Shown here one piece after another: positions 1 through 64,000 of a stretch of DNA of 64,000 nucleotides. The stretch covers positions 248,001 through 312,000 of the forward strand of contig JAACMV010000004.1 in NCBI GenBank assembly GCA_010909725.1. Direction: 5' to 3'. This stretch comes from Picochlorum sp. 'celeri' (Eukaryota; Chlorophyta; Trebouxiophyceae). A program made the translations under genes and the position numbers. How positions within the stretch are numbered: position 1 is the stretch's first letter; every line of letters starts with the position of its first letter. The notes under the pieces are model-generated. The model was not told the origin of the DNA. It worked only from the letters and a program-made list of their open reading frames with translations, and made no database searches.

Positions 1-3000
1 CAAGTTTTAGCCTGTCACCTGCCTGCATGTGCACTGACGCCTTTCCACCAAGGTTCACCTCGACCCCTTCCTTTTTCTTGATCCATACATTGTAACCTCT
101 GGCACCATCAAGTCCACCAAGAAGTCCAGGAGGTGCGGTTGCTCGTCTTTCCGAGAGAATCGATACTGTCATTGGCCTTAAAAATTCCAGCTCTCGGACA
201 ACGCCATCGCCTCCTTTCCAACGACCGTCGCCTCCTGAACCTGGGCGCAGAGTGAATGATTTCACAACAACTGGGTACCGGCGTTCTAAAATTTCAGTGT
301 CCGTTATTCTCGTATTCGTCATATGCGTATGGACACCAGATTGGCCATGCCATCCTGGGCCTGCACCTGCTCCTCCAGCAATGGTTTCATAGTAGCCCAT
401 ATTGCTGTCACCAAATGTCAAATTATTCATACATCCTTGAGAAGGTGCAGCTGCATTGAATGCACTCAATGCAACATCAGTCACCCGTTGACTGGTGAGG
501 ACATTGCCACCGACAACTGCAGCATCAGCAGATGGGTTTAAAATAGATTTGGGAGGGATGATTACCTTGACTGGGGCCAAGCAGCCATGATTCAGTGGTA
601 TATCTTTCTGTATCATAGCCCTCAAAATGTAGATGATTGCTGATTGAACGACAGCAGGGGGCGCATTGGTGTTTCCAAATACTTGGGGGCCAGTGCCCGT
701 GAAATCAAAAATGGCAGTGCCCTCCTTGCGGTTGATAGTCACTGCCAGGCAGATGCGAGTCCCGTCATCCATTTGATCCTCTGCATGGACCTGGCCAATT
801 TCAGGAAGATTCATTTTCTCCGAGAACATGGACAGCATGTTCCTCACAGCCTCCTCTGCATTACTTTGAATGAATTCCATGTATGACTGAACTACAGAGA
901 GGCTGTATTCTTCAATCAAATCTTTCACCAACTTGATACCACAGTTGTTTGCCGCGACCTGTGCTCGCAAATCTGAAATGTTGTCCTCAAGGTTTCGAGT
1001 ACCAACAACCCCTGGAATGCCACTCTTGCCTGGCAGTTTGAGCAGCTCCTCTAAACCTTGTTCATCAAACTGGCCTCCTCGTACAAGTTTGAATGATACA
1101 ATCGCTGCTCCTTCTTCTGCTAGACTGTGGGAATTTGGTGGCATGCTCCCTGGAGATATCCCTCCAATATCAGCATGGTGTCCCCGTGAGGCAACAAAGA
1201 AAACCACCTTGCCTTGCTCAAATACTGGGGTCATCACTGTAATGTCTGGAAGATGAGATCCCCCTGCAAGTTGGGGGTGATTCGATATCAAGACGTCTCC
1301 TGGAACAAGCGGATGGGATTCCCCAGCACCTCCAGCCGAATAATGCTTGATCTGATACTTGACAGCCTCTGACATGGCTCCCAGATGCACTGGTAAATGT
1401 GGCGCATTCGATACCAAATTACCTTGACTGTCAAATAGAGCACACGAAAAATCTAGACGTTCCTTGATATTGACAGAGATTGACGTGCGTTGCAAAACTC
1501 GCCCCATTTGCTCTGCAATGCTCATGAACCGATGGGAAAAGACGGCAAGCTGAATGGGGTCACATATCACCTCTTCATCTCCTGCCTCGTTCGACGTGTC
1601 AACCTCTTCCACATGTATCATCATACTTCCGTCTCTCATGATGATTGCACGGCACGATGGCTCCACCACAATTGTGCTGATGTCATCAATCACAATTGCA
1701 GGTCCATCAATGGTATCCCCAGCAGTGAGGTCATTCAACACAAACACAGCTGTATCCTGTACTCCTAGTGGCTCGAAGAATGCTTTAGTATATTTAACAG
1801 GCTTTGGATTGGACGTATTCAGATCGGACGGCATCTCTTGCTGGCTCAAAGCACCATGTTGACCAACAGCTCGAACTCTCACATCATCAACAACAATTTT
1901 TCTCCCACTAATAAGGAAACCGAATTCTCTCTCATAACACCTTTTAAATTCTTCCTCACAACTATCATGTGACTCGCATGCCGTCATGATGGGAACGTCC
2001 GTGCCATCATATCGAAGATTCATAAATCTCTGAACCTTGATATCCCCATCTCCAAAACCTTTTCCTCTCAGCTCTCCTCTGCAATTGGCTTCCAATACAT
2101 CCAAGCGACTATTCAAGGAATCAAGTGTCTCGGAAGATAAATATTGGGCAGACGGCTCTTGAGACTCGCTCACCACATCAGCCAGACCGATGCCAACAGC
2201 CGACAACACACCAGAATACTTGTGGACAAAAATCTTCTTCATTCCCAGATTCCTCGCAATGGCACATGCATGCTGCCCCCCAGCACCACCAAAACACGCC
2301 AATGTATGTTTGGTAATATCGTACCCTCTCATTTGCGTCAATGCGCGAATTGGGCGGCACATGGCCTCATTTGCAACCCTAATGAACCCCATGGCCACGT
2401 CCTCAACACTCTTCTCTGGAACATTGGACTCTGCGGCATGTTTATTAACCTGCTCCTGAATCTCAGACATCTTTTGTAAAGCTCCTTGTACATCAAGAGG
2501 CTCATTTTCATGAGGCCCAAATATATGTGGGAAATACTCTGGAAGCACCCTCCCAAGGACAACATTGGCATCAGTGATTGCCAAATGACCATTCTTCCTG
2601 TAACATACCGGACCAGGATGGGCGCCAGCAGACTCTGGTCCTACTCGAAAAATCCCAGATTCATAAAACAGTCGACTCCCACCTCCTGCAGCTACCGTAT
2701 TGATATCCAGTTGTGGTGCTTGAATGGTCACCCCTGCCGTTGTGCTCTCAAACACATGTTCATACTCTCCTGCATACCTGGACACATCCGTTGACGTCCC
2801 TCCCATGTCAAAACCGATAATTTGCGAAGAACTGGGATCATAGGACTTTGTCGTGATGGCATATCCCACATATCCACCAGCCGGTCCAGACAAGATTGCT
2901 TTGTGACCAGAAAAGGACCCAACATCTGTCAACCCTCCGTCAGATTGCATGAAATACACGGGCACATGTTTCAATCCACTATCAAATCCAGAGCTAAACG

Positions 3001-3927
3001 TTTCCACATACCGCAAAATATGTGGCGTCAAGTATGCATCAGCAGCTGCTGTGAAACCTCTGGGCACCATCTTGACCATCTGCATCACCTCTGACGACAG
3101 AGAGATCTGCTCAAAGCCCATATCAGACGCCAGTGCGCCAACCATTTTTTCGTGCTCAGGAAACAGAGCAGAATGCTTTAGCACCACCGCAATACTCTTG
3201 ATCCCAGACTCCAAAACCTTTTGCAGCTCCAACCTCAATGCATCCAAATCAGGAGATTTTCGCACTGCTACATCCTCCCCAGTCACGGCCTTGACCACCT
3301 TTTCCCACCCCTCATCATCATCTTGGGGATTGTCACCCGCACGCCTGCATGGAATACTATGTACCGTCGTCACTATGCATACCACACCATGCTTGAATGT
3401 TGCATACACACCTAGAAGGCGTCTTTCCTAGAGGCAGAATCACCTCCTCGTCCACCTCAACAACCTCTTCATACAGCAAATCAGGCTTTCGAATCTCCAG
3501 ATCGAAAATATCTGGCCGAGATTGGTTGGCAATCTGAAGCAAGTCACGGAAACCCTTGGTCACCACCAAGGCAGCCCGCTCACCTTGCCTCTCCAGCAGC
3601 GCATTCGTCGCCACCTGCATACATTGTATCACAGTATATAAAATGTGATGGAATTATACCCATACCAGGACGTACCGTCGTGCCCATTCGAATGGATTCA
3701 ATTCTACTCGTGTCAAGGGGCACGTCTCTCGGGTGTGGAATCCCAGTTTCCTGTTCCAAAATCCTCCGAATACCCTCCCTTGGAGCATCAGGGTAGTTGG
3801 AAGGATCAACAGATAGCAATTTCAGAACCCTCTTTTTGGGAGACCCATCTGGGTCTGCTGCTTGGGTCACTTCAGCATAGACATCCGTAAAGGTGCCACC
3901 TCGATCGATACTAAAACGAAATTTCAT
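1..3927 (-). CDS. OXP1: 5-oxoprolinase (ATP-hydrolysing), 3' end off the window
   Basis: Cytosolic enzyme of the glutathione (gamma-glutamyl) cycle that opens 5-oxoproline to glutamate using ATP. Exons on the minus strand are 3927-3676, 3614-3412 and 3344 to beyond base 1; the introns are 61 and 67 bp with GTACGT and GTGTGT donors. The ATG at 3927 opens a protein starting [16 protein letters not shown], the hydantoinase A nucleotide-binding signature. HyuA (about residues 1-540) is followed by HyuB (about 730 onward), in the eukaryotic single-chain order. About 1266 residues are visible and the family is about 1270-1290 long, so only a short C-terminal tail is missing. Visible family motifs include [13 protein letters not shown] across intron 1, [10 protein letters not shown], and [11 protein letters not shown]. 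No internal stop was met in the spliced frame. Identity is very secure; the exact end is outside the window. Confidence 0.95.
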
Positions 3928-3987
3928 CAGTACTACTTTAAATAGTTAATATAAATACAGACGAAAATTCTCGTCCCTGCCATGTTT

Positions 3988-5204
3988 TTAACCAAGCCTG
4001 AGAAGACTATTCAAATCGTCCAGCCATCCCAACTGATCACAGAGTTTTTCAATCATCGCATCACAGTCACCAAGAAGAGCCACATCCCTAGAACGCGCAT
4101 CATCTGAGAAATCAAATCCTTTCCTATACCCCATTTTCCGTAATTCAGGGTGCGCCTCTCCCACCTTTTCCCTGTTGATGAGCAGTCTGGGGCATGCCTG
4201 GTCCACCCTGTCAATCAATGACGCAAACGGATGTACAACAAGCGATGATCCCATGACGATGAGCAAATCTGCTTGAGCGAAATCAGACGGTATACTGTTC
4301 CAAAACCTCTCTGGAAGGCTCTCTCCAAAAAATACAATACCTGGTTTGACAAGACCTTGGCATCCATCCTGCTTCACACACCTGCACGGCGTCTGCTGCA
4401 TAATAGCTTCTCTGACATAGTCGGTATCATGTTCTGAGCGACAATCGATGCAATGCGCAGTATCAAAATTTCCATGTGCGGCAATAACAGCCTCTGTAGG
4501 CAGCCCTGCAAGGTGCTCCAACGAGTCTATATTCTGCGTATAGCATCGCTGCAAGAGCCCTTTATCATGCAGCAATTTCAAAAAATAATGCGTCTTGGTC
4601 GGCTTGTATGTGCCTGGGAACAGCTCTTTCGACAGCATGTAAAATGGGTCTGGATTGGACCTAAAAAAGTCAATTTCAAACACTGCTTGTGGGTGAGGAA
4701 GATTGTACTTTTCCAATCGACTGTACAATCCAGTCCCTGGAGATCTAAAGTCTGGTATTCCAGCACTCACACTGATACCAGCCCCACACATGCATACAAT
4801 CTTTTGTATCCTTCCTTGCTGAATCCCACGCACAATATCATCCAATTCCACCCCAGTGACCGATGTTTCTCCTCCATGCTCATCATCATCATCATTAGCT
4901 GGTGTTGTTGATTCTTTGCCGAGTTGTATGAGCTCGGCAAATCGTTCCAGCACAGTCCTGTAATCTTCATCCTACATGCAGGGTCAAACGAGTACATACA
5001 TGAAAAAAAAAGGCACTGGGTCGTTCCATATCGCTCCTCCTCAGGGGAATGTAGACGCACCGATTCAGACTCAAAACGAATCTCCTGAACAGTATCGCTG
5101 TATGATTCTTCTCCACTCTCTGTAGATGCTGCCCCAGTCGTACCACCCACATGCGCTGCATGCTCATCAGCAGATACCTCGCTATCACTCGTCTCCGCAC
5201 TCAT
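3988..5204 (-). CDS. Class I sirtuin, SIRT2/Hst2-like NAD-dependent deacetylase
   Basis: NAD+-dependent lysine deacetylase. I join 5204-5061 to 4971-3988 across an 89-bp intron (GTGCGT donor, GTAG acceptor), giving about 375 residues. The first 48 residues are acidic (MSAETSDSEVSADEH). The catalytic core shows CGAGISVSAGIPDFRS at about 110-124, TQNID, catalytic His at about 214 in AAHGNF, then zinc cysteines near 222, 225, 244/246 and 252, and FFGESLP. These are class I (SIRT1-3) signatures. The splice is inferred: other donors at the CAGTGCC and TCATGTATGT sites nearby give shorter introns (59 and 35 bp) with less natural joins. Cell compartment is not shown by the sequence. It lies head to head with the DDM1-like gene. 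Confidence 0.92.
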
Positions 5205-5579
5205 TATTCCTTTTTAGTTAGTACTATAAAGATATGGAATTGCAGAAATTGTAAGGAAATGTTATATAACACTGGACCTATTTTGTTTTTAATGTATCTA
5301 ATTAATAATACAGGCGAATCCCATCATGCCACATTGAATTTCGTATGACAATGAATCAGTTTCCCATGGCACCCTCCTGCCCTGTATATTATTGCAAAAT
5401 AACAAGAGTAATTTTTTAGTAGTAGTACATCCAAGTGGCCCACAGAGGGGATTGTTGTGCTCTCTCTCATACGGTTATTCTGGGCCATTTGAAATTGTTT
5501 CAGGGACTGACCCCCACGGACAGCCTTGGATCATCCTATCAAATAGATTGATTGAAGTATATAGTAATAGTGGTGTAAT

Positions 5580-7857
5580 ATGGCGCCTGCAAAGAGAGCA
5601 AAGGTGCGTGTGTGGTTTTTGTTGTGCCTCGAGGTCGTCGTTCAACGTCCATGGGTGGGTGCAGAGGAATGCGGCAACGCCCATGAATGGCACGGGTGCC
5701 AAGCGATCTCAGACGCCAAAGACGCTCTGCTTGGATGACCGCGTGACAGCAGTGTCAGCAGAGACGAGTCCATCCAGTGTGCAGGAGGCTGGGGATGGGG
5801 GTTTTGTGTCGAACGCCTCGCTGGAGGAGAATGAGTTGGAAGCCTTTTGTGCTCCAGAGTATGCGTTGGAGGAGGAGAAGAAGTTGAGAGAGGCGAGGGA
5901 GAAGATGGAAGAGGAGGAAAAGGATTGTGACCCAGCACAAGAGGAGACTGTGTTGGAGAAGAACAAGTATGCTCAGTTGGATCGCTTGTTGGATCAGAGT
6001 AAACTGTACACGCAGTTTTTGTCGGAGCAGATGAATACGGCGCAAGAGTCGACCATGCAGTCTGCAGAGAAGGAGGCTATGGAGAAGAAGAAGAAGAAGA
6101 AGGGTGGGAAGAAGAGAGAGCGGGCTTCCTCTTCTTCGCTGTCAGTGGAGGAAGCGGCAGCAGAGTTGTGCCCAGGTTTCAATGGATCGTTGAGAGATTA
6201 CCAATTGAAAGGAGTGCAATGGTTGATATCATTGTATCAGAATGGGCTGAATGGAATACTTGCAGATCAGATGGGACTGGGCAAGACTGTCCAGACGATT
6301 GCATTCTTGTGTCATATTAGAAGCAAGGGTATTGTTGGGCCATTCATGGTGATTGGACCGCTGTCCACGTTGCCGAATTGGGTGGCAGAGTTTGAGAGGT
6401 GGGCACCAGAGTTTCCAGCGGTGTTGTACCATGGCTCCAAGGAAGAGCGAGCAGAACTGCGACGCACGTCTTTGTTCAAGCCTGTCGATGACAAATTCCC
6501 AGTTATTGTGACATCGTATGAAATTGCTATTGCTGATATCAAGTTTTTGCAGAAATTGCATTGGAAATATGTGGTGGTTGATGAAGGTCATCGACTGAAG
6601 AATATGAATTGCAAATTGATTCGCCAGCTCAAGATGCTGAGCACAGATAACAAATTATTGTTGACAGGAACCCCATTGCAGAATAATTTGGGCGAGCTAT
6701 GGTCCCTCCTCAACTTTTTGCTGCCAGATGTGTTCCATTCATTGGAGAATTTTGAGTCTTGGTTTGACTTTGCCAGCTCTGTTGGGCAGGAAGGCGCGGA
6801 TGCGGAAATTATTGCAAAAGAACAGCGTAATAATGTTATTTCAAAGTTGCATGGAATTCTCAAGCCATTTTTGCTCCGCCGAGTCAAGTCTGATGTGGAG
6901 ACATCTCTCCCAGGAAAGATGGAGGTTGTCTTGTATGCAGACATGACTGAGAAGCAAAAGGAAATAAATCAGCAGCTCCGCGACAAGACGCTCGCATCAT
7001 CGATGAAGGGTAAAGGCGGCAACCCATCCACAGCATCCTTGAACAATATGCTGATGCAAATGAGGAAGAATTGCAACCACCCAGATCTCATCACAGCCCC
7101 GTATGAAGGGGGTTTCATGTATCCACCTGCTGCGCAACTCGTTGCTGAATGCGGTAAAATGAATCTGTTGGATCGTGTTCTGAATAAATTGATCCCGAAT
7201 GGACACAAAATTCTAATCTTTAGTCAAATGACATCCATGCTTGATTTGCTGGATGCCTACTTTGATGAGAAGAAGATTGGCTGCTGTCGAATTGATGGAT
7301 CGATATCTTGGCAAGAGAGGCAAGAGAGTATGAAGAAATTCAACACCGATCCCAACTACAAGGTGTTTTTGCTGTCGACAAGAGCCGGAGGCCTGGGTAT
7401 TAATCTCACAGCAGCAGACACGTGCATCATCTATGACTCTGATTGGAACCCACACCAAGACTTACAAGCCATGGACAGATGCCATAGGATTGGACAACAA
7501 AAACCAGTTCTTGTTTTGCGACTGGCCACTGCCCACAGTGTGGAAGGAAAGATGCTCCGCAAGGCAAACTCAAAACTGATGCTCGAAAGGCTGGTGATCA
7601 AAAAGGGTGCTTTTATTGATCTGGAAGAGAAGAAGAATACCAGCATGAACTCTGAAGATTTGATGGAGATTCTCAAAGCTGACGTCAGTCTGGACGATGT
7701 CCCTCAGAGCAGAGAGATTGACGACACTATGCTGGCCAAGATTTTGGACAGAAACCATCTAGGCACAGGACAGCCTCTTCCATACGATGAAACTGGTCCA
7801 GGCTACGAAGTCGTTCAACAGCTCGATGGCTCTGGATTATTAAAAGGAATTGAATAG
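5580..7857 (+). CDS. DDM1: SNF2-family chromatin remodeller, DDM1/LSH (HELLS) type
   Basis: ATP-dependent nucleosome remodeller; in plants and animals this subfamily maintains DNA methylation and silencing of repeats. Exon 1 is 5580-5603 (MAPAKRAK), the intron 61 bp (GTGCGT...GCAG), and exon 2 5665-7857, giving 738 residues. An upstream open frame from 5392 has no ATG start and runs through the intron, so the short first exon is preferred. Helicase motifs: ILADQMGLGKT at about 203-213, DEGHRLKN near 315 (DEGH is typical of this subfamily), SLLNFLLPDVF, and STRAGGLGIN with MDRCHRIGQ near 612. A charged, coiled-coil-prone region with KKKKKKGGKK precedes the ATPase. The tail SREIDDTMLAKILDRN also matches the subfamily. 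No chromodomain or bromodomain is seen. Assignment to DDM1/LSH rather than ISWI rests on these motifs. Confidence 0.93.
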
Positions 7858-7994
7858 TAGTAGCACATATATATCATTCATCAAACGTGCTGTAAAACGA
7901 AACAGGATAACTAATGAATACGAGTGTCACTTGCACTGGGCATGCTAGGTGCGATGGTTTTTTTTGAATGCTTGTCTATAATTGATAGCAATAT

Positions 7995-9198
7995 ATGGTT
8001 TCGATGCTCTGCAGGCCATCGATCAGCCTTTCGAGGCATCGAGCAATGAGATTTTGGCCACAAAACTCTCCGCATTCTTCTTCTTCTTACCCTCATCAGG
8101 TAAGAAGAACAACAACAGCAATCACTAGAGAAAACAAGAAGAGTCTTTTGATCGCTCGATCAGAGTCTGCGGATAGTCCACTGGTGGTACGGTATTGTTG
8201 TTGTTGGAGACTTGGTATTATTGATTTGGTGCTCAGAACATGGTGTGGTGTCAATCAATCATATGGTGCAGGAGGAGGCATCATCGTCAGAAAAGGTGGT
8301 CGGGTTTGTGAGTGCATTTTGGAAGTTTCTGAGACCCCATACTATCCGAGGGACTATTCTGGGGTCTCTCGCAGTGACGTCAAAAGCATTAATGGAGAAT
8401 CCAAATGCCATTGATTGGGGACTCGTTCCAAGAGCCATGCTGGGTGTCTTGGCATTGCTCTGCGGTAATGGATATATTGTAGGTATCAATCAAATATACG
8501 ATGTGGATATTGACGCTGTGAACAAGCCTTTTCTGCCAGTTGCAGCTGGGGAATTATCGGCTGTCAAGGCTTGGGTGATTTGTATTGTGTTGGCAGCGAC
8601 TGGACTGGGAATTACCACGTGTAATTTTGGATCATTGATTGCCAAATTGTATGCATTTGGCCTGTTTCTAGGAACCATATATTCTGTCCCACCATTCCGC
8701 CTGAAGAGGAGTGCGATTGCGGCCTTTGCTATTATTGCCACAGTGAGGGGTTTCCTGCTGAATTTCGGAGTCTACCATGCTACAAGAGCAGCTCTCGGCC
8801 TTCCGTTCGTGTGGAGTCCTCCTATTGCATTCATCACAGTCTTTGTGACAATCTTTGCCACGGTGATTGCCATTACAAAGGATCTGCCGGATGTGGAAGG
8901 AGACAGAAAGTTTGGTATTGACACCTTTGCGACACGAATGGGGGTCAGGAATATTGCCTTTCTTGGTTCAGGGTTGCTCATTGCAAACTATACCGGGGCT
9001 ATTGCGTTGGCAATGCGAATGCCAGCTGCATTCAATGCATCAATCATGATTCCATTCCATGCTGTGCTTGCATTGCTCCTGACATACAAGACGTTGAAAT
9101 TAGATGCAGCAAAGTATACAAAATCGGCTATTCAAGCATATTATAGGTTTATTTGGTACTTGTTTTATTCAGAATATGCAATTTTACCCTTCTTGTAA
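7995..9198 (+). CDS. HST: Homogentisate solanesyltransferase (plastoquinone-9 synthesis)
   Basis: UbiA-type membrane prenyltransferase that joins solanesyl diphosphate to homogentisate in the plastid, the committed step to plastoquinone. Exons 7995-8186 and 8272-9198 flank an 85-bp intron (GTACGG...GCAG), giving 372 residues. The first exon is rich in Ser, Arg and Pro with few acids, as in a plastid transit peptide. The two Asp-rich prenyl-diphosphate sites are seen: [14 protein letters not shown] at about 136 and [13 protein letters not shown] at about 267. Long stretches such as [13 protein letters not shown] and [19 protein letters not shown] fit HST better than tocopherol homogentisate phytyltransferase. 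Its last 15 bases overlap the end of the BIO3-BIO1 gene on the other strand. The start could also be a later Met in exon 1. Confidence 0.93.
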
Positions 9199-11364
9199 GA
9201 GGAGAACAGACTCGAGTTGTTGTAATAAATAATGACACGTGTCCTTGGTGGTGAATGGCGTCACCATGATGTATATGACGTCTCCCAGAGGTCGAGCATA
9301 AATGTTTCGTTCGAGCAATTTCTGAGCCAGGGCTGCAGCGGCGCCCGATTGATACCCAGAGTCGTCTGATTCAAGCTGTACAGAGACTACTGTGCCAAGT
9401 GAAAAAATCCCCTTGACACGAGAGAGATGCGATATCTTCTCCACTCGATCCTGATCCCACAACTCGATCAATCTATTGCACGAAGTCTCGCACTGTTTGG
9501 TACACGTGCCGTTTACTGGGGAGCATACGTTTGCGTTGGACAAGGGGTTGCCCATGGCTTGTAGAGAAAACTGGCCTGCAGCGCACCCGACAGGGTGCGC
9601 CGTGTATGAGTGTCCATGAAGGAGTGCTAGTGCCTTTGTGTCCCCCTGAAAGGCGTTGAATACATCTTCTGATGACAATGTGATGGACATTGGGACGACA
9701 CCTCCGGTCAAGAGTTTGGCGTAGCAGCCAATGTCTGGCGTGATGCCAAGCAACGATGTTGCCGCAGATGGAGCACCCAACCTCCAAATCCCGGTGAACA
9801 CTTCATCGACAATTAAAGGGATGTTTCTTTCTCTACAAACGCGTGCCATGGCGCGGTGAAATTCCGGATCAATCATGCGCATGCCACCTGCTCCTTGAAC
9901 AACAGGCTCAATAATGCATGCTCCCACACAGTGGTCTGGATGGGCTTTGGCATGTGCATCCAGTGACTCTCGAATGTAGACGTCATAGTCTTTAATATCG
10001 GTTTGAACGACCCATGCGCCATTTTTCATGGCCACAGTGGGTGGGTCCAGGAAGAGCCCTCGTCCCTCAAACCACGGAGTTTGCAGTCGTCCATTAAACA
10101 CACTGGGAGGTACTGCATCCATTGTTCCCAACGTATCGCCATGATATGCACCTTGGACTCCTAAGACGTGGAGTTTGACGTCATCGTCATGCAATATATT
10201 GTGATCCACCATGTATTTGCGAAATGCCATTTTAAGCGCCACCTCGACAGCAGTAGACCCATTATCGCTGAAGAATGCTCTGGATGCCCAACCCTTTCCA
10301 ACCTCACGAATCAACTGCTGAGCTACATCAAGGGCAGGTTTATGTATGTTTCTCGGGAAGATGACGTGGCCATACCGTCCAATGGCTCCAGCAACCTCTA
10401 GAGCCATGCCGGGCATGTGCTCAGCATCCATCCCTTGCGTCCACCAGCTCGCACAGCCATCATACACGGAGCGCAGCGTATGATTGTTGTTATTAGAATT
10501 CATTATAACCATATCTTCTCCAGCTCTAGAATCAATCACAGTGACATTGGCCCCGCTTGAAATCTCTTGATGCTGGGTAAAAGGCCACCAGATGGAATGC
10601 AGCGCGCGCTCTCCAGCCTGTTCCAACCATTCCCTATCCTGTTTGGCACAACGACGCAAATACGACTCCATATCCCGGAATGTATCCATAGTATCCACCA
10701 ACCATTGCTTCAAGTGTCTATCGATAATACCATCATCATTATAATTATTCTGGTCTGGTGGTGGCAAGCACGGCGACAATGGAAACACAGCCGCATCTAC
10801 ATGTTTTTCAATACTCTTGTAATTCTCCAAACCAGAATTCTCCACGATGGCAATCACAGGAATCGAATATCCTCGCAATTTAAGCATCTCGTATGACGAC
10901 AGTGTCGTCGAAATACCACCCAATTGACCATCCCCAACCAGCAACGCTGGGTACCTCAGTGGCCTCAGCAAGTCACACTGCAGCCTTCCACTCGGACCTG
11001 GACTTCCTGGTCCCCCAGCAGTTTCGAGCACTACTACATCAGCAGCCGAGTTTTCTTCCGCCACGCTCTGTCGAATAGCTGACACGACAGAGGCATCATC
11101 TGGTGGTGATGTTCCTGCAGCCAGATGTGGACTCACAGCATCCTTCCAGGCAAACAATGTCTTGGACACGAAAGAATCACCAAGCCTCCAGGCATCAACG
11201 ACACGAGATACGAGGCGAGCATCGCTATCTTCTGGATATCCCGTTTGGACCGGTTTCAAATACTGGACAGCCTGGTGCTCTCGCAACGCCGACAGGACCA
11301 GTCCAGATGACACCAACGTCTTCCCAACGTTGGTGTTTGCTCCCCAAGTTGTAACAATCCTCAT
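9184..11364 (-). CDS. BIO3-BIO1: Fused dethiobiotin synthetase - DAPA aminotransferase
   Basis: Bifunctional biotin enzyme, probably mitochondrial as in plants: the C-terminal half makes 7,8-diaminopelargonate from KAPA (PLP-dependent) and the N-terminal half closes the ureido ring to dethiobiotin. One intron-free ORF of 726 residues begins at ATG 11364. The BioD half has GANTNVGKT at 8-16, [22 protein letters not shown] and [10 protein letters not shown]. The BioA half starts near 265 (WWPFTQHQ) and contains [36 protein letters not shown] and YAKLLTGG with the PLP lysine near 551. The domain order matches the plant and algal fusion. An obvious N-terminal targeting peptide is absent from this start. 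It is divergent from BIO4 across 190 bp, which suggests shared control. Confidence 0.96.
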
Positions 11365-11554
11365 CCTTATCTAGTAGTAGTACATGTAGTTTTTTTCTGT
11401 TTCACCATTGATGATGAAATAAAAAATTGTCGCAAAAAGAGAAATAATAATGTGGGTGGTGGCGCCCTTGCCAAAATCAAGTTGATTTTTTTGATTTTAG
11501 AGATGTCAAACAATTTTTTTTTTTAAAAACATACATCTATCTACAATATGTAAT
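11365..11554. promoter_or_regulatory. Shared divergent promoter of BIO3-BIO1 and BIO4
   Basis: The 190 bp between the two start codons must hold both promoters and both 5' leaders. It is AT rich with T-runs at about 11387-11396 and 11513-11526. I recognise no specific factor site or riboswitch. Confidence 0.6.
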
Positions 11555-12751
11555 ATGGCCGGTAATCACTCGCATGATGATGATGATGGTAATCACAATT
11601 ATTCATGGGTCACGGCACGTCTGGAGGAATTGAATGCTCGGCATTTGCGACGACATCTAAACATAGTTCAACCCTTTCAGACAGACAACAGATCGTTTAA
11701 TAGTAATGATTATTTGGGATTGTCATCCCATCCTGCCGTGCGACAAGCTATGGCCAAAGTTGCCATGCAGTATGGCAATGGCCCAAGGTCTTCGGCTCTT
11801 GTGGCAGGATACACGCAGTATCATCGTGACTTGGAGACTCAGATATCTCAATTGAAAGAGACAGAGGAGGCGGTATTGTTTTCTTCGGGTTTCGCAGCGA
11901 ACGTGGGGCTGCTCTCTTCTTTGCTCAGTGAAGGAAACATTGATGTGTTTTCAGACGAGTTGAACCACGCATCCATTATTGATGGTATCCGTCTGGGAAA
12001 AGCGTACAACATGAATTCAGTACAGGTGCATGTGTATCGGCATAATGATATGGCGCATTTGGACGAATTATTATTATCACGTCGTAGGAGAAATAGGAGG
12101 AGACTCGTCGTCACAGATTCTCTCTTTAGCATGGATGGTGATTTCGCTCGTCTCCCCGATATTGTGCGATTAAAAAAAAAGCATGGTTTTCTTTTGATTA
12201 TTGATGAGGCTCATGCCACCCTGGTATGTGGGGAGCATGGAGGTGGTGCAGCAGAAATGTTTGGTGTGCAGGAGCACGTTGATCTCCATGTGGGGACACT
12301 CAGCAAAGCTGTCGGCAGCCAGGGAGGCTTTGTGGCGTGCAGTGCCTCGATGAAGAACTTTTTAGTGAATAAAGGCCGAACACTTGTGTTTTCAACGTCG
12401 CTACCAATACCCTGTGTTGCGAGTGCTCAGATGGGCATTGTGATTGGGCAAAGAGAGCCTTGGAGACGACGGCACCTAGAACAATTGACAAGTCGAATTC
12501 AGCAACGAATAGGAAGTGGTACAGCATCTCCAATTATTCCCATTGTGATTGGACCAGAGCAGCAAACATTGGAGATTGCAGATACCATGCAGAAAGATTA
12601 TGGTTTTATAATACCTGCCATCCGGCCTCCAACAGTGCCATCTGGCACCTCGAGGCTTCGGATATCATTGTCAGCGACACACAAGACATCTACAGTTGAT
12701 GAATTAATTGATGCGTTGATTGAGGCGACAAGGCCGCGTGGCAAATTGTAA
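11555..12751 (+). CDS. BIO4: KAPA synthase (8-amino-7-oxononanoate synthase)
   Basis: PLP enzyme of the alpha-oxoamine synthase family that condenses a pimeloyl thioester with alanine, the first committed step of biotin synthesis. Single-exon ORF of 398 residues from ATG 11555. Family motifs: NSNDYLGLSSHP, GNGPRSSALVAGYTQYH, FSSGFAANVGLLSS, DELNHASIIDGIRL, IIDEAHATLVCG and GTLSKAVGSQGGF with the PLP lysine at 251. The length is typical and all key residues are present. The C-terminus is Gly-Lys-Leu. From memory, a plant homologue ends Pro-Lys-Leu and is peroxisomal, so a PTS1-like signal is possible here, but glycine at -3 is not a standard PTS1. The His/Asp-rich N-terminus is not an obvious organelle presequence. 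Confidence 0.95.
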   Translation: MAGNHSHDDDDGNHNYSWVTARLEELNARHLRRHLNIVQPFQTDNRSFNSNDYLGLSSHPAVRQAMAKVAMQYGNGPRSSALVAGYTQYHRDLETQISQLKETEEAVLFSSGFAANVGLLSSLLSEGNIDVFSDELNHASIIDGIRLGKAYNMNSVQVHVYRHNDMAHLDELLLSRRRRNRRRLVVTDSLFSMDGDFARLPDIVRLKKKHGFLLIIDEAHATLVCGEHGGGAAEMFGVQEHVDLHVGTLSKAVGSQGGFVACSASMKNFLVNKGRTLVFSTSLPIPCVASAQMGIVIGQREPWRRRHLEQLTSRIQQRIGSGTASPIIPIVIGPEQQTLEIADTMQKDYGFIIPAIRPPTVPSGTSRLRISLSATHKTSTVDELIDALIEATRPRGKL

Positions 12752-13024
12752 AAGGCAAAAGGAATCGATTTGATTGGCACCAATACTACTTTCGGGTATA
12801 ACAATTCAATTCAGTTACGAATGGGTTTCTAAAAAAAATTTTTTTGGGAACTTTTTTAATGTTCTAAATACTTTGGGCAACACTCCTGGGTGGAGAGTCT
12901 AGGAGCTGTGACAGTTTCTTGGCAACAAATCGACTTGTAGTGCCACTACATACAGATGAATATAAAGGTATAGAACAGGAAGGTCGTGCAGAAAAATAAA
13001 GCAAACCTTCGTGATCTTGCTAAG
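12752..13024. other. Intergenic, convergent 3' ends; left 24-bp repeat
   Basis: Holds the 3' flanks of BIO4 and of the EsV-1-7 gene, A/T runs at about 12829-12846, and the left copy of the 24-bp repeat. No gene is seen. Confidence 0.6.
12848..12871 (+). repeat. 24-bp direct repeat, left copy
   Basis: Begins GAACTTTTTTAATG and ends TTCTAAATAC. It is exactly repeated in the same orientation at 19279-19302. The two copies bracket 6.4 kb of accessory sequence. The repeat is itself partly palindromic (GAAC...GTTC). Confidence 0.85.
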
Positions 13025-15383
13025 TCAAAATGGGCACTCTTTTATACGTTCCCATGCTCCAGTTTCTCTGTTGGCCTGGTAATACTGCTCAACAGAATCG
13101 CCATCAAAGCAAATCTTGACCATGAAACCTGGGGCATGTTTGTTCTCAGAGTATATCGTAGAACGATCGAATCTTGCGAAAAATTTCTCCAGATTCATTT
13201 TGACCATGGTCATGCGTTTGTTCATCTCCTCTTCATTACGCTGCACAGAGGCCTTCTTGAAAAAAGCCCCTTCCTGGTGTGTACCCTTCAATACATAATG
13301 ATCTGTATTCATTCGAATCAGCAGGAATGGAATGTCCTTGGCAAGCCAGTCATGAGTGATCACACGAGTGCGTCGAGCCTCTTGCAGCATGCAATAATGC
13401 ATATGCTGCCATTCGTCCACTTCCAAGGCTGCTGCAATCCTATGAGCAGAATTTTCTTTTCTTGCAAAGCAAAAGTCGATTCTATAGGCACGACCCATAG
13501 TATTGTTTTTGAAAGGGTACCACCTGCCAAGGGACTCGCGCCTGATGTTGAATACGTCTGACACATTATTATTGAGCCATGCACTTGCCATGTCTTCCTT
13601 GACTTTGCGGCCTGTATTGTCTCCAGAATACCCACTGGATATATAATGCTGGATACACTGGATAGTTTCTAGAGAAAGACTGGATTCATTCTCATCGAGG
13701 TAATGCTGAGCACACAAATGTCCTTCGAATCTCCTGTACACAGGCCCATCGGCTAGGTTCTGCTGGCATTCTTTCAGGCATCGTTGGCATGCTCTAGTGA
13801 TTTCCACATGCTCGGTTTGATCATAATGTGCCGAACACAGGATTCGCTTGCCATCTCTTGGCAGGCCATACCAGGCAATGGCAGTACAGCCCTCGTGCGT
13901 GCAGGTTGATGTGAGGAGGTACACCATATCTGGCTCTTTGCATGCATTGCATCGTTCCAAGCGATTTGTCGTGGCTCCCTCGCCATCATATCCATACGAA
14001 GCTCGGATTTGATTGCACTTATTGCATACTGGGTCACTTTTTGTGGAGTTCCCAGTAAGCTTGCTATACCGCTGTCGTAGGGATGCTGCAGTCCTTCCTT
14101 TGAATTTCCCACTGGCCGCAAGTGAATCCCAACACTTTCCCACTTCCTCAACAGATTTGAAAAGACGTAGATCTTCCTCCTCAGCGTAGTGAGTCGATTT
14201 GACCGATGATGCGCGGCTGTGCTCCTTAAGGTGCTGTTTGATGCGCGCAAGGACATTGGCAAGGATTTTGCATGGTTTGTCAATCTCTGGAAAGTACTCC
14301 TTACCTACCTTTGCCCAGTCCACATGTCCCAATGTATTGATATGATACTTTTCATTCTGTGATAGTGACAATATGAGAGTTTTCTCTTCGGATGTCCATC
14401 TTCTCTGCTCTGAAGGCGACTCTGTTGACTGTTGTTCTCTGACATATTTGATCTTCTTCTTGATGGATTCCCTATTCCTCCAAGGCATGAGATACTTACT
14501 GCAATATGCTCGCAGACCCCCCCATTTGGTATCTATATACTCTCTTTCTGGACCATCTTTCAGATAGGCTGTCACTGCTGCCCTGATCAAGTTCTCCTCT
14601 TCCTCATCATACTTGCCCTTCTTGGACTTGTATTCTTCACCGTAAACGGCATGCAAGATGTTTCTCTTTTCTTCGACTGCTTCTTCCAGATCCTTCTTAC
14701 CTTGCGCAAACCTTGAAGGAGCATCCATGATGCTATTGCCTTTGGCCTCTCCATGCACCCTTCATTCAGAATATATACATGGTCAATCAATGTAGCATAA
14801 TTAGGCCTCTCCTCTCATGAATCACACATGGATGTGTTATGTTTATAACATTGACGTACCTGTCACCTGAATTCTCCAGAGGGGCGAATGGCACTCCCAT
14901 CTTGACAGAAACCTCTGTGAGACGTCCTTGCACTGGAGTGTTCTTGACCGCGTCTGGACAGATCTTTTGGGGAGATGCATCACAGCAACGCTCATCAGAA
15001 AACAAGCAAGTACTATTATTGTTTAGTAACTTGAGACGCTTTGCTTCACGAGGGCCATATGCAACCTGTGGAGCAGTGTTTTCTTGATTCTCCTCGCATG
15101 TTTCTGTTCTTAGAGAATAATCGGCAAGATCATCCTCTAAACATGGAACATGAGACTCCGACTGGCTTCCTGTAAGGTCAACCACCTCCACTGTTGCACC
15201 AGTGCTATGCTCAAGGGTCTCATCATACAAGGAATCCGTCTCTCGATAGGTCAGAGTGACATCATCATCATCATCATTGTTGTTGATGATGGTCTGCTGT
15301 CGAAGACTATGGGATGCGACAGGCTGAAAGTAGAATGTAATCAGTCTGTTGTTTAAGGATGCCTCTTCTTCTCTTGGACCCAT
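13025..15383 (-). CDS. Giant-virus-like protein: SANT-like region, EsV-1-7 zinc motif, nuclease-like C-terminus
   Basis: I join 15383-14860 to 14759-13025 across a 100-bp intron (GTACGT donor), giving about 752 residues. The N-terminal 175 residues are acidic and disordered, with a PIP-box-like NRLITFYFQ near the start. A tryptophan/charged SANT-like region follows (about 293-355, RRWTSEEKTLIL). A CxxC...CxxC pair lies at 420-448. An exact C-x4-C-x16-C-x2-H motif is at 461, 466, 483, 486 with the AxAWYG core of the EsV-1-7 repeat; a degenerate second copy is at about 502-527. The C-terminus has RIDF (Asp 603) then LEVDEWQH (Glu 621, Asp 623) and LLIRMNTDHY, which resembles a PD-(D/E)XK nuclease of large DNA viruses. 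Domains are recognised by motif only. The start is uncertain: a further upstream exon near 15485-15640 is possible. Confidence 0.7.
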
Positions 15384-16633
15384 TGAGAAAACCTGCAAGT
15401 GACATATACAATGATCAACTAATAACTATCATTAGAACAGAGAAGGGTAATTTCGCATCGCATAAATCAAGTCTTGGCGTACCTTTTTCTATTTTCACTG
15501 TCGTATACAAAGCGATTTGGAAATAGCACGTCACTCGTGTTGTGATTCAAGCAGTCTTTGATGTCCTGCTGTTGTGTATATATAATTATTATTGAAGACT
15601 TTTACCATCTGAAAACTCTTCTTCCATAGTATGATAGCAGTGTACGAGAGACATTTAATCTCATCGCATTCAAAATTGGAAGCATCATTCGATCACTGCC
15701 TGGTCTACCAACCTACCCACCTGCCCACCTACCCACCTACCCACCTGCAGGCAGCCCATCCCGAGACATCAACACCGCCGTCCTGTCCTGATATTTCATG
15801 CCTCCAACTGAAGAGATCCTCAAAATTTTCTTGACAACAATAAGTCTCTTCCATTCCTTTTCAACACCACAGACACATAGCATCCTTTTCATGACGTAAA
15901 CTTGGAGGTAGCTCAGCTCTTCCGACACCCTACCGAACAACCAGGCATGACGAGTCGGATGCACTCAAGCATGTGATATAAGATCTGTTATATAAATAAT
16001 TCACCGTGGTGCCCATTTGGTACCACGATGTGTGGGTCATCTCCACTGTCGGGATAATTTTCCTCGGCAGATGCAATGCATCACCACAACTACACTCTGG
16101 CATCACGAAAAGAAGAAGAAGAAACAATATACAATATCATGTCCATGGGGCTTCCTTTGGTCTCTGTGGCCCTCGTCCTCTGAGGCAATGTGGCCTACAC
16201 GAGCCAGGAAGAGACGGAAACCTTAAGGAGCCCCAATATGCATAAGCATATGCACTGCTCTGCTTCGAGAATTACAGAGAAAGATAAATAAAAGCACAGA
16301 AAGAGCGAAAAATTGAATCAAGTACGAACAGTGCATGAAATAATTCATTGTGTTGATGAATTCATACCTACTAGATGGCCATGTTGATGGCCAGAACCCT
16401 GCTGCTAGATATATATATATATATATACCTCCATATATTATTAGCATACCATCGATCTAAAGATTCTAAAGATTCGAACAGGCTCTCACACGTATGCCAT
16501 CCCTTCATGATACTCGTCACCCCTCACTACTCATCACCATGACTGCACATGTACTCTTTCCACTCACTCACACACTCACTGTACTTCTCATGTATCTATC
16601 TTCTCAGAAATCATGCACATGCGATCATGGAGA
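15384..16633. other. Gene-poor stretch, possible upstream exon and short repeats
   Basis: Minus-strand sequence at about 15568-15484 is open (DIKDCLNHNTSDVLFPNRF) and ends at a GTACG donor; it could be an upstream exon of the EsV-1-7 gene but the reading frame does not join cleanly. A CCCACCTAC-type minisatellite lies at about 15711-15747 and a TA run at 16409-16428. No other gene is supported. Confidence 0.45.
15711..15747. repeat. Short CCCACCTAC/CCCACCTGC minisatellite
   Basis: Four to five tandem units of the type ACCTACCCACCTGCCC on the plus strand, in noncoding sequence. Confidence 0.7.
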
Positions 16634-17923
16634 TTATAGGGAACGATTTTCATCGTCATTGAAGGGATTTGCCTCGGCAAATGGATCATAACTCTTCATG
16701 AAAAAGCCATCCTGGTTGTCGTTGACAAACAAAGGGGTTCCTGGAGTGGAATTCTGCAAGATGTCATCGTCCGAGGGGCCATAGGCTCCTAGAAGAAACT
16801 CTGCGACTGGAGTTTCTTGACACGTTGGCTGCGGCAAGACAGAGTCAGGGAGCTCATCGAAGATGGCATTGTTGTAGCCCTGTACTGATGACAGGTCAAT
16901 CCCAGATCCTTTTCCTTCTGGCTGCACCAGATGCAAAGCATCATGCTGTACGCCGTTATCAGGACGTCTTCGTAGGATACCAATGAATCCTGGAAGAGAC
17001 TCTGCGGCAGGAATTCCTTGACATGTTGGCTGCGGCAAGACAGAGTCAGGGGACGTATCAAAAGCACCCTCATCAGAGGCATTCTGCTCTGATGTGTCGC
17101 CACTGCCATCTCCTCCTGGTACCATTTTTGGTCGCACCAGAGAGCGTGGAGAAACATCATCATTCTGTAGGCCATTATCCTCAAGATCTAGTGGTCTCTT
17201 TGCACTTTTGCTGTTGGATGGGGATGCATCCTCTAATGGATTAGTATCTGTTCCTCGACGCTTATTCGATCTAGAAATCTTTGAAGCTGTAGAGAGCAGG
17301 GTTTTCAGCGCAGCCCTACGTGCTTCGTCTTTAACAGATGTACAAAATATTTTCCTTACACCTTGGTCCAGCTGCTTCCAGCTCTCGTTTGCTTCTAGAT
17401 CCAGATCACTAGCCTTGCACTGGATGTAAGCATCCACCTGGACACGTATGCATAAACGTGCTGGACGTGTCACTTCTTCCGTATATTTAGTCTTTTCCAT
17501 TGATGCTGTATAGATCATCGCAAGTGCTTCTTTGGCTTTCTGTTCATCCGAGACAATCTCATTCAGTAAGAAATTGAGGCACCTGAGCGACACAATAAAA
17601 AAGGAGTGCGTTGTTGTGCCCCTTCCCATGATTTGATCTGGGCAGAAAGTATGTTCAATCTCGCCCAAGTGCTCCTTTACTATTTCTTTAAGCCTTTTAT
17701 TGGTTGTAGCCGGTGTCATTGCACTGGGGGTGACGACTGTGTAATGGAAAAAGGGCAGTTGTCTAATGTTCTTAGGAAGACTAAATTCTTCGATTGTCTC
17801 ATCAAAACCCCCTCGAACCTCAGCCCCCTCGCATATCGTCGATAACTTCCGAATCAGTTCGATTTGGTGACCATCCGTGGATTTTCTTTCGCAGGCGTGT
17901 CGCAAACCTTCGTCGCTGGCCAT
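16634..17923 (-). CDS. Orphan 429-residue protein with internal motif repeat
   Basis: Single-exon ORF from ATG 17923. I do not recognise the family. Residues 1-200 look globular (LPFFHYTVVTPSAMTPATT, HSFFIVSLRCLNFLLNEI). Residues 200-429 are low complexity, Ser/Asp/Pro rich, with a nuclear-localisation-like SRSNKRRGT. A motif PDSVLPQPTCQ followed by P-x-AE occurs twice, about 80 residues apart, which suggests a repeated binding peptide. The gene sits inside the segment bracketed by the 24-bp repeats, next to the EsV-1-7 gene and on the same strand. The long uninterrupted frame with sensible composition supports a real gene; function is unknown. Confidence 0.65.
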   Translation of the reverse strand: MASDEGLRHACERKSTDGHQIELIRKLSTICEGAEVRGGFDETIEEFSLPKNIRQLPFFHYTVVTPSAMTPATTNKRLKEIVKEHLGEIEHTFCPDQIMGRGTTTHSFFIVSLRCLNFLLNEIVSDEQKAKEALAMIYTASMEKTKYTEEVTRPARLCIRVQVDAYIQCKASDLDLEANESWKQLDQGVRKIFCTSVKDEARRAALKTLLSTASKISRSNKRRGTDTNPLEDASPSNSKSAKRPLDLEDNGLQNDDVSPRSLVRPKMVPGGDGSGDTSEQNASDEGAFDTSPDSVLPQPTCQGIPAAESLPGFIGILRRRPDNGVQHDALHLVQPEGKGSGIDLSSVQGYNNAIFDELPDSVLPQPTCQETPVAEFLLGAYGPSDDDILQNSTPGTPLFVNDNQDGFFMKSYDPFAEANPFNDDENRSL

Positions 17924-19278
17924 GGTTCGTTCGGCAAAGAAAGAGAAAAAGAAAGCAAGAAAAACCCGAAAAGCACTCTATGCTATATCACCGTTGCCTC
18001 TGCATATCGACAATAGTAACATGTCTATAAATCGTTGTGAATTGGATAGAACAAGCCGCGACAAAGTGTTTGTGACAGGATTGTTGATTCGAGCTGATCG
18101 AGTACTAGATGTCGCTCGCAGCGGTTGAAACCGTTTGTAGTGATAAAAACGGGTTCCAGCCAAATATAAACACCAAAATTTCGTATCTATGTGATACTAA
18201 TGACATGCGATTGCACGTACAAGAGTTTCGGTTTGAAGTTGACTTTGCGTTCGACTACTCTGCTCTACTCTCAACACTTGAGAAGAAGAAAAGACAGTCG
18301 GTACCTAAACAGAGAATAGTTACTACTGTTGTTGGATATGTAATATGAATTGGACGGCTAAACCATGCTGGAGTGCCTCATGATGGCGGAGTTTTGCTGA
18401 TTGATTCTCGAATAGTCTGTCCTTCAAGGCGGGTAAATTCAAATTCGCGAATTCGATTGACACCCCCTGTCAAAGGCTCTTTTTAAAGGGATCGTGGGAA
18501 GCTTTCCCCGAGATGGCTGTGTGTATCCCATCAAAAGGAACATTTGACCGGAGATACGAAGATACGTTAGGAGATGTGAGACTGTCTTGGTCAAAATCGA
18601 CTTTTAATGCGACTACAGATGAATATAAGCGTACAGAAGAACAAAATAATGCAGAAAGATTTAAAAAAAAGGGTTTGGAGGAGGAAACAAGGCATTATGG
18701 AACATTGCAACAGCGATTCACGGACCTGACAGATGCTGGTGACCCAGTACAAAATGCAGTGTTTCCAAGTATCGAACGACCGGCGAGCGCCATGGCTTCA
18801 TAGATCTATTCTATGCGTCATACACCGAGTCTTTCAGTAAATTAGAGGAAATAACCCTCCAGAGCACCTGCATATCTCATGGTGCACAAGTGCATACTGT
18901 TGGTGTTGAGCCCATCCAGGAGGGTACAGTAGACAAATGAATTGCAAACAGGATACCTCGCAAGATGCTTTTGAAAATGTGCCCAACCAGCCGCAACGAA
19001 AATAACAAGTAGTGGAGGGCCGAAAGTGGCGATTTGTGAGTTGATTAGCTATCGTAAATAGACATTGGGTAAACTGATTTGTAGATTGGGAGAGCTTACT
19101 TGGATTGTAGATCTACAATTGCAAGAGTTAGTCAGTACCTAAACAGAGAGTTGCTGTTTAACTTGTAATACCGTGAGTGGACCAGACCGTCAGGGCGGGA
19201 TTAATCCGAGAACATCTCGAACATCTCTGTCATAAACAATTTTATCAGAGGTTTGTTCCTAATTTAGGACAAAAAAGA
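17924..19278. other. Accessory stretch without a firm gene
   Basis: Small plus-strand ORFs occur (ATG 17922, 18513), the first overlapping the ATG of the minus-strand orphan gene. Two related tracts reading GTACCTAAACAGAGA are found at about 18301 and 19135. Nothing here could be assigned to a family apart from the ORF listed separately. Confidence 0.4.
18513..18803 (+). CDS. Small hypothetical protein, 96 residues
   Basis: ATG at 18513 opens MAVCIPSKGTFDRRYEDTLG and runs 96 residues; charged middle part (YKRTEEQNNAERFKKKGLEEE), no membrane segment, no recognised domain. Kept because composition looks coding and it lies within the repeat-bracketed segment; it could be a chance ORF. Confidence 0.35.
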   Translation: MAVCIPSKGTFDRRYEDTLGDVRLSWSKSTFNATTDEYKRTEEQNNAERFKKKGLEEETRHYGTLQQRFTDLTDAGDPVQNAVFPSIERPASAMAS

Positions 19279-19302
19279 GAACTTTTTTAATGTTCTAAAT
19301 AC
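19279..19302 (+). repeat. 24-bp direct repeat, right copy
   Basis: Exact copy of 12848-12871, in the same orientation, starting four bases downstream (in tRNA sense) of the end of the permuted tRNA's 5' half, so it forms the trailer of that transcript. T-run on the minus strand just beyond (complement of 19271-19276) could serve as the Pol III terminator. Confidence 0.85.
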
Positions 19303-19306
19303 GGAC

Positions 19307-19406
19307 TGCTAAAGAGACATTATTCCACTAAACCACAGCCCCTTTGACCGGACGATATCGTCGATCAAATTGGAGCTGGGAAGAATCGAACTCCCGACCT
19401 TCTCTA
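19307..19406 (-). tRNA. Circularly permuted tRNA-Ala (anticodon AGC)
   Basis: On the minus strand the 3' half (19406-19371, 36 nt) precedes the 5' half (19342-19307, 36 nt), with a 28-nt spacer (19370-19343). The 3' half reads T38, AGAGA, AGGTC, T-arm GGGAG/TTCGATT/CTTCC, then CAGCTCC and discriminator A. The 5' half reads GGGGCTG, TG, a D-arm with TTTAGTGG, then TCTCT and loop TTAGCA. Placed in canonical order, the acceptor forms 7 pairs including G3-U70, the alanine identity pair; the anticodon stem TCTCT/AGAGA pairs fully; the anticodon is AGC. Only the D-stem is weak. Flanks TCCGT and ACGGA can pair outside the anticodon loop, giving a substrate like a splicing-endonuclease site. CCA is not encoded. 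A box and B box are both present, in reversed order. Confidence 0.88.
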
Positions 19407-19499
19407 TGTTATTCCGTTTTTTGATGACAATCAAAGTTTTCTTATTATAATATACAAACTAATCTCTTTTTCTTGTTTACATTAATTTAATTAAGGAGA

Positions 19500-20170
19500 A
19501 TTTGAGGACAAGGATGACCCATTTTTTTTTTTGAGCCGTGTTTTCTACACGCCAAGGCTCTGGACAGCGGATCCGACCGCCCCTTGGTGTGCTGAAGAAG
19601 CAAGAGAGTGAGAAAATCTGGGCCGACACAAAGTTGCTGCTTGCGTGGGCGGCCTTCTCGTGAGGAAACCCGGCTGCCTGTGCGACTGAGGAAGCTTGCA
19701 AGTGGTTCCTTCCTGATGACCCGTGCCTGTCAGGAGACAGAGCAGTGGCCGCCAGCTGGGTGTCCAGATACCATTCCAGGCATGTGAGGATTGCACTCAC
19801 TAAAAACTCACTCCCACACCTCGGGATGGGATCACCCAACCCCTTGGCGTCGACTGGTTGTTCTGGGCCTTCCAGACCAGTCCCCGCTGTCTCCGAGCTG
19901 TTCTGCCGCCTCGGCGACATGGGAGTGAACAGCCCCGAGCCTGGGGGCGGTGGTCCTTTCAGCAAAGAACTGCCTTACACTAAACGGTGCATTGGCTCTG
20001 GGACGGACCGGGGGTGACCTCTGTTTCTTCAAATATATATCTTTATAACGATACATTTCAATGAAACACAGAATACCGCATGGTTCCGACATTGGCACCA
20101 AGAAGAACATTCGGTCCAGGCACCTCTCCAGCCGTACGGCGACGGTGACACAATGAGAGCATTGGACCTT
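19500..20170. other. GC-rich island with a broken open frame
   Basis: This stretch is clearly richer in GC than its flanks. On the plus strand one frame is open from about 19541 to 20017 except for a single TGA at 19661, reading around it LLLAWAAFS and GNPAACATEEACKWF. A minus-strand frame (19965-19477) is also open, partly from GC content. No family is recognised; it may be a relic coding region. Confidence 0.35.
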
Positions 20171-20261
20171 CATGCAACAACAGCGTTTGGGCGATAAAAA
20201 TGGCTCAGCCCTATGTGGGCGAGATGAAAAAAATTTGCATCAAAATATATAATTTGAAATC

Positions 20262-20600
20262 ATGGATTCTGAACGGATTCAATGCCCGCACTGTGGTAAG
20301 TGGCTCAAGAGTCTTGGCACACAACACTACAAAGGTTGTGCTGCCATAACGAATGAGGAACTGCGAGATCGAATAGTCCAAGCCAGCAAACAAGCAACAA
20401 TTATGAGGAAAAGAATGTACAATAGGGATCGGGATGCAAGAAGACTGTATGGGGGAAAAAAGCTCCGTGTGGGTCCACATGAGGACAATGATGATTCTCT
20501 GGTCTGCAAGACCCGCCTGAACAAGCTTGAGAGAGCACTGATTGAGGCTGTACTAGGGTTGGGTAATATGCTGGAAGGTGAAAACGGCATAGCGGCATGA
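20262..20600 (+). CDS. Small zinc-finger-like protein, 112 residues
   Basis: ATG 20262 opens MDSERIQCPHCGKWLKSLG. The pattern C-x2-C-x10-H-x3-C at residues 8-25 looks like a C2HC zinc finger; the rest is basic and helical (RKRMYNRDRDARR), ending in a Leu-rich helix. A strong inverted repeat overlaps its stop codon. It stands alone in the accessory region. A DNA- or RNA-binding role is possible but not shown; the finger pattern is the main support. Confidence 0.45.
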   Translation: MDSERIQCPHCGKWLKSLGTQHYKGCAAITNEELRDRIVQASKQATIMRKRMYNRDRDARRLYGGKKLRVGPHEDNDDSLVCKTRLNKLERALIEAVLGLGNMLEGENGIAA

Positions 20601-20612
20601 TATGCCGTTTTC
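20580..20612. repeat. Perfect 11-bp inverted repeat
   Basis: GAAAACGGCAT at 20580-20590 and its reverse complement at 20602-20612, with an 11-nt loop. It spans the stop codon of the zinc-finger ORF. Related GGCATAGC/GCTATGCC words recur at 21076-21139. Confidence 0.85.
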
Positions 20613-21662
20613 AACATATTGATCGGTCAAAGGACCCCTTTGATGGGCCTGACTGTTATGAAATCGATATGCTGGAGCATATTTGCAGCATATTTGCCTT
20701 GATTCTGCCACAGAGGGCCTCTATTTGTTTTGAAAACGTATTCTAGATGCAATTAGTAATCATATATATCATTCAGACAAGGATCAAGACACAATTCCCG
20801 CAAGAAAAGTGTTTCTAACGACCAACTGAAGGTGGATGGCTGTAGGCAGTTATGCCAAGATGATCAATATAATTCTTCACCTTCGACTGTCCTGGTGCAT
20901 GCTCTTGGATTCAATCAAGATCGTTGCAATGTCACGCTTTCACACAGCGAATCGGATGAGTCGACAATGTGTAGTTCGAATTCTGTTGGGCAGCATAGAG
21001 ATGGCCTTCTTTCACCCTCCTACTAAGCCTATCTTTAGACCGGAGGGTCTTCTGAGATAGCATATCGGGCCAAAAAAAACGGCATAGCATAGCATAGACT
21101 ATGGCATAGCGGCTCGCTATGCCGGGGCCCCGCTATGCTGATGACCCAAGCCTAGGCTGTACCTCGTCTGCCGAGAAAAATCATGGTGGGTCATGGTTTC
21201 ATGAAAGCTTCCTGGGACTCTACGCCTTGCCAAAGAGCACAATCCACAAAATATCACTCGGAGCATGCTCGAATCCAAAATACACGCACTTGGTGATAAT
21301 ACGATGGGATCCTTTGCTTTGTGGTACAATATGTAGAAAAAGTAATCTGTAATTCATTTACTAATATTATTGATCATGAACACCATATATATAACATAGC
21401 AACAAAAAAATGGGGGGTTCCGACAACGACCACATGCATCCATCTCATCTTTGGCCCTGGTCCTATTCAATCAACAATCTTGGGCCATCTTAGCAACGTA
21501 TTTTGTTTAAAAGAAGTTCAGGCCTGTATCAGTCTGCATGCGCTGGGGTTTTTGAGTACCGAGGACTTGAGGGACCACTTGACGAAACATTCAAAGAAGC
21601 CTCCTTTGATATTGCCTCCTTCTAACGGCGATGATTTTCCACTTTTTAAGACTGCTGGGCGC
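20613..21662. other. Intergenic with GGCATAGC palindromes
   Basis: The tract 21076-21139 is built of alternating GGCATAGC and GCTATGCC words around GGGGCCCC and can fold into nested hairpins. From 21321 the ankyrin reading frame is already open. No separate gene is supported. Confidence 0.5.
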
Positions 21663-23585
21663 ATGCTAGGTGTGGAAGAGCGAACAGATACAGAAGTATC
21701 ACCGCTGTTGAAGGGGGCGGGCCGTTCGATGACGCATGAGGGTTTCAGGCAGCATTATAGCTACATGGAATACGTTCCTTTGGAGGTATACCGCGTGGTT
21801 CGAGCCGGATTGAGTGCCACGCGACAAATGAGGATGCTCTTTGAGGATGAGAGGGATGGTGTTGATATCAGCGACAAGTACTGGAGATTGAGAAGAAATC
21901 ATTGGGTCAATCTGTTTGATGGAGCTTGCGAAGCAGGGTTTGATGTGGAGGACATCCAAAGGATCATTGCCCTTTTATTTCGCGGGGGTGGGACTTCTTT
22001 TAAAGAGTTGCGTTCAGGGCTATGTGGCGCATCAAGATATGGGCACATGCATGTCGTCAGATATTTGTGCAAGACAGTGAGCAGTGTGGCTGCATTCAGG
22101 GTTGCATGTGAGAATGGGCATATTGACATTGCCAAGTACCTCTATGAAAGAATAAACAGTACTCTTGTGGATGTGAATGAAAGGGATGACGAGGGCAGGA
22201 CAGCATTCATGCTTGCTTGCAGTAATGGTCATCTAGACATTGTCAAATATTTATATGAGACAGCAGGCAATGTGGATGTGCATGAGCGGGCTTCTGACGG
22301 TGGCCAGACAGCATTCATGCTTGCGTGCAAACATGGTCATCTAGACATTGTCAAATATTTATATGAGACAATAAGCCACGTTGATGCCAATGCCAGGGAT
22401 TATAACAATAACACAGCATTCATGCTTGCATGCAAACATGGTCACATGGACATTGTGAAATATCTCCATGAGGCACTAGGCAGCGTGGATGTATTACGCA
22501 TCATGGATTATAACAATTGCACAGGATTTACGATGGCATGTCAATTTGGCAGGATGGATGTCGTCAAGTATCTATATGAAACAATAGGCGACATTGACGT
22601 CGACGTGGATGCCAGAGAGACCTTCTATGGGCATACTGCATTCATGAGTGCTTGCAAAAGTGGCGATATTGACACTGTCAAGTACCTATATGAGACAATA
22701 GACAATACTCGTGTAGATATCAATGCCAGGGATTACCGAGGCCTAACAGCATTCATGCTTGCATGTGAAAACGGCCACAAAGACATTGTCAAATACATGT
22801 ACGAGACAATCGGCAATGTTGATGCCAATGCCAGGGATAACGAGGGCAAGACAGCATTCATGCTTGCATGTGGTTGTATAATCACCAAGTATGATGCCGT
22901 CAGTGCCCATATTAGTACTGTTAGGTATCTCTATGACACAATAGGCAATGTGGACGTCAATGACAGGGATCACAAAGGTCGTACAGCATTCACGCTCGCG
23001 TGCAAAAATAATCAGGAAGACATGGTCCAGTACTTGTATGAGACAATCGGCAATGTTGATGTACATGTAAGGGATGACGAGGGCAAGACAGCATTCATGC
23101 TTGCATGTGGGTGTGAACTTGCCGGGTTTATTGGCACAGGTGCTGTGAGATACCTGTATGAGACACTAGGCGACATGGATAAGAATGATAGGGATCACAA
23201 AGAGCGGACTGCATTTATGCTTGCTTGTCAAAGTGGTAACATGTACGTTGTCGAGTACTTGTATAGCAGAATGGGCGACAACATTGATATGAATGACAGG
23301 GATTGTGACGGGCGAACAGCCTTCATGCTTGCTTGTCAAACGTTTCAGGTGTTCATTGTCAAGTATTTGTATGAGACAATCGGCAATGTGGATGTGAATG
23401 CAAAGGATAACGAGGGCAGGACAGCCTTGATGCTTGCATCGTGGAATGGCCACCTCCAAGTCGTCAAGTACTTGGTACAGACTGTACAGGTGGATGTGCA
23501 GGACGAGGACGCTGATGGATGGACAGCGATAGACTATGCAGAGGACCGGGAACATGACGAGATTGTCGCTTATTTCATGTCCTAA
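21663..23585 (+). CDS. Large ankyrin-repeat protein
   Basis: The first in-frame ATG is 21663, giving 640 residues; the frame is open from 21321 and its sequence there (SLHALGFLSTEDLRDHL) looks coding, so an upstream exon is likely. After a unique N-terminal region (to about residue 115) come about 14 ankyrin repeats of about 33-37 residues with the consensus RTAFMLACKHGHLDIVKYLYETIGNVD (given here in part by position), ending WTAIDYAEDREHDEI. Several repeats are nearly identical in DNA, which points to recent internal duplication. Two repeats carry 5-9 residue insertions. Such TAFMLAC-type arrays are common in giant-virus and protist proteins. The partner is unknown; the fold is secure. Confidence 0.8.
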   Translation: MLGVEERTDTEVSPLLKGAGRSMTHEGFRQHYSYMEYVPLEVYRVVRAGLSATRQMRMLFEDERDGVDISDKYWRLRRNHWVNLFDGACEAGFDVEDIQRIIALLFRGGGTSFKELRSGLCGASRYGHMHVVRYLCKTVSSVAAFRVACENGHIDIAKYLYERINSTLVDVNERDDEGRTAFMLACSNGHLDIVKYLYETAGNVDVHERASDGGQTAFMLACKHGHLDIVKYLYETISHVDANARDYNNNTAFMLACKHGHMDIVKYLHEALGSVDVLRIMDYNNCTGFTMACQFGRMDVVKYLYETIGDIDVDVDARETFYGHTAFMSACKSGDIDTVKYLYETIDNTRVDINARDYRGLTAFMLACENGHKDIVKYMYETIGNVDANARDNEGKTAFMLACGCIITKYDAVSAHISTVRYLYDTIGNVDVNDRDHKGRTAFTLACKNNQEDMVQYLYETIGNVDVHVRDDEGKTAFMLACGCELAGFIGTGAVRYLYETLGDMDKNDRDHKERTAFMLACQSGNMYVVEYLYSRMGDNIDMNDRDCDGRTAFMLACQTFQVFIVKYLYETIGNVDVNAKDNEGRTALMLASWNGHLQVVKYLVQTVQVDVQDEDADGWTAIDYAEDREHDEIVAYFMS

Positions 23586-23768
23586 TATGTTGCTCTATGA
23601 AACAATCTCTTACAACAATTCTTTAAAATTTGCATATGGACATGCGCATAATGTCAAGTGTTTGCTCTATGTAACCTACCGTGGCCAAGCGGAGAGCATC
23701 GAGAAGAGCAAAGCCTACAACTTTCAAAATCCGAAACATGACTAACGTCTCTTTATTTGTGCAACAGA
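23586..23768. other. Short convergent intergenic
   Basis: The 183 bp between the ankyrin gene and the EF-hand gene has nothing recognisable. A tRNA A-box look-alike near 23682 has no matching T-arm. Confidence 0.5.
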
Positions 23769-24467
23769 CTAGTTATGAGACATCAACTCCGTTACGTGGA
23801 GGTAATGTGCCAATATCCACTGCTCTTTCCCAAAGACCAATCTGGTCCCGTTACGACGAGAGTTCAATCTGCGTGCAGATCCAGCCGGGGCATCCTTGTC
23901 AATAATGGACATGCCAGTCTCATCCACCTCAATGACAGTGCCATCCACAGTGTAGACAGTAGCACTAGTATTTCGCTGCGCCACAATCTTGGCCACTTTA
24001 TACAAAGTATCGCCCTCCTCGGAGGAAAGCACCAAGCTGTCAAAGCTTTCCAAGACAGATGGATTGGGATACTTGAACAACGAGTCAACTTCCATCTGCA
24101 GACGCAGTCCTCCAGTGGACATTGGCTGCTTCGTCGCGGTTGAGACCAGCACGCCGTTGTTATCGTTCACCTCCTGTGTGAGCTTCACGATTGCGTACAC
24201 CGTTCCGCACAGCGTGGCGATCAGGATGAGCACAGCTGCAACCAAGGCGATCAGGAAGTTGCGCATGAGCTTACGGTCAGATACAGCTCTCTCCGCGCTT
24301 CGCATCACCTCGAAAAGCTCGTCAATGGATAGAATTCCATCATTATTGACGTCGGCAGCCTGGATTCTGGCGGCCAGCTTTGGCGATATCGCCTCGCTGC
24401 GAAGCAGCTCCTGCACGTTCACCGAGGTCGTATCGCCCTTTGAGGGCATCACTGTTGGCAAAGACAT
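23769..24467 (-). CDS. EF-hand single-pass membrane protein, copy 1
   Basis: From ATG 24467 the protein is 232 residues. It has one canonical EF-hand loop DVNNDGILSIDE near residue 38, then a basic stretch and one strong membrane helix (FLIALVAAVLILIATLCGTVYAIV, about 68-91), then a mostly beta, Ser/Thr-rich domain ending LVFG and a copy-specific tail. Likely a calcium-binding membrane-anchored protein with the C-terminal domain on the far side. I do not recognise a named family. About 99% identical to copy 2 over an 855-bp block that includes the 5' leader. The open frame upstream of the ATG has no Met and is taken as leader. Confidence 0.7.
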   Translation of the reverse strand: MSLPTVMPSKGDTTSVNVQELLRSEAISPKLAARIQAADVNNDGILSIDELFEVMRSAERAVSDRKLMRNFLIALVAAVLILIATLCGTVYAIVKLTQEVNDNNGVLVSTATKQPMSTGGLRLQMEVDSLFKYPNPSVLESFDSLVLSSEEGDTLYKVAKIVAQRNTSATVYTVDGTVIEVDETGMSIIDKDAPAGSARRLNSRRNGTRLVFGKEQWILAHYLHVTELMSHN

Positions 24468-24681
24468 TGGCTTTACATTGTTAGTAGTTTCACTAAAGGG
24501 AGCATGTGAAGTGCGGTGCGTAAAGACACGACGCACTAGGGCAATTGCATCTGACCCCGGGGTCCCCAGATGGGGACTCTGTACAGAGTGCTGCGCTGCA
24601 AGTTGTGGGTTTACACCTAAATTTCGGATTCGACATATGTTGTGATGGTCACCAGCTGTCAAAGGTACCGGAATATGACTG
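23827..24681 (-). repeat. Duplicated block, copy 1 (855 bp)
   Basis: Aligns to 26253-27102 with about nine substitutions and one 5-bp deletion (GCGCT) by eye. It covers the coding region except the last residues and about 200 bp of leader. Confidence 0.9.
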
Positions 24682-26185
24682 TGAGGATATTGATTGACGT
24701 ATTTCTCCACCAGAGTGTACTACCAGAGTGTACCAGGAGCTACTACTATAGTACACCGAAACTGTCACAGATGCCACCTCTTACAGGGCTGTATGGTTTG
24801 AGGGCACTTTACAAGTAAAAATATTTTAGTTAGTGAATACGTGAAAGGCATATAAACCATTGAACTGATTTGGACACGATCGTGGAGGAAAGCTTTCTTT
24901 CGTATATCGGCATATTCACATGTTTCGTGCCTCTGTTGGCCAGAGGCATACCTGTGTGATGGTTCCATTGTGCGACTGTGCTGAGATGCGTCCCCATGGA
25001 GATCTGTTGCAGTCGATGAACCGTTCAGAGTACACAGTAGAAGGTATTTGTATGGATTTAGCCGTGCGTAAGTACTGCTCACTCACGCTACTAGGTGTAT
25101 CCAGATGCCTTTGGACCTGGCCTGCCTCTCCACATTGGTGCAGACATGTCGATACCCTCTGCCACGTGCTGGACAAGGAAGCTTCTGCGGGAGTTCTCTC
25201 GATTGCTGCTACCCAAATACAAGAAAATACACATGATATCTCGTTGCTGGAAGATGGAAAAGAAGGAGGGCCTCCAATATATTCTTTGCACACAGCCATG
25301 ATCCCTTCAGCAGGGTCACCTAATCAATAGATTTCCAAAAGTATCTCGTGTGCAGGAATTCAAAATGCAAACGATATGCCTGACATTGTATCTATATACA
25401 GCACATGACCAGGATTTTGGAATCATCTGGTGATGCAAATGAAGGAGAGAGGATTTGGCAAGTTCTGGGACCCAATGTGACACTGGTTGACAAGATGCTT
25501 GTACTGGAAGGAGAGGATGCATCAACCAGTCCACGAGAGCAAGAACAATCTACTGCGACGCAGCAAACACCACTGACTTCTGGCAATGTTTTGCCCTGTG
25601 CTTGTACACCATGAGGCCACCGCTCCGAGGTGATTGGGCGGCGCTGTTCATCATTGATAGCGCCGAGAAGGCATCTACAGGTCACAACTATCTTGTGCTC
25701 ACGTCAGACAAGGCTCTCATTCTAATACAGGGCGACAAGGTGTCATACAGGAAGGGTGGGGCCCACATTCACGTTAGTGATGAGCTCCACTCAGTGCTGT
25801 TGGACTCCATACGCCAATTCCCTCGATCAATGGTCGTTCAGTACACGTATAAGGCATCTCAAAATCCACTTCATCGATCATATAGCCCAGACAAGCACAT
25901 ATCCAAGATGAACTTGTCGAAACTGCTGAGTCACGCCATGGCATCACAACAGGACAACACAGTGGCACTGGTGTTTTGCTGCGCCACAATCTTGGCCACT
26001 TTGAGCTGTCAAAGCTTTCCAAGACAGATGGATTGGGATACTTATACAACGAGTCAACTCCCATCTGCAACCAAGGCGATCAGGAAGTTGCGCATGGGCT
26101 TGTGGTCAGATACAGCTCTCTCCTCGCTTCACATCACCTCAAAAAGCTCGTCAATGGATAAAATCCCATCATTGTTGACGTCGGT
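24468..26185. other. Inter-copy spacer with unresolved coding-like pieces
   Basis: Apart from the decayed third copy (25959-26185), plus-strand stretches at about 25090-25230 (YPDAFGPGLPLHIGADMSI) and 25611-25830 (RGDWAALFIIDSAEKAS) look coding but lie in different frames and lack clear splice links. They may be exons of an unrecognised gene or a decayed gene. No annotation beyond this is justified. Confidence 0.35.
25959..26185 (-). pseudogene. Decayed, internally deleted copy of the EF-hand membrane gene
   Basis: Pieces match copies 1 and 2 in order: the region around QRNTSATVY, then FDSL/SVLESFDS, then the EF-hand part. Two segments are missing; the second gap removes the coding sequence of the membrane helix and joins at CTGCA, which is present at both edges in the intact copies. 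Frame is lost after the first gap. Confidence 0.85.
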
Positions 26186-26893
26186 TCAATCACATCGGCG
26201 TACATCGCACTCGTATATTACGTAGAGGTGGCTTGCGTATAACCACTGATCATTCCCAAAGACCAATCTGGTCCCGTTACGACGAGAGTTCAACCTGCGT
26301 GCAGATCCAGCCGGGGCATCCTTGTCAATAATGGACATGCCAGTCTCATCCACCTCAATGACAGTGCCATCCACAGTGTAGACAGTGGCACTAGTATTTC
26401 GCTGCGCCACAATCTTGGCCACTTTATACAAAGTATCGCCCTCCTCGGAGGAAAGCACCAAGCTGTCAAAGCTTTCCAAGACAGATGGATTGGGATACTT
26501 GAACAACGAGTCAACTCCCATCTGCAGACGCAGTCCTCCAGTGGACATTGGCTGCTTCGTCGCGGTTGAGACCAGCACGCCGTTGTTATCGTTCACCTCC
26601 TGTGTGAGCTTCACGATTGCGTACACCGTCCCGCACAGCGTGGCGATCAGGATGAGCACAGCTGCAACCAAGGCGATCAGGAAGTTGCGCATGAGCTTAC
26701 GGTCAGATACAGCTCTCTCCTCGCTTCGCATCACCTCGAAAAGCTCGTCAATGGATAGAATTCCATCATTGTTGACGTCGGCAGCCTGGATTCTGGCGGC
26801 CAGCTTTGGCGATATCGCCTCGCTGCGAAGCAGCTCCTGCACGTTCACCGAGGTCGTATCGCCCTTTGAGGGCATCACTGTTGGCAAAGACAT
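26186..26893 (-). CDS. EF-hand single-pass membrane protein, copy 2
   Basis: From ATG 26893 the protein is 235 residues with the same order as copy 1: short N-terminus (MSLPTVMPSKGDTTS), EF-hand loop DVNNDGILSIDE, one membrane helix, and a C-terminal domain with TVYTVDGTVIEVDETG. Its last 25 residues differ from copy 1 because the duplicated block ends inside the reading frame and the stop lies in flanking DNA next to the pseudogene. Both copies keep all EF-hand ligands (D1, N3, D5, E12). Function unknown; calcium sensing at a membrane is the simplest reading. Confidence 0.7.
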   Translation of the reverse strand: MSLPTVMPSKGDTTSVNVQELLRSEAISPKLAARIQAADVNNDGILSIDELFEVMRSEERAVSDRKLMRNFLIALVAAVLILIATLCGTVYAIVKLTQEVNDNNGVLVSTATKQPMSTGGLRLQMGVDSLFKYPNPSVLESFDSLVLSSEEGDTLYKVAKIVAQRNTSATVYTVDGTVIEVDETGMSIIDKDAPAGSARRLNSRRNGTRLVFGNDQWLYASHLYVIYECDVRRCD

Positions 26894-27102
26894 TGGCTTT
26901 ACATTGTTAGTAGTTTCACTAAAGGGAGCATGTGAAGTGCGGTGCGTAAAGACACGACGCACTAGGGCAATTGCATCTGACCCCGGGGTCCCCAGATGGG
27001 GACTCTGTACAGAGTGCTGCAAGTTGTAGGTTTACACCTAAATTTCGGATTCGACATATGTTGTGATGGTCACCAGCTTTCAAAGGTACCGGAATATGAC
27101 TG
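26253..27102 (-). repeat. Duplicated block, copy 2 (850 bp)
   Basis: Partner of 23827-24681, same orientation. Divergence starts sharply on both sides. Confidence 0.9.
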
Positions 27103-27246
27103 ACGGTTGAATTATTTAATATCTTGTTGTATTTTTGTGAGTAGTATTCCAATGTGGACGGCAATGCCACACACCGTTTCAACAGACGGCATTGATGATG
27201 ATGATGATGATGTAACAATGACACAATCCAAAAAAGTATCCATGTA
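26894..27246. other. Leader of copy 2 and intergenic
   Basis: To 27102 this is the duplicated leader. A GATGAT run lies at about 27190-27211. No gene is seen. Confidence 0.5.
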
Positions 27247-27999
27247 TTAACAAAAAGGACGAGGAGGAGTATTCTTACGAGCCTGTACCAGGCACTCGAT
27301 CCGAGGCTCAAAATGGTGCAGCACCCTCCTGTACACATCCCGCTTGAAATCCACCACCTTTTCTGGCAGCTCATGCAATGGCATCCACCGCCACTCACTA
27401 AACTCTGGAGACCCATGACACGTCAAATCAATCTCATCATCATCCCCTTCAAATTCCATCAACAACCACTTTTGCGTCTGCCCTCGATATCGAAGATATC
27501 CATCACCAACATGGCTCTTCACCTTTGTAGGATATTCATAGTCCAACCAACCATCAATAGACCCAACCACTCGCACTCGAGTCATCCCAGTCTCTTCCTT
27601 CAACTCTCTCTTTGCAGCCACCAGAGGATTCTCCATCGGATCAATACCTCCCTGCGGCATTTGCCACGTCTGAGCAGAATCATCCATCCGACGAGCAGCA
27701 AACACCAACCCTTGCTGATTCACCACGCACAAACCCACCCCCCGACGAAACTCATTCATATTATGAACAATGATGTTATTATTAGCATTGCTTGCTACCG
27801 TGCTGCTACTTTGTTGTCGCTGCGTCGATGATGAAGAACATGAGATTATTGTATTATTCTTATGAGTATCATGTTTTTGAATCGTCCCAACAGTGTTGCT
27901 TCTTCTTCTTCTTATTGTGTTCGTATGGGTAACCCTAAGTTCATGTATAGAATTTACTATTCGTGGTCTTTGTTGCCACGTCGATGCCATATTCATCAT
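27247..27999 (-). CDS. Nudix hydrolase, RppH/Ap4A-type, probably organellar
   Basis: Nucleoside diphosphate-X pyrophosphohydrolase, family of bacterial RppH and plant organellar NUDT26/27 that cleave dinucleoside polyphosphates or RNA 5' caps. ATG 27999 gives 250 residues. The Nudix box fits G-x5-E-x7-REL-x-EE-x-G (GGIDPMENP...AAKRELKEETGM) near residues 114-137, preceded by WQMPQGG, typical of the RppH group. The first 90 residues are rich in Ser, Thr, Arg and Asn and poor in acids, as in a plastid or mitochondrial presequence. An open frame continues upstream through a GTT repeat but has no ATG. Substrate cannot be told from sequence. Confidence 0.88.
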   Translation of the reverse strand: MMNMASTWQQRPRIVNSIHELRVTHTNTIRRRRSNTVGTIQKHDTHKNNTIISCSSSSTQRQQSSSTVASNANNNIIVHNMNEFRRGVGLCVVNQQGLVFAARRMDDSAQTWQMPQGGIDPMENPLVAAKRELKEETGMTRVRVVGSIDGWLDYEYPTKVKSHVGDGYLRYRGQTQKWLLMEFEGDDDEIDLTCHGSPEFSEWRWMPLHELPEKVVDFKRDVYRRVLHHFEPRIECLVQARKNTPPRPFC

Positions 28000-28046
28000 C
28001 AAGAGGCCGAGCTTGACGAATTTTGTTGTTTTGATCCGATCAACCC

Positions 28047-28075
28047 TTGTTGTTGTTGTTGTTGTTGTTGTTGTT
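28047..28075 (+). repeat. GTT trinucleotide repeat
   Basis: About nine GTT units just upstream of the Nudix start, probably in its 5' leader. Confidence 0.9.
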
Positions 28076-28179
28076 GAAAAAGAACAACAAGACAAAACTA
28101 TTCGAAAAGAACAACAATACTATTAAATAAAAAGAAGAAATAAAACAATAATAATAATACCAGGGCGTGACTGACTCAA

Positions 28180-29034
28180 TCAAGGTTGCGTCAACATGCT
28201 GCGATACTCGGGATGCTCTGTTCCCATGACCCAATCCCAATGCGTCATGTACAAACTAAAATGAACATGAGGAAACCTATGATGCATATCATGATGCCTC
28301 ACTGTATTCAACAACGGCGACGATTCCTTCGTATTATTATTCTTCGTCTTAGCATGACTAGTAGTATTCCTCACCATGGTATTGAAGGTGTGAGAGAGAA
28401 TCAGATGGAGCACCCCTTCCGCACTGGGAATATAGGGCGCAATCTCATACCCAGCATGCCCACCATTATGTATCACCGTCATATACATATGATACACTCT
28501 ATGAACCCCTATATGCATAGGAAACAAGAAACAGACAAAGATTTCGTTGGCAAAGACAATCATCGCCTCTATACTATGAAAACTATACCCTGTAAATGCT
28601 GTGGGTACTGTTGACTGGTGATGTATGTAATGCACTCGCCTGTACAACAGTTTCGTATGCAATAAACGATGCGTCCAATAAAACCATGCGTCATGAAGGT
28701 AGTCTAAAGCGATGGCTGTGCACAGGGCAGAGCCCAGATGGACTGGTCTATTGCTGTAGAGAAGACTGTATCCACTCGTGTGAAGCTTTTCCACAAACGT
28801 CCATATCAATGCTTTCACCACCAATGGGCCTATGCTATTCAATGCTTCTCGTGTTACTTGACCTATTGCATGTTTTCTTTTTTTTGTACCGCCATTATGT
28901 GCGTAGTGAATGGGTGATACTGAGCAGAATCGAGGAACAATGACATGCAGGAAGAGAGCTGCCAGGTAGTAGACGAGCGATGCCTGTGCAAATGCCTGTA
29001 TAAATCCACCTCCATATATGTAAGAACTCTTCAT
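28180..29034 (-). CDS. Fatty acid hydroxylase / sterol desaturase family membrane oxygenase
   Basis: Di-iron membrane oxygenase of the endoplasmic reticulum or plastid. ATG 29034 gives 284 residues. The histidine clusters are present in order: HRLLHT (HxxxH), HYIHH (HxxHH) and HHDMHH near the C-terminus, with an extra H in HNGGHAGYE. Four hydrophobic segments are seen. The exact substrate (sterol, alkane or fatty acid) cannot be assigned. A Lys/Asn-rich insert (AKTKNNNTKESS) lies between the last two clusters. Its 5' end faces biotin synthase across about 250 bp. Confidence 0.85.
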   Translation of the reverse strand: MKSSYIYGGGFIQAFAQASLVYYLAALFLHVIVPRFCSVSPIHYAHNGGTKKRKHAIGQVTREALNSIGPLVVKALIWTFVEKLHTSGYSLLYSNRPVHLGSALCTAIALDYLHDAWFYWTHRLLHTKLLYRRVHYIHHQSTVPTAFTGYSFHSIEAMIVFANEIFVCFLFPMHIGVHRVYHMYMTVIHNGGHAGYEIAPYIPSAEGVLHLILSHTFNTMVRNTTSHAKTKNNNTKESSPLLNTVRHHDMHHRFPHVHFSLYMTHWDWVMGTEHPEYRSMLTQP

Positions 29035-29282
29035 TATTATGTAATAATATTTTGATATTTTTCTGGTTTCTTCATCATCATGCACACACAAGTATGGGGC
29101 ACGTGGCAGAGTATATGATGGATGGATATCGATATCGGTCAACGGTATAATTTGACCGAGGGATACTCCTCATTGGTTGGTCAGGGTATGTATCGATCAT
29201 GATGATGATGCCGATGGACATTCATTCAATTATTTCTTTCTGTTTTGGAGAAAAATACAATTAAAAAACACTAACAATAATA

Positions 29283-30576
29283 ATGCAAGCATTGGTGAGG
29301 AAGACGGTTGGGCAGAGGGTGCTCGCAGCGACATGGGTACATGCAGGCATGGACTGTCGACTGCTGTCTTCAGGCAATGCTGTGATGAAGGCGGCAGAGG
29401 TATCAATGGTGGAAGATACCGTGTATCAGTCAGAGGAGCCGCGATGGTTGCGGGAATTGGGCACTGTTCGCAATGATTGGACGTGAGTCTATGTTGAGTA
29501 CTGCAGTATTTTTTCTTTCGATTGCTTTTTTTTTCAATATGCCACGAATAATCACATCTAACGATCAATTTACATATACATGTAGTCGAGAGGAAGTGAA
29601 GGAGGTGTATGAGAGCGGGTTTTTGGACCTGGTGCACCACGCGTCGTCAGTCCACCGTCAACACAATGACCCATCCATGGTACAGCGTTGCACATTGTTG
29701 AGTATCAAGACGGGAGGGTGTCCAGAGAATTGTAATTATTGTAGTCAGTCGAGTCATTGGAGTAAAGAGACTGGGACCAAGGCGGAAAAGTTGATGGATT
29801 TGGAAGATGTGTATCAGGCTGCGGTGCGGGCCAAGGAGGCTGGGAGTACACGGTTCTGTATGGGGGCGGCGTGGAGGGGTCCGTCTCAGGTGGGGAAGAG
29901 GCAGTGGGAGCGGGTGTTGGATGCTGTGAAGCGTATTCGTGCGTTGGATATGGAAGTGTGTACGACTCTTGGCATGTTGACACCAGAGCAGGCAAAAGAG
30001 TTGAGGGAGGCTGGTTTGACTGCGTATAATCACAATTTGGATACGTCTCCAGAGTATTATGAAAAGGTGACGACGACGAGAAAATATCAGGATAGATTGG
30101 ATACGATTGAGAGTGTTAGACAGGCTGGTATTTCCGTGTGTGCTGGAGGGATTATTGGGTTGGGAGAGAGCCACATGGACAGAGTGGGGTTGTTCCATCA
30201 GCTGGCCACGTTGCCTGCGCATCCCGAGTCTGTTCCCATTAATGCCTTGGTTGCGGTCAAGGGTACGCCGTTCCAAGATCACGAGGCGCCGTCTGGATTG
30301 GATATTGCGAGGTGTGTGGCGACAGCAAGGATTTTAATGCCAAGGACAGTGGTGCGATTGTCTGCCGGAAGAATGAATTTTTCATATTCGGATCAAGCCT
30401 TGTGCTTCTTGGCGGGAGCGAATTCTATTTTTGATGGAGATAAATTGCTGACGACGCCGAATAATGATAGGAATGAGGATTTGGAAATGTTTTCTCTTCT
30501 GGGGTTGAAGAGCAGGCCTGCCTTTGTGCCATATGCATCTGGACAAGAGAGCAGCAATGGCGCAACGTCTTCATAG
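29283..30576 (+). CDS. BIO2: Biotin synthase (radical SAM)
   Basis: Converts dethiobiotin to biotin by sulphur insertion, in mitochondria. Exons 29283-29482 and 29586-30576 flank a 103-bp intron (GTGAGT...GTAG); the join gives RNDWTREEVKEVYESG, matching the family. The protein is 396 residues. The 4Fe-4S SAM motif C-x3-C-x2-C is at 112, 116, 119 (CPENCNYCSQ). The 2Fe-2S ligands appear in RFCMGAAWR, EVCTTLGM and, later, VRLSAGR. The N-terminus (MQALVRKTVGQRVLAATW) is basic and amphipathic like a mitochondrial presequence. It is the last step of the pathway whose other steps are encoded at 9.2-12.8 kb. Confidence 0.96.
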
Positions 30577-30658
30577 TCTTTTTTTCTCGTTGTTGGAATA
30601 ATACGTAGATATATAATATTGTTACCACCATCACACCATATAATGCAATGCATCATCA

Positions 30659-31496
30659 TCATGCCAAGACTTGTCTGGTGAATCGATATGCATCAGACCA
30701 GCAGGATTGGCAGAGATCAATTGGCAGTTTCTCTTGCTTGTTGCGAAGTGTCTTATCAGCCCCCTGTTCGGTCAAGAACTTGACAATCTCCACATGCCCT
30801 CTCATAGCTGCCCAGTGCAATGCAGAATTATCTCCCATATCCAGGGCATTCACATTAGCACCCTGCTCCACCAAGAATTTCACCGTCTGCATATGCCCAT
30901 TGTGGGCGGCTCGAATAAGAGGAGATTCCCCCATCTGCACACATGTGGATGTATGTTTTTTCCTGGTGTATCATACGCAGCAAATAATACTATACATGGT
31001 TACATACCACATTTCTCTGCTCAATATCTGCACCTTCATCCAACAACAACTTGCAGCATGCCGTGTGACCTGCATCATCATCATGATATCATCATCATCG
31101 CACAGGTATGATACGATAAAAAGAAGAAGCAAGCAACGCACCGTTTCCTGCTGCCAACAACAATGGAGGATCTCCACAATGATCAGCTTCGTTCAAAGGA
31201 GCACCCTGTATGTATGTATATATATATATATATTCTACTATTACAGAACAAAGCAAAATGCATATACTAGTAGTAGGAGCCAACGCACCTCCATAATATG
31301 CTCCTTTACCCAATCATAGTATCCATCCACACAGTCTCTCCAGATGTTGGACTTTTCTGGGACAAACTTTCCATTCTACAGGAAAAAAGAGAAAACTCAG
31401 TCGCCAAGAACAACCCCACACACAGCAACGTTGGCCCCTCAATGAAGAACTATTTTCATTGAGCAAAAAATAACATACAATGAGATCGAATGGCAT
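30659..31496 (-). CDS. Small ankyrin-repeat protein, five exons
   Basis: Exons 31496-31479, 31375-31289, 31205-31142, 31069-31008 and 30934-30659 join in frame to 168 residues; introns are 103, 83, 72 and 73 bp with GTATGT or GTGCGT donors. Protein starts MPFDLINGKFVPEKSNIWRD, then four ankyrin repeats (GDPPLLLAAGNG, HTACCKLLLDEGAD, ESPLIRAAHNGHMQTV, NSALHWAAMRGHVEIV) and a short tail. This is the most intron-dense gene in the window, and every junction falls between or inside repeats. Likely a protein-interaction module; partner unknown. Confidence 0.82.
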
Positions 31497-31928
31497 GGTA
31501 TTCGGAGATTATACTACTACCACAATGAAGAAGAAGAAGAAGAAGAAGAAGAAAGAAACGACGAACAAAAATTCGACGTCTCGGTCAACCACGACAGAAC
31601 GCGTCTGAAATACACACAGAGTACTCTGGCGTTTTTTCAAGTATTAAAAAAAGCGATGTAATTAATTAATGATTAATATCGTTGTGGAGAAGATTACTCG
31701 TATCATTTCACGAGCGCTCGTGGTCATTGTTGTTGGTCAACGACGTCTGATGATGGTCAAAGGGCTTCTTCGACCGATTGTCTCCTATCCAACCCTTCAT
31801 TGGATGGGTGCATCAGTCCATCACAAGAAGAAGAGCAACAATGAGAACATTGCTACCACCGTCTTCCTAGGACGAACAAATTTCTTCCCGGCTATAGAAA
31901 AATACCTACAAGAAGAATTTTTCTCACG
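31497..31928. other. Divergent promoter region with GAA repeat
   Basis: Contains a GAA run at about 31527-31556. An ORF from ATG 31669 (87 residues) runs into the next gene's start and is not conserved in any way I can recognise; it may be leader. Confidence 0.45.
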
Positions 31929-32396
31929 ATGATGAAAGGATCGCAGTCGTTACTATTGCTTCTTCTTGTGGCATCTTGTTTGTTCTTGTCGACGAGGGCA
32001 GACGGGTGCCCCGTTGGATCTGAGGTATTCGAGGCAGCAAACCTCAAGGGTCTGGTTGGTGCCTGCGGGGATGTTAGCAGCGACCAGGGGTGCGACGCAT
32101 GTGCGTATGCCTTGTCCTCCCCACTTCAAGTACTCTTGGATTATGTGACTGTGGATGAGGGGACAACGCCGACCGAGTTGCTGGCAGAGATTGAGGAGAT
32201 TCGTGAGGACTGCTATGATCTCTTGTCACCAATCATCATTAGGGATGTGGGCATCTTCAACGTGGGTACCTTGCTGAATCTTCGTCGTTTTGAGACATCT
32301 TGTTCTGTCGATCCAAAGACGTACACAAAAACGTATGGATCTACTCTGGACTATTTGGAGTCAAAGGGTGTTGATGTGACCAACCTGAGGGTGTAG
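31929..32396 (+). CDS. Secreted Cys-containing protein, 155 residues
   Basis: ATG 31929 opens a clear signal peptide ([26 protein letters not shown], cleavage likely near residue 25). The mature part has six cysteines, with CGDVSSDQGCDACAYAL near the N-terminus and single cysteines near 99 and 130, suggesting disulphides. No membrane anchor is seen at the C-terminus. The CxxCAxAL spacing loosely recalls SPARK-type plant extracellular domains, but I would not assign it. Extracellular or endomembrane location is well supported; role unknown. Confidence 0.7.
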   Translation: MMKGSQSLLLLLLVASCLFLSTRADGCPVGSEVFEAANLKGLVGACGDVSSDQGCDACAYALSSPLQVLLDYVTVDEGTTPTELLAEIEEIREDCYDLLSPIIIRDVGIFNVGTLLNLRRFETSCSVDPKTYTKTYGSTLDYLESKGVDVTNLRV

Positions 32397-32498
32397 TAGT
32401 AACATCACGACTTGAAGTACACAGCATTATTATTGTTGGTATAAAACTTGATATTATATAATATATATAGTGTGTGTGTAAGTTGTCAGTCATGTATG

Positions 32499-35400
32499 TC
32501 ATGTATCCTTGTCTTTTTTATCCAATGATGATGATGATGGGTGTGTCTCAGATGATGCCTGCATCATCATCAGTGCTTTGAATTCCATTTGTGCTGTCGG
32601 ATTTGTCATCACCTCTTCCATTTTATCCAAAACTCCTTGCGGTAACGTGGACAGAACCTCCTTTGGAAGGCTGAGAAGAGAGATGTCTGCTCCGTTTGTT
32701 GCCGACACGTCATGTTTGGGCTTTTTGCTGTTGTTTCCATTGTCACATGGGGGTGATGACGATGGTTCACTGGATTTTCTCTTCACTGCCTGCGATGTCT
32801 CGTCATCTCGGGTGAAATATTTCGCTCTGTAGTTTTGGTAAAAGTTCTTTATTTGAGTCAATGTTTTCGATGGAACTGCTTCCTGAAGCTTTTCCCAATC
32901 TCTACCATATGTTTTGTATGCCTTGGTGAGAGATTCCTTGTCCTCATCAGTCCAGACGGGTCTACCTCTGCCCTTTTTCTTTCCAGCAGGTCCATTGGCT
33001 GGCTTGTCTGGTGCAGCATGCTGGTACATCTCAAAGTATGATTCTACTCCACGAACAAGTTCGATGACATCCTCTGGTGCACCTCGTCCATGTTGAATGT
33101 CGGACATACTTGAAAGAAGTTTCCTTGACTGGGCATGATTGGTGAGCAAACTGCCAACTTCGCCGCCTGGAAGAAGCATAGAGTCCAACTTCATCCACTC
33201 GCTCAAAGGGATAGCTGCCAGGTGTGGGCGCATTGTGTCCACAGTATCGCTCAAATCTTCTCCAGTGTCTTCCACAAGGTTGAGGATGGACAGTACTGGA
33301 TTCCACAAGTTGTATTCTAGCGTCTTATCTTCAGCGTGGCTCACCTCGGACTTTTCTTGCGCTAATGGCTTTGCAGGATCATCAAGCAAGCGATCAAGAT
33401 TGAGCCTCTGACTGTGCCTCTCCCAGTATTTTTTGGCGGCATCCACAGTCCTGTTCATGTATGACGCAATGGAGGCAAAGTCTTTTCCATAAATTTGAAC
33501 AGCTTCAATGTATTTCTTGTCTGTATTGGCATTAGGGAGCCGACCTCTACCAACGGATTTTGACTCGCTTGATTTTGACCTTTTCGAGACGACGTCTTTG
33601 CCAGATGTTTCAGCGAGCTGGTCGAGCTTGGAGGATGACAGTCTGTAATCTCCGGTGGGCAAACCATCACTCTTGGATTCCTTGAGGCTCTCTTGCACTT
33701 CCGATGGAGCCGTTTCGATCGCCTCTTTTCTGGGAGAATCCAAGTGAGACAGTAAATCAAATGACCGTGTAGAAGGCCTCTTCAACCTGGGACCAAATGA
33801 ATTTGGCTTTGGGTGCTCATCAAAGTAGGTATCAACAAGATATTGCTCAGAGTTGTTGCTCTCTGCAAATTTTGTTTTCACCTTGTTTTTATTCTTCTTT
33901 GATCCTTTACGGTTTTTCTGCTTTGCTGAAGTGCTACTATCATGGGTAGAATCAGTGGTCTTCACACTGTCCATTCGCTGTGCTGGTTCAAGGTAATGCT
34001 GAGGGGCTACAGCCATGCCAATGTGACCTGTACCTCCCATTCGTTGCATTGCCGTCTCTTCAGCTTTTTCGCGCCGTTTCCTCAACTGCCACTTCCTTCT
34101 TGTCACCTCAAACTCTTTGGTACGCTGTATTGCATAATAATGCTTGATAATCTCTGGAATAGTTCGACGTGGCAGGTAGGTTGATATCCTTGCAAAGTCC
34201 TTGTGGTAGATTAAAAACTTTTCAGCAAAGATGTTCTTCTCTTCCTGACTCCAAACTCTGGTATAGTTGCTTTCCTCCCACTCTTTTCCAGGATTTTTCA
34301 CAAGTCTGTTCCAGTCCTGATAATGCTTGACCCATCGTGCAGACCTCTCTGTGAAGATCAGCTGTGTTGGCAACTGCAATGTTCCCATCAATACGTGGTC
34401 ATATTCGTTCAAGAAGAGACATGCATACAAACAAGAAACATACCGCTGTAGATGATTTCACAGACTCTACTGCTTGAAGCGTTGCAATGGCAATGCGTTC
34501 CTCCAAGTCGCTTCGAACAATACCTCTATTCCTTCCTCCTCTGGAAGAGGAGCGGCCCAATGATGGACTGGTCGGTTCGTTTGACTGATCAAATGCACTA
34601 GGCTTTCCCGTAAATGACCCATGCGTAGAAATGCCACGAGGAGGACTTCCAATCACCTGAGATGCAAGCCTTTGCTTCTCTTGCTGCAGCCACTTTTCAA
34701 AGGCAAACCTGTATCTGATTCCTGCAAGCACATGCTGCTTCAGCACAATAACCAGCTCTTTTCGAAGGGCATTATATACACCCGAAGATACTGGACTAGG
34801 CTTTTGACCAAATGCTTCTTCAAGGCGCTGGGCGGTAATCTTTTGAGCCTCGGGGATACCTCTCTGCATTTCGCTAGGATACAGCTTGCTAAATTTGTTC
34901 CCTGTATTGGAGGAGATACTTTCATTCTCCTTGCGGATGATTTTGTTCACATCTTGCTCTCTCTTTTCCTTCAATATTTGCCCGAATTTACTGATGAGTT
35001 TCCTCTGTTCTGGTGCCAGCAACTCCATGCGCCTCTGCAAATTTCGAGACCGTCCTGAACTCTGCTTTGAGGATGACTTCCCACGCTTCCTCTTATGAGA
35101 TTCTGTCGACCCGTCATCACTCTCATCTTCAGAATCCGTAGAGAGCTCTTCTTCCGACACGTCAAGGGATACTGGGCTTGGAGGCACTGGCGCCCTGTCT
35201 GATGCCATGCCAACCTCATTCGTCAGGATGGGCAGGGTCTCTTTCAAAGTCTCAATATCATCGTCCAGCGATGCAATACTTCTCTTTGTTTCATCCTTCT
35301 TCTCATCTAACCGTTTTATTTTCTCTAAAATATCTGCGGGGTTGAGGTTCGTGTGATTGCCCAGAGACACTTCATTCTTTGAATCCTTGTCATCATGCTG

Positions 35401-36251
35401 GCGAGCTTTTGGCGAGTGGACAGAGCTCCCATCCCTTCGCTTATGCAATCCACCGGCTTTTGGAGACTTTGGAGACGCAAAGTCTGGATCCCTCTTACTC
35501 AATTGTCGCATTTTCTCCTGATATTCTTCGATTGAAAATGGCGAGCGATCGTTAGATTCTCTATTCACAGGAGGAGGCCTTGAAGCACGGGGTCCTTCCC
35601 TCATACTAGGACGTTCATACCCCCCGCCTCGACGACCCATGGAAAATTTTGGTCGATCCCCATACGAGGAATATCGAGCGGATACAGAGTATCTTGGAGG
35701 AGCATCACTTGGGTCATTGTCTCTGAGATTGTGCCCTCGAGAAGGAGGCCTCGCTTCATAGGGAGGGGGCATAGCTCGGTGCGGTGGACCCCGTGCAATC
35801 TCAAACGGCTTTCGAAATGGCCTGTATCCACCCCTTGGCGCAGCATTGTAGTCAGAGTAATGTCTCGAACGAGGTCTGTCATCATACGGCCTCCCGCTGT
35901 ATGATGAGTAGTGTGGGCCCCTGCGACGAAACTCATCAGCATCTCCCTTGACGTCCATGGATCTGTCTCTTGAATGATCCTGAAATACAATAAACACCAT
36001 ACATCATTCACAACTACTCAATCCTTTGGCAGAGATGTGAGGGAAAGAGAAAAAAGGGTCAAGCACCATACCTTGCTTGGCTGTTCCTCGGGAACTCTCC
36101 ATTCCCCATCTTCCAATCCATCATCATTCGCCTGTATACATATGTGATATATTGTATCAGATAGAAGCCTTTGTCTATGCGTCTGTCCAACAGCCCAGAA
36201 CACAATAAAAAACACAGGGGTCGTCTGCTTAACAACACACGCTCGCACCAT
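32499..36251 (-). CDS. NCoR/SMRT-like corepressor with three SANT domains
   Basis: Chromatin corepressor scaffold of the NCoR/SMRT, yeast Snt1 and plant POWERDRESS type, which bind and activate class I HDACs. Proposed exons: 36251-36249 (ATG only), 36131-36072, 35979-34444, 34373-32499; about 1157 residues. The last three join in phase 0 across 92- and 70-bp introns. The N-terminus is Arg/Tyr/Gly-rich and disordered, with coiled coil after. The SANT domains are VWSQEEKNIFAEKFLIYHKD, then a second around KYIEAVQIYGKDFASIASYM, then VWTDEDKESLTKAYKTYGRD. Spacing and the FLIYHKDFARI first SANT are NCoR-like. The single-codon first exon is inferred from MV at 36251 followed at once by a GTGCGA donor. 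It is head to head with the HDAC gene. Confidence 0.88.
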
Positions 36252-36743
36252 TTTTACACGCTCGGGAGTATTCAAAAATGTTTAATAAAAATATATATCC
36301 TACTGATACATCTTTCGAGACATATTCAGGTCGAAATAGTCAACAAAGTTCTCGCCCTGCCTCCGTCACAAAACAGCAACAAACAGAGATATTCAGCACC
36401 GTTGTGCAGGGTAATATCTTTTTCAGGTTATCTATGAATGAAATAGCCCATAAAATGCGAAATATGGGAAATTTATTTTAGAAATACTGTGCGTGCGGCT
36501 GGTCTTCATCTCTCATGCCCCTTTCCAATCGACGTGGTCCTCCGTTTGGTCGCGTTTTAACAGACGCAATAATTCTAAAAAATTATATCTGTGAAATACA
36601 GCCACTATGATGGCGCAGACGTGGAACTAGACAGCTTCTCATTGGTGAACAGGTTTTTTGTTCTCAGAAAAGGAGTCCCTACAGTCACTGTGAATACTCT
36701 CTGCACAGCATATATACGCTCGAATTGATTCCTGAAAATAACT
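36252..36743. promoter_or_regulatory. Shared divergent region of NCoR-like and HDAC genes
   Basis: 492 bp between the two starts, with both promoters and leaders. Contains TATATATCC at about 36290 and TATATACG near 36710. No known factor site was recognised. Confidence 0.55.
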
Positions 36744-38179
36744 ATGAGTGATAGAAAAAGGCGAATAGCCTACTTTTACGACAGTACGTGACTCTTGCGT
36801 GTGTCAACAACGTGGACCATAGTCCTGACGTGTGTTTGGCTGCAGATGACTATGCTGGCATGTATTATGGAGCGGATCACCCAATGAAACCCCCAAGAAT
36901 AGCAATGACGCACAGCTTGGTCGTTGGGTACGGGCTACATGAGGGCATGGATGTATATAAACCCAGGAGAGCCCAAAAGGATGAACTGACTGCATTTCAC
37001 TCTGAAGATTATGTTGACACACTGCGATCCACTGATCCAGAGACGTTTCAGAACTCTATTCAATCGTATTCAAAGTATGCTCTCGACGAAGACTGTCCAA
37101 TCTTTCCTGGATTGTTTGACTTCTGTCGGCAGTACTCTGGTGCGAGCATTGAAGGAGCCTCGAAATTGAATTCTGGCCAATATGATATTGCCATTAACTG
37201 GGCTGGGGGCTTGCATCATGCCAAAAAATCATCGGCTTCTGGTTTTTGTTATATAAATGATTGTGTTCTTGGTATTTTAGAGCTGCTCAAGGTCCATCCT
37301 CGTGTGCTGTACATTGATATCGATATTCATCATGGGGATGGAGTTGAAGAGGCATTCTATTGCACTGATAGAGTCATGACCCTTTCTACCCATCTGTATA
37401 GGCCAGAATGGTTCTTTCCTGGCACCGGGGCTTTGGAAGAGATTGGAGAAGGTCAAGGGAGGGGGTATAGTGTGAACATTCCTCTTGTGGAAGGGTGTAC
37501 TGATGATGACTTTATGTTCATGTTCAAGCCTATTTTAGAACGCGTGATTCAGGTTTTCAATCCAGGTATGTGTAGATATATATTTTTGTATTTGTTACTC
37601 TTTGAGAGACGCATGTATATATATTTGTTTTTGATGCGCGCAGGCGCCATTGTGTTGCAATGTGGGGCTGATGGTCTGGTTGGAGACCGACTAGGAACTT
37701 TCAATATGACAGTCGAGGGACATGCGAGCGCTGTCGAATTAGTCAAATCGTATAATATTCCTACACTTGTTCTTGGGGGTGGAGGATATGTTAAAACCAA
37801 TGTAGCTCGAGCGTGGACACTGGGCACTGCAGCATTGGTCGGCACGGACTTGGATGATACCCTACCAGACTGCAAATTCGCACAGTATTTTGGTCCCGAG
37901 GGTCGCTTACGGTATAATCCCGCCCCACGATTCCAAGATTTGAACACCAAAGAAGATCTCCATGCGATCCGAGGAATCATCCTGGATACACTCAAGCGAC
38001 TCGATTCTGCCCCAGGAGCCCATTTGGATGTCCATCCACCAGCGTCATTCATTCCTCACGAGAATGTAGAAGACGAAGAAGTTGTCCATAATAGGCTCAC
38101 GGCATATGCTCAAAGCCACTTTATTCATTATCTTAGATGTGTCGAAGCTGGGTCTGCTGACCCTTTTGACTCCTTATAA
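36744..38179 (+). CDS. Class I histone deacetylase (Rpd3/HDAC1-3 type)
   Basis: Zinc-dependent histone deacetylase. Exons 36744-36783, 36846-37565, 37644-38179; 431 residues. Exon 1 encodes MSDRKRRIAYFYD, and the join restores the family N-terminus (DYAGMYYGADHPMKP). Catalytic features: GGLHHAKKSSASGFCY, zinc ligands in DIDIHHGDGVEEAF and QCGADGLVGDRLG. The second intron (78 bp) is a multiple of three without stops, so the unspliced frame also stays open and would insert 26 residues before the GAD zinc ligand. The first intron is 62 bp. Neighbour and family logic suggest it works with the NCoR-like protein. Confidence 0.95.
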
Positions 38180-38219
38180 CATCTGCTTTCTCTGTAAAAC
38201 ACAAACCCTGCTAATGAGA

Positions 38220-39140
38220 TCATCGGCAGAACACCATCCAGAGTGATGTACCACGCATATCATCCGCCTGCTCAGCGACAACAGTGTCGAAATTCTCCCT
38301 CGCCAACTGCACAAAATCTTTCAAATTTTTCTCATGAACTTCCGCCACCATGGCCTTGATGCATGTGTCCCAATGCACCGGTTCAATACCCTGAACAATC
38401 AACAACTCGCTCCCTTCGGCATCAATCTTCAACAGATCAACTCGTTCAATATCATGGCAGCGGAGAATCTCAGACAGCGTCGTCACCTGACACGACACTT
38501 TTTTTGCACCCAGCAAAAGATACCACGTCGCCAGGCGAATCACAAGCCCATACAACAATGGGACATGGACCTTGAGAACATGTCCAATCCACACCAGCCA
38601 CCCTGGCAAGCTTGTGCTTCCATTCTGTACAGAATTATCAATAAAGATCTTTAAATCCTTCTTCATTCCCTCCATATCCGCGACCCTTTCCATAGCATTC
38701 CACCCTTGAGCGCGAGGAAAGTAGTTGAACACCCCCTCCTCTCCATGCACCTCATCATTAATACCAACAGCAAGACACAATGGCACGAATGTCGCCACAT
38801 TCTCCCCATGCGCCTCACACCATGCTGCATACATTGATAGATTATTCCTCAAGCATCGAAATGTATGCGGCACAGGCTCTATACACAGCACCCTGCCCTT
38901 TTTAGACCCACAACTACCAGCAACAGCATGGGAGGCAAACAGTGTAAACAGACCCACATTGGCACCCACATCAACCACACAATCACCAGCTTTCAGCTGG
39001 AGACCATGTTTGAGGTAACTTTTCTGTACAAAAATCTCATCATACAGAAAATTCTTCTCCAAAGAAGAGGCACACTGTATGTGGCCCAACCATGATGGGA
39101 AGACTCCACCAACCATTGCCTTCTTCAGCACATGCTGCAT
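38220..39140 (-). CDS. FkbM-family SAM-dependent methyltransferase
   Basis: Single-exon, 306 residues from ATG 39140. SAM motif I DVGANVGLFTLFAS near residue 60, then CIEPVPHTFRCLRNNL, and LLKIDAEGSELLIVQGIEP, the diagnostic FkbM signature, near 240. A hydrophobic central stretch (LPGWLVWIGHVLKVHVPLLYGLVIR) is unusual and may bind a lipid or membrane. FkbM enzymes methylate hydroxyls of sugars and other small molecules; the substrate here is unknown. It is convergent with the HDAC gene, 40 bp apart. Confidence 0.85.
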   Translation of the reverse strand: MQHVLKKAMVGGVFPSWLGHIQCASSLEKNFLYDEIFVQKSYLKHGLQLKAGDCVVDVGANVGLFTLFASHAVAGSCGSKKGRVLCIEPVPHTFRCLRNNLSMYAAWCEAHGENVATFVPLCLAVGINDEVHGEEGVFNYFPRAQGWNAMERVADMEGMKKDLKIFIDNSVQNGSTSLPGWLVWIGHVLKVHVPLLYGLVIRLATWYLLLGAKKVSCQVTTLSEILRCHDIERVDLLKIDAEGSELLIVQGIEPVHWDTCIKAMVAEVHEKNLKDFVQLARENFDTVVAEQADDMRGTSLWMVFCR

Positions 39141-39396
39141 TCTATCAATATATCATCCATGACTTGACTGTTTCTGTTTTTTAATTTCATTCATGTCACG
39201 TTATTGTGCACAATCATCGGCTTTTTTTATTAGGAGGAACCTCCGTATTTGAGGAGATTAAAATGCCTATGCATCTCACCCATGTCTCTTGTGTGTGGTG
39301 ATCAGCAATATTCTTCTTGTTCCAATAAATCTATATCATCCGTACCTCTCCTGAATCTTCGTACTGTACTCGCATCCAGTATTTCTGTGAAATTCA

Positions 39397-39753
39397 ATGC
39401 TCATCGTGGGAAGCAGACTTCAAGTGTCTGACAACAGCGGAGCCAAAGAAGTCCAGTGCATCAATACCAAGGGTAAAATAGCATCAATTGGTGATATTAT
39501 CACCTGTTCAGTTAAAAAGGCAGCAGCAAAGGGGAAAGTAGAGCAAGGGCAGGTTGTCAAAGCTGTCATTGTAGAGACCAAGAAGGAAATTCAGAGGGCT
39601 GACGGATCTGTGATCAAATTCGATAAGAACTCGTGTGTGTTAGTAAATAACAAAGGATTACCCATCGGGACTCGTGTATTAGGATTTGTGACGCACGAAT
39701 TGCGTTCTCGTAATATGATGAAGGTCTTGTCCTTGGCATCCAGAGTATTTTGA
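39397..39753 (+). CDS. Organellar ribosomal protein uL14 (probably mitochondrial)
   Basis: Large-subunit protein L14 of bacterial type, 118 residues from ATG 39397. Signature LQVSDNSGAKEVQCI, then KGKVEQGQVVKAVIVETKKE, RADGSVIKFDKNSCVLVNNK, PIGTRVLGFVTHELR. Because green plastid genomes normally keep their own rpl14, a nuclear copy is most likely mitochondrial. The ATG directly before the family core leaves almost no presequence; a spliced 5' exon is possible, since the sequence upstream (SSISVKFNAHRGK in another frame) is not clearly targeting. Confidence 0.9.
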   Translation: MLIVGSRLQVSDNSGAKEVQCINTKGKIASIGDIITCSVKKAAAKGKVEQGQVVKAVIVETKKEIQRADGSVIKFDKNSCVLVNNKGLPIGTRVLGFVTHELRSRNMMKVLSLASRVF

Positions 39754-39796
39754 AGAGTAGTATTCTTTACAGATTGAATTGAATTGAAGTACACAG

Positions 39797-39982
39797 ATGC
39801 CTCGCGTGGGTGATCGAGCTGCATTAGGCATTTTTATACTGTTATCTGGATCGACATTCGTCGGATTAGCCATGACAAGCGCTGCGCGGTCCAACAGTAG
39901 AATGAAGCAGCAACAGGAAGAGACCCAATCTGGGCGTGCATCGTCCGACTTTGATGCCAGGCTCAAAGCCCTTGATAAATGA
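39797..39982 (+). CDS. Small single-pass membrane protein, 61 residues
   Basis: ATG 39797: MPRVGDRAALGIFILLSGSTF, a single helix at about 9-28, then a Gln/Glu-rich soluble tail. The layout resembles small mitochondrial inner-membrane assembly factors, but I cannot name one. It fits tightly between uL14 and the next gene, whose stop is 2 bp away on the other strand. Confidence 0.55.
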   Translation: MPRVGDRAALGIFILLSGSTFVGLAMTSAARSNSRMKQQQEETQSGRASSDFDARLKALDK

Positions 39983-39984
39983 TG

Positions 39985-40929
39985 CTAAAATGAATCCACC
40001 CAATCGGGCCTTGTGCTGTGAGGCATTGCATGCACCATGTCATATCGAGACATTTTACCCAAGAGTGCTCTGCTCTTGACAAAATCTTTGTAATGACGCT
40101 TTCTATCGACATCCGTCGATGGAGTTATATGTAACAGTCTTTGATGTATACACATGTTCTCCTTGGCAATTTGAAGCTCGTGCATGAAGCGCCTCGTCAC
40201 ACCTGTGGCAATCTGCCGTCCTCTGTGGTGCCGACGTGCCCTATTCTTCATCTCAATGACATGCTTCATCGACGCAAGATACGATTGACCTTCATGAAGT
40301 GATTGATTGTCTATCCTTCGACATGGTACTTGGTGTGTGGTGTTATCAATCACGGATGATGATATCCTCCAAGAATCAGAATCTGATTCATGGGTGAAAC
40401 GATCCACCATGAATTTCTTATATGCATCGAACAGCGCATCGTCATGCTTGTCTGTCTCCTTTGAATCATGAGTATACTGCTCTTTCGTTTCCTCGACATC
40501 ACCAGTCACAAGAACAGCAGCCAGTGGAGTATTCTGTGGAATGGGTGCTACATCATCATCATCATCATCATCCTTCTTCTTGGAGGAGGAGGAGGAGGAG
40601 ACCTCCTCAATTGCTGTCTTGTTTTCCTGTGCCTCGTACACAGACAACCGTCGAGCTCTCATCTTCACCTCATCTATATCTTGATAGCCATTCCGATCCA
40701 AGACGTTCTCGCCCCTGGATGAATGGACATTGCCTCGCATGGTCCCACCTGGTACACCACTACCACCATGGCCATGGCCATGGCCATGGCCATCCATGAG
40801 AGAGGTTTTTCTCCCGTGTACCACTTTATCTGTAGTAGTAGTATTCACTCTCAATGATGGACGGTGATCCATCACCGTGGCTGTCTGGTGATTGTATTTT
40901 TTCACCCCCCTTGAATGCCTCTGACCCAT
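39985..40929 (-). CDS. CFAP97/Hemingway-like ciliary protein (tentative)
   Basis: Single-exon, 314 residues from ATG 40929. The N-terminus MGQRHSRG could be N-myristoylated. A His/Gly run comes from a GGCCAT DNA repeat, followed by a poly-Ser/Lys/Asp tract. The conserved-looking part is at the C-terminus: ENMCIHQRLLHITPSTD then YKDFVKSRALLGKMSRYD, which matches the layout of CFAP97-type domains (EN..L..RL..V.P, ...K.LL..ISRY). If correct, the alga is flagellated. Low-complexity parts are not informative. Confidence 0.55.
   Translation of the reverse strand: MGQRHSRGVKKYNHQTATVMDHRPSLRVNTTTTDKVVHGRKTSLMDGHGHGHGHGGSGVPGGTMRGNVHSSRGENVLDRNGYQDIDEVKMRARRLSVYEAQENKTAIEEVSSSSSSKKKDDDDDDDVAPIPQNTPLAAVLVTGDVEETKEQYTHDSKETDKHDDALFDAYKKFMVDRFTHESDSDSWRISSSVIDNTTHQVPCRRIDNQSLHEGQSYLASMKHVIEMKNRARRHHRGRQIATGVTRRFMHELQIAKENMCIHQRLLHITPSTDVDRKRHYKDFVKSRALLGKMSRYDMVHAMPHSTRPDWVDSF
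40768..40797. repeat. CCATGG-type hexanucleotide repeat
   Basis: About five GGCCAT units, coding for alternating His and Gly in the CFAP97-like gene. Confidence 0.9.
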
Positions 40930-41288
40930 TCTGGAGTATACTCTCTTCTCCCCCTTTATAGGACTATCTCTCTGTTGTCAAGTGGGCCACAGGTACTCGC
41001 CGTTTTCTTGAATCAAATCACCAATCGTACTGACCCAAGCTGTCTTCTTCTTCTTCTCTGTTGGTTGGCTTCACCCATCATGCCTCTCTCTTCCCTAGAC
41101 AATGAAGGTACCAGGGCGTGGGACCAGAGGCAGGCAGGCTGTTCAATCCATGCGGACGACATTCGTCTCGCTGATGTCATCCAATCTGCTGCTCCCATAA
41201 GCACATTTTTAAAAAAATTATTAATTGCAATATCATTGCTCGAAAAGAGCTCGAGTATACATTGTAGACCCAGCAACAACAAACAACC
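40930..41288. other. Intergenic, divergent
   Basis: 359 bp between the CFAP97-like gene and a small ORF. No motif or RNA gene was recognised. Confidence 0.5.
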
Positions 41289-41504
41289 ATGGCTGGGAAA
41301 AAGCGTCCGATTATGAAATTATTGCGACATCTCATGTCTCAGCAGTATCCACCAACAAATGTAGCACCATGGGTGAAGCCTAATAATAAATTAAAAGCAG
41401 TGATTTCCAAATCGACGAGGGGGAGGTTGGGGCAGGCTGTTCAGGACGCACAGCGAAGTGCTTTACAGCAGCACGTGCAGCGGGTATTACGGCAGTCCTC
41501 CTAA
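41289..41504 (+). CDS. Small basic hypothetical protein, 71 residues
   Basis: ATG 41289 in a good context (AACCATGG): MAGKKRPIMKLLRHLMSQQY, strongly basic, helical C-terminus (QAVQDAQRSALQQHVQRVLRQ). Could be a small organellar ribosomal or RNA-binding protein; no family recognised. Both flanks are free for it to be a gene. Confidence 0.5.
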   Translation: MAGKKRPIMKLLRHLMSQQYPPTNVAPWVKPNNKLKAVISKSTRGRLGQAVQDAQRSALQQHVQRVLRQSS

Positions 41505-41609
41505 TAATAAGGAGGATATATATAGAAATGTTTTACAGATATGATACCATACGGGTCGGAGACATGGCCTGAAGAGCATACCATAGTGTAATAAAAGCCC
41601 AGTGTGTAC

Positions 41610-42422
41610 TTACTTTGTATTTGTAACGACTGTTCGTATTGCTCCGGCAGCGGGTGACGTGATGGAATCGTCGCTATCGTATGATGAGGAAACACCGTCT
41701 GTGTTCTGGACATGGCGGACGCCGCAATGGGCGTGCGTGCTTCCAGAGGAGCCCCGATCATGGCCTGCCATGGGGTCTCTCAGCTGAGCTTGTGCAATGA
41801 CCTCGTGCTGGATGGGGATATCTACGGTCAATCTCGTGCGCCCTGATGCAGGCACAGCATATCTCTTCGCTTCCTCGTCAGTCGTATCATCGTCGTCGCG
41901 CGTGGGCATGCCAGCATGGTCTCCATCCACGCTCCCAGTATCATCATCAATATCCTGCCTGGCAGGAAGGTGTTGTCTCTGTTTCCCTGATGCTCGCACC
42001 ACCTTTTTATACCGCCGTCCAGTCACTGGTCGACGCTGTGTCGTCTCCTGAACGTGTGCTGGGGGGGCATCGTTGTCACCATCTCCCAAGGTCAAGCCCC
42101 CCAGCAGGTCGTCGATATCCCCAACCACCTCTAGGTTGACGGGGACCCGTCTCTCAGTATCTTCTAATTCATCGTCTGCTATCTGAATATCTTTTTCATC
42201 CTGTTTTGCCTTGTCAAGGATGCGTTTGACCTCAACCGGGTCTATACAACCTACCGTGGGATCGCTTCTGGAGTCATCGCGAATTCCTTCATACAAGGCA
42301 TCTAGTTGTACTATTATTCTTCGAAGTCGTTTCTTCTTCTCATATAGGTCCCCCAATGCGTCTATCGTATTCAGTTGGTCGACCAAACAGTCCCAATTGT
42401 TGGAACTGTTGGTTGAGACCAT
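41610..42422 (-). CDS. Hypothetical coiled-coil and disordered protein, 270 residues
   Basis: ATG 42422. The first 80 residues are helical and charged (QLNTIDALGDLYEKKKRLRRI), then mostly Asp/Thr/Arg-rich disordered sequence with DDTTDEEAKRY. No catalytic motif. I do not recognise the family. The single long frame supports a gene. Confidence 0.6.
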   Translation of the reverse strand: MVSTNSSNNWDCLVDQLNTIDALGDLYEKKKRLRRIIVQLDALYEGIRDDSRSDPTVGCIDPVEVKRILDKAKQDEKDIQIADDELEDTERRVPVNLEVVGDIDDLLGGLTLGDGDNDAPPAHVQETTQRRPVTGRRYKKVVRASGKQRQHLPARQDIDDDTGSVDGDHAGMPTRDDDDTTDEEAKRYAVPASGRTRLTVDIPIQHEVIAQAQLRDPMAGHDRGSSGSTHAHCGVRHVQNTDGVSSSYDSDDSITSPAAGAIRTVVTNTK

Positions 42423-42525
42423 GTCAGGCGACTCTGTTTTGTTACAACACTGTAATACTACTATTGTGGTATACTGACACTCAAAACAATGTGATATGAC
42501 GTCCCTATTGTCTGCCAGGGTATTA

Positions 42526-45500
42526 TTACCAATATGTGTTTCTAAATACCCATCCCTTTGGATAGTTTCTAATAATCATCTTGCGAATCTCATCGTATAC
42601 AAAGATGAACATGGCGTATGGAACACCGATGAACATGTAGAGGACAAACAACGGGCGGGTTGTCCATACGATTCGCAGGAATGGGACATAGGAGATGAGG
42701 CAGACAAAGAGAATCATGGTGAAGAGACCAGCATTGAGCACTCTGTTTCGCAATCCTTGGGTGAAGAGAGATTCCTTTCTGGTTTTGCAGATGAGGAGAT
42801 CAGCAGTACGAGCCACCACGACAGCTGCAAAGTATGCTGTTTGACCAGTGTACAAGACACTCTTTTGGGAGTCGAGGTTGGCAAAGTACTGCACCTGTCC
42901 GTTCCACCAGTAGTAGGAGCCCTGTTCACCGTATTCTCCATCGTTGACCAAACCTCTTCCTGCAAAGCCGTATTGGTCGGCGTTTGGCAGGTTGCAGTAT
43001 TGGTCAAACATGTTGGCTTCTGCCCTGGAAAGATACAGGGCGTATGCTGCGTCGCCACCGTAGTTGAATGGATTGGTGGGGTCGACGACGCCAGCATTCA
43101 CTCGTCTGACAAATTCATCGTTTGCGGCAATAAAGCGGTCCTTGAGTTGATCTGATAATCCTGCGTACCAGGAGCATGTGCGTCCGCATGTTGCCTGAAT
43201 GGCCGTATCCTTGTTTCCAAAAGTGTTATCATCATAGGCAATGCCTCTGAAGCCATACTGGGTGAACTCAATGAAAGGATCTGCTGTTCCGTTGAACGGA
43301 ATAGGGCATCCTTCCTTGCAAAATTTGAATTCATCAGCGGCTTGTCCATACAGAGTAGTCTGTCCTTCAAACGTCTCCTGTGGCTCTTCACATCCAAAAT
43401 GGCAATCTGCTGCCCATAAATTTCCAGAGGCGGCAATTTGGGGCTTGCAGAGCAATGGTCCGGTTTCCCATGAGATTCCACGGCCAATCATATTGCCCCA
43501 TTCATATCCGTAATCGTTGAACACACTCATGAATGCGAGGAAACCAGCGCATGTTTGAATCAGCCCAATCTGGAAGTATGAGAAGGAAATCAATCGCCTG
43601 GAGACAAGTCTCTCCACATCTGGGTTTCTGGGAGGCCTATCCATAATATCAGCCTCCTTTGGTTCGTACGCCAGGGAAATAGCGGGAAGCATATCGCATC
43701 CCAAATCGATGGAGAGAATCAAAATGGTGGAGATGGCTGGTGGGAAGCTGAGCACGACAAACAGCAAGAATGGAATCTGTTCTGGGAATTTGGATGCAAG
43801 CGTGTATGCAATGGACTTTTTGAGATTGTCGAAAATTACTCGACCTTCTTCAACTCCATTGACAATGGATGCAAAATTATCATCCATGAGAATCATATCT
43901 GCTGCTTCCTTGGACACATCCTTTCCAGAAATACCCATGGCAATTCCCGTGTTGGCCTTTTTCAGGGCTGGGGCATCATTCACACCATCACCTGTGACGG
44001 CGACATTCTCTCCACGGCGTTGGCAGTTTTCTACAATGAGCAACTTGTGAGCTGGAGAGACACGAGCGAAAACAATCTGCTCGTGATCAAGAGCCCAGTC
44101 CCATTTGTTCTGCCGTTCCACTGGATCAGAAATTTCCATCCACTCTCTGATATCATCTCCCTTTACAACCAGAGCCTTTCCTGCATCCCATTTGTCCTGA
44201 TCAATGATGCCAACCTGTTTTGCAATGGCAAGAGCTGTGATCGGATGATCTCCAGTGACCATGTACACCTTGATGCGGGCACGTTTGCATTTTGCCACAG
44301 CTTCAGGAACACCCTCTCTTGGTGGATCAATGAGTGACATGAGTCCAACAAATGTAAGGTCCTCAGTTGGGAAATTTGGTTCTGGCTTGTTTGTAAATGC
44401 GTAATCCATAGGAAGATCGAGATTCTTCATGGCAAATCCAAGCACACGCTCTCCCATGGCTCCCAGGTTCTCATAGGCATCCTGATACTTTTTCCTCCAC
44501 TCATCCGTCATTGGAATCTCCTCACCATTGATCAAAATCTTGGTACATCTGTTGATGACTCGTTCTGGGGCACCCTTGAACACCATGAGAGGATTCTTGG
44601 CAGATGGATCCTCTGGCTTGTGGATGGAAAGCTGCCACTTGTTTGTTGAGTTGAATTTGATCTCATGCAACTTTGGGTTGGCAGCATGATACTCTGATAC
44701 ATCGCGTATCAACTGCACACACTTGATCAACGCACTCTCAGACGCATCTCCAGTGCACGTAAGTCCCAACAAGTTGAAGTCAGGAGACTGAACTTCCTCA
44801 GCGAGATTCAATGCCGGTTTATCCTCATCATCAGCATCTGTCAAAACAAATCGGGAGTTGTTACACAGGGTTGCAACCCTCTGCAACGCCTGCCAAGTTG
44901 GTGCTTGTGTATCATACTTTGGTCCTTTGATAACACCTGGCCTCATGGCTGCCTTCAACTGTGGAAGATTTCTTGCTGCAGGAACCGTCACCAATTGCCC
45001 ATCATACCATGCGTGCTGAACAGTCATTCTATTCTGCGTCAATGTACCAGTCTTATCCGATGCAATAACTGTGGTTGATCCAAGGTTTTCAACACTTGGC
45101 ATGCCCTTGACCAACACATTCTTGGCATACATGTGCTTGGCAGACAATGCCAAGGACACAGTCAGCGTGACAAGCAAACCTTCTGGCACTGTACCAACAA
45201 TAATACCAATAGCAAACACAATCATTTCGATTGCTGATGCTCCAGCCACAAAGATACCGATCAAAATAAAGGTAATACCGATCAAAATAGCAATCACTGA
45301 GATAATCTTGATGAAAATATCCACCTCAACCTGGAACTGTGTCGCCTCGTCATTACCAGACTCTGCTGCCAGACCAGCAATCTGTCCCATCACAGTTTTA
45401 TCACCTGTTCCAATGACAATACCACGTCCTGATCCACCAACAACAATAGTGGTATAGAACATGAGATTCTGTGCTTCCAAAGGAACCGTGACTGGTTTAC

Positions 45501-46333
45501 CATTGGGCCCAATCTGCAAATCAGGCTCTCTCTCCTGAGGCTCAGCCTCACCGGTCAATGAAGAATTATCCACTTTGATATCGTTTGCAATGACAACACG
45601 CATATCAGCTGGAACCTGATCTCCATCTCCAAACTCAACCACATCTCCAGGGACCAGTTCCTCTGCCTCAATAATACTAATGTTACCATCACGCAACACC
45701 TTGCACTTCTTGGGCACCAGCTTTTTGAACCCTTCCATCACAGAATCTGCCTTTGCTTCCGTCAAGTACGAGAATGTGGCAGAGATGAACACCACAAGAA
45801 ACAAGACAACACCCAAGTACAGATTTGTAGGATCTGATTGATCAATTCCATAGGCAACAAAACACAACACGCCACCAAACAGCAGCAGAATCATAAACAC
45901 ATTCGCATACTGCTCCAAATACTTGACCCACCAAGGAATCACCACGGGAGGTGTCAACCGATTCCAACCATACTTTTCCCTGTTCTGCAACACTTGAGCA
46001 GAACTCAAACCATTCTCAGGAGTCGACCCATAGTACTCATACACCTTCTCCGCTGGCCATGTATGCTCTGTAAAACCAATTTCCTGTCGAAGCTTTTCCG
46101 CTCGAGATGTATCCTTGGAAGACCTGCAATACCATGACACACAATCGTTTGAGGGTAGGGCAACACCACACATGGTCGTCTTAGGGTATTCCAGCAATAC
46201 AACCCTAGGCGTCCAAGCACCAAACATTCGCGTACTTTTTCCTAGACAGCGCATTTTTCAGCTTTTTTGACAAAGATTTTGCCACCTTTTGCTCCTCTGG
46301 GACATCTGTCCCGCCATTCTGCCCTTCACTCAT
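42526..46333 (-). CDS. Na+/K+-ATPase-type alpha subunit (P-type IIC)
   Basis: Plasma-membrane cation pump. Exons 46333-46236 and 46123-42526 join across a 112-bp intron (GTACGC...GCAG), giving 1231 residues starting MSEGQNGGTDVPEEQKVAKS. Motifs: SSLTGE, VGTVPEGLL in M4, SDKTGTLT with the phosphorylated Asp, KGAPER, MVTGDHP, TGDGVNDAP, M6 IDLGCDMLPAISLAYE. M5 reads YTLASKFPEQIPF: the glutamate is kept, but the position of animal Asn776 is Lys. The M7-M8 loop is greatly extended (about 215 residues, Cys-rich, with CHFGCEEP and TCGRTCSWY). From memory, some algal type IIC pumps also have long M7-M8 loops. No beta subunit is in the window. Confidence 0.95.
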
Positions 46334-47074
46334 AACCTCGTAGAAACCCTGCCGTTCACCCTCGACACAAAGAGCCTCCAATCAACACCAAACTAACTGC
46401 ATTGATGACACAGATACACTCGTGTGAATTTATATTGCAATACAGACATTCTCTACCCATCATCGCAGCCATTCCTTCGACCATGACTGGAAGTCATGGG
46501 TCCTCCATGTATGCTTGTAGCCCTTATTCACCGCTTGATGACCACGATGAGGGCAATACAGCATGTGATATTTACAACACTAGGCAGACAACGCACATGC
46601 AATCCAATTGATCGCCGTACTACTCTAGGGAAATCGAGGTACACAAATGTCGATTCACGTCGACCAAATAGGGTACTCCGTGCCGAATACTTTCCCTATT
46701 CTGATACACGAGACCTAGAATAATAGTACAAAAACGTGTTTATTCTGAATCAAACAGCAACGACAAGAGTCCATGTGACCCCAATCATGGGTTTTGTTCC
46801 TTCTGACTGAAAAATATTCCCCATATTCCCTTTTGTATCGGTCAATGGTCATCTACAATGGGAACAGGCTGTTTCAGAAAGATTCCTTACGAACAGGGCG
46901 CCTTCTCCTCCATCGTTCCAGCCTGATGCAGGCTGCATCGCATCATGTTGTTTAGTTCTCTCCTCAATGCAGTACTTTCTTTTTTTTAATAATTATTCAT
47001 ACACATGCATGCATGCATTGATTCATCATAGATGTATGTATACTACTACTACGAATGCCTGACGGTACACAGAC
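46334..47074. other. Divergent intergenic region
   Basis: 741 bp between the ATPase and RPC8 starts. It includes a TACTACTAC run at 47040-47051 just before RPC8. No gene was recognised. Confidence 0.5.
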
Positions 47075-47644
47075 ATGTTTGTGCTGAAAACATTGCAGAC
47101 AAATGTCTGCCTGGACCCATCCATGCTGGGGCAGGAGACGATAGATGCCGTGGAATCCATCCTAAAGAAGAGATATACTGATAGGGTGATGCAGCAGGTG
47201 GGGTTGGTGGTGCATGTGTATGATGTGTTGCATATAGGGGAGGGGTCTGTGTATCACTCCAGGGGCAATGTGTATCACGATGTTGAATTCCGAGCCATCG
47301 TGTTTTGTCCGTTTCAATCCGAGCTGTTGATTGGTAGAATTACTCAGATGAATGAGAGTGGGATACATGTGAGTCTAGGGTTCTTTGATGATGTGTTTGT
47401 TCCGCCAGAATTGTTGCAACAGCCAGCTGTGTGGAACGGTGCAGAGCAGGCGTGGTGTTGGAAAATGGACGAGGACAGTGATCCGTTGTATTATGCTATC
47501 GGGGGAAAGATTAGGTTTAAAGTGCACGCTGTCAAGTTTATATCGAGTGATGAGGCGGGCAAGGAGGGTGTGCCGTTGTGTAGTGTGATTGGGCGGTCTG
47601 ATGGGACTGGGTTGGGCATGTTGGCGTGGGAGTGGGGTGAATAG
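47075..47644 (+). CDS. RPC8: RNA polymerase III subunit RPC8 (RPC25, Rpb7 family)
   Basis: Stalk subunit of Pol III, 189 residues, ATG 47075, no intron. An Rpb7 N-terminal domain (MFVLKTLQTNVCLDPSM, VGLVVHVYDV) is followed by an S1/OB domain. The stretch GRITQMNESGIHVSLGFFDDVFVPPELLQQP and the ending EPGLGLLSWW-like GTGLGMLAWEW are RPC25 signatures, not Rpb7. Its presence alongside a Pol III-dependent permuted tRNA gene is incidental. It is convergent with EMC3, 60 bp apart. Confidence 0.92.
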   Translation: MFVLKTLQTNVCLDPSMLGQETIDAVESILKKRYTDRVMQQVGLVVHVYDVLHIGEGSVYHSRGNVYHDVEFRAIVFCPFQSELLIGRITQMNESGIHVSLGFFDDVFVPPELLQQPAVWNGAEQAWCWKMDEDSDPLYYAIGGKIRFKVHAVKFISSDEAGKEGVPLCSVIGRSDGTGLGMLAWEWGE

Positions 47645-47704
47645 CAAGACACAAAGGCCATCCGTCTCATGATATATATAGTATGTATATAGAATAATAA
47701 TAAA

Positions 47705-48550
47705 TTATGTTTTTCGTAACACGTTGGCGGCTCTCTTCTCCGCATGTTCCATATTCCATCGATGCTGGAGCAAATCCATTACTTTGGCTTCATCAGCAAA
47801 CTGCTTTTTCGGATCGGCTGCAGCCGGGTTCATCATCATTCCCTTTTGCTGCATCTGTGCTGCCATAGCAGCATCGTTGACGACGTCTTTGAAGAACAAG
47901 GTGAGAATACCTCGTGATCCAAAGAGAAGCAGCATGTAGTATGACAAAGAGGAGAGGTAGGTCACATCTAATGAGGGGAGATCTATTCCAGACTGCAGCA
48001 TGCCACGAAACTTTGGCGAGAGGGAAAAGGGGAGTTTTCCTAATATAAATCCTCTAAAGAAATAGTTCACAAAGGCTCCCAATGCCAGCTGTGGACCTAA
48101 ACCTCCCAATTGTTGCTTCATCATCCCGCTCATCATATCAGGGTTGGTCATCATCATCTCTGCCATATCCTTCTTCTCAATCTCCTCGTGCAACACCCCA
48201 TGCTCTTTATCTGTAAAGTATTGAATCCTCTGTTGGAATCCTAGAGGCGTGATCATGCATGATGATGCCTTCATCGTCTGACATCGTCCTATAATGGCCT
48301 TTTGCCTGGCCTCTTTGGCTGCCTCTTCTGATGTCTTTTGAGAAGAAGGGCTCTTACTTTGAGACCCACCACCCAGAAACTGCGCCATAAATCATCGTTA
48401 AGAATGTATAGAGGAGTACTACGACTGATATGCACGTACCACGGAGGCAAACTGGCGTAATAAGAGAAGCAGAAATACAGACACTGTGAGAGGGAGTAAC
48501 ACCCAATTTCTGACCTCGCGGTCGATGACTAGATCATGATCTGATGTCAT
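47705..48550 (-). CDS. EMC3: ER membrane complex subunit 3
   Basis: Insertase subunit of the EMC (YidC/Oxa1 superfamily) that inserts membrane helices at the ER. Exons 48550-48440 and 48379-47705 flank a 60-bp intron (GTACGT...GCAG); 261 residues. The first membrane helix is WVLLPLTVSVFLLLLLRQF, then a cytosolic part with AEMMMTNPDMMSGMMKQQ and two more helices around FVNYFFRGFILGKLPFSL and YYMLLLFGSRGI. Family-diagnostic FGSRGI and PFSLSPKFRGMLQ are present. Confidence 0.94.
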
Positions 48551-48961
48551 GGCGATTGTTGTCTTTTTTAGTCGTAATTCAGTATTAAATATTGTGATGT
48601 GGTGACAACGAGGAGGAGGAATCTCTTGTGTGAAGACACGAATGACATTCATGGCGATATAGCCATCGATCAAATGGATGCTTGGACCGATGTTTTTGAA
48701 CCAGTCAAGAGGTATGCTCCCATGGTCGATGTGGAAACACAGAATGCGGTACGGGAGGCCTGATTGGGCGTTATATTTGCAAAACTATATATTAAAAATT
48801 ACATTTGGTAGTATTGCAGGTATCTGAGAGGCCATCGTAGCAGATCGTTGGCATCTCAGAAGGAACATTTCGCTGTGATTGTGATCGACGAATGCGCTCC
48901 TGATACGGCTCTATCGGACTGCGAAGGATTGTAGATTTACATTATTATTTTATTTAGACTC
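48551..48961. other. Divergent region with a possible micro-gene
   Basis: 411 bp between EMC3 and FAT starts. An ATG at 48675 opens MDAWTDVFEPVKRYAPMVDV and meets a GTACGG donor at about 48750 and a GCAG acceptor near 48820; this would give only about 33 residues, so I leave it as a possibility. Confidence 0.35.
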
Positions 48962-50020
48962 ATGGCCACCGTATCAAGTCACATGGCGTGTCGATGCATG
49001 GGGAATAGAGTAGAGGTTAATCACTTGTTGCAACGAGGCAGCTCGAGGCGGAATGGAATGTTTTCTTTACATAGGAAGGACCGACAGCATGGGTACAGGT
49101 GCCATGTGGCCGTGGCGGAGGGGTCTACAGGGGAAACATCGCGGTTGGAATGCTACAGTGAGGTGTGGAGGGCTCCAAAGCCGAGTCGGATGATTGCTGA
49201 TGGGAGGGCATTTGAAGAAGAGCATCGAGTGCGTGGGTATGAAGTTGGGCCGAATCGTAGGACAACGATGATTACGATTGCGAATTTATTGCAAGAGGTG
49301 GCGTCGAATCACGTCGTGTCAATGTGGGGCAGGAGTGATGAAGGGTTTGCGACTGACCCAGAGATGGCAAAGGAGGGATTGATTTTTGTGATGACTCGCA
49401 TGCAGATACAGATGGATTCGTATCCGGCGTGGGGGGATGTTGTTCATTTTGAGACGTGGTTCAAGGAATCTGGGAGGATGAGGGCGCAGCGAGATTGGGT
49501 GGTGAGGAATTCTGAGGGGGTTGAGATTGGACGGGCGACGAGCACATGGGTCACGATTAGTATGAAGACGAGACGGTTGGTGAGACTTCCGGATCGAATT
49601 AGAGAGCGCTTCTCACGGTTTCAGTTACCCGATGGGGAGGATGCACTGTCGGAGGACAGATCCAGGCTCAAACTCCCTGATTTGGTGTCTGATGAGGAGG
49701 TGAACGTGCTGCCTCAGATTGCTCGCATGTCTGATATGGATATGAACGGGCATATCAATAATGTCACGTACATTGGGTGGGTATTGGAGACTGTCCCTGA
49801 AGAGTTGCAGAATGAAAGGCAGTTGTATCAGGTTGAGATTGATTACAAGAATGAATGTACCAGTGGTGACGTTGTCCATCCTCTTGCAGAGGAAAGTGAC
49901 ACCCCGGATGTCTTCAGAGATGTGGATACTGTGACATATGTTCACAGCTTGACACGACATACTGATGCTGGCTCCAAACCAACAGAGTTGGTACGAGCAA
50001 GAACCATGTGGAGAGTGTGA
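48962..50020 (+). CDS. FAT: Plastid acyl-ACP thioesterase
   Basis: Releases fatty acids from acyl carrier protein in the plastid stroma. Single exon, 352 residues, ATG 48962. Residues 1-60 form a basic transit-peptide-like region. Double hot-dog fold: EEHRVRGYEVGPNRRTTM and ETWFKESGRMRAQRDW in the first half; the second has catalytic Asn/His in MDMNGHINNVTYIGWVLE near 262-264 and Cys near 300 in YKNECTSGD. All three residues are intact. Whether FATA or FATB in specificity cannot be told; green algae usually have one mixed type. Confidence 0.93.
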   Translation: MATVSSHMACRCMGNRVEVNHLLQRGSSRRNGMFSLHRKDRQHGYRCHVAVAEGSTGETSRLECYSEVWRAPKPSRMIADGRAFEEEHRVRGYEVGPNRRTTMITIANLLQEVASNHVVSMWGRSDEGFATDPEMAKEGLIFVMTRMQIQMDSYPAWGDVVHFETWFKESGRMRAQRDWVVRNSEGVEIGRATSTWVTISMKTRRLVRLPDRIRERFSRFQLPDGEDALSEDRSRLKLPDLVSDEEVNVLPQIARMSDMDMNGHINNVTYIGWVLETVPEELQNERQLYQVEIDYKNECTSGDVVHPLAEESDTPDVFRDVDTVTYVHSLTRHTDAGSKPTELVRARTMWRV

Positions 50021-50071
50021 TTTCACATTTTGTTTCTTTCTTTCATGTTTCATAATTGTTTATAAAAGAAA

Positions 50072-52405
50072 TTAAAAATCATTCTCACCAGACATGATGC
50101 CATCCCAAAGTGCCTTGACGACTGGAATAATCATGGCCAGTGCGAGCTGTGGATAATCATGAGAGTTGATGCGGGTAGCGATGGTTCCATTGCCCTTATT
50201 GTTGTAGCTACTATTCGCCGAGACGATTGTATCGCTCTTTCCTCCTCTTCCAGAGAGCTTTGGAAGTCTGAACTCTGTAGCAATGTTGCCGCCAATGGTT
50301 GTGTCTCGCTTTTGGAACACCGCAGACCCACCAATGAGGAGGCGGGTGCTTGGGTCACCATCAGGGCGCAAGCGCAAGTCTGCTGCAGCGGCTGTGCCAT
50401 GATCCATCATACCCGCAGCTTTGCAATACACTCTTCCAATCGAGGTTCTCAATTTGGCATTTGGGGTGATTTTGATACGGTCATCTATCTTCATCCCGTA
50501 TGCTATTGTGCTATTCTTGAATGGATGAGAGTAATCCTCTCCCAGCTTGCTCACAATCATTCCGGCAGTGAGTTTGTTTCTTTTACCCGTCTTCAATCTC
50601 GTTTCCGCTCTGCTGGTATACAGCACATCCCTGCCAATTGTCTGACCATTGATCTCCATGGTACTTGCCCACCCAGATGTGTGGAAGTACGACCCTTCTA
50701 CCTGGGACTGGCATGCAAACTGGTCCTTATCTTTAGTCAATTGACAATATGCCAAGCATGGGACACCCCCAAGGTATTGACCACGTGGTCTCAAAACTCC
50801 CTGCTTTTCAATGTGAATGGTATCCACGCCATCCTGATGATCAATCCCTCCTTCCCCAACAATAGGCCTCACAAGCACTGATGTCGGGTCTTCCAACACA
50901 TTAAAGTGATGGGAAGATACATCAGAATCAAATGATGGACCAAGCTGTGGTGGTGGAGCCAAAATTGGCACTGCAGCTTCCCCTGATCGTGCCTCCTCTG
51001 CCTTTTGCTTGAGGAAAATCCTCTTTTTCCTCAATGCAGCAGCCTTCTCATCGCCACTCATACGATTGATTTCATCCTGCATTGGGATCTCACGCTCATC
51101 CTCTGGTGCCTTGCGAGGTCCCCGGAAATCCACCAGTCGGGACAAGAGCCATCCAATCGGTGGCATTTTCATCCCAGCATAGGGATTCATCATCGCCTTT
51201 TTCTTCTTCTTTCCAACATCTCCAGGCTTGAGAGCTGTATTTGCCTCATTTAACACCATTGTTGTCAAACACAGCATCAACAACTGACGCCTCCATGGTG
51301 TCCCATTAGGAAGGACAGGTTCCCCATCTTCAGTCTTGGGGCAGTTTGGTGAGTTTTCTACAGGGCAAGATGGATTGATCAAGCGCTGATCACCAGTCAC
51401 AAGTCGAATTACCTGCTGCACTTGATTGCTTCTCTGCGTCTCATACGATTCTTGAGGAATTGGCTGCCCATTTGCACCATCAGGTGGTGGAGACCCTCCA
51501 TGCGTTAATGTCAACATTGTCGAGAACCAAATATCAGGACCAAACACGTCAGAAATAGACCGCATCACAGCCACATCAGCTTGATCTCGGCGAGTCACAT
51601 CCATACGATCCATGTACAGCACAGCATGAGGCTTGTGCTTCTGGAATGCCCTCTTGGCCGCATGCAAAATCTTCAAGTTATCTGCCTGACAAGAAGGTCC
51701 AGGATTCAACCCTGGGGTGTCGATAAAAGTCACTCCAATACCATTCACTTCTCCTCTCAAAATCTGAACGCTGTCAGTTGGGTGATACCCAGATAAAGGC
51801 TCGATACCCAACAAGTTATGGAGGGTCGCCGTCTTTCCCACACCAGCCATACCAAGCACCAACACCTTGCACGAAAAATCCAAAGGCTCCCCCAAAACTT
51901 CCAATCTCTCAGCTTCAGCCTGCGCCCTTCCCTCCACATCGCCTTGCTGCTGCTGAGACTCCAGATGAATCTTCTCTGCCATCCCCAATCTGAACATGAC
52001 CTGTTGAATCATGGTACTCCTGGTCGGATACCGCAACCTCAACGCGGCCCTATAAATATCCGTCCTGAAACCTTGCACCTGTTTCCTAATCTTGGCCACC
52101 TTGGGAGACTCCTCCACCGCTCCTTCTTGCTGCTGCTGAGTGTTCTGTGGAACAGCTGCAGTCACAGCCGCATTCCTCGTCTGCGATGCAGGCCTTGGCC
52201 TGGGTGGAAGCTTTGGAAGACCACTACCAGTGGTATTTCTCGCATCCTCAGGGGCATCGTTCACATTCCCCTCGGGAGCATCCCCATACTCGTAATCGTC
52301 CTCCGTGCGGACTCCTTCTTCGTCACCAGACATCGGATCAGACAGATACACCTCACTACAGCATATAATATCGTTATAATCATATCCATCCAGTCGAATC
52401 AGCAT
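50072..52405 (-). CDS. TOC159: TOC159-type plastid protein import receptor GTPase
   Basis: Outer-envelope receptor of the plastid TOC translocon. 777 residues from ATG 52405; the Met at 52333 (MSGDEEGVRTEDDYEYG) is an alternative start directly before the acidic domain. Acidic A domain (about 25-110), G domain with VLVLGMAGVGKTATLHNLLG near 180-198, DTPGLNPGP, MLTLTHGGSPPP, and a C-terminal beta-rich M domain (about 440-777) ending LALAMIIPVVKALWDGIMSG. The A domain is short, as in algal and Toc90/120-like members. A donor-like AG-GTACGT and a GCAG acceptor upstream of the ATG suggest a 5' leader intron. Confidence 0.93.
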   Translation of the reverse strand: MLIRLDGYDYNDIICCSEVYLSDPMSGDEEGVRTEDDYEYGDAPEGNVNDAPEDARNTTGSGLPKLPPRPRPASQTRNAAVTAAVPQNTQQQQEGAVEESPKVAKIRKQVQGFRTDIYRAALRLRYPTRSTMIQQVMFRLGMAEKIHLESQQQQGDVEGRAQAEAERLEVLGEPLDFSCKVLVLGMAGVGKTATLHNLLGIEPLSGYHPTDSVQILRGEVNGIGVTFIDTPGLNPGPSCQADNLKILHAAKRAFQKHKPHAVLYMDRMDVTRRDQADVAVMRSISDVFGPDIWFSTMLTLTHGGSPPPDGANGQPIPQESYETQRSNQVQQVIRLVTGDQRLINPSCPVENSPNCPKTEDGEPVLPNGTPWRRQLLMLCLTTMVLNEANTALKPGDVGKKKKKAMMNPYAGMKMPPIGWLLSRLVDFRGPRKAPEDEREIPMQDEINRMSGDEKAAALRKKRIFLKQKAEEARSGEAAVPILAPPPQLGPSFDSDVSSHHFNVLEDPTSVLVRPIVGEGGIDHQDGVDTIHIEKQGVLRPRGQYLGGVPCLAYCQLTKDKDQFACQSQVEGSYFHTSGWASTMEINGQTIGRDVLYTSRAETRLKTGKRNKLTAGMIVSKLGEDYSHPFKNSTIAYGMKIDDRIKITPNAKLRTSIGRVYCKAAGMMDHGTAAAADLRLRPDGDPSTRLLIGGSAVFQKRDTTIGGNIATEFRLPKLSGRGGKSDTIVSANSSYNNKGNGTIATRINSHDYPQLALAMIIPVVKALWDGIMSGENDF

Positions 52406-53322
52406 CGCATACTGCAGTGGCGATTTTCACTGGCAGCAGCCAGTGTCGTCGTCTTCATCACTGAATATCCACGTACCTACTGCTATTACTCAATGAATCA
52501 CTCATGTAAATACACTAGAATATTGAATCAGTTTTGGTATGGACAGAGCAGCGCATTGTCGCTGGTTTGGAGGCGATTGCCGATACGGAGAGAGATTGCC
52601 CAGCTCGCTGGGATCTCCTCTTGAGGGATCTCTTATAAGAGTAAGAGAGAAGAAGAGCTGGTGTTGTTACATGGTCCTGCTGATACATCGTCACGGTAAT
52701 GATCAATTCGTGAAGCTTCTTCTTTTGAAAGACAATGCTCATACTTGATGTTTATATGCGATGATTGTACGATACATGGGGTATCGTGGGATCTGTCTGA
52801 TATTAATGGTACTACATGTTGGATTGAGTCTAGAGGGTCTCTATGCAGTGACGTTGGGAGTATGACGCACCTGGAGTGCATACATGATCGTGCCGTAGGA
52901 TGTTTCATTCGTATCTCGACACTGACTTGCTGTTTTTGATGGCTCAGAGAATCGCTCGGGTGTGAATCCTGTGTGGAGTCACCGAGTGTAATATACCAAA
53001 TATCCGACTCGTGATTGCCGAAAAACTGCCGCCTTTTCTTCGATGAATTTGATTTTAATAGATGATGGAGAATTGGAGGAATATTTGCCTCAAGTCAGCG
53101 AAACTGTGGAGGCTTTATGCGCATGCAAATTTGAACGCACAGTACGTTACATGCAATGGCGTGTAACGTAATCGCAAGGAGCTGCTCTGCAGCGTGATAA
53201 AGACACATATACGAGATGGAAAGCTGAGTTTGCATCCTGTGTCGATCAAAAATATAAGATACAAGGATATACATTACCATTGTAGTGACGTGTGCTGTCC
53301 ATTAATACAATACTGTACATGT
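52406..53322. other. Intergenic without a firm gene
   Basis: Contains leader of the TOC gene and plus-strand open pieces (around 52745-52939, ICDDCTIHGVSWDLSDING) that I cannot link into a gene. A small ORF at 53044 (MNLILIDDGELEEYLPQ) is unassigned. Confidence 0.4.
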
Positions 53323-54652
53323 ATGCGCGCGTCTACTCACAGAAAACTATGGAGGCCAAAGCCTCTACATGTCATTATTCTCTTCACGTTCTTGGCACAG
53401 CATGCTGCAGGAAAATCTAATCATAATACGGCCACAAAACATTCTTCGGATCTCACTAGTAAAGGACGAGAGTCAACCTTGGGGGGAATGTGCGTGGAGA
53501 GCACCATGCCTGACCAAGACACTCTTCGGACACTTCGAAGACAGTCCGTCAAATTCAACCAGAAGAAGAGGTAGGGGGTGAAAACACAGCATGACTTTAC
53601 TTGTTGACTTGATTTGAGTTCTGATTCCTGATAGGCATCAGATATGTGCTACTCATTATGGTTGATTCATCATTCATGTGTTGTCATGGTGCAGCATGTA
53701 CCGAGATGGGGACATCATTGCAGTGTACACCCTGGACAGGCCTGGGCATGGCAGTCTTGCTGGGTGTGCGGATGCGTGCCTTTTGAACTGGAGACTGACA
53801 GACGACGAGACCCAAGCACTGGACACAGACTGCTCAGCAAATGGAAACAGCCATTGTCCCATGACGACAGGGTTGATTGTTGCCGATAGAAAATGCGAGG
53901 CCTTCATGTTCAATCGGCTGACTGGTGTGTGTACTTTGCTGTCAGGGGAGGGATCGATGCGACTCACTGGTAGCAGCAATTTCTGGTCTGGCAAGCTGAT
54001 TTGCGACGACATGGGCAGTGTGGACGACTGGGCAGAAGGGGTGGTTAGTAGGCGCAGCCCTCCTCCTCCGCCACCACCACCGCCACCAAGTCCACTCCTG
54101 ACAACATCTGGCTCGTTGAGAGGAGATGCAACATATGTGATTGATAATACTGTGCAATTGACAAGAGATGCTACATCGCTACAAGGATTAGTATATTGGG
54201 AGGGTGTTTTGGCCTACTCTTGGGAGGCATCGTTTGAGTTCAAGGCAGGACCCAAGACAACGAACGGGGCTGACGCAGTATGGTTCTTTGCATACCGAGA
54301 GACGAATGATTTGCACGATGAAGGCCACGCTACCACGGGATATAATTTCGTTGCCGATGAATATCAGAATGAGTACCAATTATTTGCTCCAGGGTTGTCA
54401 ACTGTTGTCTCACCTCCTATTGGAATATACCTGGGCGATGATACATGGAGAACTATGGAAATAACCTTTTCAAGCGATGGCACTACTGATACTATCGTCA
54501 TGAAAGTTGACGGGTCTCAGGTAATCACTGAATCACATCAAGCAAACTCTGCTTTGAAGTATCTACAGCCAACCTACTATGGTTTGGGAGGACGAACAGG
54601 TGGACTGTCAAACAATCATTACGTCAGAAACTTCCAGATAGTCAGAACATGA
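53323..54652 (+). CDS. Secreted PAN-like / lectin-like protein, copy 1
   Basis: Exons 53323-53570 and 53695-54652 flank a 124-bp intron; 401 residues. Signal peptide (LHVIILFTFLAQHAAGKS), then a Ser/Thr-rich stretch, a Cys-rich PAN/apple-like domain (about 84-190, with CADACLLNW, CEAFMFN and GVCTLLSGEG), a run of about ten prolines, and a beta-sandwich domain (about 220-400) resembling L-type (legume-like) lectins: WEASFEFKAG, GADAVWFFAY, YQLFAPG, YGLGGRTGGLSNN. The PAN plus Pro-rich plus lectin layout suits a cell-wall or surface recognition protein. Sugar specificity is unknown. Tandem paralogue follows at 55.7 kb. Confidence 0.8.
53380..54060 (+). repeat. Near-identical block, lectin gene copy 1
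   Basis: 681 bp match 55740-56420 with a single difference (54022 G versus A at 56382), including the whole intron. Identity stops abruptly in the signal-peptide codons and in the proline codons. Confidence 0.95.
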
Positions 54653-55673
54653 CCTTGCCTTGTCCAGTCTTTTCTATCAATAAATCGACATTTTAGTATG
54701 CAAATTAAAGTCACGTGAGTCAGAACACAGAATATTGGCCATCAGAGCGATGGGTACATCATATTGAAGCTTTTGTTTGCATCATATGATGAGACATGCA
54801 TGTCTTGTCAACACCATTGATTGCTGGCTGAAGCGTATTGTCATCTCTCACACCATTTCTATGCAGCGATCGCTACATGTAACAACGGTTTGCACTCCTG
54901 AAGATCCTTATTCATATCTGTGCTCTTTTCATGGAGATTGAGGAGATCTCTCGACCAAGATGTGCTCTAGAGTAAGCTCCTGCATAAGGGGTTTTCCTTC
55001 AGACTCACTCTGATTGCTCTCATCCGTAGATTTATAGGTCTAAAATAGGTTTCCCTATGCCTTGAATATACTACTAGACTATATATTTGAGCCTTTTGTC
55101 CGCACATTTTTTCTCACAGATGAGAATGAAGAGTCACAGGGAGTAGGCTGGGTGCTGCTCTGGCGTTGTGTTCACCGCCCGCCCGTCGGCAGGATTCTGC
55201 GATGGATAAATCGGGTTGAATTTTGAAGCTGAATTTCCCGGCAAACGCCGAAAATGACAATCGCCTATGTACGGCATGGTTGATACGCCGTATGTTCAAG
55301 GAGTATTACTACACAAGACGATATGCCCTCTTTAGCGATGTCTTGTAACTGCCGCCCGTACCCGTATGTATACTCCAGTAGCCATTTGGCGGAGAGTTGT
55401 CATTTTTTGTACACACTTGGCGAGTTTGGGACACGATTTCTCCCCAGGCGGGATGTGCGCAAGCCCCCCCTCACCTGTGGCGCGTGCATAATACAAATTT
55501 GTAGGCGTAACGTAATCACAAGCAATGGCTCGAGGGCATGGTACTTGATTGAATCTTGCAATATGAGTTTGCGCCATATCTCATATCTCAATGGAATATA
55601 AACCTCCCGAAATCTTGAAAGAATACTATACTAATAATAATACCAATAATAATAGGCTCTCCTTGTGACTTGT
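54653..55673. other. Spacer between lectin paralogues
   Basis: About 1 kb with no supportable ORF. A short inverted repeat TACGGC/GCCGTA lies near 55268-55290. It is not part of the duplicated block. Confidence 0.5.
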
Positions 55674-57027
55674 ATGCGCGTCACTACTCTGAGGAGGACG
55701 ATATGGAGGCCAAGACCTCAGCATTTGTTTGTTCCCGTTCTCTTCACGTTCTTGGCACAGCATGCTGCAGGAAAATCTAATCATAATACGGCCACAAAAC
55801 ATTCTTCGGATCTCACTAGTAAAGGACGAGAGTCAACCTTGGGGGGAATGTGCGTGGAGAGCACCATGCCTGACCAAGACACTCTTCGGACACTTCGAAG
55901 ACAGTCCGTCAAATTCAACCAGAAGAAGAGGTAGGGGGTGAAAACACAGCATGACTTTACTTGTTGACTTGATTTGAGTTCTGATTCCTGATAGGCATCA
56001 GATATGTGCTACTCATTATGGTTGATTCATCATTCATGTGTTGTCATGGTGCAGCATGTACCGAGATGGGGACATCATTGCAGTGTACACCCTGGACAGG
56101 CCTGGGCATGGCAGTCTTGCTGGGTGTGCGGATGCGTGCCTTTTGAACTGGAGACTGACAGACGACGAGACCCAAGCACTGGACACAGACTGCTCAGCAA
56201 ATGGAAACAGCCATTGTCCCATGACGACAGGGTTGATTGTTGCCGATAGAAAATGCGAGGCCTTCATGTTCAATCGGCTGACTGGTGTGTGTACTTTGCT
56301 GTCAGGGGAGGGATCGATGCGACTCACTGGTAGCAGCAATTTCTGGTCTGGCAAGCTGATTTGCGACGACATGGGCAGTGTAGACGACTGGGCAGAAGGG
56401 GTGGTTAGTAGGCGCAGCCCTCCTCCGCCACCACCACCTCCACCAAGTCCTCTATTGACAACGTCTGGGACGTTGTACAAGAATGCCACGTATATTGATG
56501 ATAATACTGTGCAGTTGACCCAAGATGTTCTGTCAGTGCAAGGTTTAGTGTACTGGGAGGGTGTTTTGGGCTACTCTTGGGAGGCATCGTTTCAGTTCAA
56601 GGCAAATGGATCTCAATTTTACAACGGGGCTGATGCATTATGGTTTTTCGCGTACCGAGAAACAATAGAGGGTACACCACTTGAAGTGTCTGCCAACACA
56701 GGCTACAACTTTGCTGCCATTGAATTTGGCACTGATAGGTACCAACTATTTGCTCGCGACCTTCCTACGACGAGAACCGATGCGGGAGTCAAACTGGATG
56801 ATGGTACATGGAGGACCATGGAAATAACCTTTTCAAGCGATGGCACTACTGATACTATCACCATGACTGTTGACGGGTCTCAGGTAATCACTCAATCACA
56901 TGTGGCAAACCCTGCTTTGAAGTATCTACAGCCAACCTATTATGGTTTGGGAGGACGGACAGGTGGACTCTCAAACAATCATTATGTCAGAAACTTTGAC
57001 ATATCCAGGACATCTGACCCTGCCTAG
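55674..57027 (+). CDS. Secreted PAN-like / lectin-like protein, copy 2
   Basis: Exons 55674-55930 and 56055-57027; 409 residues. Same domain order as copy 1. The signal peptide start differs (MRVTTLRRTIWRPRPQ), residues from LFTFLAQHAAG through the PAN-like domain are essentially identical, the proline run is one shorter, and the lectin-like domain is clearly diverged (GTLYKNATYIDDNTVQ, QLFARDLPTTRTD, extended tail). Ligand-facing loops are where most changes occur. This pattern suggests homogenisation of the 5' part with free divergence of the binding domain. Confidence 0.8.
55740..56420 (+). repeat. Near-identical block, lectin gene copy 2
   Basis: Partner of 53380-54060, offset 2360 bp, same orientation. 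Confidence 0.95.
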
Positions 57028-57579
57028 CCTGGCGAATAAATTGATGGCATGACCAAGTATTGATACTGAATTGTGCATTAATCCTGCAGTCGGTATTCCC
57101 GGTGCTAATTCCACTTCCAGGGCTCCGGAGCCATGATAAATCAATGTGGGTTACCTATAGCTATGATGCTGCATGTATGCCATCTAGACAGATCTCAGAT
57201 CCGATCTGACAGATCTTTGTCACAATAATAATGTGTGTGTGCTCATCACCACTGTGCATTTATTTTTGTTTTGATAAATTAAAATAACTAATACTGAGAC
57301 ATATCATACGTCCAAGGTATGAATGGTATACGGTGGATGTATCGAACGAGTGATGATGGTGATGAAATGCACCACTGTTTTGTATGACTTGTCACAATGA
57401 TTACCCGACTATTTCCGATTGCATGCATATGTTATTACTTATTAGCTTCAATTAATTTGTGCAGTCACAATCATTTGTTTCTTTGAAGTATCGCAACGGT
57501 CGGCATTACCTTTTTCTTTTGGGTTCCTGCCTCGTATTTTTCACAACATTCGTCTCTCTCGAGGAATACAACGTGGATT
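57028..57579. other. Intergenic
   Basis: 552 bp with AT-rich tracts; no motif recognised. Holds the promoter of the binding-protein gene. Confidence 0.5.
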
Positions 57580-59205
57580 ATGTTGATGTCTAGAACTCTC
57601 TTTGGTGTTATTTTGGTGCTCGGCAGCATTAGCAGCAACCTTGTCGCAGGTGCTGCATCCCCTGAGCAACCGTATGTTCGTCCATTGAATGAGGATTGCG
57701 TGGCCAGGGAGCTGGGAAACTCCTTGGGTCCAGACGGATCCCTGTTCCCCACGCCTTTTGTCATGGATGGGGATGATTCGACACGGGATGGATTCAAGAC
57801 AACTGTGAAGACTGCTGTTGGGTTCACTGTAACGTACTATGATACCTACAAGGTTGTGGATAATACCATTTCTGGGCAGACATATGTCTTGTATGTGTGT
57901 GGGTCTGATAAACCTTCTGTGGGTGCACCTGGCGTGTCTGAGGATGCAAAGTTCTTTCAAATTCCTTTGACATCAGTCTCTGTCGCAGAAACTGTTCCAT
58001 ATGCGTTTTTGGAGGCGTTGGGGGTGGATGATAGAGTGCATGATGTGTCCCCTTATGTGACATCTGCCTGTGGACAGAAGCGCGTGAATGAGTGTGGGAA
58101 GAGTGCCCCGGCGTATGTTGATTTTTCAAGTAATTCATTGGATCAAACAGTGGTGAAGAACGCAAAGGCGAATGTTGATTCGATTATCGTGTCTTCTGGA
58201 GAAGATGACAGCGTGTTCTTGTCATTTGATGCCGAGGATGATCCTGGAGTGCTTAATAGGGCCGAGTGGATCAAATATCTGGGTCTTTTCTTTAATAAAG
58301 AAAAGTATGCAAGTGATATTTATAATGGTATTGTGGAATCGTATGAGGAGACTGCAAAGGCTGCTGCAGAAAAGGGAGAGTCCAAGCCTCGAATTGCATG
58401 GGTGTCTCACTTTGTCTATGGTGATGACGAGCACTATGATGTGTCATTGGCAGCGTATAAAAAGCAATATATTGATGATGCAAATGGACAGAATGTAGAT
58501 ATTGATGAGATATTGAAAGAGTATCCAGGGGCACGTGTGTCTGCTTTCTCACCAACAACGGTGGAGTTTGCATGGGATGGAAATGATTCTTTCGAGACCA
58601 AGGAGGAGGCACAGAAGGCGTTCGTTGAATTCATGTCTTCGCTGGATGGTGTTATTGATGAAACATTTGCGATGGATCCGATGGCGTATGGTGTGGAGGA
58701 ATTCAAGAAAGAATTTGGGTTGACCAATGCAGATGCCAAGACATTGTCATGGTTGGAGCCTGGTTTGATCTTCAGACTGGATGGAGAATTGTCAGAGACA
58801 AAGGGACTTGATTGGTTCGAGACTGCATTTACCCGTCCAGATCTGGTGTTGAAGGATGTGGACAGAGTCGTTGATTCTTCAAGACAGGGACGTGTGCGCG
58901 AGTCGGATGACGTTGTATGGATGAGGAGTATTGCTGAGACGCCACGCATCAACACAGCAAACGACTGCACACGTGTTTCCGCGTGCGATGTCAAGGCAAC
59001 CACCATTTGTCCATTTGTTGCATCGTGTGAGGATGGAGGGACGCGTTTACTCAAGGAGGATTCCTTTGACAGTGGCGTCTGTGAGTACCAAACATGCATT
59101 CAACAGGTTGATGAGCCTGCAGATACTGCACAAATGGCTGCTCCAGCCGTCATCTTGCTCACACTGTTGATTGTCTTTGTGGAAGCATTGATCAATTTTT
59201 GCTAA
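57580..59205 (+). CDS. Membrane-anchored periplasmic-binding-like protein (FhuD/BtuF fold)
   Basis: Single exon, 541 residues, ATG 57580. Signal peptide (TLFGVILVLGSISSNLVAG), then an about 420-residue class III substrate-binding domain (IPLTSVSVAETVPYAFLEALGVDDRVHDVS, AWVSHFVYGDDEHYD, FAWDGNDSFETKEEA), a Cys-rich segment (CTRVSACDVKATTICPFVASC) and a C-terminal helix (PAVILLTLLIVFVEALINF). Thus a surface or endomembrane receptor with the binding domain outside. In diatoms, a similarly built FhuD-like membrane protein (FBP1) takes part in siderophore-iron uptake; by analogy iron or another metal chelate is possible. Not proven by sequence. Confidence 0.75.
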   Translation: MLMSRTLFGVILVLGSISSNLVAGAASPEQPYVRPLNEDCVARELGNSLGPDGSLFPTPFVMDGDDSTRDGFKTTVKTAVGFTVTYYDTYKVVDNTISGQTYVLYVCGSDKPSVGAPGVSEDAKFFQIPLTSVSVAETVPYAFLEALGVDDRVHDVSPYVTSACGQKRVNECGKSAPAYVDFSSNSLDQTVVKNAKANVDSIIVSSGEDDSVFLSFDAEDDPGVLNRAEWIKYLGLFFNKEKYASDIYNGIVESYEETAKAAAEKGESKPRIAWVSHFVYGDDEHYDVSLAAYKKQYIDDANGQNVDIDEILKEYPGARVSAFSPTTVEFAWDGNDSFETKEEAQKAFVEFMSSLDGVIDETFAMDPMAYGVEEFKKEFGLTNADAKTLSWLEPGLIFRLDGELSETKGLDWFETAFTRPDLVLKDVDRVVDSSRQGRVRESDDVVWMRSIAETPRINTANDCTRVSACDVKATTICPFVASCEDGGTRLLKEDSFDSGVCEYQTCIQQVDEPADTAQMAAPAVILLTLLIVFVEALINFC

Positions 59206-59302
59206 GTACCCATACCATCATCACGAGTAATATTCATTCACCACTATATATATACATTGAGGGCAGAGAGAGTGTCTTACATTGTTGTTGATTGATGAAC
59301 AA

Positions 59303-60784
59303 TCATGTAATATGATGTGACATATCAAGGGCTTTTTCTTCAGCCCGTACAAGTTCGGTCATTTCCAACGCTGCAGGCTGATTCTTCTGCAACACTCTAT
59401 ACAGTAAAGAAATCTCTTCCTTTGTGATATTCTTTGTCTGGAAACACTCGCGTGCAAGCTCATCAAACTTCTTCATTGACATTTGGCCCTTGTGTGATTT
59501 GAATGTCTCTATAATCTGATCCAAATCATCCATGTGATAAAACAGCAAATCACGCAGTGATCTCATATCAGATAAACGCGACGCGTACGTATTCGTAGGA
59601 CTAAATCTAAAAAAGACGTACAAAAGGACAGCAGCCGCAGAGCCAAAACCCAAACTTGCAGTCATCATTGGCCATAACAATCCCTCATGATCCTCCAAAC
59701 CAGAATGAAGATTCATCCCAAAATACGCTGCGGGAAGAGTGCTTAAAAATCCACATAATGATGCGATAGACAACATGACGTTGAACCGCAATACTTTATT
59801 CCGTTGATGATCAAGTTGCATGTGCCACACCACCCTATTTTGATCAAGATTCTCAGACAATTCTTTCAATGCACTCTGAATATTCAAAAACTTAAACTCA
59901 TACGCTTCTAATATCGCCGATGCCATCTTCATATGCGGATCCCTCTTCACATGCATCATCATGGTCCCACTCTTTCTATGCTCCTCTGCAGAGGAGGAGG
60001 AGGAGGAGGAGGAGGCCTGTGCATGCTGCTGATCTATAGAAATCACGCGACCATCCTCCACCCGTCCAGTTTGACTCCTCCCACGTGCCCTCAACATCGC
60101 ATCCCTATCTGACACACATAACGCTTTCAACTGATCATCATAATCCGCCACAGCAACAATCGCATCCAGCGTCTCTTGCACATCATTCTGCAACTCATTC
60201 AGCTTTGACGTAATTGGAATAAACCGAGACAATTCAGACGCCGTCTCATGAAAATTCTGATTCACATCATCCATCACCGTATCCGACACCATCATAATCC
60301 GTCTATACTTTTTATCAAAATCCCTCGCCGTCTCTGCCAACAACGACTCCAACACCTTGAGTTCAAACGGCAGCGATGACTTCATACATATCGCCGTCTT
60401 TATCGTCTGAGACACATGTATCGTCTCTTTCAACCCTCGACAAGGGAACAACACCGCCTTATCACAATAAATCACGCTACGAACCGTCTCTGTCCTCACC
60501 AGAATAGCATCCCCTCTCGATGCAATCATAGCCCGTCTCCCCATGGTACTATCATTCGTAAACAAATGCACATCCCTCGGATGCAAGCGCAATATATCCG
60601 GCGTCTTGTACGTCTCAATCACAGACCCATCCTTTTGAAACTCAATCACCTCCCAGAAATTCCGAGACTCTGCCGCTGGCATGACAATATTCCCATCATC
60701 TTTGAGGTGTTTCACAACCCCCAATGCATACCATCGACGATGATGAGAATACGCATGCTGACATACCCGCCTCAAGGACAACAT
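59303..60784 (-). CDS. MRS2/CorA-family magnesium transporter, probably mitochondrial
   Basis: 493 residues from ATG 60784. The N-terminus (MLSLRRVCQHAYSHHRRWYALGV) is basic like a mitochondrial presequence. A soluble domain with LPFELKVLESLLAET and long helices is followed by two membrane helices; the first ends in YFGMNLHSG, the CorA GMN filter, near residue 355. A low-complexity Ser insert (poly-GAG/GGA DNA at about 59988-60014) lies in the helical arm. After the membrane part, an unusual cytosol/matrix tail (about 110 residues, RDLLFYHMDDLDQIIETFKSH) is longer than in typical MRS2. Confidence 0.85.
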   Translation of the reverse strand: MLSLRRVCQHAYSHHRRWYALGVVKHLKDDGNIVMPAAESRNFWEVIEFQKDGSVIETYKTPDILRLHPRDVHLFTNDSTMGRRAMIASRGDAILVRTETVRSVIYCDKAVLFPCRGLKETIHVSQTIKTAICMKSSLPFELKVLESLLAETARDFDKKYRRIMMVSDTVMDDVNQNFHETASELSRFIPITSKLNELQNDVQETLDAIVAVADYDDQLKALCVSDRDAMLRARGRSQTGRVEDGRVISIDQQHAQASSSSSSSSAEEHRKSGTMMMHVKRDPHMKMASAILEAYEFKFLNIQSALKELSENLDQNRVVWHMQLDHQRNKVLRFNVMLSIASLCGFLSTLPAAYFGMNLHSGLEDHEGLLWPMMTASLGFGSAAAVLLYVFFRFSPTNTYASRLSDMRSLRDLLFYHMDDLDQIIETFKSHKGQMSMKKFDELARECFQTKNITKEEISLLYRVLQKNQPAALEMTELVRAEEKALDMSHHIT

Positions 60785-61140
60785 GGGTTCCTACGTATGT
60801 GATTGGTCACTCATCCAACACCTATGCGTCATACTCGTTGAATTGTGTCTTCTTCTCACCAGCACCATGTGACATTTCAATGAATTCAACAAAACTGTCC
60901 TTCTCTCTCAATCCACACCATCATCCAGTTATGTGTCAATATACTTGTTGTATATGTATGACATACTTTGCTATGTAATTATCATGCTATACCCAGAAAA
61001 GCAGATGAAAACCCTATACAACCAACCATGGTTTTTTAAAATGTTCAATTTACGGACATGATTCCTTGGACGAGCATGCGTGACATCCCCGTGTCATTCA
61101 AACCCACCATATAACCAACTAGATACTGCATTGTAATATC
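60785..61140. other. Divergent intergenic region
   Basis: 356 bp between the transporter and ClpF-like starts. No motif recognised. Confidence 0.5.
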
Positions 61141-61842
61141 ATGAATCCATTACTGCATGCACCCATGTCACGAGGTGGGTGTAGACACGCCCTAGGTCGC
61201 CCTCGTATTACTACTAGTGATACTAGCAGCAGAAGAAAGTCCAAGTGTTTCAGGCGTGTACTGAAACAGAATCGAGTCCATGGACGGCTTCATGCCCATG
61301 ACCAAGGCGATGCATTATCAGTAGGAGATCAGATGCTGAACGTGGAGTTCAAGCTGCAACAACTGCAGCTACGATTACAGAGAGCCAAGGCTCGGGAGGA
61401 CTTTGAAACAGCATCTCTGCTCAGAGATCAGATATCTCACACCCAACTACAGCTTCGGAAAATACAAATCGACAGAGAGCATGAAATAATACGGTATGAT
61501 ATTGGCAATGTGATTGAACATAAACGATATGGATACCGAGGGATTATTATGGGGTACACAGCAACATGTGAGGCTAGCCGTTCATGGGTCAGCATGATGA
61601 ATGTTGCAGCATTGGAAAGGGGTCCGAATCAGCCATTCTATCACGTACTTGTCGATTCTCGAGATAGACCAGGTGGTCAGACAACCTATGTGGCAGAGGA
61701 GAATATCATGATACGTCCGTGGTGTGAAATATCTCACCCTCTGGTCGACAAGTATTTTATTTCGACGACAGAAGGAGAAGACGATATGCCAGAGTATAAA
61801 CCCTCTGCGGAATTGCGAGGTATTTTCTTAAAAGATTTATAA
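61141..61842 (+). CDS. ClpF-like UVR/YccV-domain protein (plastid Clp adaptor)
   Basis: 233 residues, ATG 61141. Basic N-terminal region (to about 60) suits a transit peptide. A UVR-type helical motif (LQLRLQRAKAREDFETASLLRDQI) is followed by a YccV/HspQ-like domain (YDIGNVIEHKRYGYRGIIMGY, FYHVLVDSRDRPGGQTTYVAEENI). This pair of domains is that of plant ClpF, which works with ClpS1 to select substrates for the stromal Clp protease. Motif-based call; function by homology. Confidence 0.82.
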   Translation: MNPLLHAPMSRGGCRHALGRPRITTSDTSSRRKSKCFRRVLKQNRVHGRLHAHDQGDALSVGDQMLNVEFKLQQLQLRLQRAKAREDFETASLLRDQISHTQLQLRKIQIDREHEIIRYDIGNVIEHKRYGYRGIIMGYTATCEASRSWVSMMNVAALERGPNQPFYHVLVDSRDRPGGQTTYVAEENIMIRPWCEISHPLVDKYFISTTEGEDDMPEYKPSAELRGIFLKDL

Positions 61843-61863
61843 TACATGTAATAGTAACGAATA

Positions 61864-62936
61864 ATGGATTGGATCCATCAATCATGGCAGCGAGTAGAGA
61901 AGGAATTTGACGCATGTCGGGCTGTGCCAAAGACAGCGGGGTATTTCCTGAGTTCTGATATATTTCAGGGGAGCATTGTCCGATTACAGATTCCATGTGA
62001 TATAGCAAGTGAAAATAAAGTACTTGTGGGGATAGCTGCGCTTCGAGTGGGTCATGAATGGATGCATCATACCAGCAGCGGTCTCTGGGCGACCCCGTTG
62101 CTGTCGTCCGTCTTGGGACTGGCTCACCTTGGGGTTCGATCGAACGCATTCAGCGTATCGCTGAATCCGTATAGGATTTTAGGGAAGCATGAGTATTATA
62201 GATTGCTGACGAGTGTGGTATCGCAGTCGTCAACGACGCAGTTTTTGAATTCTCTGGCAGATGTGTACAGTGCTGGGTGCCAGATGGAAGCCATGCTGGG
62301 GGGTGTGGGCATGGTGGGCGGGATGGGTGTCGTCAGTCTGCTGGGTCAGGTATTCTATGGTATGTATGAATGGCGGTGATTGATAATTGTATTCTGATGA
62401 CTCTCTCTCTATATATATATATCACTGCAGTGGCGGCAACCTCTTTGGCCACCATGGTGGCCCCTGCAGTGTCTCTGGCGCAAGAGTATTATAGATTCTC
62501 AGTGGGCTTGTCCATTACAGCCATGGGAGCGCAGACGATGGTGGGATATTTGGATGATGCGAGAGAGTCGATGCGCACCAAGAGGATTCAGTGTGTCCAT
62601 CGGTATGACTGGATCACCAAGATGCTTGCATCCGTGTCCCTGGCATCACTATCATCTCGATACTTGATGAACACAGGGTCAGAGATGACTGGCATGTTGG
62701 AACAGCCATCCGTGTACGGACATGCCGCAGGTGTGATGGCTGGAATAATGACTGCGCATCTCATGATACCATCCACATCGTGGTTGGGAGGAAGAATAGG
62801 GGGAGACGGGGGGGTGAGTGTCTTGGCCAGGGTGCAGGATGTCGCCATCCAATGTGGGCTCCTTGTCTTGACTGCTGCAGCTTCTGCGTCTTCCTCTCGA
62901 TACCTCACGTATTCTTCTTCTTCTTCTTATTTCTGA
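61864..62936 (+). CDS. Rhomboid-family membrane protein, RHBDD1-like
   Basis: Exons 61864-62359 and 62431-62936 flank a 71-bp intron (GTATGT...GCAG); 333 residues, multi-pass. The N-terminal part has LNPYRILGKHEYYRLLTSVVSQ, the usual first-helix/loop of rhomboids, then QFLNSLADVYSAGCQMEAMLG. The likely catalytic serine is in SVGLSITAMGAQ (family G-x-S-G; here the last Gly is Ile) and the histidine in YGHAAGVMAG. So a Ser-His pair may remain, but with a degenerate serine motif. The tail is Ser-rich. It starts 21 bp after the ClpF-like gene on the same strand. Confidence 0.75.
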
Positions 62937-63201
62937 TGGTCGTAAGGAGGAGGAGGAGGAGGAGGAGGAGTTGTTGTATGAGGAAGATCACGGAAGAATA
63001 AATAAATGGTGTCTTGGATTGATGATGATGATGCCTGTAGAGGAGGAGGAGAAGGATTTGGGGTGTTGTGGTACTGCGTTCTCATGATTATGGTACTGCG
63101 AATGGATGAGATTGAAATCTCATCCTGGTCGGCTGGGGATATGGGGACTCGACATGGCCCACCTCGTTACTACATTAATTCAATTAATTCATATAATCAA
63201 T
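62937..63201. other. Short intergenic with GGA repeat
   Basis: GGA run at about 62947-62970; no gene seen. Confidence 0.5.
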
Positions 63202-63968
63202 ATGCAGTCTGCAACTATGTTCCAGAAGGTTTCTATTACCAAGCCAACTGCTGCTGTTCGGTACGTGAACATGACGATGTGATGAAACGGTCCTGTGTCG
63301 GTGGTCTCCCTCTGTTACACGGAGATAGCCTGGGTGGTATCATGGTGATGAATTATATATGTATTTTCCGAGGCTAGATGCCCTCGTTTGATGGCCATGC
63401 AAGGGCGAAGAAACGTCTTTTGGGAGATAGGGTAGGATGAGATTGAGTGGGATTGGATGGATGGAAGGAGCCTATCAAGGGTGGGGTTGGATGGGAATGC
63501 ATTGTCCATCATTGAATGATGGTTGTGGTTTTTCTTCCTTCTTCTTCTTCTTCTCCTCACTGATTTTTCTTTTTTAATTCAATGTGCAGCCCAGCTCAGC
63601 GTAGAGGAAATGCAGTCATCGTGGCATCTGGTGCCAAGAAGGTGGATATCAAGAAGCAGGGTCTCAACTCTGTTCAGAACGAGGTGGTCAAGAAGAACTT
63701 GATGGGAGTGTCCGAGTCCATGAAGAAGAGAGACTGGACTGATGCCAATGGACGCAAAGGAAAGGGATATGGAGTGTACAAGTTTGCAGACAAGTACGGA
63801 GCTAATGTGGATGGATACTCTCCAATCTACACCCCAGACACCTGGTCAGAGTCTGGTGAGTCATACAAGCTCGGAAAGGCTGGATTGATTGCCTGGGCTG
63901 GATTGATTGTGGTGCTCCTTGGCGTGGGATTGAACTTGATCGTCTCTACATCTGCTATTGGACAGTAA
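63202..63968 (+). CDS. PSBR: Photosystem II 10-kDa protein PsbR
   Basis: Lumen-side PSII subunit of the green lineage that stabilises the oxygen-evolving proteins. Exons 63202-63260 and 63590-63968 flank a 329-bp intron, the longest in the window (GTACGT...GCAG); 145 residues. Exon 1 encodes the transit peptide start (MQSATMFQKVSITKPTAAV). Mature part: KGKGYGVYKFADKYGANVDG, YSPIYTPDTWSESGESY, and a C-terminal membrane helix (LIAWAGLIVVLLGVGLNLIV). This is the strongest marker that the host is a green alga or plant. Confidence 0.95.
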
Positions 63969-64000
63969 AGTAAGCATAATGGTTAGAGAAACGCGTGTAT

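Follow-up and report, generated by a model that had tools for sequence, protein, structure and literature searches.

The question raised by this locus is whether two tRNA-like halves lying in swapped order on one strand of Picochlorum DNA make up a working tRNA gene. We studied them in a window, i.e., the whole stretch of 64,000 nt that was analysed, which is C4:248001-312000 of the assembly. The assembly had 27.4 Mb in 30 contigs and most of its features occurred at paired contigs, as in a phased diploid; the accessible part of PMC12633428 describes Picochlorum assemblies as diploid. The best protein matches of the window were to Picochlorum and other chlorophytes, and a prokaryotic or viral origin was rejected: the P-type ATPase encoded at 42526-46254 shared 98% identity over 97% with a Picochlorum sp. 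BPE23 protein, with chlorophytes as the next named matches.

Anatomy and detection of the locus

The 3' half of the tRNA-Ala(AGC) (36 nt, 19406-19371) was located ahead of its 5' half (36 nt, 19342-19307), both on the minus strand and separated by a spacer of 28 nt. Reading along this strand, the order was a leader ending in AAAACGGAATAACA, the 3' half TAGAGAAGGTCGGGAGTTCGATTCTTCCCAGCTCCA, the spacer, the 5' half GGGGCTGTGGTTTAGTGGAATAATGTCTCTTTAGCA and a trailer beginning with GTCCGTATTTAG. The features were the following:

19434-19454 (-): upstream element TATATTATAATAAG plus AAAACTT, a variant of an AAAATTC-like element that precedes many tRNA genes of this alga, both standard and permuted; this motif was picked after the sequences had been inspected
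19407-19417 (-): leader side of the predicted bulge-helix-bulge; ACGGA for the outer helix, ATAA for the central helix (3/4 pairs with loop 32-35), CA as the bulge before U38
19371-19406 (-): tRNA-Ala(AGC) positions 38-73, the 3' half; it supplies the 3' strand of the anticodon stem, the variable loop, a T arm that includes the B box, the 3' strand of the acceptor and the discriminator A73
19343-19370 (-): spacer of 28 nt, with no T run of four or more; in the predicted fold it extends the acceptor stem as a hairpin
19307-19342 (-): tRNA-Ala(AGC) positions 1-37, the 5' half; it supplies the 5' strand of the acceptor, a D arm that includes the A box, the 5' strand of the anticodon stem and the AGC anticodon
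19301-19306 (-): trailer side of the predicted bulge-helix-bulge; G as the third bulge base, TCCGT for the outer helix, 5/5 pairs with ACGGA
19271-19276 (-): T6 run, by its sequence a likely RNA polymerase III terminator

Joined in the order 5' half, 3' half, the pieces gave a 72-nt tRNA that ARAGORN called tRNA-Ala(agc). As the first-pass annotation had described for a circularly permuted tRNA-Ala(AGC), the two 36-nt pieces formed a full acceptor stem (7/7 pairs, with G3-U70), a paired anticodon stem (5/5), an anticodon loop with U33 and A37 (UUAGCA/U, with anticodon AGC and the junction A37/U38), a 5-nt variable loop (AGGUC) and a standard T arm (stem 5/5, one pair G-U), and the identification held down to the A37-U38 junction. 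The D arm had 3/4 pairs, U13-U22 being unpaired. The remaining features were those of an ordinary eukaryotic tRNA, namely T8, G15 with C48, G18G19, T33 and TTC; the 3' half stopped at A73, CCA not being encoded. Swapped halves on one strand, a short intervening sequence and a 37/38 junction correspond to a type II permuted gene. A TATA-like element, by consensus only, was present upstream (TATATTATAATAAG at 19454-19441), T6 lay downstream (19276-19271), and no T run separated the halves.

Many tRNA genes of this alga are swapped likewise (see below), so ordinary gene finders miss them, as had been anticipated for permuted genes: ARAGORN reported no tRNA in the linear 64-kb window, also with introns of up to 3 kb allowed, and neither did Rfam at gathering scores. 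At a lax threshold the Rfam matches in the window were weak: permuted tmRNA with 22.5 bits (cut-off 47), tmRNA with 16.2, tRNA with 16.1 (cut-off 29) and U3 with 12.6. A rotated-tRNA model (R1) gave the locus 92.5 bits, a circular score, as the model included this very gene. For a second covariance model (R2), seven standard tRNAs from this alga's genome, none of them Ala, were rotated at 37/38. Up to E = 10, R2 had a single match in the window, 19406-19307, with 56.9 bits and an E-value of 3.3e-16 that is rough because the calibration was short. This was the rotated-sequence scan suggested with the original call, and an Ala-free model matching solely this place in 64 kb bears out the judgement that chance is unlikely; the arrangement is not random. 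A generic T-loop-to-A-box pattern had two overlapping matches in the window, both of them in the tRNA-Ala(AGC) gene, against 0.9 expected, which alone is not significant.

As a foreign control we used at least 123 loci with Ala acceptor strands in permuted order (3 viral from IMG/VR and at least 120 genomic from GTDB). R2 gave 23.2 bits or less in 122 of the 123 loci listed; at E <= 0.01 there were matches in five of these 123, up to 23.2 bits, plus one of 45.9. The exception, a Bacteroidales contig (L225), held two complete standard tRNA-Ala genes in tandem. A standard tRNA-Ala tandem thus scores with R2, and a tandem pair is therefore a false positive that needs exclusion. No permuted relative was found among the foreign loci listed (IMG/VR and GTDB contigs). 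In the alga's own loci with standard tRNAs, most pairs being represented by one locus, R2 reached at most 31.4 bits. ARAGORN detected no standard tRNA anywhere in the window, the 3 kb surrounding the gene, the six 3-kb Ala loci, the Leu(AAG) locus (L056) or the small permuted loci (see below); the latter had at least 43 nt before the 3' half, room for an intronless standard 5' half, and only 17-45 nt after the 5' half.

tRNA genes in the rest of the genome

A 29-mer of the Ala T arm and acceptor, allowing up to three mismatches, was found at six places in the whole 27.4-Mb assembly: C4:267371 (the window gene), C30:266435, C4:770719, C30:784131, C10:935332 and C16:932347. All six were permuted at 37/38 with complete anticodon stems, two each for AGC, UGC and CGC. 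An RF00005 search had 34 matches over the cut-off, from which 30 loci were typed, none of them Ala; it scored 63 of 866 candidates, and because of this a divergent standard tRNA-Ala could have been missed. The counter-case put forward in the first-pass annotation, an intact standard tRNA-Ala(AGC) elsewhere, thus did not appear at the six Ala places or at the 30 typed loci. ARAGORN named the standard loci as Lys, Ile, Asn, Val(tac), Glu, Met, Asp, Pro, Phe, Trp, Arg and Gly; where they bear introns, manual reading made the Arg/Gly pair look like Leu(CAA) and one Trp pair like Arg(CCG). No standard gene for Ala, Thr, Tyr or Cys was seen among the genes examined (30 typed standard loci). An extra B-box-like GGTCCCGGGTTCAAA abutted the 5' end of the standard tRNA-Asn or tRNA-Phe in 4/4 loci (L011, L012, L027 and L030; ~1485-1500, gene strand). 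It places a B box ahead of the A box, as in permuted genes, and is perhaps a relict 3' half or part of a promoter.

Sequence patterns revealed further permuted genes. The GGTC pattern had 69 matches against 31 in the reversed control, and 16 places examined included seven permuted genes, Arg(CCU), Tyr(GUA), Val(CAC), Val(AAC), Thr(UGU), Met(CAU) and Thr(CGU), two doubtful identical copies and seven that were not permuted. The GGTTCGAAYCC pattern had 23 matches against 30 in the control, yet four of the eight places examined were permuted genes: Cys(GCA), Leu(CAG), whose locus sequence ends after position 36, Ser(GCU) and Leu(UAA). Looser patterns yielded one permuted locus in 60, Leu(AAG). Loose B-box patterns were swamped, at 333 matches (322 in the reversed control) and 416 (317), and four further patterns, one of them off by one base for its purpose, had 18, 87, 24 and 71 matches against 23, 72, 15 and 81. 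At least 15 permuted isoacceptors, identified by sequence with the anticodons read by eye, were thus present in the alga, all with a 37/38 junction. The Rfam tRNA cut-off was reached by none of the 12 small loci scanned (11 permuted and L107).

This catalogue is a lower bound, as 63 of 866 RF00005 candidates were scored. Lying outside the count are the candidates C8:999133/C17:1016717, C3:405267/C23:404199, C14:22025/C18:27092, C4:133303/C30:138661 and C18:706211; three of the four over-cut-off RF00005 matches with no assigned locus were also outside the counts. Left out of the permuted counts were L105, which has a Pro-like T arm, and the doubtful L107/L109. The last two (C8:59296-59461 and C8:537567-537732) were identical, scored 36.4 bits as permuted, and have an upstream AAAATTC and two broken pairs in a possible Gly(CCC).

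Sister contigs provided a second AGC gene for comparison. The loci at C4:267371 (-) and C30:266435 (+) are oppositely oriented and their matching stretches are 77-84% alike, hence we take them as apparent alleles with a local inversion. The C30 gene differs from the window gene at 17 of the 72 tRNA positions, and all five anticodon-stem pairs are intact in both. Five pairs changed on both sides and kept their pairing, 27-43, 28-42 and 31-39 in the anticodon stem, 52-62 and 11-24; in the D stem of the C30 gene, pair 12-23 is broken (A-C) and pair 13-22 is gained. The fold of the AGC tRNA has been kept up by compensatory change in the sister gene. Among permuted Ala genes, divergence between sister contigs was 17/72 (AGC) and 8/72 (CGC), chiefly in the D arm (C4/C30 pair; L002/L003; L004/L005); most standard tRNA pairs compared between sister contigs were identical or nearly so. 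In a set of 14 class I permuted genes, standard pairs filled 98.3% of cells (63.6% when shuffled), and 19 of the 21 pairs had both-side changes. The AGC pair is cleaner evidence than this set, because pairing had been part of how the 14 genes were found and differences between isoacceptors are to be expected.

Junction, flanking signals and upstream repeat

Leaders played no part in finding the permuted genes. Therein we paired loop 32-35 against the four leader bases preceding the last two, the central helix of a bulge-helix-bulge. In the 17 genes, 54 of 68 cells were paired, against 41.1 for shuffled leaders, and none of 10000 shuffles reached 54. With one gene per isoacceptor (14 genes) the count was 44/56 against 32.8, reached in 1 of 20000 shuffles, and other registers gave 0.32-0.50. 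Leaders paired better with their own anticodon loops than swapped leaders did. Pairing was weak in Ser(GCU) (1/4) and Cys(GCA) (2/4). For the window gene the predicted central helix had 3/4 pairs and the outer helix 5/5, and in this model leader and trailer can form a 3-4-3 bulge-helix-bulge at 37/38, whose cut sites would fall at the inferred ends. In other permuted genes the outer helix, complete in the window gene, was variable; in the C30 AGC gene, it had 2/5 pairs, out of register because one trailer base is missing.

The predicted unconstrained fold of the window precursor was without the native anticodon and T stems, at -43.8 kcal/mol against -39.4 with the native stems enforced, a cost of 4.4. 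Counting a stem as held with at least four pairs (for the acceptor, at least six of seven), 15 of the 17 precursors held the acceptor stem in their predicted unconstrained folds, 9 held the T stem and 5 the anticodon stem. The spacers of the 17 genes were 11-48 nt long.

Of 21 upstream stretches of 100 nt, 15 from standard and 6 from permuted genes, 12 contained the motif AAATTC, chosen after inspection; the expectation was 0.9. All six Ala genes had AAAAYTY 26-36 nt before the 3' half, and a looser form of it was found in 12/17 permuted genes, some of them with only 43 nt of upstream sequence. T runs of five or more followed 14 of the 17 permuted genes, the remaining three having 19-23 nt of sequence; such runs occur in 6.6% of background 60-nt windows. 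A scan for bacterial-consensus promoters and terminators gave three promoter-like matches on the other strand and no terminator-like site. The permuted Ala(AGC) (L001) and Leu(AAG) (L056) genes had in common a trailer stretch, TTAGAACATTAAA...GTTC, which hints at a common origin or a shared end signal.

Regarding the processing machinery, tRNA_int_endo domains are encoded in the genome at a C7/C24 pair and by a second gene with seven copies, and a B-block TFIIIC domain at a C7/C24 pair. The seven copies of the splicing-endonuclease-domain gene (G000) were at C10:613187, C16:614070, C21:81237, C25:30222, C9:1564, C12:1564 and C26:1564; the last three are at the same place near contig starts, which may reflect an amplified gene or an assembly effect.

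A 502-nt repeat ending in poly(A) was located upstream of the tRNA-Ala(AGC) gene in the same direction, at 20023-19522 (-), with its core at 19533-19600. Copies or pieces of it, in the same direction and 61-128 bp before the gene, were present at 11/36 tRNA loci against 1/56 other loci (60 control loci minus four that bear tRNAs), a Fisher p of 1e-4 in which alleles are not independent. The repeat-bearing tRNA loci comprised 4/6 permuted Ala and 7/30 standard ones, alleles counted separately. No coding domain was found in the ORF across the repeat, which looks like a retroelement end settling upstream of tRNA genes. Protection from mobile elements is one reason suggested for tRNA permutation (PMC3978253, section 9); the permuted genes here are not exempt from upstream insertion.

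Readings of the locus and known permuted tRNA genes

The locus is very probably a working nuclear Picochlorum tRNA-Ala(AGC) gene, circularly permuted and of type II (37/38), whose expression we infer. By analogy with other algae, RNA polymerase III would produce a single transcript of leader, 3' half, spacer, 5' half and trailer, ending at the T run. Leader and trailer would fold with the anticodon loop into the bulge-helix-bulge, and the tRNA-splicing endonuclease would cut after A37 and before U38. A ligase would then join A37 to U38, giving a circular RNA with the spacer spanning the acceptor stem, and RNase P and tRNase Z would excise the spacer. CCA would be added, A34 deaminated to inosine and the tRNA presumably aminoacylated. 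This maturation route is biochemically established in Cyanidioschyzon merolae and partly in prasinophytes (PMC3978253, section 6).

Three other readings were weighed. The locus might be what is left of two standard tRNA-Ala genes in tandem, or of a tRNA-derived repeat, after loss of the outer halves, and yield no tRNA; the Bacteroidales tandem, at 45.9 bits, indicates that the arrangement can arise from tandem genes, and a repeat sits just upstream. We nevertheless regard this as improbable: the sister gene has compensatory both-side changes, anticodon stems are complete across the swapped halves in 17/17 permuted genes, the leader is matched to the anticodon loop, and no standard Ala gene was seen with the 29-mer in the assembly or among the 30 typed RF00005 loci. 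Less probable still is a split tRNA whose halves are transcribed separately and joined in trans, as separate halves with pairing flanks might suggest, since 28 nt free of T runs separate them on the same strand, and spacers of 11-48 nt are kept in 17 genes. A permuted tmRNA fragment, which would likewise be of alanine type and have an acceptor-stem G-U pair, was rejected as scarcely credible: the Rfam model (RF04321) matched 19395-19336 at 22.5 bits, far under its gathering score of 47, and the locus has a D arm and an anticodon arm with AGC, its sister genes carrying UGC, CGC and other anticodons.

Permuted tRNA genes are a known kind; a 2014 review counted 34 in seven organisms, with a maximum of 11 per genome (PMC3978253). 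The hosts listed in the first-pass annotation (a red alga, prasinophytes and a chlorarachniophyte nucleomorph) appear in its table, but the list omitted the archaeon Thermofilum pendens (PMC3978253, section 4) and, from the accessible part of PMC12636532, Auxenochlorella. Genes of C. merolae (PMC3978253, section 4) resemble those described here in having the 3' half upstream of the 5' half, a TATA-like element, a T run and a bulge-helix-bulge at the junction, as well as spacers of 7-74 nt, some 37/38 junctions and no or few standard genes per anticodon. Unlike Picochlorum, C. merolae has 11 permuted genes, with junctions at 20/21, 37/38, 50/51 and 59/60, and the only Ala gene of the 2014 table is its Ala(TGC), with a 59/60 junction instead of 37/38. 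Its permuted genes have been explained by a TFIIIC-free system lacking TFC1 and TFC3 (PMC3978253, section 5); these two subunits were not found in C. merolae, whereas Picochlorum has the B-block TFIIIC domain. Ostreococcus, Micromonas and the Bigelowiella nucleomorph (PMC3978253) share the green lineage, a 37/38 junction in nearly all genes and spacers of 5-64 nt; in contrast, each of their genomes has 2 to 6 permuted genes, largely for Ser, Leu, Cys and initiator Met, with no Ala listed. Auxenochlorella UTEX 250-A, of a different genus, is likewise a trebouxiophyte with a small diploid genome in which, according to the accessible part of PMC12636532, the standard tRNA search was incomplete because genes are permuted. 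T. pendens has swapped halves as here, but with a 59/60 junction, spacers of 1 and 7 nt, introns and only two genes (PMC3978253).

In the accessible part of PMC11092101, tRNAs of Picochlorum SENEW3 were annotated with tRNAscan-SE and the word "permuted" is absent. Picochlorum is a genus for which we found no report of permuted tRNA genes in the accessible open-licence literature, an earlier report elsewhere being possible, and they are unusually numerous there. Standard-search tRNA lists of such genomes likely miss essential genes, and from the same part of PMC11092101 Picochlorum genomes have been published with ordinary tRNA finders.

We also considered a wider reading, whose parts, taken together, we hold to be about evenly balanced between right and wrong. 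Swapped order would be a main architecture of Picochlorum nuclear tRNA genes; permuted genes alone would decode Ala and, as far as the evidence goes, Thr, Tyr and Cys; transcription would proceed via a common upstream element and a T run, the reversed A and B boxes being tolerated despite a B-box-binding TFIIIC domain; one repeat would settle upstream of permuted and standard genes alike, against permutation as a shield; and permuted Ala genes of sister chromosomes would diverge far while both-side stem changes preserve the fold. At least 15 permuted isoacceptors in a fast-growing alga make several open questions testable: what keeps permuted genes in a genome, how A and B boxes in swapped order are read by RNA polymerase III, in what way a eukaryotic endonuclease deals with such genes and whether they give protection from tRNA-gene-targeting elements.

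Two other features of the window deserve mention. Biotin genes are clustered (9184-12751 and 29473-30576): a bioA fusion, whose N-terminal part resembles dethiobiotin synthetase by eye, adjoins bioF, and bioB is 17 kb off. Near-identical duplicated genes occur at 23769-24710 and 26186-27022 (-) and at 53678-54652 and 56038-57027 (+), one pair with a weak EF-hand match and one with weak legume-lectin-like matches and a proline run.
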